From the NCBI GenBank assembly GCA_017418445.1, contig JAFONM010000071.1:1-34286 (forward strand): 34,286 nucleotides of DNA, given 5' to 3'. Source of the DNA: Kiritimatiellia bacterium (lineage in GTDB: Bacteria; Verrucomicrobiota; Kiritimatiellia; RFP12; UBA1067). Under the pieces are notes generated by a model, which was not told the DNA's origin, did not search any database, and saw only the letters and a list, made by a program, of their open reading frames with translations. Of this stretch, positions 1 through 34,286 are shown piece by piece (position 1 is the first letter of the stretch; the number at the start of each line of letters is the position of its first letter). The translations under genes and the position numbers were made by a program.

Positions 1-2
1 AG

Positions 3-971
3 GTCATGGCGAACCTCGATATCGCCGAGAAGCGCCTGCCGATGGACGGCCGCATCGGAATCCGCATCGCTGGACAGGACATCGACATCCGCGTCTCCAC
101 GATGCCGGCCGCCTACGGCGAGTCCGTCTCGCTGCGACTTCTCGCGAAGAGCGGCAACTTCGTCAAGATGTCCGACCTCGGGTTCAACGACCGCGACTTC
201 GCAGTCGTGAACAAGATCATCCACCGTCCGAACGGAATCTTCCTCGTGACCGGTCCCACCGGTTCGGGCAAGTCGACGTCGCTCTATTCGTTCCTCCACG
301 AGGTGAACAAGATCGACGTCCGGATCATGACGGCCGAGGACCCGATCGAATACCACATGGCGGGCATCAACCAGGTGCAGATGCAGAGCGACATCGGGAT
401 GACCTTTGCCCGTGCGCTCCGCGCCTTCCTGCGTCAGGACCCCGACATCATCATGGTCGGCGAAATCCGCGACCGCGAGACGGCCGAGATCGCGATCAAC
501 GCGTCGCTTACGGGCCACATGGTGTTCTCGACCCTCCACACGAACGACGCCGCCGGCGCGTTCCCGCGTCTCATCGACATGGGCGTCGAGCCGTTCCTCA
601 TCGCTTCCGCTGTCGCCGGCGTCATGGGCCAGCGCCTCTGCCGCCGCCTCTGCCAGAAGTGCATGAAGGAGGTCCCTCTCGACAGGAAGTACTACACCCT
701 CGACTATCCTCCCGAGAAGGAGACCGTCTTCGAGCCGGCCGGATGCGACGCGTGCACGAGGACGGGCTACAAGGGCCGCCGCGCGCTGTTCGAGGTGCTG
801 GATGTCGACGAGGACATCGAGGGCGCGATCGTCCGCCGCGAGAACGCGACGCAGATAAGGAACCTTTCCCTCTCGAAGGGGATGAGGACGCTGCGCGAGG
901 ACGGATGGGCCAAGGTCTTCAGGGGCGTAACGAGCGTGAAGGAAATCATGCGCGTCACGGAGGAACAGTAG
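3..971 (+). CDS. Type II secretion / type IV pilus assembly ATPase (GspE/PilB family), 5' truncated
   Basis: The reading frame is open to the left edge, so the N-terminal part of the gene lies outside the window. The visible 321 residues (numbered from the ATG at 6) carry the whole motor domain: Walker [10 protein letters not shown] at 83-91, an Asp box around TAEDPIEYH (109-117), Walker B with [12 protein letters not shown] (145-156) and a His box STLHTND (175-181). Cysteines at 216, 219, 247 and 250 form the CxxC...CxxC zinc-binding site typical of GspE and PilB. The enzyme is a cytoplasmic hexameric ATPase that powers assembly of a pseudopilus or pilus. GspE and PilB cannot be told apart from this fragment, because the N-terminal domains that differ are missing. 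A possible terminator follows at 972-1007 and sigma-54 is the next gene. Confidence 0.93.
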
Positions 972-1007
972 GACCCGGGCTCCGGAGCCGGGCTGCGGTC
1001 TTTTTTT
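972..1007 (+). terminator. Possible intrinsic terminator between the secretion ATPase and rpoN
   Basis: A GC-rich dyad (arms about 974-981 and 986-992, with one bulged G at 979) directly follows the stop codon. A run of seven T occupies 1001-1007. GACC at 972-975 can also pair with GGTC at 997-1000, which would bring the stem against the T run. The two pairings compete, so efficiency is uncertain. The rpoN ribosome-binding site begins only four bases after the T run. Confidence 0.45.
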
Positions 1008-1019
1008 GCTGGAGCTTGA

Positions 1020-2432
1020 ATGGCACTTGGAGGAGAGCTCAGACTGTCGCAGTCGCAGACGATGACCCTGGCGCCGCAGCTGCGCCAGGGCCTCCATCTG
1101 CTCGCAATGAGCCTTCCCGAACTCCGCGAGGAGCTCCACCGCGAAATGGACAGGAATCCGGCGATAGAGGACGTGGAGTCGACGCTGGACAGCGAGACGG
1201 TCTCGCACAAGGAGCGCGAGTCGGACGTCAAGGAGCGGATCCGGGAAGGGGACTACGTCGAGGACGAGTCGCTCCCTGACCAGAGCTGGACGGCCGACGC
1301 CGACGCGATAGAGCGCCGCCAGAAGTTCTTCGATTCGCGCACGAAGGACGAGACGCTCGAGGAGCATCTCCTCAACCAGATCGACATGTCGGACATCGCG
1401 GACGCGGACATGCCGCTCGCGGAGATGCTCATAGGCGACCTCGACGCCAGCGGATACTTCACCGGGTCGATTCCCGACATCGTCATGGTGACCGGCGAGA
1501 CGGAGGAGCGCCTCCGGGACATCCGCATGAAGATCATGGCGCTCGATCCCGCGGGATGCTGCGCCGTGAACCTCGAGGAATGCCTGCTGGCGCAGGTCGA
1601 CAAGCTCGACGGTTCGCCATACCAGGACGAGGTCCGCGAGATTCTCGAGAAGCACCTCCTGAAGGACGTCGCGGCCGGAAGGCTTGCGGACGTCGCAAAG
1701 GCGCTCGGGTCGAGCGAGGAGCGCATGGCCGACGTCCTCGCCGCGCTGCGGACTCTCGAGCCGCGGCCGGGACGCTCCTACGTGCGTGCGGGCAAGGGGG
1801 TCGCCTACGTGAATCCCGAAGTGCACGCGGTGAAGGGAGCGAACGGACGGTGGATGGCGCGGGTTGACGACAGGAGCCTCCCGGACATTCGCATATCGCA
1901 GAAGTACGTCAGGATGCTCAAGGATCCGGCGACGACGAAGGAGACCAGGGATTACATCAAGGAGAAGATCGCCGAGGCGAACGCCTTCCGCACCGCGATC
2001 GAGCACCGCGAGGAGACGATCTCCAACATCGCGCAGGCGGTCTTCGACGCGCAGCCCGGATTCTTCGAGCACGGCCTGAAGGGTCTCCGTCCGCTCACGA
2101 TGCAGGAGATAGCGGACAAGGTGGGCGTCCATCCGACTACCGTGTCGCGCACGGTCCGCGACAAGTACGCCTCGACTCCGAAAGGGACCGTCGAGCTCAG
2201 GAAGTTCTTCACCTCCGGCGTCACGACCGGGGACGGCGAGCAGGTCTCGCAGGACGCGGTCGTCGAAAAGCTGAAGACGATCATCGACTCGGAGGATCCC
2301 AAGGCGCCGTATTCCGACGACAGGCTGTCCGATCTGCTGAGGGCCGAGGGATTCCCGGTCGCGCGGCGCACGGTCGCCAAGTACCGTTCCATGCTCAACA
2401 TCCCCGGAATGTCCGCCCGCCGCATCAAGTGA
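1020..2432 (+). CDS. rpoN: RNA polymerase sigma-54 factor RpoN
   Basis: This 470-residue protein has the full sigma-54 layout. A Gln/Leu-rich region I lies at the N-terminus (SQSQTMTLAPQLRQGLHLLA), followed by an acidic region II, the core-binding domain, a helix-turn-helix containing MQEIADKVGVHPTTVSRTV, and a C-terminal RpoN box ARRTVAKYR at 448-456 that reads the -24 promoter element. It directs core polymerase to promoters that need an AAA+ activator. The ATG at 1020 has GGAG at 1011-1014, five bases upstream. Its length is usual for the family. Sigma-54 commonly controls pili and secretion, and the preceding gene encodes such an ATPase, but a regulatory link is only inferred. Possible sigma-54 activators lie outside the window. 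Confidence 0.97.
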   Translation: MALGGELRLSQSQTMTLAPQLRQGLHLLAMSLPELREELHREMDRNPAIEDVESTLDSETVSHKERESDVKERIREGDYVEDESLPDQSWTADADAIERRQKFFDSRTKDETLEEHLLNQIDMSDIADADMPLAEMLIGDLDASGYFTGSIPDIVMVTGETEERLRDIRMKIMALDPAGCCAVNLEECLLAQVDKLDGSPYQDEVREILEKHLLKDVAAGRLADVAKALGSSEERMADVLAALRTLEPRPGRSYVRAGKGVAYVNPEVHAVKGANGRWMARVDDRSLPDIRISQKYVRMLKDPATTKETRDYIKEKIAEANAFRTAIEHREETISNIAQAVFDAQPGFFEHGLKGLRPLTMQEIADKVGVHPTTVSRTVRDKYASTPKGTVELRKFFTSGVTTGDGEQVSQDAVVEKLKTIIDSEDPKAPYSDDRLSDLLRAEGFPVARRTVAKYRSMLNIPGMSARRIK

Positions 2433-2440
2433 CCGCAAAT

Positions 2441-2450
2441 GTGGTATAAT
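2441..2450 (+). promoter_or_regulatory. Extended -10 promoter for nifU-DUF1846-ispA
   Basis: TATAAT at 2445-2450 is preceded by TGG, giving an extended -10 element (TGnTATAAT). No good -35 hexamer is visible 16-18 bases upstream. Transcription should start near 2457, leaving a leader of about 23 bases that carries AGGAG at 2464-2468 ahead of the ATG at 2480. Confidence 0.7.
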
Positions 2451-2479
2451 ATAAAGTCAACTGCAGGAGTGAAAGGGAA

Positions 2480-3055
2480 ATGTGGGATTATTCTGAGAAG
2501 ATGCTGGACCACTTCCGCCATCCGCGGAACGTGGGCACGATAGACGATCCGGACGGCGAGGCGACCGTCGGGTCGCTCGCATGCGGGGACGCCCTCAAGT
2601 TTCAGTTCAAGCTGGGTCCGGACGGCAGGATCTCGGATGCGAAGTTCCAGACCTTCGGATGCGCGAGCGCGATAGCCTCGAGTTCGGCCCTGACGGAGAT
2701 GGTCATAGGCAAGAGTCTCGAGGAGGCCAGGAAGATCACCAACAAGGAGATAGCCGACTACCTCGGCGGACTCCCTCCGCAGAAGATGCACTGCTCCGTG
2801 ATGGGGCGCGAGGCGATGGAGGCCGCGATCAAGAACTACGAGACCGGGGCCAACACGGACAGGAACCTCGAGGACGAGCTGCTCTGCACATGCTACAACG
2901 TCTCCGAGAACGAGGTTCGCCGCGTCATCACCGAGAACCGGCTGACGACGGTCGAGGAGGTCGTGAACTACACAAAGGCGGGTGGCGGATGCGGCAGGTG
3001 CATCCCAAAGATCCGGAAGATACTCGACGAAATCAACGGGGTCGCCAGACAATGA
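2480..3055 (+). CDS. nifU: NifU-type Fe-S cluster scaffold (IscU domain plus BFD-like [2Fe-2S] domain)
   Basis: The 191-residue protein has two domains. Residues 1-125 are an IscU/NifU-N scaffold with cluster ligands Cys35, Cys61 and Cys105 and the conserved Asp37. Residues 134-185 are a BFD-like permanent [2Fe-2S] domain with Cys136, Cys138, Cys171 and Cys174. The spacing matches the first two domains of classical NifU, but the third, C-terminal Nfu domain is absent. The protein would build clusters using sulfur from a NifS/IscS desulfurase, which is not encoded in the window. It is the first gene after the 2445 promoter. Its stop overlaps the start of the next gene by four bases, so the two are translationally coupled. 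Confidence 0.93.
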   Translation: MWDYSEKMLDHFRHPRNVGTIDDPDGEATVGSLACGDALKFQFKLGPDGRISDAKFQTFGCASAIASSSALTEMVIGKSLEEARKITNKEIADYLGGLPPQKMHCSVMGREAMEAAIKNYETGANTDRNLEDELLCTCYNVSENEVRRVITENRLTTVEEVVNYTKAGGGCGRCIPKIRKILDEINGVARQ

Positions 3056-4062
3056 AGAAGTACGGGTTCGACAACGAGAGGTACCTCGACGCGCAGCGCG
3101 CGGAGATCCTGAAGCGCGCCGAGAAGTTCGACAGGCTGTATCTCGAGTTCGGCGGCAAGCTCACGAACGACAACCACGCCGCGCGCTGCCTCCCGGGCTA
3201 CGACCCCAACGTGAAGATGCGCCTTCTCCAGTCCCTCGGCGACAAGGCCGAGATGGTCCTCTGCATTTACGCCGGGGACATCGAGGAGAAGAAGCTCAGG
3301 GCCGACTACGGGACGACCTACGAGGAGGAGACACTGAAGCTCATCGCCGCGATGAAGGAATACGGCATCTCCGTGCGGGGCGTCGCGATAACGCGCTTCG
3401 ACGGACACCCCGCCGCCCGCGCCTTCGCGAAGGTCCTTGAGGACGCTGGCGTCCCGGTCTTCTACCACTATCCGATCAAGGGCTATCCGAACGACATCGA
3501 CACGATCGTGAGCGACTCCGGCTACGGCAGGAACGACTACATCCCGACCGACAAGCCGATCGTCGTCGTCACGGGACCGGGACCGGGCTCCGGCAAGTTC
3601 GCGACATGCCTCACGATGCTCTACCACGAGGTGAAGAGGGGGCGTCGCGCCGCATACGCGAAGTTCGAGACGTTCCCGGTCTGGGACCTCCAGCTGATGC
3701 ATCCGCTGAACGTCGCGTACGAGGCGGCGACCCTGGAGCTCAAGGACGAGAACCAGATCGATCCGCACCACTTCCTCGCCTATGACGAAATGCGCGTCAA
3801 CTACAACCGCGACATCGAGGCGTATCCGATCCTCAGGGAGATATGGGAGCGCATGATGGGCGAGAAGTGTCCGTACAAGAGTCCGACGGACATGGGCGTG
3901 AACCGCATCTCCACGGGCATCGTCAACGACACGATCGTGCGCGCCGCGAGCCGGGAGGAGTGCGTCCGCAGGTACGAGCGCGTGAAGGCCGACTTCGACG
4001 CCGGCAGGGTCGGGATGGACATGCTCGCCCGCGCGCTTTCCGTGATGGCGCGTGCAGACTGA
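3052..4062 (+). CDS. DUF1846 family protein lacking the C-terminal domain
   Basis: The 336-residue protein opens with KKYGFDNERYL and continues with LYLEFGGKLTNDNHAARCLPG (residues 29-49), the signature start of DUF1846 proteins. It also has the YHYPIKGYPNDID block near 138-150, a P-loop-like GPGPGSGK at 175-182, and SPTDMGVNRIS near the end. Family members are usually about 490-500 residues; this one stops soon after the SPTDMGVN block, so roughly 150 C-terminal residues are missing. The stop is followed after 14 bases by the next gene, and no remnant of the missing domain can be seen in the other frames. The function of the family is not settled. It overlaps nifU by four bases, which suggests joint expression with Fe-S assembly. 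Confidence 0.88.
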   Translation: MKKYGFDNERYLDAQRAEILKRAEKFDRLYLEFGGKLTNDNHAARCLPGYDPNVKMRLLQSLGDKAEMVLCIYAGDIEEKKLRADYGTTYEEETLKLIAAMKEYGISVRGVAITRFDGHPAARAFAKVLEDAGVPVFYHYPIKGYPNDIDTIVSDSGYGRNDYIPTDKPIVVVTGPGPGSGKFATCLTMLYHEVKRGRRAAYAKFETFPVWDLQLMHPLNVAYEAATLELKDENQIDPHHFLAYDEMRVNYNRDIEAYPILREIWERMMGEKCPYKSPTDMGVNRISTGIVNDTIVRAASREECVRRYERVKADFDAGRVGMDMLARALSVMARAD

Positions 4063-4076
4063 CAGACGGCGTCCGC

Positions 4077-4880
4077 ATGAGAACGAGGGAAGAATATCTC
4101 TCTATCGTCGAGTCGACCCTGGACGAGGTGCTCCCGAAGGAGGACGAGCGTCCCGCGGCGCTGTCGGCCGCGATGCGCTGGGCCGTCGGGACGGGCGGCA
4201 AGCGGATACGTCCGATGATCTGCCTCGCGGCGGCCGAGGCCGTCGGCGGCAGGGCGGAGGACGCCCGCTACCCCGCGGCCGCCGTAGAGCTTCTGCACAA
4301 CTACACGCTCGTCCACGACGACCTTCCTGCGATGGACGGCGACGAGATCCGCCGCGGCAAGGCCTCCGTCTGGGCCAGGTTCGGCGAGGCGAACGGAATC
4401 CTCGCCGGCGACGCGCTCCAGGCGCTTGCTTTCGCGACGGCGGCGCGCGCCCCCCGGAACGTCCCCGGAATCGTGGCCGCGCTCGGCAGAAGGGGTGTCG
4501 GAGTCGTCGCGGGGCAGGTCGAGGATCTCGTCCGCGAGACGTCCGCGAACGGAGCGAAGGTCCTTCCCGCGGACACGGTCGACTTCGTCTACGAGCACAA
4601 GACGGCGGACCTCTTCATGGCGGCGGCGACCATGGGCGGACTCGCCGGCGGCGGAGACGCGGAGTCCGTGGAGGCGCTGCGTCGCTTCGCCCTCAACCTC
4701 GGGCTCGCCTTCCAGTACGAGGACGACCTCCTGGACGGTGACTCGCCATGGGGGCGCGGGGAGACGGAGCGCCGCGCGGCGGATTCCACGAACGCCGCGG
4801 TGTCGGCGCTCGCGGAGCTGAAGGGCGGCGCGGAATTCCTGCGGGAGATCGCGCGGAGCCTCATCGGACGCAAAACATGA
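4077..4880 (+). CDS. ispA: Short-chain polyprenyl (geranyl/farnesyl) diphosphate synthase
   Basis: The 267-residue trans-isoprenyl diphosphate synthase condenses isopentenyl diphosphate with allylic diphosphates. It carries GTGGKRIRP near 39-47, the first Asp-rich motif DDLPAMD and the second Asp-rich motif in QYEDDLLDG, both needed for Mg-diphosphate binding. HDDLPAMD, with two residues between the aspartates, is typical of bacterial FPP/GGPP synthases. The C-terminal segment after the second Asp motif is shorter and more divergent than in E. coli IspA. The ATG at 4077 has no convincing ribosome-binding site, so expression may depend on the gene upstream. The MEP-pathway gene dxs also lies in the window, at 27440. 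Product chain length cannot be fixed from sequence alone. Confidence 0.9.
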   Translation: MRTREEYLSIVESTLDEVLPKEDERPAALSAAMRWAVGTGGKRIRPMICLAAAEAVGGRAEDARYPAAAVELLHNYTLVHDDLPAMDGDEIRRGKASVWARFGEANGILAGDALQALAFATAARAPRNVPGIVAALGRRGVGVVAGQVEDLVRETSANGAKVLPADTVDFVYEHKTADLFMAAATMGGLAGGGDAESVEALRRFALNLGLAFQYEDDLLDGDSPWGRGETERRAADSTNAAVSALAELKGGAEFLREIARSLIGRKT

Positions 4881-4889
4881 CATACCCAC

Positions 4890-4918
4890 TTGATTTCCGC
4901 GCGAAAATTCGGTATCAT
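4890..4918 (+). promoter_or_regulatory. Sigma-70-type promoter for pal-tat
   Basis: TTGATT at 4890-4895 and TATCAT at 4913-4918 are separated by exactly 17 bases. Transcription should start near 4925, giving a leader of about 43 bases. A small dyad TCGG-CAA-CCGA lies near the start site, and AAGGAG lies at 4953-4958 ahead of the ATG at 4968. Confidence 0.75.
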
Positions 4919-4967
4919 ATTCGGCAACCGATGTAACAAGGATTTAAAAACCAAGGAGCTAAAGAAA

Positions 4968-5555
4968 ATGAAATTCTCTACCTGTCTAGCTGCGTTCTCC
5001 ATCACCCTCGCGGTCGCGACCTGCGGCTGCCGCTACGACAACGCCGCCGGCGACGGAGCCGGCCAGGATGGCGCCGACACCGAGGCCGGCCGGGACATCA
5101 ACGCGGATCTCGCCGAGTCCGAATACGACGACAAGGGCGAAGGCACGCTCGACGAGCTCGCCGGCGCCGGCGCCGCAGGGAAGACGTTCAGGGATCTCGG
5201 CTACGCGGTCTGCACCGACGTCGCCTTCGAGCCCGTCTACTTCGGCTTCGACGCGACTACGATAGCTCCCGCGGAGCTCGCGAAGGTCGAGGAGGTCGCC
5301 AGGCATCTCGCCTCCAATCCCGATCGCGTCGTGTCCATCGAGGGCAACTGCGACGAGCGCGGCTCCAACGAGTACAACCTTTCGCTCGGCGACGATCGCG
5401 CGATCGTCATCGCGAACTTCCTCGCGCAGAACGGCATCGCCCGCGAGCGCATGGAGACCGTGAGCCGCGGCGAGACGAATCCCGCCGTCGTCGGTTCCGA
5501 CGAGTCCGCCTGGGCGAAGAACCGCCGTGGCGAGTTCGTCATCCTGAAGAAGTAA
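4968..5555 (+). CDS. pal: Peptidoglycan-associated lipoprotein (Pal/OmpA-C family)
   Basis: The 195-residue lipoprotein has a signal peptide MKFSTCLAAFSITLAVATCGC with the probable lipidated Cys21, then an acidic Gly/Ala/Asp linker. Residues 88-195 form an OmpA-C domain with YFGFDATTI and the Pal signature around EGNCDERGSNEYNLSLGDDR. Asp129 and Arg144 match the pair that grips diaminopimelate in peptidoglycan. It should anchor the outer membrane to the cell wall. The ATG at 4968 is preferred over the in-frame ATG at 4890, because 4890 lies inside the -35 element while 4968 has AAGGAG nine bases upstream and starts the signal peptide. The neighbours are tat genes rather than tolB/tolQRA, so a full Tol system is not evident here. 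Confidence 0.92.
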   Translation: MKFSTCLAAFSITLAVATCGCRYDNAAGDGAGQDGADTEAGRDINADLAESEYDDKGEGTLDELAGAGAAGKTFRDLGYAVCTDVAFEPVYFGFDATTIAPAELAKVEEVARHLASNPDRVVSIEGNCDERGSNEYNLSLGDDRAIVIANFLAQNGIARERMETVSRGETNPAVVGSDESAWAKNRRGEFVILKK

Positions 5556-5564
5556 TCGGCAGGG

Positions 5565-5837
5565 ATGCATCTCGCGCTAATATTCGACAGCGCAAGCATC
5601 GGCGAGTGGGTCGTACTGCTCGCCGTGTTGCTTATAGTGATGGGGCCGAAGCGCCTTCCCGGACTCATGAGGAAGTTCGGCAACTACTACGCGAAGTTCA
5701 AAAGGACGGCCGAGAACTTCAAGCGCCAGATCATCGAGATGGAGGACGAGGTGATGCGGGAGGACGCTCCGAAGTCCGACCCGTTCCCGCAGTCCGACAC
5801 TCCGCCGCCCCCGCCGTCCCCGGGACAGGAAGGCTGA
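5565..5837 (+). CDS. tatA: Sec-independent translocase TatA/TatB-type subunit
   Basis: The 90-residue protein has one N-terminal membrane helix (about 12-27), the hinge MGPKRLPGL that is the TatA/TatB hallmark, an amphipathic helix rich in Lys and Arg (NYYAKFKRTAENFKRQ), and a Pro-rich tail. It forms the protein-conducting part of the twin-arginine pathway with TatC, encoded immediately downstream. The PKRLP variant is more TatB-like, but only one A/B-type gene is present here, so it may serve both roles. The ATG at 5565 follows GGCAGGG with almost no spacing, so initiation may depend on coupling to pal, which ends ten bases upstream. Confidence 0.9.
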   Translation: MHLALIFDSASIGEWVVLLAVLLIVMGPKRLPGLMRKFGNYYAKFKRTAENFKRQIIEMEDEVMREDAPKSDPFPQSDTPPPPPSPGQEG

Positions 5838-5844
5838 GAGGTCC

Positions 5845-6609
5845 GTGGCCATCAAGCTTCTAGAAAATCCAGACGAGCGCAACGATCCGCCGCGCCCGCT
5901 CCTCGAGCACCTGATCGCCCTCAGGGACATGCTCCTCTTCGCCGCAGTATGGTGGGCGACAGGCGTCGTCGTGGCGGGATGCTTCGCCCCGCAGATACTC
6001 GACTTCCTCAAGGAGCCGGCGCGCAAGTACGAGGATATGCTCCAGGTCGTCGGCATGACGGCCCCGTTCGACGTCTGGTTGTCGATAGCCATCTGGGGCG
6101 GTACGCTCATATCATTCCCGTTCCTCGTCTTCGCCGTCCTGAGGTTCGTCTTCCCTGCGCTGACGAAGCGCGAGAAGTTCACGATCCTCTCCGGTCTCGG
6201 CGCCTCCACCGCGCTCTTCGTCGCGGGTTCCGTCCTCGCGTACCGCGAGACGCTCCCGCTCGTGGTCGCCGTGTTCAGACAGATCGGGGACTGGATGCAC
6301 ATCGACCAGTCGATGATAACGATCGACACGTACATCCCCGTCGTCCTCAAGCTCATAGCCGCGTTCGGACTGGTCTTCCAGATTCCGCTCATACTGTTCG
6401 TCCTCGGGCTGTTCGGCTTCGTCACCTCGAAGGGCCTTCGCGATAGGCGCCGCATTGCGATCATCATCTCGTTCGTCCTTTCGATGGTCCTCACGCCCCC
6501 GGATCCCATGAGCCAGATCATCATGGCCGTCCCCCTCTGCCTCCTCTACGAAATCGCCATCTGGGCGGTCTGGCTCAAGGAGCGCGCAACGAGGGAGAGG
6601 CGCGGCTAG
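5845..6609 (+). CDS. tatC: Sec-independent protein translocase TatC
   Basis: The 254-residue polytopic membrane protein has about six predicted helices. An N-terminal segment (RPLLEHLIALRDMLL) matches the twin-arginine recognition region LxEHLxELRxR, with the final arginine shifted. The MTAPFDVWLSIAIWGG block and the late motif LTPPDPMSQIIMAVPLCLLYE are diagnostic for TatC. It is the receptor for folded substrates with RR signal peptides. Translation starts at GTG 5845, eight bases after the tatA/B stop, with GAGAGG just upstream. The gene closes the pal-tat unit; GC-rich hairpins follow at 6613-6664. Confidence 0.95.
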   Translation: MAIKLLENPDERNDPPRPLLEHLIALRDMLLFAAVWWATGVVVAGCFAPQILDFLKEPARKYEDMLQVVGMTAPFDVWLSIAIWGGTLISFPFLVFAVLRFVFPALTKREKFTILSGLGASTALFVAGSVLAYRETLPLVVAVFRQIGDWMHIDQSMITIDTYIPVVLKLIAAFGLVFQIPLILFVLGLFGFVTSKGLRDRRRIAIIISFVLSMVLTPPDPMSQIIMAVPLCLLYEIAIWAVWLKERATRERRG

Positions 6610-6612
6610 CGG

Positions 6613-6664
6613 GCAGGCGCTGTCGCCTGCGGCCGGCGCCGGCGGTCGGCCGTCGATCCGGCCG
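6613..6664 (+). other. Cluster of three GC-rich inverted repeats after tatC
   Basis: Three dyads sit in 52 bases. GCAGGCG/CGCCTGC (6613-6619 and 6624-6630) has a four-base loop. A perfect 12-base palindrome GCCGGCGCCGGC lies at 6632-6643. CGGCCG/CGGCCG (6647-6652 and 6659-6664) has a six-base loop. No T run follows, so they are not classical intrinsic terminators. They could stop transcription another way or protect the 3' end of the tat mRNA. Confidence 0.5.
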
Positions 6665-6677
6665 CTTCGCGCACCCG

Positions 6678-6707
6678 TTCCCGCAATTCGGGAATTTGTG
6701 ATATAAT
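6678..6707 (+). promoter_or_regulatory. Extended -10 promoter with an overlapping palindrome; predicts a leaderless mRNA
   Basis: TATAAT at 6702-6707 is preceded by TGA, forming an extended -10. A perfect six-base-arm dyad TTCCCG-CAATT-CGGGAA covers 6678-6694, exactly where the -35 and upper spacer would lie, and so could be an operator or a weak terminator. The -10 ends only seven bases before the ATG at 6715, so transcription should begin at or within two bases of the start codon. Confidence 0.7.
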
Positions 6708-6714
6708 ATACTCG

Positions 6715-8115
6715 ATGCGAATTACATTCTACGGGGCGGCGCAGACCACGACGGGGTCGATGCATCTCGTCGAGGCCAACGGCAAGCGGATACTCCTGGA
6801 CTGCGGTCTCTACCAGGGGCACCGCAAGGAGGCGTTCGAAAAGAACAGGAACCTCCCGATCGATCCGAAGACGATCGACTACGTAGTGCTCTCGCACGCG
6901 CACATCGACCACTCGGGCAACCTCCCGCAGCTCGTCAGGCAGGGGTTCCGCGGGCGCGTCTTCTCGCGTTCCTCGACGATGGATCTCTGCGACATAATGC
7001 TGAGGGACTCGTGCTTCCTCCAGAAGCGCGACCTCGAGTACGTCAACAAGAAGAGGAAGCGCGACGGAAAGAAGCCGTTCGAGCCGCTCTACGAGGAGTC
7101 TGACGTAAACGCGCTCATGCAGCTCTTCGTCCCGATGCACATGCACGAGCCTCGCGAGATAGCCCCCGGCGTCACGCTCGAGTTCTTCAACGCGGGCCAC
7201 ATCCTCGGTTCGGCTCTCGTGCAGCTGGACGTGAGGAGTGACCACGGCCACAACCACCGCATCCTCTTCTCGGGCGACCTCGGGCAGCCGAACCAGCCGA
7301 TTCTGAGGCACTTCGAGTATCCGGCCGGCGCGGACATCCTGCTTGTCGAGTCCACCTACGCGGACCGCTACCATCCGAGCGCCGACGACGTCGAGCTTCG
7401 TCTCGAGCGGTACCTCAAGTACATCGACCGCCACAACTCGAAGCTCGTCATCCCCGCGTTCTCGGTCGGCCGCACGCAGCAGATCATCTACTACCTCAAC
7501 AAGCTGCGCGAGCGCAACAAGATTCCCCGCGAGGTGAAGGTCTACATCGACTCGCCGCTCTCCCAGAAGGCGACGACCATCTACGCGAAGCACCGCGAGG
7601 TCTACAACGACGAGGCGAAGCGCATGATCGCGAACGGACAGAATCCGCTCGAGTTCCCGGGAATGACCTTCGTCGGGACGCCGGAGGAGTCCATGTCGCT
7701 GAACGACCAGCCGGGCCCGATGATAATCATCGCCGCGAGCGGAATGTGCGAGGGAGGGCGGGTCCTCCACCATCTCAAGCACTGCATCGCCGATCCGGAC
7801 AACATAATCCTCATCGTCGGATTCCAGGCCGAGAACACTCTCGGACGCCGCATCGTCGAGAGGAAGAATCCGCTGAGGATCTTCGGCGAGGAAGTCGAGC
7901 TCAAGGCTCAGGTCGAGGTCATCAACGCGCTCTCCGCCCATGCGGACCGCGCCGGACTCGAGGAATGGATCCGGGAGGTGAAGGACAACGTCCGCCACGC
8001 CTTCGCGGTCCACGGCGAACCCGAGAAGGTCGCCGCGATGGAGCATCTCCTCAAGGATCTCGGAATCAAGAACGCCGTCGCTCCGATGCCGGGGCAGACC
8101 TACAGGTTCGAATGA
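6715..8115 (+). CDS. Metallo-beta-lactamase fold RNase with beta-CASP domain (CPSF73/YSH1-like)
   Basis: This 466-residue protein belongs to the beta-CASP metallo-beta-lactamases that process RNA. The start [20 protein letters not shown] is the normal family N-terminus, which supports the ATG at 6715. The zinc site includes HAHIDH at 61-66, AGHILGS and SGDLG. The beta-CASP part contains [12 protein letters not shown], and the C-terminal metal/RNA region contains SAHAD. Relatives act as endo- or 5' exonucleases on RNA; DNA substrates cannot be excluded. The gene appears to be read from a leaderless transcript. Its stop overlaps the endonuclease IV start by four bases, so the two enzymes are translationally coupled. 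Confidence 0.93.
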
Positions 8116-8969
8116 TTAAGATAGGCTGCCATCTTTCGTCTTCGGGCGGATACGTCGCAATGGGCCAGACCGCCGTGTCCATCGGCGCGAACGTCTTCCA
8201 GTTCTTCACGCGCAATCCGCGCGGAGGCGCCGCGAAGCCGCTCGACAGGGCGGACTGCCGCGCGTTCATGGAATACGCCGCCGGGCACGGCATTGGACCG
8301 ATACTCGCGCACGCGCCGTACACGCTCAACGCCGCGTCCGCGGAGCAGCGCACCCGCGACTTCGCGGAGTCCGTTTTCATCGACGACCTGAAGCGCCTCG
8401 AGCACACGCCCGGCGCGATGTACAACTTCCATCCGGGCTCCCACGTCGGACAGGGCGCGGACAAGGGGATCGAGCTCATATCCGGACTCCTGCTGCGCGT
8501 CTTCGCCGCCGCGAAGCCCGGGCACACGACGGTCCTCCTCGAGACGATGGCCGGCAAGGGGTCGGAGGTCGGGCGCACGTTCGAGGAAATCCGCGCAATC
8601 ATTGATCTGGTGGAGTCGAGGCTGCCAGCCGCAGGCCGCCCGCCTTCCCTCGGCGTCTGCCTCGACACATGCCACGTCTGGGACGGCGGATACGACATCG
8701 TGAACGACCTCGACGGAGTGGTCGGGGAGTTCGACAGGATCGTCGGGATCGACCGCCTGAAGGCGATTCACGCCAACGATTCGATGAACGTTCTCGGCGC
8801 GCACAAGGACAGGCACGAGAAGATCGGGAAGGGGAAGATCGGACTCGAGGCGTTCGGGCGGATAGTGAACCATCCGTCCCTCAGGGACCTGCCGTTCTAC
8901 CTCGAGACGCCCTGCGACCTGCAGGGCTACAAGGAGGAGATCGCGCTCCTGAAGTCGCTTAGGAGATAG
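8112..8969 (+). CDS. nfo: Endonuclease IV (AP endonuclease)
   Basis: The 285-residue TIM-barrel enzyme cuts DNA 5' to abasic sites in base-excision repair, using three zinc ions. Metal-ligand blocks are visible in family order: [10 protein letters not shown] at the N-terminus, [60 protein letters not shown] and FYLETP near the end. Length and order match the Nfo family. The ATG at 8112 overlaps the preceding stop as ATGA and begins directly with the conserved strand MIKIGCHLS. The longer open frame upstream has no family similarity. Confidence 0.96.
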
Positions 8970-8999
8970 CAAGGAACAATGACGGGAGGCAATGCGCAG

Positions 9000-9824
9000 A
9001 TGAAGATATTCAGGGAACCGAAGAAGCTGCAGAAGTGGGCGCGCGGGCGCAGGACGGCGGGGGCGAAGATCGCCCTCGTCCCCACGATGGGATACCTGCA
9101 CGAGGGTCACCTCTCGCTCATCGCCGAGGCGAAGAGGCGCGGAGCGGACGAAATCATCGTCTCGGTGTTCGTGAACCCCGTCCAGTTCGGTCCGAACGAG
9201 GACTACGACAAGTATCCGCGCGACGAGAAGGCGGACCTCGCGAAGTGCCGCAGGGCCGGCGCGACCGCGGTCTTCTTCCCCACGCCGAAGAACATGTACC
9301 TCGACCGCCATTCGGTCTACGTAAGCGAGGAGGATCTCTCGAAGGGGCTCTGCGGCGCGCGCCGTCCGGGGCACTTCCGCGGAGTGTGCACCGTCGTCGC
9401 GAAGCTCTTCAACCTCGCGCATCCCGACTTCGCGGTCTTCGGACGCAAGGACTACCAGCAGGCGCAGGTGATCAGGCGCATGGTCCGGGATCTGAACTTC
9501 GACCTCTCTGTCGTCGTCGCGCCCATCGTGCGCGAACCCTCGGGACTCGCCCGTTCTTCCAGAAACACCTATCTCTCGCCCGCCGAGAGGGAGATGGCGC
9601 TCGCGCTGTCGAAGTCCCTGAGGACTGTCAAGACCGGATGCCTCGTCTCCTCGGAGCGGCGCCGCGTCCGGAGGATGCTGGAGAAGGCGGGACTCAGGGT
9701 GGACTACGTCGAGTTCGTGGACGGCGAGACGCTCGAGCCGGTCAAGACGACGAAGAAGGGCGCGTGCGTCCTTCTCGCGGCGTTCGCGGGCAGGACGCGC
9801 CTCATCGACAACCGCGTGCTGTGA
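9000..9824 (+). CDS. panC: Pantothenate synthetase
   Basis: The enzyme joins pantoate and beta-alanine with ATP in coenzyme A synthesis. It carries [13 protein letters not shown] with the HIGH-like [33 protein letters not shown] and [16 protein letters not shown], all active-site blocks of PanC. The ATG at 9000 is chosen because GGGAGG at 8984-8989 sits ten bases upstream and the resulting N-terminus ([11 protein letters not shown]) fits the family. The alternative ATG at 8979 would add seven residues and has AAGGA only three bases away. From 9000 the protein is 274 residues, slightly short but complete. panB and panD are not in the window. Confidence 0.95.
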
Positions 9825-9867
9825 GTGCGTGCAGTTTTTTTCATTCAACGCAACCAAGGAGAGGGCG

Positions 9868-11535
9868 ATGATTTCAGATCAGGTCAAGTCCGGCAAGGAG
9901 AGGGCCCCGCACAGGAGCCTCATGTTCGCCACCGGGATGAAGCGCAGGGACATGAAGAAGCCGTTCATCGGCATCTGCAATTCGTACGAGTCGTTCGTGC
10001 CCGGACACTGCCATCTCGACAAGGTGGGGGCGTTCCTCAGGAAGTGCATCGAGGAGGCCGGCGGCGTCGCGATGGAGTTCAACACGATAGCCGTCTGCGA
10101 CGGAATCGCGATGGGACATTCCGGAATGAAGTATTCGCTCCCCAGCCGCGAGCTTATCGCGGACTCCGTCGAATCGATCGCGCGCGCGCACTGCTTCGAC
10201 GCCATGATATGCGTCCCGAACTGCGACAAGATCGTCCCCGGGATGCTCATCGGCGCGCTCAGGGTGAACATCCCGACGATCTTCGCGTCCGGCGGACCGA
10301 TGGCTCCCGGAAAGAATCCGATCACCGGGGAGGACTCCGACCTCAATTCCGTATTCGAGGGCGTGGGCGCGGAGAATGCCGGAAGGATTTCCGCGAAGGA
10401 CCTCGAGAAGATCGAGGAGACGTCCTGCCCCGGGTGCGGCAGCTGCTCGGGCATGTTCACCGCGAACTCGATGAACTGCCTCTACGAGGCGCTCGGAATC
10501 GCGCTCCCGGGGAACGGCACGATACTCGCGACGGATCCGCGCCGCGCGGACCACTACAGGGCGTCCGCCAGGCGCATCGTCCAGATGGCGAAGAAGGGCG
10601 GACCTCTTCCGCGGGAGCTCGTCACGGAGGACTCCCTCGACAACGCGCTCACCCTGGACATGGCGATGGGCGGCTCCACGAACACCGTCCTTCACACGCT
10701 CGCGATCGCCCGCGAGGCGGATGTCCCGTTCAGCCTCGGGCGCATGAACGAACTCTCCGCCCGCACGCCCTACGTCTGCAAGCTCGCGCCGTCCGGACAC
10801 TACCACGTCTCCGACCTCGACCGTGCAGGCGGAGTAATGGCGATCCTGAAGAGGCTTCCCGCGAAGCTCATCCACCAGGGCGCTCCGACCGTCTCCGGAA
10901 AGACCATTGGCGCGCAGATCCGCGCCGCGAAGATCAGGGACGACGACGTCATCCGCAGGCTCGACAGCGCCTACTCGCAGGACGGCGGACTCTGCGTGCT
11001 CTGGGGCAACCTCGCGGAGAAGGGATCGGTCGTCAAGAAAGGCGGCGTCGCGCCGTCGATGATGAAGTTCACCGGGAAGGCCGTCTGCTTCGATTCGCAG
11101 GAGGACGCCTGCAGGGGAATCCTCGGCGGGAAGGTGAAGCCCGGTCATGTCGTGGTCATCCGCTACGAGGGACCGAAGGGCGGGCCCGGCATGCAGGAGA
11201 TGCTCGCGCCGACAAGCTACATCATCGGTGCCGGACTCGGCGAATCCGTCGCGCTCATCACCGACGGACGCTTCTCGGGAGCGACCCACGGCGCGTGCGT
11301 CGGACACGTCTCGCCCGAAGCCGCCGAGGGAGGACTCATCGGACTGCTCAGGAACGGCGACGAAATCACGATCGACATTCCCCGTCGTTCGATATCCGCG
11401 GCCCTTTCAAGGAAGGAGATCGCGGCCCGCGCGAAGAAGGCGAAGAAGTGGACTCCGCGCATCCGCGGAGGCTGGCTGGAGCGCTATGCGCGCCTGGTGG
11501 GCAACGCCTCCACGGGCGCGAGTCTCAAGGCCTAG
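9868..11535 (+). CDS. ilvD: Dihydroxy-acid dehydratase
   Basis: The 555-residue enzyme dehydrates 2,3-dihydroxy acids to 2-keto acids in valine, leucine and isoleucine synthesis, and its product also feeds pantothenate. It has the family blocks [43 protein letters not shown] (cluster Cys119), [20 protein letters not shown] (Cys190/Cys193 region), [13 protein letters not shown] and the C-terminal [13 protein letters not shown]. The ATG at 9868 has AAGGAG six bases upstream. An in-frame GTG at 9829 would add 13 non-conserved residues. The gene follows panC by 43 bases that include a T7 run but no convincing stem, so readthrough from panC is likely. Confidence 0.96.
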
Positions 11536-11563
11536 TTCCTGGCGGACGTCCCGCCGCGCAATG

Positions 11564-11592
11564 TTGTCACGGGCGTCGGAATAGTGTATAAT
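11564..11592 (+). promoter_or_regulatory. Sigma-70-type promoter for the htrA-like pair; near-leaderless
   Basis: TTGTCA at 11564-11569 and TATAAT at 11587-11592 are separated by exactly 17 bases, a near-consensus promoter. The -10 ends nine bases before the ATG at 11602, so the predicted start site (about 11599-11601) leaves a leader of zero to three bases without a ribosome-binding site. Confidence 0.78.
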
Positions 11593-11601
11593 AGCGTCGG
11601 T

Positions 11602-12984
11602 ATGCAGACAATACGCAATCAGTTGGCGCGGACTCTTGCCGTCGCCGCGGCGGCCTCGTCGCTGGTCCTTCTCGCAGGGTGTGTCACGTCGGCCGATACG
11701 CCGCACGACTTCCGCAAGACGATCGCGAGCGCGAAGGAGTCCGTCTTCCCGGCGCTCGTATACGTCCGCGTAGTTTCCTCGGACCTCGATTCGGGCAAGA
11801 ACGACAAGGTCGTCTCGAGCGGATCGGGCGTCGTCATCACCCCCGACGGCGAGCTCCTCACGAACCACCACGTCATAGACAAGGCGACTGAGATACGCTG
11901 CCTTCTCGCGGACGGATCGTCCTACGAGGCGGAGGTCGTAGGCGACGACAAGGACCTCGACATAGCCGTCCTCAGGCTCAGGCGCGGAGATGCAACTGCG
12001 GCGCTTCCGTACGCGGTCCTTTCGACCAACACGGTGTCGATAGGCGACGTGGTCCTCGCGATGGGCGCTCCGTGGGGGCTCGCGAGGTCCGTCTCGATGG
12101 GCATAATCTCGTGCACCGACCGCTATCTGGAGGGATGCGGACAGTACACGCTCTGGTACCAGACGGACGCCGCGATATCGCCCGGCAACTCGGGCGGACC
12201 GCTCGTGGACACCGAAGGACGCGTCGTCGGAATCAACGCTCGAGGAGTCACGTTGGGCGCGCAGGCGTTCACGATTCCGTCGCCGATAATCCTCGAGGTC
12301 CTCCCGAACCTCAGGAAGTACGGCAACGCGCACTGGTCGTGGTTCGGATTCCGGTTCCAGCCGCTCCACGACTTCGACCGCAACATCCGCTTCGCGGCGA
12401 CGAACGGCGTCATCGTCTCCGGGACGGATCCGGCGAGTCCCGCGCGAGAGGCGGGCGTGAAGCCCAACGACCGCGTGGTCGCGATCGACGGCATGGCCGT
12501 CGACGGCGGGAGCTGGGAGAGCCTGCCGGCGATAGAGCGCGAACTCGGACGTCGGCCGGTCGGCACGAAGGTCCGGTTCGAGGTGGACCGCGCGGGCAGG
12601 ACGCTGACATTCGAGATCGCACCGCGCGAGAAGGGCGCGGTCGAGGGCGAGGAGAAGGTGTTCCCGCGCTGGGGCTTCACGGCGAAGGAGATCAACGCCT
12701 TCGCGAATCCGGAGCTTGCCTTCTTCGCGAAGAACGGAGGGGTCTTCGTCTCCGCCGTCGCGTGGGACGGGAACGCCGAGCGCGCGAAGCTCAAGGAGCG
12801 CGACATAATAGTCTCCATCGACGGGAAGGGCGTGAAGACCATCAGCGAGCTCGACGCCGTCTACGAAGCGGCGCTGAAGGGGCTTCCGTCCAAGACACAG
12901 ATGAGCCTTGGCGTGATGCGCGGAGGCCGCCGGATCGAAATCGTCCTCAACTACACGGAAGACACGGAAAAGGAGTCGCTCTGA
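11602..12984 (+). CDS. HtrA/DegP-like serine protease lipoprotein with two PDZ domains
   Basis: The 460-residue protein has a signal peptide ending in the lipobox LLAGC (lipidated Cys27). A trypsin-like domain (about 45-235) has the full triad: His90 in TNHHVID, Asp120 in DLDIAVL and Ser197 in SPGNSGGPL. Two PDZ domains follow (about 245-340 and 355-450). It should be a membrane-anchored periplasmic quality-control protease. The ATG at 11602 is chosen because it starts the signal peptide; the in-frame GTG at 11584 lies within the promoter and would add six residues ahead of it. An extra His next to the catalytic His (TNHH, where TNNH is usual) is a minor variation. Its stop overlaps the next start by one base, coupling it to a related protein that seems to have lost catalysis. 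Confidence 0.93.
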   Translation: MQTIRNQLARTLAVAAAASSLVLLAGCVTSADTPHDFRKTIASAKESVFPALVYVRVVSSDLDSGKNDKVVSSGSGVVITPDGELLTNHHVIDKATEIRCLLADGSSYEAEVVGDDKDLDIAVLRLRRGDATAALPYAVLSTNTVSIGDVVLAMGAPWGLARSVSMGIISCTDRYLEGCGQYTLWYQTDAAISPGNSGGPLVDTEGRVVGINARGVTLGAQAFTIPSPIILEVLPNLRKYGNAHWSWFGFRFQPLHDFDRNIRFAATNGVIVSGTDPASPAREAGVKPNDRVVAIDGMAVDGGSWESLPAIERELGRRPVGTKVRFEVDRAGRTLTFEIAPREKGAVEGEEKVFPRWGFTAKEINAFANPELAFFAKNGGVFVSAVAWDGNAERAKLKERDIIVSIDGKGVKTISELDAVYEAALKGLPSKTQMSLGVMRGGRRIEIVLNYTEDTEKESL

Positions 12985-15158
12985 TGAAATGCATTCTCAC
13001 GATGGTCGTCGCAGCCGCGGCGGTTTTCAGTTCCGCCGCGGACACGGGTTCAGTCGACCGCGTCGCCCGCACCAGGAAGCTCGTTTCCGAGTACGGCGAT
13101 TCAGTCGCCATGGTCGCGTTCTACTTCAGGACGGAGCCGGACGGCACTGCGCCTACGTTCTCGATTCCGTACCTCTGCCCCAACTGCAACTCCACGCACT
13201 ATCGCGGGGCCGACGACTACCTCAAGGAAAACCGTCCGTTCGAGTGCGCGGGATTCTTCCTGTCGGGCGACGAGGTGCTTGTGCAGGACCCGCTCCTGCG
13301 CTCCGCGTGGGTCGATCGCATAGAGGTGCGGTTCGGGAAGTCCCAGACGAAGTATCCCGCGAGGCCGGTCGCCACGTTTCCGGCGGAAGGCGGGATGCTT
13401 CTGAGGACCGACAGGCCCGTCGAAGGCGCGAAGCCGCTGGAGTTCGCGAAGGCGGAGAAGGCGCCGGAGAAGCCGGTCTACTTCTACCTCGTCCGGGAGA
13501 AGGGGTTCGCGGTGGCCGGCATCAAGGACTCCAGGGCCGCCGAGTTTCGGCACTTCGTCGACCTCGGGCGCGACATCGCCGGCGGAGTGCCAAACACGAT
13601 CGTCATCGACGAGAACGACCGTCCCGTGACGGTCGCGCTGCAGCAGAGATTCGACCTCGGAGGCGAGGTGACGGCTCCGCCCGCGGAATGGAAGCGCGAC
13701 GCACCCGACGCCTGCGACAGAAAGTGCGCCGCGGCGGAAAAGGCGCTTGCCGCGGCCGTGGTTCCGGTGTACATCCGGCTGGACGCGAAGGAGAAGGAGC
13801 GCGACTCGTACAGATTCCGTTCATGGAGCAGCGACGGCGACAATGTCAAGGACGAGAACGACACGTGCGGCTACGCGCTTCCCGGCGGTAAGCTGCTCGT
13901 TCCCATCAAGATGAACGCGGACGAGACGGCGCGCATATCGAAGATGGAGGCGACGCTGCCGGACGGAACGAAGCGCGACCTCGAGTTCGTCGGATCGGTC
14001 GACACGTACGGGGCTGTCGTCGTGGAGTTCGCCGGCGAGGCTCCGAAGGGGCTTTCGCCGCTCGGACTCTACGACGGGACCATAACCGACCTCTTTCTAG
14101 GGAAGGTCGTCTGCGCCTCTCGTAAGAACATCGGCGGAAAGCTGTCGGTCAAGGCGTCCATGTCGGAGGTCGGCGAATTCGCCGTGGGCTTCGACGAGAA
14201 GCTCGAATTCAGCGTTTCGTCCGGCAAGGGCGGTTCGGCGTTCGTCCTGACGGAGGACGGCAGGCTCGTCGCGATAGAGCTTTCGCGCCGCTCTTCCAGG
14301 AAGAGATACGGAGACAGCGACGAGCTTGTGTACGGCGAGGAGCTCGCGGCTCTGATGTCCGGCAGGGCGGCTTACGACGCCGAGCTCGTTCCGAGAACGG
14401 GCGAGGACCGCATCCGCACCGCCTGGATCGGGGTCGAGGTGCAGCAGCTTACGGATTCGATAGCGCGCGAGAAGAAGGCCGCGGCCTTCCTTCACACGGG
14501 CATGACCGATACCGACGGATCGCTTGTCTCGAAGGTCTATCCCGGGACGCCGGCGGCGGAGCTCGGAATCAAGGAAGGCGACGTCCTTCTCGACGTGAGG
14601 ATCGCCGGGACGGAGAACCGCAGGGATCTCGAGGCGGAGTCGTATGAAATGTCCGGCATCGACTGGAGCGAGGTGTACGAGAAGGTTCCGCTGGACATGT
14701 TCGGGCGCGTGGACGTTACGCCGTGGCCTGCCGTCGACAAGGGCGTCAACTCCGTCTTCACGGAAATCGGCATAGGCGAGAGCGTGATCGTGGCATGGGT
14801 TTCGGACGGCGTCCGCAGGGAGGGGGAGACGGTCCTCAGGTCCGCGCCCCCCTACTTCAGGAACGCCCCGAAGGCGCGCATGAAGGACGTCGGTCTCGTC
14901 GTAAAGGACATGACGTTCGAGGTGCGCGGATACTTCCGCTTCGACGACGACGCTCCGGGCGTCGTCATCGCGAAGGTCAAGCCCGGCTCTCCCGCGGCGA
15001 TCGCGGGACTGAGGCCGTACGAGATCGTCACGGAGGTCGACGGAGCCAAGGTCGCGGACGCGAAGTCGTTCGCCGCCGCCGTCAAGGACAGGAAGGAGAT
15101 CACTCTTTCGGTCCGCCGCCTGAGCGCGACGCGCATGGTGAAGATATCCGTGAAGTGA
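12984..15158 (+). CDS. Exported HtrA-like pseudoprotease with degenerate trypsin-like domains and two PDZ domains
   Basis: The 724-residue protein has a signal peptide (about 1-19), a CPNC motif at 65-68, and two regions that resemble a worn HtrA barrel (about 86-228 and 296-435). Two PDZ-like domains follow (about 478-618 and 634-722; GSLVSKVYPGTPAAELGIKEGDVLLDVRI and GVVIAKVKPGSPAAIAGLRP are typical carboxylate-loop and helix segments read in part). In the second barrel GKGGSAFVLTEDGRLVAIEL aligns with GNSGGPLVDTEGRVVGINAR of the upstream protease. The nucleophile Ser is absent there, and VQDPL or VPIKM stand where TNHHV would be. I infer a non-catalytic partner or scaffold for the upstream protease. 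The PDZ call is firm; the pseudoprotease call rests on eye alignment. Confidence 0.8.
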   Translation: MKCILTMVVAAAAVFSSAADTGSVDRVARTRKLVSEYGDSVAMVAFYFRTEPDGTAPTFSIPYLCPNCNSTHYRGADDYLKENRPFECAGFFLSGDEVLVQDPLLRSAWVDRIEVRFGKSQTKYPARPVATFPAEGGMLLRTDRPVEGAKPLEFAKAEKAPEKPVYFYLVREKGFAVAGIKDSRAAEFRHFVDLGRDIAGGVPNTIVIDENDRPVTVALQQRFDLGGEVTAPPAEWKRDAPDACDRKCAAAEKALAAAVVPVYIRLDAKEKERDSYRFRSWSSDGDNVKDENDTCGYALPGGKLLVPIKMNADETARISKMEATLPDGTKRDLEFVGSVDTYGAVVVEFAGEAPKGLSPLGLYDGTITDLFLGKVVCASRKNIGGKLSVKASMSEVGEFAVGFDEKLEFSVSSGKGGSAFVLTEDGRLVAIELSRRSSRKRYGDSDELVYGEELAALMSGRAAYDAELVPRTGEDRIRTAWIGVEVQQLTDSIAREKKAAAFLHTGMTDTDGSLVSKVYPGTPAAELGIKEGDVLLDVRIAGTENRRDLEAESYEMSGIDWSEVYEKVPLDMFGRVDVTPWPAVDKGVNSVFTEIGIGESVIVAWVSDGVRREGETVLRSAPPYFRNAPKARMKDVGLVVKDMTFEVRGYFRFDDDAPGVVIAKVKPGSPAAIAGLRPYEIVTEVDGAKVADAKSFAAAVKDRKEITLSVRRLSATRMVKISVK

Positions 15159-15186
15159 CGCATCGCATCCGCCGGTCCCGGACCGT

Positions 15187-15219
15187 CGCCGCGTCCCATT
15201 GCCCGCGGCGCCTATTTTT
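15187..15219 (+). terminator. Intrinsic terminator after the pseudoprotease gene
   Basis: CGCCGCG (15187-15193) and CGCGGCG (15204-15210) form a perfect seven-base stem with a ten-base loop, followed by CCTATTTTT. The -35 region of the next promoter (TTGCCC, 15199-15204) lies inside the loop and the edge of the stem, so terminator and promoter overlap. Confidence 0.65.
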
Positions 15220-15227
15220 GGTATAAT
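15199..15227 (+). promoter_or_regulatory. Promoter for the greA-dksA-lspA-miaA unit
   Basis: TATAAT at 15222-15227 has TGG directly before it (extended -10). TTGCCC at 15199-15204 stands 17 bases upstream as a four-of-six -35. The predicted start is near 15234, with AAGGAG at 15244-15249 ahead of the ATG at 15257. Confidence 0.72.
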
Positions 15228-15256
15228 CTCCGCACTTCATTTCAAAGGAGACATAG

Positions 15257-17269
15257 ATGGCAGCAACAGAAGAACTGGTTGGCAAGTTGAAGGAGTTTGC
15301 GGAGAAGCAGGACTTTGGCGGTGCGTTCGCCCTTGTCCGCGAACATCAGGCGGAGCTCGACAAGGGCCTGACCGGAGAGGGGATACGCGACGAACTGAAG
15401 AAGACGACCAAGGATCGTCTTCTTCTTTCTTTTCTGGACGCGGCGGGATTCGGAGAGAAGCCGCTCGACAAGTCGCTGTTCATAGTGGAGAAGCTTCGCG
15501 GCTTCACGCCCGGGACGCTGGTCCTCAACGAGACGTGGGGGGTCGGCAAGGTCAAGAGGGCGGACGACTTCTACCGCAAGATCACGGTCGACTTCAAGAT
15601 GAAGAGGGGCCATCAGTTCACATATGCCGCCGCGGTCGACCTTCTCGAGAGGGCGCCCGAGGACCACGTCCTCGTCCTCAGGGAGGCGGATCGCGCCGCA
15701 TACGACGCCCTTTTCGAGAAGAAGGGCGAATTCATCAAGGCGGTTCTGAAGAGCTACGGCGACATGCCTGCGACGAAGCTCGAGAGCGTGTGCGTCTCGA
15801 CCGGGATGGTCAAGGCCGCGAACTGGAAGAAGTACTGGGACGCGGCGCGCGCGGAACTCAGGGCCGACAAGCTGGTCGAGATCCCGGCGAAGCGCGCGGA
15901 TCCGATCCGCCTCAGGGCGTCCGCCGAGAACTACGGAGACAGCTGGCTCACGGCGTTCTCGCACGAGACCGACCCGAAGCTCATCCTCGCCTCGGCGCGC
16001 GAATTCGTCGAGGAGGGCAGGTTCAAGACCGCCAGCGACGCGGAGAAGGCGGTGGTCGGCGAGAGGCTCGCGTTCGCGATCACCGCGTCGCGCAACGTCG
16101 ACGACGCGCTGTACGCGCGGCTCGCATGCATGCTGACGAAGCTCGGCTTTGAGAAGCCGCCGGCCGCGGAGATGCGCGACTACCTCTGGGACCGCAGGCG
16201 CTTCGTCAAGTCGGCGGCGGACCTGCCTTCGCGCGAAGTCGGCGACATGATCCGCTTCATCGCGACCGACGCGGACGCGAAGGAGCGCGTCTACAAGGCG
16301 ATTCCCGCCCTCTGCTTCACGGCCGTCTCGGAGATCGTCTCCCAGTTCGGCGACGATCCGGCGTGCCGCAGGGCGGTCGGCGACCTGCTTCGCTCCGAGG
16401 CCGCTCCTGCGACGCTCGTCACGCTCGTCGTGGGCAAGTACGAGAAGTTCGCCGGCTGGGAGGAGCTTCCGCCCCTGGTCACGATACTTTCGCACGCCGT
16501 CGCCCTCGGCGAAGGCCGCCAGAACGGCGAGATCCTCAGGATGCAGAACATCGTCAGGCGCCTCTTCGGGGACGAGAAGTGGCTGTCCAAGATGTTCGCC
16601 GCGCTCAATCCCGCCGACCAGGTGCTCTTCTTCGAGCGCTTCCAGGCCTCCATAGCGTGGGATCCCTCGACGCACCACACGACGGTCGTCAGGATGACCC
16701 ACATCGTTCCCGAACTCGCGAGCCATGTCGTCAAGGTCGAGAAGAAGAAGGATTACGCGCGCGTCACGTCCTTCCGCGCCTACGCGACGAAGAAGGCGGA
16801 GTATCTCAAGCTCATCAACGAGGACATGCCCGAGAACGTCCGCAAGATCGAGTTCGCGAAGGGCTTCGGAGACCTCTCCGAGAACGCCGAATACCAGTAC
16901 GCGAAGGACGAACAGCGCCAGCTCATGCAGAAGCAGTCGCTCATGCAGGCCGATCTCGAGGCCGTCAAGGCGGGCGACTTCTCCGACGCCACGACCGACG
17001 AGGTCATGCCCGGCGTCACCGTCGTCATCTCCACGCCGGAGGGCGAGAAGACGTACCACGTCCTCGGCGAGTGGGACAACGACATCGAGAAGGGGATCAT
17101 CTCCTCGAAGACGCGTCTCGCGCAGAACATGCTCGGCAAGAAGGTCGGCGACCAGTTCGAGCTTCCCGGCGCCGAAGGCACGGTGAAGCTTGCGACGGTC
17201 AAGGAGATTCGCGCGCTTTCCGAAGACGTCCGCGAGTGGATGAAGCTTCCGCCCGGAATGCAAATCTGA
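15257..17269 (+). CDS. greA: Transcription elongation factor GreA with a very long N-terminal extension
   Basis: Only the last 160 or so residues of this 670-residue protein are GreA. A coiled coil (about 512-590) carries the tip GDLSENAEY near 539-547, whose Asp and Glu coordinate the Mg ion for transcript cleavage. A FKBP-like C-terminal domain (about 590-665) follows, with GKKVGDQFELPG. The first 500 residues are mostly helical, charged and of unknown function, with a short beta-rich patch near 90-120 (TWGVGKVKRADDFYRKITVD). Chlamydial GreA proteins are known to have a similar large extension, which supports a PVC origin. The factor enters the secondary channel of RNA polymerase to rescue backtracked complexes. 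It has its own promoter and AAGGAG. A DksA-like gene follows 17 bases downstream. Confidence 0.9.
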   Translation: MAATEELVGKLKEFAEKQDFGGAFALVREHQAELDKGLTGEGIRDELKKTTKDRLLLSFLDAAGFGEKPLDKSLFIVEKLRGFTPGTLVLNETWGVGKVKRADDFYRKITVDFKMKRGHQFTYAAAVDLLERAPEDHVLVLREADRAAYDALFEKKGEFIKAVLKSYGDMPATKLESVCVSTGMVKAANWKKYWDAARAELRADKLVEIPAKRADPIRLRASAENYGDSWLTAFSHETDPKLILASAREFVEEGRFKTASDAEKAVVGERLAFAITASRNVDDALYARLACMLTKLGFEKPPAAEMRDYLWDRRRFVKSAADLPSREVGDMIRFIATDADAKERVYKAIPALCFTAVSEIVSQFGDDPACRRAVGDLLRSEAAPATLVTLVVGKYEKFAGWEELPPLVTILSHAVALGEGRQNGEILRMQNIVRRLFGDEKWLSKMFAALNPADQVLFFERFQASIAWDPSTHHTTVVRMTHIVPELASHVVKVEKKKDYARVTSFRAYATKKAEYLKLINEDMPENVRKIEFAKGFGDLSENAEYQYAKDEQRQLMQKQSLMQADLEAVKAGDFSDATTDEVMPGVTVVISTPEGEKTYHVLGEWDNDIEKGIISSKTRLAQNMLGKKVGDQFELPGAEGTVKLATVKEIRALSEDVREWMKLPPGMQI

Positions 17270-17286
17270 AGAAAAGGAGGTGCCAC

Positions 17287-18066
17287 ATGGCAGTAAAAGT
17301 ATCGTCGAAGAAGCCCGCCAGGAAGGCGGTCAAGAAGGCCGCTCCTGCGAAGAAGTCAGTTTCGTCCAAGAAGACGGCCAGGAAGCCTGCGAAGAAGGCG
17401 GCTCCCGCAAAGAAGCCTGCCAGGAAGGCGGCTCCAGCGAAGAAGGCGGCGAAAAAGCCCCTTAAGAAGGCGGCTTCCGCGAAGAAGGCCTCGAACCGCG
17501 TTCCGCCGCGCGTCGTGCGCAAGGCGCCGGTGATAGTCAAGACCCAGCCCGCTCCGGCGCCCGAGGTGGACACCAAGGCGGCCGTCGCTTTCGCGATGTC
17601 CATAGCCGAGGAGATGAAGCGTTCCGCGAAGAGGGAGGACGAGAAGCGCAACGAGACGGAGATCCGTCTCGCCCGCCGTCCCACCTCCAGGTCGAAGGGC
17701 AGGAATACGGTGAAGTTTCCGGCCGCGGACCTCGCGGACTTCCGCAAGCGTCTTCTCGAGGAGCGCGAGCAGGCGCTCGCCGGAGTCGACGCGATGAAGG
17801 CCACGGGCTTCAACGAAGCCGACGACCACGAGGCCGACGGCGGCGACGGCACCAACCAGACGCTCCGACTGCAGGCGCTCGGCCAGATGGGGCAGATCAA
17901 CCGCACCATCCAGAAGATAGAGGAGGCTCTCCACCGCATAGAGGACGGCACCTACGGCGTATGCACCGTGTGCGGACAGCTCATCCGCAAGCCCCGTCTT
18001 CTCAACCAGCCCTTCGTGCTGACCTGCATGGTGTGCCAGAGCGACATGGAGAAGAACCGCTTCTGA
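17287..18066 (+). CDS. dksA: DksA/TraR-type zinc-finger protein with histone-H1-like Lys/Ala-rich N-terminus
   Basis: The 259-residue protein starts with about 68 residues of KK-A-P-A-K repeats (units such as KKAAPAKKPARK), like eukaryotic and chlamydial H1-type DNA-binding tails. A linker follows, then a DksA coiled coil (about 145-220, FRKRLLEEREQALAGVDAM onward). The C4 zinc finger uses Cys226, Cys229, Cys247 and Cys250. An acidic stretch ADDHEADGGDG at 178-188 sits where the DksA coiled-coil tip should be. The fold suggests binding in the RNA polymerase secondary channel, with the basic tail able to contact DNA or RNA. AAGGAGG at 17274-17280 gives it a very strong ribosome-binding site. 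Whether it responds to ppGpp is not visible from sequence. Confidence 0.9.
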   Translation: MAVKVSSKKPARKAVKKAAPAKKSVSSKKTARKPAKKAAPAKKPARKAAPAKKAAKKPLKKAASAKKASNRVPPRVVRKAPVIVKTQPAPAPEVDTKAAVAFAMSIAEEMKRSAKREDEKRNETEIRLARRPTSRSKGRNTVKFPAADLADFRKRLLEEREQALAGVDAMKATGFNEADDHEADGGDGTNQTLRLQALGQMGQINRTIQKIEEALHRIEDGTYGVCTVCGQLIRKPRLLNQPFVLTCMVCQSDMEKNRF

Positions 18067-18575
18067 TGGCGCGTCGCGTCCTCATCACCGTCGTCGCCGC
18101 GCTGCACCTGGTTCTTGCGGACGCGGTGACGAAGGAGCTCGCGATCGGATACCTGAAGGGGGAGCGTCCGGTCGACCTGATTCCGGGGTTCTTCGGCCTC
18201 GCCTACGTCGAGAACCGCGGAGCGTCGTGGGGGATGTTCCAGGGACACGTGTGGCCCCTGGCCGTCTTCGGCGTCGCGGCGCTGGCGTTTCTCATCTGGA
18301 AGCGCAGGGACCTCTTTCTCGCGGGGGACGGGACGTGGCGCGGACGTGTCGGCGCGTTCGCGGAGACGTTCCTCTACGCCGGGATCGTGGGCAATCTCAT
18401 AGACAGGTTCTGCCGCGGGTGCGTCATCGACTTCGTTCACTGCCACTGGCGGGACGCGTGGCACTTTCCGTGCTTCAATCTCGCGGACATCTTCATCACG
18501 GCGGCCGCGGCGATGCTTGTCGTATTGGCGTTCGCGGTCCCGAAGAACGCGGCGAAGAAAGAAAATGACGCGTGA
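18066..18575 (+). CDS. lspA: Lipoprotein signal peptidase (signal peptidase II)
   Basis: The 169-residue membrane protein has about four helices and the family motifs: an N-terminal ADAVTKELA (Asp19 and the DxxTK element), YVENRGASWGMF at 48-58, GNLIDR at 109-114 and VIDFV at 120-124. NLADIFI follows at 138-144. Asp122 and Asp141 are the catalytic aspartate pair. The enzyme removes signal peptides from prolipoproteins, such as Pal and the HtrA-like lipoprotein encoded in this window. Its start overlaps the dksA stop by one base (TGATG). The insert between the first helices, and the Cys/His-rich stretch FCRGCVIDFVHCHW, are slightly unusual but keep the active site. Confidence 0.95.
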   Translation: MARRVLITVVAALHLVLADAVTKELAIGYLKGERPVDLIPGFFGLAYVENRGASWGMFQGHVWPLAVFGVAALAFLIWKRRDLFLAGDGTWRGRVGAFAETFLYAGIVGNLIDRFCRGCVIDFVHCHWRDAWHFPCFNLADIFITAAAAMLVVLAFAVPKNAAKKENDA

Positions 18576-19275
18576 GGTGTATCTCCTCGCCGGTCCCACG
18601 GCCAGCGGAAAGAGCGCGATAGCGGCCGAGCTCGCGCGCGAGACGGGCGCGAGGATTCTTAGCGCCGACTCGATGCTCGTCTACAGGGGCATGGACATAG
18701 GGACTGCGAAGCCGTCGCGGGAGGAAATCGCGGAGTTCGGAATGGGCGGCGTGGACCTTGTGACGCCCGCCGAGGAGTTTTCGGCCGGCGCGTGGCTCAG
18801 GGCGGCGGCGAAATGGGTCGCAACGGTGCCGGAGGACGTCCCCGTAATCGTCGTCGGCGGAACAGGGCTGTACTTTTCGGCGCTCCTGAGGGGGCTTGAC
18901 CGTGCATGGGAGAAGCCTCCGCCGGAATATCCGGTCGTGAAAATCGACCGTTCGACGGTCCGTGCGCGCATATCGGCGCGGCTCGACGCGATGTTCATGG
19001 ACGGGCTCGAGGAGGAGAAGAGGATCCTGCGCGAAAGGTATCCCGCGAGGTCGCGGACCGCGGCGCTCGCGATCGGCTACAGGGACGGCGACACCAGGGA
19101 GAGGATACTGACGCGCACGTGCCAGCTCGCGAAGCGGCAGGACACGTGGTTCCGCCACCAGGCGACGCCCATATACGTCGAACCGACGGTCGAGTCCGTG
19201 CGCGAATGCTGGCGGTCCCGCGGACCCTGGCGCGTCGACTTCCCGGATGTCCCCGAAACGGACCTGCGGCATTGA
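18565..19275 (+). CDS. miaA: tRNA dimethylallyltransferase MiaA, compact form
   Basis: The enzyme adds a dimethylallyl group to A37 of tRNAs reading UNN codons. This 236-residue protein keeps the P-loop GPTASGKS at 10-17, SADSMLVYRGMDIGTAKPS at 33-51, VVGGTGLYFSALL at 97-108 with Thr100, and the late GYRDGD...QLAKRQDTWFR block. Typical MiaA proteins are about 300-315 residues. Here the stretch between LLRGL and the RxRISARLDAMFMDGLEEE region is nearly gone: the usual HPND.R..RALEV segment and most of the swinging helical insertion are absent, about 75 residues. The catalytic core looks intact, so it may still be active with altered tRNA recognition. It overlaps lspA by 11 bases. Confidence 0.9.
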   Translation: MTREVYLLAGPTASGKSAIAAELARETGARILSADSMLVYRGMDIGTAKPSREEIAEFGMGGVDLVTPAEEFSAGAWLRAAAKWVATVPEDVPVIVVGGTGLYFSALLRGLDRAWEKPPPEYPVVKIDRSTVRARISARLDAMFMDGLEEEKRILRERYPARSRTAALAIGYRDGDTRERILTRTCQLAKRQDTWFRHQATPIYVEPTVESVRECWRSRGPWRVDFPDVPETDLRH

Positions 19276-19301
19276 CTACCGGGGGGTATTTTCGCTATAA
19301 T
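19272..19301 (+). promoter_or_regulatory. Strong sigma-70-type promoter for the permease-galactokinase pair
   Basis: TTGACT at 19272-19277 (overlapping the end of miaA) and TATAAT at 19296-19301 are 18 bases apart. This is the best -35/-10 pair in the window. Transcription should begin near 19308. The AT-rich leader ends in AAGGAGG at 19321-19327, followed by TTTCCT, which could pair with AGGA and modestly mask the ribosome-binding site. Confidence 0.8.
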
Positions 19302-19335
19302 ATAACTCATAAAACAAAACAAGGAGGTTTCCTAA

Positions 19336-20760
19336 ATGAGTACCGAAGAAGAGAAGAAGGGCACAAACTGGATTGCCGTCATAACGATGATGTTCATCTA
19401 CGGCATGATATCGTTCGTCACCAACCTCGCAGCGCCGATGGGCAAGGTCTGGCTCCTGCAGAAGGGCATAGACGGCTCGACCACGCTGGGCATGATGGGC
19501 AACATGATGAACTTCGCCGCCTATCTCTTCATGGGGATTCCCGCCGGCAGGATGCTTGCGAAGAAGGGCTACAAGTTCACGGCCATGGCCGGCATCGCGA
19601 CCGGCTTCGTGGGTGTGCTGATACAGTATCTCTCCGGTTTCGTCCCGTTTGCCGCGGACGGCAACGCCCTCGTCCCGTTCTGCGTCTACCTGCTCGGCGC
19701 GTTCGTGTGCGGCTTCTCGGTCTGCATGCTCAACATGGTCGTGAACCCGATGCTGAACCTCCTCGGCGGCGGCGGCAACAAGGGCAACCAGCTGAACATG
19801 ATCGGCACGACCCTCAACTCCCTCGCCGGCACCGCGACGCCGATCCTCGTCGGCGCGCTCATCGGCCAGATCACCAAGGACACCGTCGTCAAGGACGTCA
19901 ATCTCGTCCTCTACATCGCGATGGCCGTCTTCCTCTGCGCGTTCATCATTCTCTCCTTCATTCCGATTGCAAATCCCGACCAGGGGAACACCACCGATGA
20001 CGTGCCGGTGTTTTCGCCGCTCAGGTTCCGCCACTGCCTCCTCGGCGTCATCGGCATCTTCATGTACGTCGGCATCGAGATCGGCATTCCCGCGACCATG
20101 GACCTCTGGCTTTCGTCCAAGGGCGGTCCGCTCATGACGTCCTCCGACCCCCGCATCGTCGCCAGCGCGGCCACGATCGGCGGCCTCATGGCCGGCTCCT
20201 ACTGGTTCCTCATGCTCGTCGGGCGCACGATCGGCGCCTTCATCGGCGGCAAGATCTCGTCTCGCGCCCTCATGACGTTCACGACGTTCGTCGCGATCTG
20301 CCTGATCGTCGTCGGCACCATGACGACCGGCATCGACTCCAAGATGTTCGTCCTCGACTTCTTCCACAAGCTCAGCGACAAAGGCCCCGTCATCCAGGTC
20401 GTGCAGGTGCCCCTGACCGCGGTGCTCTTCGCCATCTGCGGCCTCATGACCTCGATCATGTGGCCCTCGACCTTCAACCTCGCGACCGAGAAGCTCGGCA
20501 AGTACACCGCCGCGGCCTCGGGTCTCTTCATGGTGATGGTCGTCGGCGGCGGAATCCTTCCTCTCGTGCAGAGCACCCTCGCCGGAGCGGCGGGCGGCAA
20601 GATCGCGGCCGACGTCGTCGTCACGGCGGAGCTCGCCGCGAAGTCCACGTCCGCGTTCATGTGGTCCTACGCGATCCCGGTCCTGGCGCTCGGCTACCTG
20701 TTCGTCTACTCGGCCTTCCTCTCGAAGCCGCCGAAGGACATCGAAGAGCGGGTGAAGTGA
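19336..20760 (+). CDS. MFS sugar permease, FHS (fucose/galactose/glucose) type
   Basis: The 474-residue inner-membrane protein has about 12 hydrophobic helices. It shows an FHS/FucP-like arrangement: a MVVNPMLNLLGG block followed by NKGNQLNMIGTTLNSLAGTATP, comparable to the NPY.xxLG...N..Q..N..G pattern of FucP and GluP transporters, and GRTIGAFIGG in the second half. These proteins import hexoses or deoxyhexoses with protons. The galactokinase gene 42 bases downstream makes galactose the most likely substrate. It is preceded by a near-consensus promoter and AAGGAGG, so it is probably well expressed. The short acidic N-terminus (STEEEKKG) is cytoplasmic. Substrate assignment is inference. Confidence 0.85.
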   Translation: MSTEEEKKGTNWIAVITMMFIYGMISFVTNLAAPMGKVWLLQKGIDGSTTLGMMGNMMNFAAYLFMGIPAGRMLAKKGYKFTAMAGIATGFVGVLIQYLSGFVPFAADGNALVPFCVYLLGAFVCGFSVCMLNMVVNPMLNLLGGGGNKGNQLNMIGTTLNSLAGTATPILVGALIGQITKDTVVKDVNLVLYIAMAVFLCAFIILSFIPIANPDQGNTTDDVPVFSPLRFRHCLLGVIGIFMYVGIEIGIPATMDLWLSSKGGPLMTSSDPRIVASAATIGGLMAGSYWFLMLVGRTIGAFIGGKISSRALMTFTTFVAICLIVVGTMTTGIDSKMFVLDFFHKLSDKGPVIQVVQVPLTAVLFAICGLMTSIMWPSTFNLATEKLGKYTAAASGLFMVMVVGGGILPLVQSTLAGAAGGKIAADVVVTAELAAKSTSAFMWSYAIPVLALGYLFVYSAFLSKPPKDIEERVK

Positions 20761-20802
20761 GATTGCGGACGGTGGTTTGCAGTTGACAGAAAGGGGAGTG
20801 CC

Positions 20803-21975
20803 ATGCAGAACAAGCAGGTTTACGACGAACTCGTCGAGAAGTTCGAGAAGCTCTACGGGACGAAGCCGGAGTACGTGGCGTACGCGCCCGGCCGCATAGA
20901 GGTGCTCGGCAACCACACCGACTACAACGAGGGCTATGTCTTCTCGGCCGCCATAGACAAGGGGACTTTCTTCGCGGTCGCGAAGTCGGACGACGACTCG
21001 TGCGAGCTCACGGCGGCGGACCTCATGGAGACGGCGCGGTTTACGACGAAGACGGTCGCCCCGGCGAAGGAGATGACCTGGCAGAACTACGTCACCGGCA
21101 CCTTCAACTGGCTCTTCGACGGCAGGCCCGCCGAGGCTCCGCACGGCTGGAAGGGCGCGTTCCTCGGCAACATACCGCTCGGCGCCGGACTTTCCTCGTC
21201 CGCCGCGCTCGAGATGTGCACGGTCCTCGCGCTCTCCAGGCTCTACGGCATCGAGAAGGACAGGACGACGATGGCGAAGATCGGACAGAAGGCGGAGCAC
21301 ACGTTCGCCGGCTGCCCGTGCGGGCTCCTCGACCAGGCGTCCTCGATGTACGGCAGGGAGGGCGCGCTCGTCAAGAGCGACTTCCGCACCAACGAGTTCG
21401 AGACGGTCTCGATGGGTCCGTCCGTCGCGTTCATGATGGTCAAGTCCAACGCCAAGCACGCCCTCGTCGACGGCGCGTATGCCTCTCGCAGGAAGGCGTG
21501 CGAGGATGCGGCACAGCACTTCGCCGGCGTCCTCAGGCATCCCGTCACCCACCTGCGGGACGTCACGATGGCCGAGTGGGTCCTCTACAGGGGCGGACTC
21601 GACGAGACGACCGCGAAGCGCGCGGTGCATCCGATCGGCGAGGACGAGCGCGTCCTTCAGGGTGCCGCGCTCCTCGAGAAGGGCGACCTCAAGGGCTTCG
21701 GCGCGCTGATGTTCGATTCTCACGAATCGAGCCGCAACTGGTTCGAGAACTCCTGCGAGGAGCTCGATGCGATCGTCGACGCCGCCAAGGCGATTCCCGA
21801 GGTCTACGGCGCCCGCCTTTCCGGCGGCGGATTCGGCGGCAGCTGCTGCCTCCTCGTCGATCCGTCGGCGGCCGACAGGATTTCCGCGCAGATCACGAAG
21901 GAGTACAAGGCGAAGTTCGGCGACGAGCCGGTCTGCAGCCTCATCAAGCCTTCCGAGGGTGCGCATCTCGTCTAA
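20803..21975 (+). CDS. galK: Galactokinase (GHMP kinase)
   Basis: The 390-residue GHMP kinase phosphorylates galactose at C1 for the Leloir pathway. It has the signature APGRIEVLGNHTDYNEG (28-44), the ATP loop IPLGAGLSSSAALE (124-137), Asp177 in CGLLDQASS as catalytic base, and LSGGGFGGS near the C-terminus. In the first motif Asn37 replaces the Glu of the usual GEHTDY. That residue contacts the sugar in characterised galactokinases, although some bacterial galactokinases also carry GNHTD. The kinase function is firm; strict galactose specificity is likely but not proven. The ATG has AGGGGAG just upstream, and the permease upstream probably shares its transcript. No galT or galE is in the window. 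Confidence 0.9.
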   Translation: MQNKQVYDELVEKFEKLYGTKPEYVAYAPGRIEVLGNHTDYNEGYVFSAAIDKGTFFAVAKSDDDSCELTAADLMETARFTTKTVAPAKEMTWQNYVTGTFNWLFDGRPAEAPHGWKGAFLGNIPLGAGLSSSAALEMCTVLALSRLYGIEKDRTTMAKIGQKAEHTFAGCPCGLLDQASSMYGREGALVKSDFRTNEFETVSMGPSVAFMMVKSNAKHALVDGAYASRRKACEDAAQHFAGVLRHPVTHLRDVTMAEWVLYRGGLDETTAKRAVHPIGEDERVLQGAALLEKGDLKGFGALMFDSHESSRNWFENSCEELDAIVDAAKAIPEVYGARLSGGGFGGSCCLLVDPSAADRISAQITKEYKAKFGDEPVCSLIKPSEGAHLV

Positions 21976-22005
21976 CGGACAAAAACAAATTCGAAAGGGC
22001 AAGGG

Positions 22006-23184
22006 ATGAAGTCGATAATCCGTATCGTCGCCGCGACTGCGGCAGTGTTCACGCTCGCCGCGGCGCACGGTGAGGACGGCGACTTTTTCTCCGACTCCGA
22101 TTCCGCGGGCGAGTCGGTGGAGGACGATTCCGCAGGCGGAGCGGTCGAGGACGAGTCCGACTCGGCCGGCGAAGGCGAGGGCGAGGCGGCCGAAGGGGCC
22201 CCGGCCAAGAAGGTCCCCGCGCGCGTGTTCCATCTGATTCCGTTCTGCCGCGAGCTCGAGGGGCGCGCGGAAGTGTTCGTTCCGAGCGAGGGCGAGTGGA
22301 AGGACATCGTGGAGGGGCGCTACTATCCCCTGGGCTCGACATTCAGGACGTCAAGCAGGGATTCCCGCCTGCGCATAAAGTTCGGCCCAGAGGCCGAGGT
22401 GGTCATCCGCGGCGCGGCCTCGTTCTCCACCCGTGCGCAGAAGCTCGACGAGAAGACTCGCGCGATCAACCTCGTCTCGGGCACGATCACGGTGAAGCTT
22501 CCTAAGGATCTCCCGGAGGGATGGTTCACGGTCAACGCCCCCGGATTCTCGGTCACGAGCGCCATAGGCGAATCGCGCTACACGTACCGGAAGACCGGCG
22601 ACGGCGACGAGGCGGTGATTCGCTGCGTGACGCAGACTCTGTCGGTCGAGGGCCGGCACTTCAAGGCGCCCGCGATGAAGGCGGCGAACGAAATCAGGAT
22701 CCGCACGAGCGAGGACCAGCTCACGACCGTGCTCTTCGGCTCGCGCGGCGACGTGCTGATGCAGCTCGACCAGGGCCTCTTCCAGGACAAGGACTATTCG
22801 ACGGGCGAGAAGAAGATCAAGGCGAGGACGCTCGACTGGAAGCTCTCTCCGAAGACCACGGTCCGCATCCACCGCGCGAAGCCCGCCGTCGGCAAGAACC
22901 TCGCGGTGACGATCATGACGTTCGACTCAAAGGGCGAGCTCAGGAACCGCTGCGCTTTCGCCGAGAACATGTTCGAGGTCAATTCCGGCGAGATCGGTCC
23001 GACGACCCGCAAGGAGCGCGAGGAGCTCGCCAAGAAGGCCGCGCAGATTGCGGAGCAGCAGGCTTCCGAAATGGATGCGACGGACGCCGATGCGGAATCG
23101 ACGGAAGGGTCCGCCGCCGACGACTCGTCCTCCGGCGATGCGACGGGGTCTTCCGACTCCGGCTCGGATGAATTTGAGTTCTGA
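22006..23184 (+). CDS. Exported FecR-like protein with acidic low-complexity ends
   Basis: The 392-residue protein has a signal peptide (about 1-22, cleaved after AAAHG or nearby) and a low-complexity acidic Asp/Glu/Ser segment at 23-68. A beta-rich region (about 80-190) resembles FecR domains: a threshold-like EGEWKDIVEGRYYPLGSTFRT block, then RLRIKFGPEAEVVIRG and LVSGTITVKLP. A second, unassigned region follows, then another Ser/Asp/Gly-rich acidic tail. No TonB-dependent receptor or ECF sigma factor is nearby, so classical iron signalling is not supported. FecR-like domains also occur in structural surface proteins of unknown role. The gene lies 30 bases after galK, with GAAAGGG upstream, and is followed by a PpiD-like chaperone gene. 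Confidence 0.6.
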   Translation: MKSIIRIVAATAAVFTLAAAHGEDGDFFSDSDSAGESVEDDSAGGAVEDESDSAGEGEGEAAEGAPAKKVPARVFHLIPFCRELEGRAEVFVPSEGEWKDIVEGRYYPLGSTFRTSSRDSRLRIKFGPEAEVVIRGAASFSTRAQKLDEKTRAINLVSGTITVKLPKDLPEGWFTVNAPGFSVTSAIGESRYTYRKTGDGDEAVIRCVTQTLSVEGRHFKAPAMKAANEIRIRTSEDQLTTVLFGSRGDVLMQLDQGLFQDKDYSTGEKKIKARTLDWKLSPKTTVRIHRAKPAVGKNLAVTIMTFDSKGELRNRCAFAENMFEVNSGEIGPTTRKEREELAKKAAQIAEQQASEMDATDADAESTEGSAADDSSSGDATGSSDSGSDEFEF

Positions 23185-23238
23185 CGGCGGTGGCGGCAGG
23201 ATTTTCAGTAAAACAAAAAGAAAGCACAAAGTAACCAA

Positions 23239-24993
23239 ATGGTAATCCTTCAGTTCAACAAACTCATACGCAACAAGTGTGTTTGGGGCGTTTTCGCTCT
23301 TCTCGTCTCGGGTGCGTTCTGTTTCGACTTCATGTTCTACGACCGCGACAAGTCGGGTTCCGTGTCCACGGATTCCAAGCTGGGCGATCTATCGGTAAAG
23401 TACAGCGCGAAGAGGGTGATGGCGGCCGAGAACGTGGTCGGACTCCTCGGCAGGATGACGGGGCGCGACACCGGCGCCACGTCCGAGGAGAAGGACGAGA
23501 TGTACGGCGCGATCGCGGCGTTCGAGGATGCGGGAATCGACGTGTCCGACGCCAGGCTCGGCGAGGCGATACGCGAGAGCATACTTCCTAATTTCGACAA
23601 CGATCCCAAGCGGTACGCGGCGGAGGTCGGCCGCGCATACGGGCTTCCGATGAATGCGTTCGAGGAGACCTACCGCGAGAACATGAAGGTATTCGAGGGA
23701 ATCTCGGCCTACATGAACGCCTCTGCCTGGATTTCGCCGATGGAGGCCGACCAGCTCGGGCACGACATGACGGACAAGTTCACGGTGCGCGTCGCGTCGT
23801 TCTCGCAGACGAAGGAGGAGGCCGACGCCGTGAAGGTCGACGATGAGGGACTCAGGAAGTGGTTCGAGGACAATCCCGGGCGGCTCGCCGTCCCGTCGAG
23901 GATGAAGCTCCGCTATGTGCTGTTCGACCTGTCCGACACCAACCTGGCCGCAAAGGTCTCCGTGTCCGACGAGGACGTCTCCGAGCGCTACGAGCTCGAC
24001 AAGGGCGAGCTCTATACCGACACGGACACCAACGGCGTCGTTACCGTCAGGGAGCTCGCAGAGGTCAAGGACGAAATAACGAAGTCCATCAGGGAGGAGC
24101 GCTTCCTGCAGAAGTACTTCGATGACAACGGCGACGGTTCGCTGTCGTCGCGCGTCTACGACGAGAACGAGGCTGCCTTGTCCGACGAGTCCGAGGGCGC
24201 CGCCGCACGTCCGTCCATAATCGACGAGATCGCGAAGGAGGACGGACTCAAGGTCTCCGAGACAGGATGGGTCTCGGCCGAGGTGTCTGGCGAGATCGTT
24301 CCGGGATTCACGACGCCGGCCGCAGACGTGTTCCTCGGCGCCGAAGACGCGGAGCTTCTCGTCTCGGGACTCGACGGATCCTCCGAGAACCACAACCGCT
24401 ATGCGCTCATGTGCGCACGCAAGTCCTGCAAGGTGTGGCTGGTGGAGTCCGTCGAGACCAGCGCCGCGCATGCCGCGACGTTCGACGAGGCCAAGGAGCT
24501 CATAAAGGCCCCGGCGCTCCGCGACGCACGCCAGAAGGCCTTCGACGACAAGGTGGCCGCGCTCGTGAAGAAGGGCGCAGAAGCCGTGCTCGCGACTTCC
24601 AACGTCACGGGTTCCGTCACATTCAGCCGCAGCGATCCCGAGGCGCCGAAGATTCCGAACGCCATGGGCGTCATGCGCGCCGCGTCCGGACTCAACAAGG
24701 GCGAGGTTTCCGATCTGGTCCCGACCGGCGTCTGCCGCGGATTCGTCGTCGTCTGCGAGAACCGCACCGACGGGGAGCTTGCTCTCCTCCAGGCGGACGC
24801 GGGCCAGGTCGCGCTCGGAGTCCTCGGCGCACGCGAATTCGCAATCCCGCGGCTCGCGGCCCAGGACCCGCAGTTCAAGTTCATCAAGAAGCGCGCCGAG
24901 TGGCTCAGGAGCAACCTTGTGCGCCTAGGCTACAAGTACGAGGAAGAGCCTGCCGTCGAAGAGGCTCCCGTGGAGTCCGAGGACGCCGAATGA
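23239..24993 (+). CDS. Membrane-anchored periplasmic PpiD/SurA-like chaperone
   Basis: The 584-residue protein has a short basic N-terminus, one membrane helix (about 14-34) and a long soluble periplasmic part. The first 200 residues are helical and charged, like the SurA-N/PpiD chaperone region. [15 protein letters not shown] (about 217-231) looks like the first strand of a parvulin-type domain. The C-terminal part ([33 protein letters not shown]) matches the pattern seen after PpiD isomerase domains. A canonical active parvulin site is not obvious, so it may be a chaperone only. The ATG at 23239 has no strong ribosome-binding site. It overlaps dut by four bases. Family assignment is by architecture and moderate in confidence. 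Confidence 0.62.
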
Positions 24994-25421
24994 CGCTTCG
25001 CGTAAAGCGCATCGATCCCGACGCGGTACTTCCCGCCTATCAGCGCGAGGATGACGCCGGGATGGACGTGAGAAGCGTGGAGGACATGACGATTCCCGCC
25101 GGAGGGCGCGCGCTCGTCCATACCGGACTCGTGTTCGCGCTCGAACCCGGATGGGAGGCCCAGGTCAGGCCCAGGTCGGGACTTGCCCTCAAGAAGGGCG
25201 TTACCGTCCTGAACACCCCAGGAACCATCGACGCCGGATACCGCGGCGAGGTCGGCGTCATACTCTTCAATTCCTCAGACGAGGACTTCCGGGTCTCGAA
25301 GGGCGACAGGATCGCTCAGGTCGTGGTTGCGCCGGTCACGCAGGCGCAGGTCGTCGAGGTCGAGGAAGTCGACGAGACCGATCGCGGAGCCGGCGGCTTC
25401 GGGAGCACCGGCAAGTCATGA
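24990..25421 (+). CDS. dut: Deoxyuridine 5'-triphosphate nucleotidohydrolase (dUTPase)
   Basis: The 143-residue trimeric enzyme hydrolyses dUTP to dUMP, keeping uracil out of DNA and feeding dTMP synthesis. All five motifs are visible: [32 protein letters not shown] with the catalytic Asp, GDRIAQVV, and the glycine-rich tail [12 protein letters not shown]. Met replaces the more usual Tyr or Leu in motif 1, a small variation. The ATG at 24990 overlaps the preceding stop as ATGA, and the stop overlaps the next start the same way, so the gene is coupled on both sides. Confidence 0.97.
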
Positions 25422-25963
25422 TCCTCAGGATTTTCAAGTACGGCGAGAAGGTCCTTCGCGAGAAGTCCTCGCCAGTCCCGGTCGTAACCGACGAGCTCAG
25501 GACGCTCGCGGACGACATGATAGAGACCATGCACGAGGCGGGCGGTGTCGGGCTCGCGGCCCAGCAGGTCGGCCGTCTCGAGAGGATGTGCGTCATCGAC
25601 ATCCCGGAGGGCTGCGACAAGGGCGAGGACGCCGCATTCAACGCCCCGGTGCAGATGCCGCTGAAGCTGTTCAATCCAGAAATCATCGCCCGGAACGGGT
25701 CCGAATGCGAGAAGGAGGGCTGCCTCAGCTTCCCCGGAATCGGCGGATCGGTCACCCGCGCGAAGGAAGTGACGTGCCAGTACATCGACGAGGAGAACCG
25801 GCCTCAGGTCGTGACCGCCCGCGGATTCCTCGCAAGGGCGATACAGCACGAGCTGGACCACCTCGACGGCGTCCTCTACGTGGACCATTTGACCGCACTT
25901 GAGCGGCTGTCCTTCGCGGGCAAGCTGAAGAAGCTCGCCAAGTCCAACGGCGGCGTCCGGTAA
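25418..25963 (+). CDS. def: Peptide deformylase
   Basis: The 181-residue metalloenzyme removes the formyl group from the initiator methionine of new proteins. Its three motifs are complete: [10 protein letters not shown] at 43-52, EGCLSFPG at 100-107 with metal ligand Cys102, and QHELDHLDG at 143-151 with His144, His148 and catalytic Glu145. An insert of about ten residues between the first two motifs ([14 protein letters not shown]) is longer than in E. coli Def. It overlaps dut by four bases. The methionyl-tRNA formyltransferase gene, often a neighbour, is not seen in the window. Confidence 0.96.
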
Positions 25964-25970
25964 AAGGACA

Positions 25971-27443
25971 ATGAAACGTTTCGTCATTCCAGCTGTTTTA
26001 GCAGCCCTGATTCTCTCCGTCGCCGCCGTGACGCTTGGGGGATTGAATCAGGACGAGGGATGGTATCTGTACGCCGCGAGGCTGGTCGGCGAAGGACGAA
26101 TGCCGTACAGGGACTTTGCCTACACGCAGGGTCCCCTCATGCCTGTAGTCTATTCCGTCTTCGCCTTCGTCTGGAACTCCTTCGGGCTCCTGGGCGCGCG
26201 CATGCTCACCGTTTCGATAGGCCTGGCGGGCTGCCTCCTTGCGGTCGCCCTTGCGAGGCTTCTCGCCCCGGAGGGAAGGAAGGACGCCGCCGGCGTCGTC
26301 GTGTTTATGCTTCTCGCCTGCAACCTGTACCACCTCTACTACGTCGCGATTCCCAAGACCTACGCGCTCGCCGCGCTCTTCGCAATCGGCGGATTCCATC
26401 TGCTGGCGAAGTCCGTCCTTTCCGGCGGGCGCACGAGGGCGGCCTTTGCGTTCGCCGCCGGCCTTGCGCTCGCCTTCGCCGCGGGGACCAGGATAAGCCT
26501 CGGAGCGCTCCTCGCCGCAGGCGGATTCGCCCTCCTCTTCTCGTTCAGGCGCTTCAGGTGGACGTTCCTCTGGTTCGGCATCGGCGGAGTCCTGGGGCTC
26601 GCCCTCGTCTACGGGCCGTTCGTCGTCGACTCCGGCGCGTTCGCCGGACTTGTCGCGGCGCAGAAATATCATGCCGCGCGCGGTGGATTCTCGCCGGTCT
26701 TCGTCGTGGGGAGCCTAAGCAGGCTCGTCAGGTGGTATCTTCCCGTGTTCATACTGTTCGGACTCGGCGTCGGGCGCGTTCCGAAGTCCGACACGCGATT
26801 CATCCTGACGACGACCCTCGTCGGATTCCTCGCCGTATTCGGCGTTCAGATGCTCGCTCCGTTTCCATACGAGGACTACCAGGTGCCGATTGTCGGGCTC
26901 CTCGCGGTCGTGGCCGCTGAGCTTGCCGTCTCCCGTGCGGCGGATACGGGGCGCATAGTCCTGCTGACGCTGGGTCTTGCCTTCGCCTCTTCCTTCGGCT
27001 CTCCGCTTCTCGAGAGGTGGTCCACCGACGGACAGGACAGGTTCTGGACGCTCAGGAAGGAGAAGCCCGAACTGTTCCTCCTGAAGGATGCCGCGCGCGA
27101 AGTGGAGAGGCTCGATCCTGGCGGCGACACGCTGCTCACGCAGGACCTCTATCTCGCGATCGAGACGGGAAGAAAGGTCCCCGACGGACTCGAGATGGGC
27201 CCGTTCAGCCAACTGGAGATGGACGACTGGCGCAGGCTTCTCGATTCGGCGCCGTCTCCCGTCGCCGCCATCTCCGGCTATTCGTTCGCTGTGAAGCCGC
27301 CGACGTGCAGCGAGCGCAGCGCCGAGGAGCAGGGCGAACTTCGTGCCATCGTCGACAGGCGCTACGAACTCGAGTCGACCATCGAGAGGTTCGGGCAGAA
27401 CGCGACGACTCTCGGAATCTACCGGAGGAGGACCGGCCGGTGA
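25971..27443 (+). CDS. GT-C type membrane glycosyltransferase (ArnT/PMT-like)
   Basis: The 490-residue protein has about ten hydrophobic helices in its first 330 residues and a soluble C-terminal part. After the first helix comes LNQDEGWYLYAARLVGEGRMPYRDF, of which the DE pair is the usual acidic catalytic site of lipid-phosphate-sugar-dependent GT-C transferases. YTQGPLMPVVYS follows, as in ArnT and related families. Such enzymes transfer a sugar from a polyprenyl-phosphate donor to a periplasmic acceptor (lipid, glycan or protein). Donor and acceptor cannot be read from sequence. It starts seven bases after def, and its stop overlaps the GTG of dxs. The neighbouring dxs supplies precursors for polyprenyl carriers, a possible but unproven link. 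Confidence 0.75.
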   Translation: MKRFVIPAVLAALILSVAAVTLGGLNQDEGWYLYAARLVGEGRMPYRDFAYTQGPLMPVVYSVFAFVWNSFGLLGARMLTVSIGLAGCLLAVALARLLAPEGRKDAAGVVVFMLLACNLYHLYYVAIPKTYALAALFAIGGFHLLAKSVLSGGRTRAAFAFAAGLALAFAAGTRISLGALLAAGGFALLFSFRRFRWTFLWFGIGGVLGLALVYGPFVVDSGAFAGLVAAQKYHAARGGFSPVFVVGSLSRLVRWYLPVFILFGLGVGRVPKSDTRFILTTTLVGFLAVFGVQMLAPFPYEDYQVPIVGLLAVVAAELAVSRAADTGRIVLLTLGLAFASSFGSPLLERWSTDGQDRFWTLRKEKPELFLLKDAAREVERLDPGGDTLLTQDLYLAIETGRKVPDGLEMGPFSQLEMDDWRRLLDSAPSPVAAISGYSFAVKPPTCSERSAEEQGELRAIVDRRYELESTIERFGQNATTLGIYRRRTGR

Positions 27444-29200
27444 CAGCCGAGGAGATACGCGAGCGGATAATCGACACCGTTTCCAGGAACGGCGGACATC
27501 TCGCATCCTCCCTCGGCGCGGTGGAGCTTGCGATGGCGCTGTACGAAGTGTTCGATCCCGACGTCGACAAGGTCATATGGGACGTCGGACACCAGGCGTA
27601 CGCGTGGAAGCTGCTGACCGGCCGGGAGGACGGTTTCGCGACGCTCAGGAAGTTCGGCGGAATCTCGGGTTTCCCGAATCCCGCAGAGTCCCGGACGGAC
27701 GTCGCCGTCTCCGGCCACGCGGGCGTCGCCCTTTCCGTGGCGGAAGGCTGCGCGGCGGCCAGGGACAGGAAGGGGACCGACGAGAGCATAGTCGCGGTCG
27801 TGGGCGACGCGTCGCTGGTGAACGGCACGAGCTTCGAGGCCCTGAACAACTGCGCCGCCGCGACGAGGAAGGTGATCCTCGTCCTGAACGACAACGGAAT
27901 GAGCATATCGAAGCCCACGGGGAGCTTCTCGCGATTCCTCGGACGGCTCATATCCGGTGTGCGCTACAACCGCGTGAAGGCGGCCGCGGAGAGGGCCGGA
28001 CATGCGATGAAGCTCACGTTCCTCAGGGGCGCCTACCACGCCATAGAGAGCCGGGTGAAGTCGCTGTTCCTCGGGAGCCGCTATTTCGAGCAGTTCGGCC
28101 TGAGGTACATAGGTCCGGTGGACGGGCACGACACCCTCGCGCTCGCGGCGGCGCTCACCGTCGCCAAGGAGGACAAGCGCAGCGTAATCGTGCACGTAGT
28201 CACGAGGAAGGGCCGTGGATTCGCGCCGGCCGAGAGCCATCCGAGGCTCTGGCACGGGGTCGGTCCGTTCGACCGCGCGGCGGCCGAGGCCGGTGAACGT
28301 CCGAAGGCGAAGGACGACTGGAGCGCGGCGTTCGGACGCGCGCTTGCGAGCGCCGCCTCGCGCGACGAACGCGTCGTGGCGCTCACGGCGGGGATGGAGG
28401 ACGGCACCGGGCTGGCCGGTTTCGCCAGGGAGAATCCGTCGCGGTTCTTCGACGTCGGCATAGCCGAGGGACATCTCGTCGCGTTCTCGGCAGGGCTCGC
28501 GATCGGCGGACTCCGTCCCGTCGTCGCGGTCTACTCGACATTCCTCCAGCGCGCCGTCGACCAGGTGATGCACGACGTCGCGATCGCGAAGCTTCCCGTC
28601 GTGTTCTGCGTGGACCGCGCCGGGGTCGTGGGCGCGGACGGAATGACCCACCAGGGCCTGTACGACATCGCCATGCTCAGGGCGATCCCGAATCTGACCA
28701 TCTGCGAACCGAAGGACGCGGACGACCTCGCCGCGCTTCTCGACGAGGCGCTTGCACGCAACGGGCCGACGGTGATCAGGTATCCGAGGGGATGCCCTCC
28801 TGCCGCGGACGACGCCGCCACGGACGGAACTCCCGCCCCCGCGGACGCGAAATACGCCGTCTGGGCGACGGGAGACTGGCTCGGAAAGGCGCGTGACGTC
28901 GCGAAGAGGATCGGCGGCGTCGCGGTCCACGCGCGCTACATCAAGCCGTTCGACGCGGACCTCCTCGCGAAGGAACGCGCCGCCGGCATGACTGTCGTCT
29001 CGCTGGAGAACGGCTCCGTCGCGTGCGGATTAGGCGAGGCGATCGGCGCCGATCTGAAGTTCGGCTGGCCCGACGAGTTCATTCCGCACGGCTCGGTCGC
29101 AGAGCTCGAGAAGGCGTACGGACTCGACGTCGAATCGATCGTCGGAAAAATCAGGCGGAGCGAAACCCCGGTGAGAACGGAAGACAGACACAATGGCTAG
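27440..29200 (+). CDS. dxs: 1-Deoxy-D-xylulose-5-phosphate synthase, shortened N-terminus
   Basis: The 586-residue thiamine-diphosphate enzyme makes DXP from pyruvate and glyceraldehyde 3-phosphate, the first MEP-pathway step. Blocks seen are NGGHLASSLGAVEL at 17-30, WDVGHQAYAWKLLTGR at 47-62, the TPP motif VVGDASLVNG...LNDNGMSIS, YIGPVDGHD, GIAEGHLVAFSAGLA, and VVGADGMTHQG. Two positions differ from the usual form: GDA stands for GDG in the TPP motif, and AEGHLV for AEQHAV. The protein lacks about 30 residues present at the start of typical Dxs. Translation begins at GTG 27440, which overlaps the preceding stop (GTGA). The last 25 residues run past the normal end and overlap the next gene by eight bases. 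Confidence 0.93.
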   Translation: MTAEEIRERIIDTVSRNGGHLASSLGAVELAMALYEVFDPDVDKVIWDVGHQAYAWKLLTGREDGFATLRKFGGISGFPNPAESRTDVAVSGHAGVALSVAEGCAAARDRKGTDESIVAVVGDASLVNGTSFEALNNCAAATRKVILVLNDNGMSISKPTGSFSRFLGRLISGVRYNRVKAAAERAGHAMKLTFLRGAYHAIESRVKSLFLGSRYFEQFGLRYIGPVDGHDTLALAAALTVAKEDKRSVIVHVVTRKGRGFAPAESHPRLWHGVGPFDRAAAEAGERPKAKDDWSAAFGRALASAASRDERVVALTAGMEDGTGLAGFARENPSRFFDVGIAEGHLVAFSAGLAIGGLRPVVAVYSTFLQRAVDQVMHDVAIAKLPVVFCVDRAGVVGADGMTHQGLYDIAMLRAIPNLTICEPKDADDLAALLDEALARNGPTVIRYPRGCPPAADDAATDGTPAPADAKYAVWATGDWLGKARDVAKRIGGVAVHARYIKPFDADLLAKERAAGMTVVSLENGSVACGLGEAIGADLKFGWPDEFIPHGSVAELEKAYGLDVESIVGKIRRSETPVRTEDRHNG

Positions 29201-29873
29201 AATTCACGGAGTTGCGGGAGAATGGGCCCGCGTAAAGGGGACGGTCGCCGGGATGTGGCCGCTGTTCCTCGGCATGTTCGTCGCAGGCTTCGGCGCCGCG
29301 GCTTGGCTGTTCATGCCCCAGCCGTTCGTCGGCATGGTGGTCGTCGCCGTGGCGCTCGGCGAGATATGCCTCAGTCTCGTCTACGGCATGCGCCGCATAG
29401 AGAGGTTCTTCGTCGGCGCGCGCGGAGAGGAGCGCGTGTCGGGAATACTCAAGGGGCTTCCGGACAAGTACCACGTGTTCAACGACTTCGTCGCCGGCAG
29501 GCTCCACGTGGACCACGTGGTGGTGGGACCCGCCGGAGTCTACGCCGTCGAGACGAAGAACTGGCGGGGACGCGTGACGATAGAGGAGGGATACGTCCTC
29601 GTCAACGGGCGCGTTCCGAACCGCAATCCGCTTTCGCAGGCGCTCAAGGAGGCCTCGCGCGTGAAGTCCGCCCTCGCGAAGATCGGCTGGAGGGGCGACG
29701 TCACGCCGGTCCTCGTGTTCGCCTCCGACACCTTCGTCTCGCACATAGCGGAGGTCCGCGGCGTGGTGGTGATCAATTCCTGCGACGTGAAGACGAGCTT
29801 CGGCACGGACCGCGTCGTGCTGCCGCCCGCCGATCTCGAACGTCTTGTAAGCCTCATGGAGAACTGCAGATGA
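29193..29873 (+). CDS. Membrane-anchored NERD-domain protein (predicted nuclease)
   Basis: The 226-residue protein has two adjacent hydrophobic helices (about 22-40 and 45-65). A NERD domain follows at about 72-185, starting GARGEERVSGILKGLPDKYHVFNDF. The PD-(D/E)XK-like nuclease residues are visible: Glu79/Glu80, Asp107 in HVDHVV, and Glu120-x-Lys122 in YAVETKNW. NERD proteins are predicted nucleases whose substrates are mostly unknown. The membrane anchor puts the domain in the cytoplasm near the inner membrane, or outside it, depending on topology. It overlaps dxs by eight bases and the following protease gene by four, so it is translated with genes of quite different function. Confidence 0.85.
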   Translation: MARIHGVAGEWARVKGTVAGMWPLFLGMFVAGFGAAAWLFMPQPFVGMVVVAVALGEICLSLVYGMRRIERFFVGARGEERVSGILKGLPDKYHVFNDFVAGRLHVDHVVVGPAGVYAVETKNWRGRVTIEEGYVLVNGRVPNRNPLSQALKEASRVKSALAKIGWRGDVTPVLVFASDTFVSHIAEVRGVVVINSCDVKTSFGTDRVVLPPADLERLVSLMENCR

Positions 29874-32140
29874 AAAGAGCTGTCCTTGCAATCCTGCCGC
29901 TGCTGGCCGCCGCCATGCCCTGTGTCGCCGAGGAGGAGGAGTCCCAGGCGGAGCGCGACGGCGAAATCTCCAGGATTCTCGTCTCCATGCTCGAGAACCG
30001 GCATGTCCTGAGACAGCGCTTCGACGACTCGATGTCGCAGCGCGCGTGGACGAACCTCATGTCGATCTACGACGCCGACCACGCCGTGTTCCTCGCCGAG
30101 GACGTGAGGAGGCTCTCGGCCCACGAGTTCACGATAGACGACGAGATCAAGTCCGGCGACGTCTCCTTCGGACGCGAGGTGTACGACATCTACTGCAGGC
30201 GGCTGAACGAGCGCGTCGCCTTCGCGACGAACCTGGTCGTGAACGGGACGCCGGACTTCTCGGTCGACGAGACGTACTCATACAAGCGCGAGAACGATCC
30301 GTGGCCCGAGACCCGCGAGGAGGCCGACGAGCTGTGGCGCAGGCGGATCAAGAACGAACTTCTCGTGACCATCCTGTCCCGCGAACTCGACGCGGAGGAG
30401 GCCGCCGCCGAGACGAACAAGACGGCCGCCGCGGTTTCGAACGACGTCCATGCGGCCGTCTCCGGCGAGCCGCCGGCCACGGCTGCGTCCACGAACGCGG
30501 CGCTTCCCGAAATCGCCGCGGACGCCGCGTCGCTGCCTGCCGAGGCGTCGACGAACGCGACGGACGAGCTTCCGCCGGAGCCGCTGCCGACTCCCGGGGA
30601 AAGCGTGGTCAAGCGCTACCGGGCGCTGCTGACCGCGCTTACGCAGTCCGACGACGAGACCATCCTCCAGACCTACCTCTCCGCTGTCTCGAGGGCGTGC
30701 GATCCGCACACGGACTACATGTCGCCGATGACGAAGGAGGACTTCGACATGGACATGAACCTCAAGCTCTGCGGCGTCGGCGCTGTCCTCTCCTTCGACG
30801 ACGGAATGATCAAGATCGTGGAGATCATGCCCGGCGGACCGATGGGCCGCGACGGACGCATCAAGGAGGGCGACAAGATCGTCGGCGTCCAGCAGGAGGG
30901 CGGCAGGATGGAGGACGTCATGTGGCAGCCTCTCAGGAAGACGGTCCACAAGATCCGCGGCGAGAAGGGAACCAGGGTCACTCTCGAAATCGTCCCGCGG
31001 AACGACCCCGCAGGCACGAGCCGCAAGCGCATCGAGCTCGTCCGCGACGAGATACAGCTCGACGACCAGCGCACCACGGGACGCGTGGAGCGCGTGTCCA
31101 TGGACGCGCGCGAATTCCGCATCGGCTACGTCCATGTGCCGGAGTTCTACGGATCCATGGACCGCAATCCCGGAGACGAGGGATACGTCAGCTGCGCGAA
31201 CGACGTCCTCCAGTACATCAAGAGGTTCAATACCGAGAACTCGGACGGAATGATCCTCGACCTGCGCGGGAACGGCGGCGGAAGTCTCCCGGAGGCGCTC
31301 AGGATGTCCGCGCTGTTCGTCCCGAGCGGCCCCGTCGTCCTTGTGCGCGACGCCGTATCCTCGATGCCTCTCCAGATCGACCGCAACAACACCGTGGCCT
31401 ACAGGAAGCCCGTGATCGTTCTCATCGACCGCAGCAGCGCCTCGGCGTCCGAGATCGTCGCCGGGCACCTGCGGGACGTCGGACGCGCCATAGTTCTTGG
31501 AGACTCGAGGACGCACGGCAAGGGGACGGTGCAGAGCGTCATGCCTGTCGGATCCGAGCGTGACGGATACGGTTCCGCAAAGATCACGACCATGCGCTTC
31601 TACCGCGTCAACGGGGATTCCACGCAGGTGAAGGGTGTGGCCTCGGACATCCATCTGCCGTCCTTCCTGGACTCGCTGGAGATCGGCGAGGAGAAGCTGC
31701 CGTACGCGCTTCCGTTCTCGCACATAAGGCCGCCGAGGGTCCGCAAGGCGTGGAATCTCCCGGATTACGTCCCCAGGCTCGCCGACCTTTCCGCCGCGCG
31801 CACCGCGAAGAACGAGCGCTACCAGAAGCACGTCAGGAACGTCGCCGACTACAAGGCCTTCTACGACCGCGTGGAGGTTCCGCTCGAACGCGGGAAGCGC
31901 AAGGCGCAGATGAAGTCCGACCGCAGCGTGCGCGAGCTGGAGGAGAACGGCGGTGATGGCGACGAGGACGAGTCGTCCGGAGACAAGCCCAGGTCCTCGC
32001 GCCGCAGGGCGCGCACGCGCTCGAACGACATCGTCCTCGACGAGGCCTTCAACATCATGGTCGATCTCGTGAATCTTACGGGCGGCGCGAACATGCCACC
32101 CGCGCCGATCGACTGGTACAACGCCATACTGGGGTTCTGA
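29870..32140 (+). CDS. prc: Tail-specific (C-terminal processing) protease Prc/CtpA, S41 family
   Basis: The 756-residue periplasmic protease has a signal peptide (about 1-20) and a helical Tsp N-domain (about 30-175). A 70-residue Ala/Thr/Asn/Pro-rich linker (about 175-245) is inserted in that domain. A PDZ domain (about 295-395) contains VEIMPGGPMGRDGRIKEGD, and the S41 catalytic core contains GMILDLRGNGGGSLPEA. The Ser/Lys dyad lies in DRSSASASE (nucleophile Ser within 523-527) and Lys551 in THGKGTVQ. A Lys/Arg/Asp-rich C-terminal region ends the protein. The enzyme trims or degrades periplasmic and lipoprotein substrates; in E. coli it acts on peptidoglycan endopeptidases. It overlaps the NERD gene by four bases and precedes dapF by two. 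Confidence 0.93.
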   Translation: MKRAVLAILPLLAAAMPCVAEEEESQAERDGEISRILVSMLENRHVLRQRFDDSMSQRAWTNLMSIYDADHAVFLAEDVRRLSAHEFTIDDEIKSGDVSFGREVYDIYCRRLNERVAFATNLVVNGTPDFSVDETYSYKRENDPWPETREEADELWRRRIKNELLVTILSRELDAEEAAAETNKTAAAVSNDVHAAVSGEPPATAASTNAALPEIAADAASLPAEASTNATDELPPEPLPTPGESVVKRYRALLTALTQSDDETILQTYLSAVSRACDPHTDYMSPMTKEDFDMDMNLKLCGVGAVLSFDDGMIKIVEIMPGGPMGRDGRIKEGDKIVGVQQEGGRMEDVMWQPLRKTVHKIRGEKGTRVTLEIVPRNDPAGTSRKRIELVRDEIQLDDQRTTGRVERVSMDAREFRIGYVHVPEFYGSMDRNPGDEGYVSCANDVLQYIKRFNTENSDGMILDLRGNGGGSLPEALRMSALFVPSGPVVLVRDAVSSMPLQIDRNNTVAYRKPVIVLIDRSSASASEIVAGHLRDVGRAIVLGDSRTHGKGTVQSVMPVGSERDGYGSAKITTMRFYRVNGDSTQVKGVASDIHLPSFLDSLEIGEEKLPYALPFSHIRPPRVRKAWNLPDYVPRLADLSAARTAKNERYQKHVRNVADYKAFYDRVEVPLERGKRKAQMKSDRSVRELEENGGDGDEDESSGDKPRSSRRRARTRSNDIVLDEAFNIMVDLVNLTGGANMPPAPIDWYNAILGF

Positions 32141-32142
32141 CG

Positions 32143-32943
32143 ATGAAGACTATACGTTTTGTGAAGATGCACGGCGCCGGGAACGACTTCGTCCTTGTGG
32201 ACGACAGGGAGGGATCGTTCCCCATAGACGACCACCGCCGGATCGCCGCCATGGCGACGAGACCCGACGGCGTGGGATGCGAGGGCGTCATAATAGTGCA
32301 GAAGTCCGACTCCGCCGACTTCAGGATGCGCTTCTTCAATCCTGACGGGACCGAGGCCGACCTGTGCGGCAACGGCGCGAGGTGCGTCGCCGCGTTCGCG
32401 AAGGATATAGGCGCCGTCTCTTCGGACAGGATGAGGTTCGAGACGGCGGCGGGCTATCTGAGTGCGGAAATCCTCGAAAGCGGACTCGTCAGGATATCCA
32501 TGCCCGAACCGCACGACCTGCGCGACGACTTCGTGGTCGCCGGCGTTCCGCACAGGATAGTCGTCGTCGACAATCTTGCGAAGGTCGACGTCGAGGGCGA
32601 GGGCGGGCGGATCCGTCGCTCCGAGGAGTTCGCCCCCGACGGGACGAACGTCGACTTCGTCGTCTATCGCAAGCCGAACCGCGTCCAGGTGCGGACTTAC
32701 GAGCGCGGCGTCGAGGCCGAGACGGGCGCATGCGGAACGGGAGCCGTCGCCTCCGCGGTGATCGGCGTCGCGGACTACGGACTCGAATTCCCCGTCCACG
32801 TGGCGACCGTCAAGGGATACGACCTCGTCGTGGACGGCGAGTACGACGGCGAGAATTTCTCCTCGATCAGGCTCACCGGTCCCGTGAAGCGCGTCTTCGA
32901 GGGCGCGATCGACTGGGATTCCCTCGAGATGGTCTCTGAATGA
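32143..32943 (+). CDS. dapF: Diaminopimelate epimerase
   Basis: The 266-residue enzyme converts LL- to meso-diaminopimelate for lysine and peptidoglycan. It has KMHGAGNDFVLVD at the start, the first active cysteine Cys75 in DLCGNGARC, and the second, Cys197, in ETGACGTGAVA. The GTNVDFV block is also present. GCEGVI stands where GADGLL or GIDGLL is usual. The two catalytic cysteines and family length are intact, so activity is expected. It starts two bases after the protease stop. Its presence indicates meso-DAP peptidoglycan, in line with the Pal-type lipoprotein at 4968. Confidence 0.96.
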   Translation: MKTIRFVKMHGAGNDFVLVDDREGSFPIDDHRRIAAMATRPDGVGCEGVIIVQKSDSADFRMRFFNPDGTEADLCGNGARCVAAFAKDIGAVSSDRMRFETAAGYLSAEILESGLVRISMPEPHDLRDDFVVAGVPHRIVVVDNLAKVDVEGEGGRIRRSEEFAPDGTNVDFVVYRKPNRVQVRTYERGVEAETGACGTGAVASAVIGVADYGLEFPVHVATVKGYDLVVDGEYDGENFSSIRLTGPVKRVFEGAIDWDSLEMVSE

Positions 32944-32944
32944 G

Positions 32945-33889
32945 ATGAGCAAGAAAAGCGCATTTGCCGTCAACTTCGAATACGCGAGCCTTCGCCTCGG
33001 CTGCGCGGTCGCGAATGCCATCCCGTACCGGATCGCGATGGCCATAGCGTCCGCATCCGGATGGTTCATCTTCAACGTACTCCGCGTCAACCATTCGCGG
33101 ACCATGGAGCGGCTCCATTTCGTCTTTCCGGAGCGTCCTCGCCGCGAGCTGAAGAGGATCGCGTGGAAGAGCTTCGCGAACATTCTCCAGAACGGAGTCG
33201 AGATGATGCGCGCTCCGAAGCTCGACAGGGAGTGGATGGACAGGCACGTCGTGGACGGCCGCCTCTACAAGGACAGGCTGCAGTCGTACGTGGACGAGGG
33301 GCGCGGCGTCGTCATAATGGTTCCGCACTCCGGGAACTGGTACATGGCTGCGTGGTCGATGGCGAAGTACGGGCTGCCCCTCTGCTCCATAGCCGCGAAG
33401 CAGCGGAATCCGAAGATCAACGCCTGGATGAAGAGCCAGTACTGCGACATAGAGGTGTTCGAGCGCGGAAGCGCCAGGACCCTCGTCGACATCAAGCGCA
33501 GGATCCAGTCCGGACGCGCATTCGCGATTCTCCCGGACCTCCGCGCCAAGGAAGAGGACGTCGAGGTCGACTTCTTCGGGGCGAGGGCGAACGTCTCGCA
33601 CGCGGGCGCCATGTTCGCCGTCAAATGCGGTTCGCCCATCGTCGTCGCCGCCATGCGCCGCGAGAAGGGGAAGCACGTCTTCGAGCACATAGCGACCCTC
33701 CGGCCCGATCCGGAGGCGAAGGATGCGAAGGCGGAGTCGGCCAGGCTTACACGGGAGGTGATGAAGCTCCTCGACGAAAAGATCCGCCAGTATCCGGAGC
33801 AGTGGTTCTGGTTCAACAAGCGCTGGATACTGGAGCCTCCGTCCAGGCGCAGGAGCAGGGCGGAAACTCCCGACGGCGGACAATCGTAA
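32945..33889 (+). CDS. Lipid A biosynthesis acyltransferase-like protein (LpxL/HtrB family) with altered HX4E motif
   Basis: The 314-residue protein follows the LpxL/HtrB fold. It has an N-terminal hydrophobic region (about 28-47), NHSRTMERLHFVFPE near 49-63, VVIMVPHSGNWYMAAWSM at 122-139 and LPDLRAKEEDVEVDFFG at 196-212, and a C-terminal QYPEQWFWFNKRW block that is diagnostic for the family. In active members the motif is H-x4-Glu/Asp (typically HFGNWE). Here His128 is kept, but residue 133 is Tyr. The usual PDQ is PDL at 197-199. The protein could therefore use a different acid or substrate, or be non-catalytic. It lies one base after the dapF stop, in an envelope-gene run. Confidence 0.82.
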   Translation: MSKKSAFAVNFEYASLRLGCAVANAIPYRIAMAIASASGWFIFNVLRVNHSRTMERLHFVFPERPRRELKRIAWKSFANILQNGVEMMRAPKLDREWMDRHVVDGRLYKDRLQSYVDEGRGVVIMVPHSGNWYMAAWSMAKYGLPLCSIAAKQRNPKINAWMKSQYCDIEVFERGSARTLVDIKRRIQSGRAFAILPDLRAKEEDVEVDFFGARANVSHAGAMFAVKCGSPIVVAAMRREKGKHVFEHIATLRPDPEAKDAKAESARLTREVMKLLDEKIRQYPEQWFWFNKRWILEPPSRRRSRAETPDGGQS

Positions 33890-33890
33890 G

Positions 33891-34286
33891 ATGAGCGCAA
33901 GGGCACAGGTAGCGGGATCGGTGGTGGCGGGATTCCCGTCGCCCGCAGAGCAGTACCTTGAGCCGCCGCTCGACCTCAACGAACTGCTCGTGAAACGTCC
34001 CGCGGCGACGTACTTCGTTCGCGTGGCCGGCGATTCCATGATCGGCCGCGGCATTCAGGACCGCGACATCCTTGTCGTTGATCGCTCGCTCACTCCCGCG
34101 GAAGGCGACGTCGTCATCGCGGCCGTGGACGGCGAGTTCACCGTGAAGACGTACAGGAGGGTTTCAAAGGTCGACGCCAAGGGACGTCGGCGGACGTACG
34201 TGCTGCTCGAGCCGGCGAATCGGGACTATCCCTCGATAACCGTCGGACCCGGACAGGAGCTCGTCATGTTCGGCAAGGTGACCGCG
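33891..34286 (+). CDS. umuD: UmuD-type SOS mutagenesis autoprotease, 3' truncated by the window
   Basis: 132 codons are visible. The protein matches UmuD closely: the cleavage region VAGFPSPAEQYLE with Ala13-Gly14 as the likely cut site, then DLNELLVKRPAATYFVRVAGD, of which GDSM holds the nucleophile Ser49. GDVVIAAVDGEFTVK ends in the catalytic Lys86. After RecA-stimulated self-cleavage, UmuD serves the error-prone polymerase UmuC, whose gene would be expected just past the edge. The segment before the cut site is only 13 residues, against 24 in E. coli. It starts one base after the preceding stop, and no LexA-type box is seen upstream, so its expression may depend on the operon. Confidence 0.9.
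   Translation, partial: MSARAQVAGSVVAGFPSPAEQYLEPPLDLNELLVKRPAATYFVRVAGDSMIGRGIQDRDILVVDRSLTPAEGDVVIAAVDGEFTVKTYRRVSKVDAKGRRRTYVLLEPANRDYPSITVGPGQELVMFGKVTA

Follow-up and report, generated by a model that had tools for sequence, protein, structure and literature searches.

A conserved terminator-like hairpin inside the coding region of greA, upstream of dksA, in one lineage of Kiritimatiellia

In a Kiritimatiellia bacterium a gene for the transcript cleavage factor GreA and a gene for a DksA-like protein stand side by side, and both products carry large N-terminal extensions. The question raised by this locus is what the arrangement means. A first-pass annotation had called the extensions unusual, likened the Lys/Ala tail of the DksA-like protein to histone H1, and proposed that the two factors, co-expressed from one promoter, form a matched module in which the extensions localise them. 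Here we weigh that proposal together with another feature of the locus, a hairpin and T-rich tract early in the greA coding region. The window is the whole stretch of DNA analysed (34,286 nucleotides), and the features needed for the argument are the following.

15199–15227, + strand: putative sigma70-like promoter of greA (TTGCCC, 17 nt, TATAAT; 10 of 12 matches)
15257–17269, + strand: greA, long form, 670 aa (Pfam, NCBIfam, alignment)
15397–15425, + strand: intrinsic-terminator-like hairpin in the greA coding region, codons 47–60, with an 11-bp stem and a 7-nt loop (terminator scan)
15426–15435, + strand: T-rich tract TTTCTTTTCT just 3' of the hairpin (terminator scan)
15494–15886, + strand: most strongly conserved portion of the extension, GreA residues 80–210 (alignment, AlphaFold2)
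15932–16735, + strand: predicted ARM/HEAT-like helical solenoid of GreA, residues 226–493 (AlphaFold2, 10-residue blocks mostly with pLDDT >85)
16778–17209, + strand: Gre coiled coil and C-terminal domain, residues 508–651 (Pfam, structure comparison)
17287–18066, + strand: DksA-like gene, 259 aa (Pfam, NCBIfam)
17287–17571, + strand: Lys/Ala-rich N-terminal tail, DksA residues 1–95, predicted unstructured (composition, AlphaFold2)
18066–18575, + strand: lspA, its ATG at 18066 lying inside the dksA stop codon (Pfam)

The description of two secondary-channel-type factors side by side is borne out by Pfam, which recognises the Gre domains and the zf-dskA_traR domain in products of genes separated by 17 nt. 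A promoter scan of 14900–18700 returned a single putative sigma70-like site, where shuffled sequences lead one to expect 0.2; it ends 30 nt upstream of greA, and each of the 15 sequences listed has a TATAAT or TATACT hexamer that starts 35–43 nt upstream of its ATG. Two sequences, AAAGGAG and AAAAGGAGGTG, look like ribosome-binding sites. Because there is one promoter-like site and a short gap, the sequence suggests that greA and the DksA-like gene are co-transcribed in the window, in agreement with the co-expression first proposed. The next gene after lspA is miaA. One PF01272 match and one PF01258 match were found in the window's genome, which is 65% complete. Two further observations concern the surroundings. 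Upstream, at 11584–15158, lie two consecutive PDZ-bearing genes, one of them a DegP/HtrA-like trypsin-PDZ gene and the other with only PDZ domains found. Downstream, MiaA (18562–19275) is short, with 227 residues from P-loop to stop; lengths of 217–232 residues are shared by the window and ten loci (L003, L004, L007, L008, L012, L013, L015, L017, L020 and L106), six other class loci have 302–318, and the short form seems to lack an internal segment that would follow the LLRGL motif.

The hairpin in greA presents the sequence anatomy of an intrinsic terminator, with a U-rich tract right behind a stable stem: 11 base pairs at −15.3 kcal/mol, with 8 T in the 10 nt after the stem. It lies upstream of most of greA and of all of dksA, and under strict terminator criteria it is the only site on either strand of the 34-kb window; a looser scan of 14900–18700 gave four sites against 3.3 in shuffles. 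Among near kin its position is nearly fixed: in 13 of 18 sequences it recurs 140–142 nt downstream of the start codon (140 nt in the window), and the terminator scan of these loci produced 11 other matches in 249 kb, both strands counted. A degenerate pattern that left the loop unconstrained was present in 46 of 114 genomes of the family, one site per genome, and its reversed control in none. These carriers comprise 43 of 61 genomes in the genus and three of five in one other genus, with none among the 48 genomes from the other genera of the family. By folding energy, the greA 5' end reaches −10 kcal/mol or lower in 46 of 57 genus genomes, and the hairpin is absent from the other 11; the 57 are the window and 56 others, the fragmentary G274 being excluded from the 58 that had greA and the L271 row being retained despite a failed start-codon check. 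Further away, a terminator-like site near the greA 5' end was found in 0 of 49 other greA loci of the class and phylum. A search of 15100–15600 against Rfam gave nothing above the gathering score, and inspection of the greA 5' regions revealed no clear antiterminator.

Selection acts on the nucleotides of this hairpin, and this conclusion is well supported. Random synonymous versions were drawn with the codon usage of the same genes and scored by hairpin energy and T-tract; the natural sequence beat this null at p ≤ 0.01 in 46 of 57 genus genomes and at p ≤ 0.001 in 44 of 57, while not one of 1140 further 15-codon stretches taken from these genes qualified. Codon choice at individual positions follows the same trend. 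The codon CTT is used for Leu55 in 46 of 53 sequences and for Leu56 and Leu57 in 45 of 50 each, while it makes up 16% of other leucine codons in residues 1–80 and at most 51% at any other single position (Leu34); TCT at codon 58 and TTT at codon 59 are enriched too, and loop codon 52 varies freely. Covariation is weak. One sequence (L285) has a double change from a G-C to an A-U pair, which comes with Leu56Phe; the count of double-changed pairs was reached by 17 of 500 shuffles and the score by 92 of 500, and the A-U pair at columns 10–24 cannot form in 18 of the 51 distinct rows. A plain scan of codon conservation did not place codons 47–59 among its top 14 of 683 windows.

Taken together, we consider it most likely, with a confidence somewhat better than even, that the genus has a short greA-dksA operon in which the conserved hairpin and U-rich tract are an intragenic intrinsic terminator, in other words an attenuator. 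In this model, transcripts from the promoter at 15199–15227 would partly stop near 15435 and leave an RNA of about 200 nt; since part of the transcripts would end at the hairpin, full-length GreA and, in the window, the downstream DksA-like protein would be made by read-through alone. The RNA polymerase would have to reach the site before a ribosome covers the hairpin, and a closely following ribosome could prevent it from forming. Counting against the model are the weak covariation, the results of the plain codon-conservation scan and of the looser terminator scan, the lack of the hairpin in 11 genus genomes and in the 49 other class and phylum loci, the lack of a clear antiterminator, and a putative dksA promoter downstream of the hairpin in six near-kin loci. 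According to the part of the literature available to us, the GraL element in the E. coli greA leader stops roughly two thirds of transcripts, a share that rises with catalytically active GreA (PMC6829880), and of the gene families that are often controlled by attenuation, greA/rnk ranks seventh (PMC2965389). By analogy with GraL, the attenuator here may itself respond to GreA. The parts of this reading differ in strength: the case for the hairpin as a terminator, judged from its sequence, is moderate, the analogy argues weakly for a feedback device, and that the hairpin sets the output of greA and dksA is what we infer.

The same hairpin and tract may serve RNA in a way that leaves GreA and DksA levels alone, as an RNase site, as a pause that aids folding of the N-terminal domain, or as the 3' terminus of a small RNA that acts in trans. 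The conservation of the hairpin fits this equally, and trans effects are on record for GraL in the portions of the papers at hand (PMC6829880; PMC2965389). On the other side, a U-rich tract directly behind a hairpin is how an intrinsic terminator is built, and the codon choices favour stem and tract together (G at Leu47, ACG at Thr50, GAT at Asp53, CTT, TCT and TTT). We regard such a role as somewhat unlikely.

Whether the two proteins form a matched module depends on what their extensions are and where they occur. The claim that GreA carries about 500 extra N-terminal residues is confirmed, since the Gre domains begin only at residue 508: GreA_GreB_N covers 508–567 (51.8 bits, cut-off 24.5) and GreA_GreB 579–651 (50.8 bits, cut-off 26.9). 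D539 and E542 in the motif GDLSENAEY are invariant among 14 class-wide GreA sequences. We take them to be the catalytic acidic residues that correspond to D41/E44 of E. coli, at the tip of the coiled coil, and because this pair is invariant the sequences speak for the long GreA being an active cleavage factor. The extension alone (residues 1–500) matches NCBIfam PRK14720 at residues 68–267 (E 3.4e-18) and PRK06330, named "transcript cleavage factor/unknown domain fusion protein", at residues 83–293 (E 4.8e-11). Among the 108 class genomes listed, 101 have a GreA frame of at least 400 aa. For the phylum, 42 genomes were picked by hand from 145, 20 without and 22 with a match to the extension profile; GreA was found in 41, every frame being at least 621 aa, and the 42nd had no GreA match. 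The profile itself has matches in 99 of the 145 phylum genomes, which outside the class fall mainly at profile positions 77–250 and 308–500. The extension is thus a known and, in the phylum sample, a normal feature, and the idea that it is unusual was dropped on the strength of the 41 of 42 genomes. As a separate observation, a short Gre frame (<230 aa) occurs in 37 of the 108 class genomes listed, and long and short Gre coexist in many.

An AlphaFold2 model of GreA built from 18 sequences (mean pLDDT 79, pTM 0.43) predicts N-terminal helices, a small beta domain at 85–132, helices up to residue 202, the solenoid at 226–493 and the Gre domain, and because of this model we judge the extension to be folded, not disordered. 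Its best-conserved part, residues 80–210, comprises the small beta domain and helices with the motif W190-K-x-x-W194-x-x-A-R, and 18 of its 131 positions are invariant among 14 sequences. Structure comparison relates the solenoid generically to ARM/HEAT folds, with Z up to 8.6. In Pfam the extension matched DUF3553 alone (E 0.21), and a profile search of solved structures with GreA gave nothing beyond Gre proteins except weak hits on helical proteins that were either designed or unrelated. Foldseek and VIA searches with the whole model returned Gre proteins and generic solenoids, with residues 1–225 barely covered, and no further copy of the extension turned up in the window's genome.

In the DksA-like protein the basic tail is N-terminal. 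The zf-dskA_traR domain lies at 221–256 (35.8 bits, cut-off 24.9), AlphaFold2 predicts a coiled coil of helices 146–172 and 188–220, and the C4 zinc finger (C226, C229, C247 and C250) is invariant in 15 near-kin proteins. A D-x-x-D motif at the tip marks DksA proper. The sequence D184-G-G-D187 is likewise invariant in the 15 proteins, its register with the E. coli tip being unsure. The 147 residues before the coiled coil contain 32 K, 33 A, 15 P and 14 R, and residues 1–95 are predicted to be without structure (pLDDT block means 35–68). With a basic tail defined as at least 35 residues, K+R of at least 20% and a net charge of at least +10, 52 of the 66 class loci, from 33 of 38 families, have one, paired with greA or not (67 loci less one without a core match); the label "unusual" was dropped for this tail too. 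Among class tails of at least 35 residues the length ranges from 37 to 239. To judge from the loci surveyed, the tail is a class-wide, fast-changing and basic element, independent of greA pairing. A literature search for a DksA with a lysine-rich N-terminal extension gave no match. Between tail and coiled coil, at 17569–17727 (residues 95–147), near kin share a predicted helix and the motif AFAMSIAxEMK...RRPTTR.

The pairing itself is a local affair. The gene dksA directly follows greA in 15 of 18 near-kin loci; the other three (L005, L006 and L018) have a frame recognised by eye as TrpS-like behind greA, instead of dksA-lspA. Across the class the two genes are adjacent in at least 12 genomes out of 116, and in 7 of 39 families, figures that cover the 108 genomes listed plus a pairing in G098 added from the dksA-locus survey, and some cases scored as apart may be contig breaks (in G078 greA is near a contig end and dksA near a contig start). 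Compared by eye, none of the 41 genomes of the phylum sample showed the pairing, and on a GreA tree of 47 rows, 14 of them adjacent, adjacency requires eight changes. The constant neighbour of dksA is lspA, next to it in 60 of 66 class loci counted by eye. In addition, TATAAT or TAGAAT follows the greA TGA stop directly in 6 of 16 near-kin loci (L003, L007, L008, L015, L017 and L020), so that dksA may have a promoter of its own there, downstream of the hairpin; the 17-nt gap in the window contains no −10-like hexamer after the greA stop.

A matched GreA-DksA module, in which the extensions would place both factors, for example on DNA through the basic tail, can call on the pairing in near kin, the shared putative promoter of the window and the frequency of the basic tail in class DksA proteins. 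Against it, both extensions are equally common where the genes lie apart, the tail varies widely in length, adjacency has changed repeatedly on the GreA tree, and dksA has a putative promoter in six near-kin loci. We hold such a module to be improbable here, and as a general property it was dropped. Of the two extensions, the one on GreA is conserved and predicted to be folded, and it is the DksA tail that changes fast and is predicted to be unstructured. The first-pass annotation is thus correct as a description and mostly ordinary as biology: a PVC-type secondary-channel pair, made up of a long GreA whose catalytic residues are intact and a tail-bearing DksA, is by its sequence an ordinary one.

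Finally, it is very improbable that the peptide KKTTKDRLLLSF, codon bias and common descent together produced the hairpin as a side effect: AAG AAG and CTT CTT are complementary codons and the carriers all belong to one genus except three, but the synonymous null and the positional leucine control disfavour it, and several of these genes seldom use CTT at other places, as in greA of L005, where it accounts for 4 of 70 leucine codons, three of them within the hairpin stretch.

The attenuator reading can be extended to a fuller scenario, which we put forward tentatively as a possibility well short of even. In one rumen and gut lineage of Kiritimatiellae, the KKTTKDRLLLSF peptide and an intrinsic terminator would share the same bases, read-through would set the supply of both factors, and GreA, perhaps with DksA, would tune that supply by altering how RNA polymerase behaves at the site, making it a convergent GraL within coding sequence. 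A coding-region version of greA attenuation looks new; a search by titles and abstract openings found none in the literature. If true, greA attenuation arose more than once and can hide in coding sequence, where leader-based searches would for that reason miss it, and a simple bench test could ask whether Gre factors control their own supply.

Several known systems can be set beside the elements of this locus. The DksA/TraR family (YteA, DksA) has the coiled coil and C4 zinc finger in common with the window protein, which differs in about 147 residues before the core, in the Lys/Ala tail, and in falling below the NCBIfam DksA equivalog cut-offs (49.8 vs 105 and 47.8 vs 115.5 bits). With the histone H1-like Hc2 family it shares Lys/Ala composition, and in this respect the H1-like description stands; membership of that family does not follow, the HC2 match (E 0.12) scoring 12.9 against a cut-off of 40. 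PRK14720 (906 aa) and PRK06330 (718 aa) have an extension homologous to that of the window GreA, although the whole protein stays below their curated equivalog cut-offs (163 vs 714 and 128 vs 697 bits). The GreA of C. trachomatis (715 aa) is a long form as well, which the available part of a review calls unusually large, doubting its comparability with E. coli GreA (PMC10995303). Seen as an oddity in Chlamydia, the long GreA is standard in our phylum sample, with an extension that is conserved and predicted to be folded, and the intact catalytic residues bear on the view, as expressed in that part of the review, that size suggests a non-comparable protein. With the GraL and greA-leader attenuators of E. 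coli, Enterobacteria and bacilli, as far as the accessible parts of the papers describe them (PMC6829880; PMC2965389), the hairpin shares a terminator-like element early in the greA transcript; those elements lie upstream of greA, whereas the candidate described here, known from sequence, lies in codons 47–60, belongs to a single lineage and stands ahead of dksA as well.
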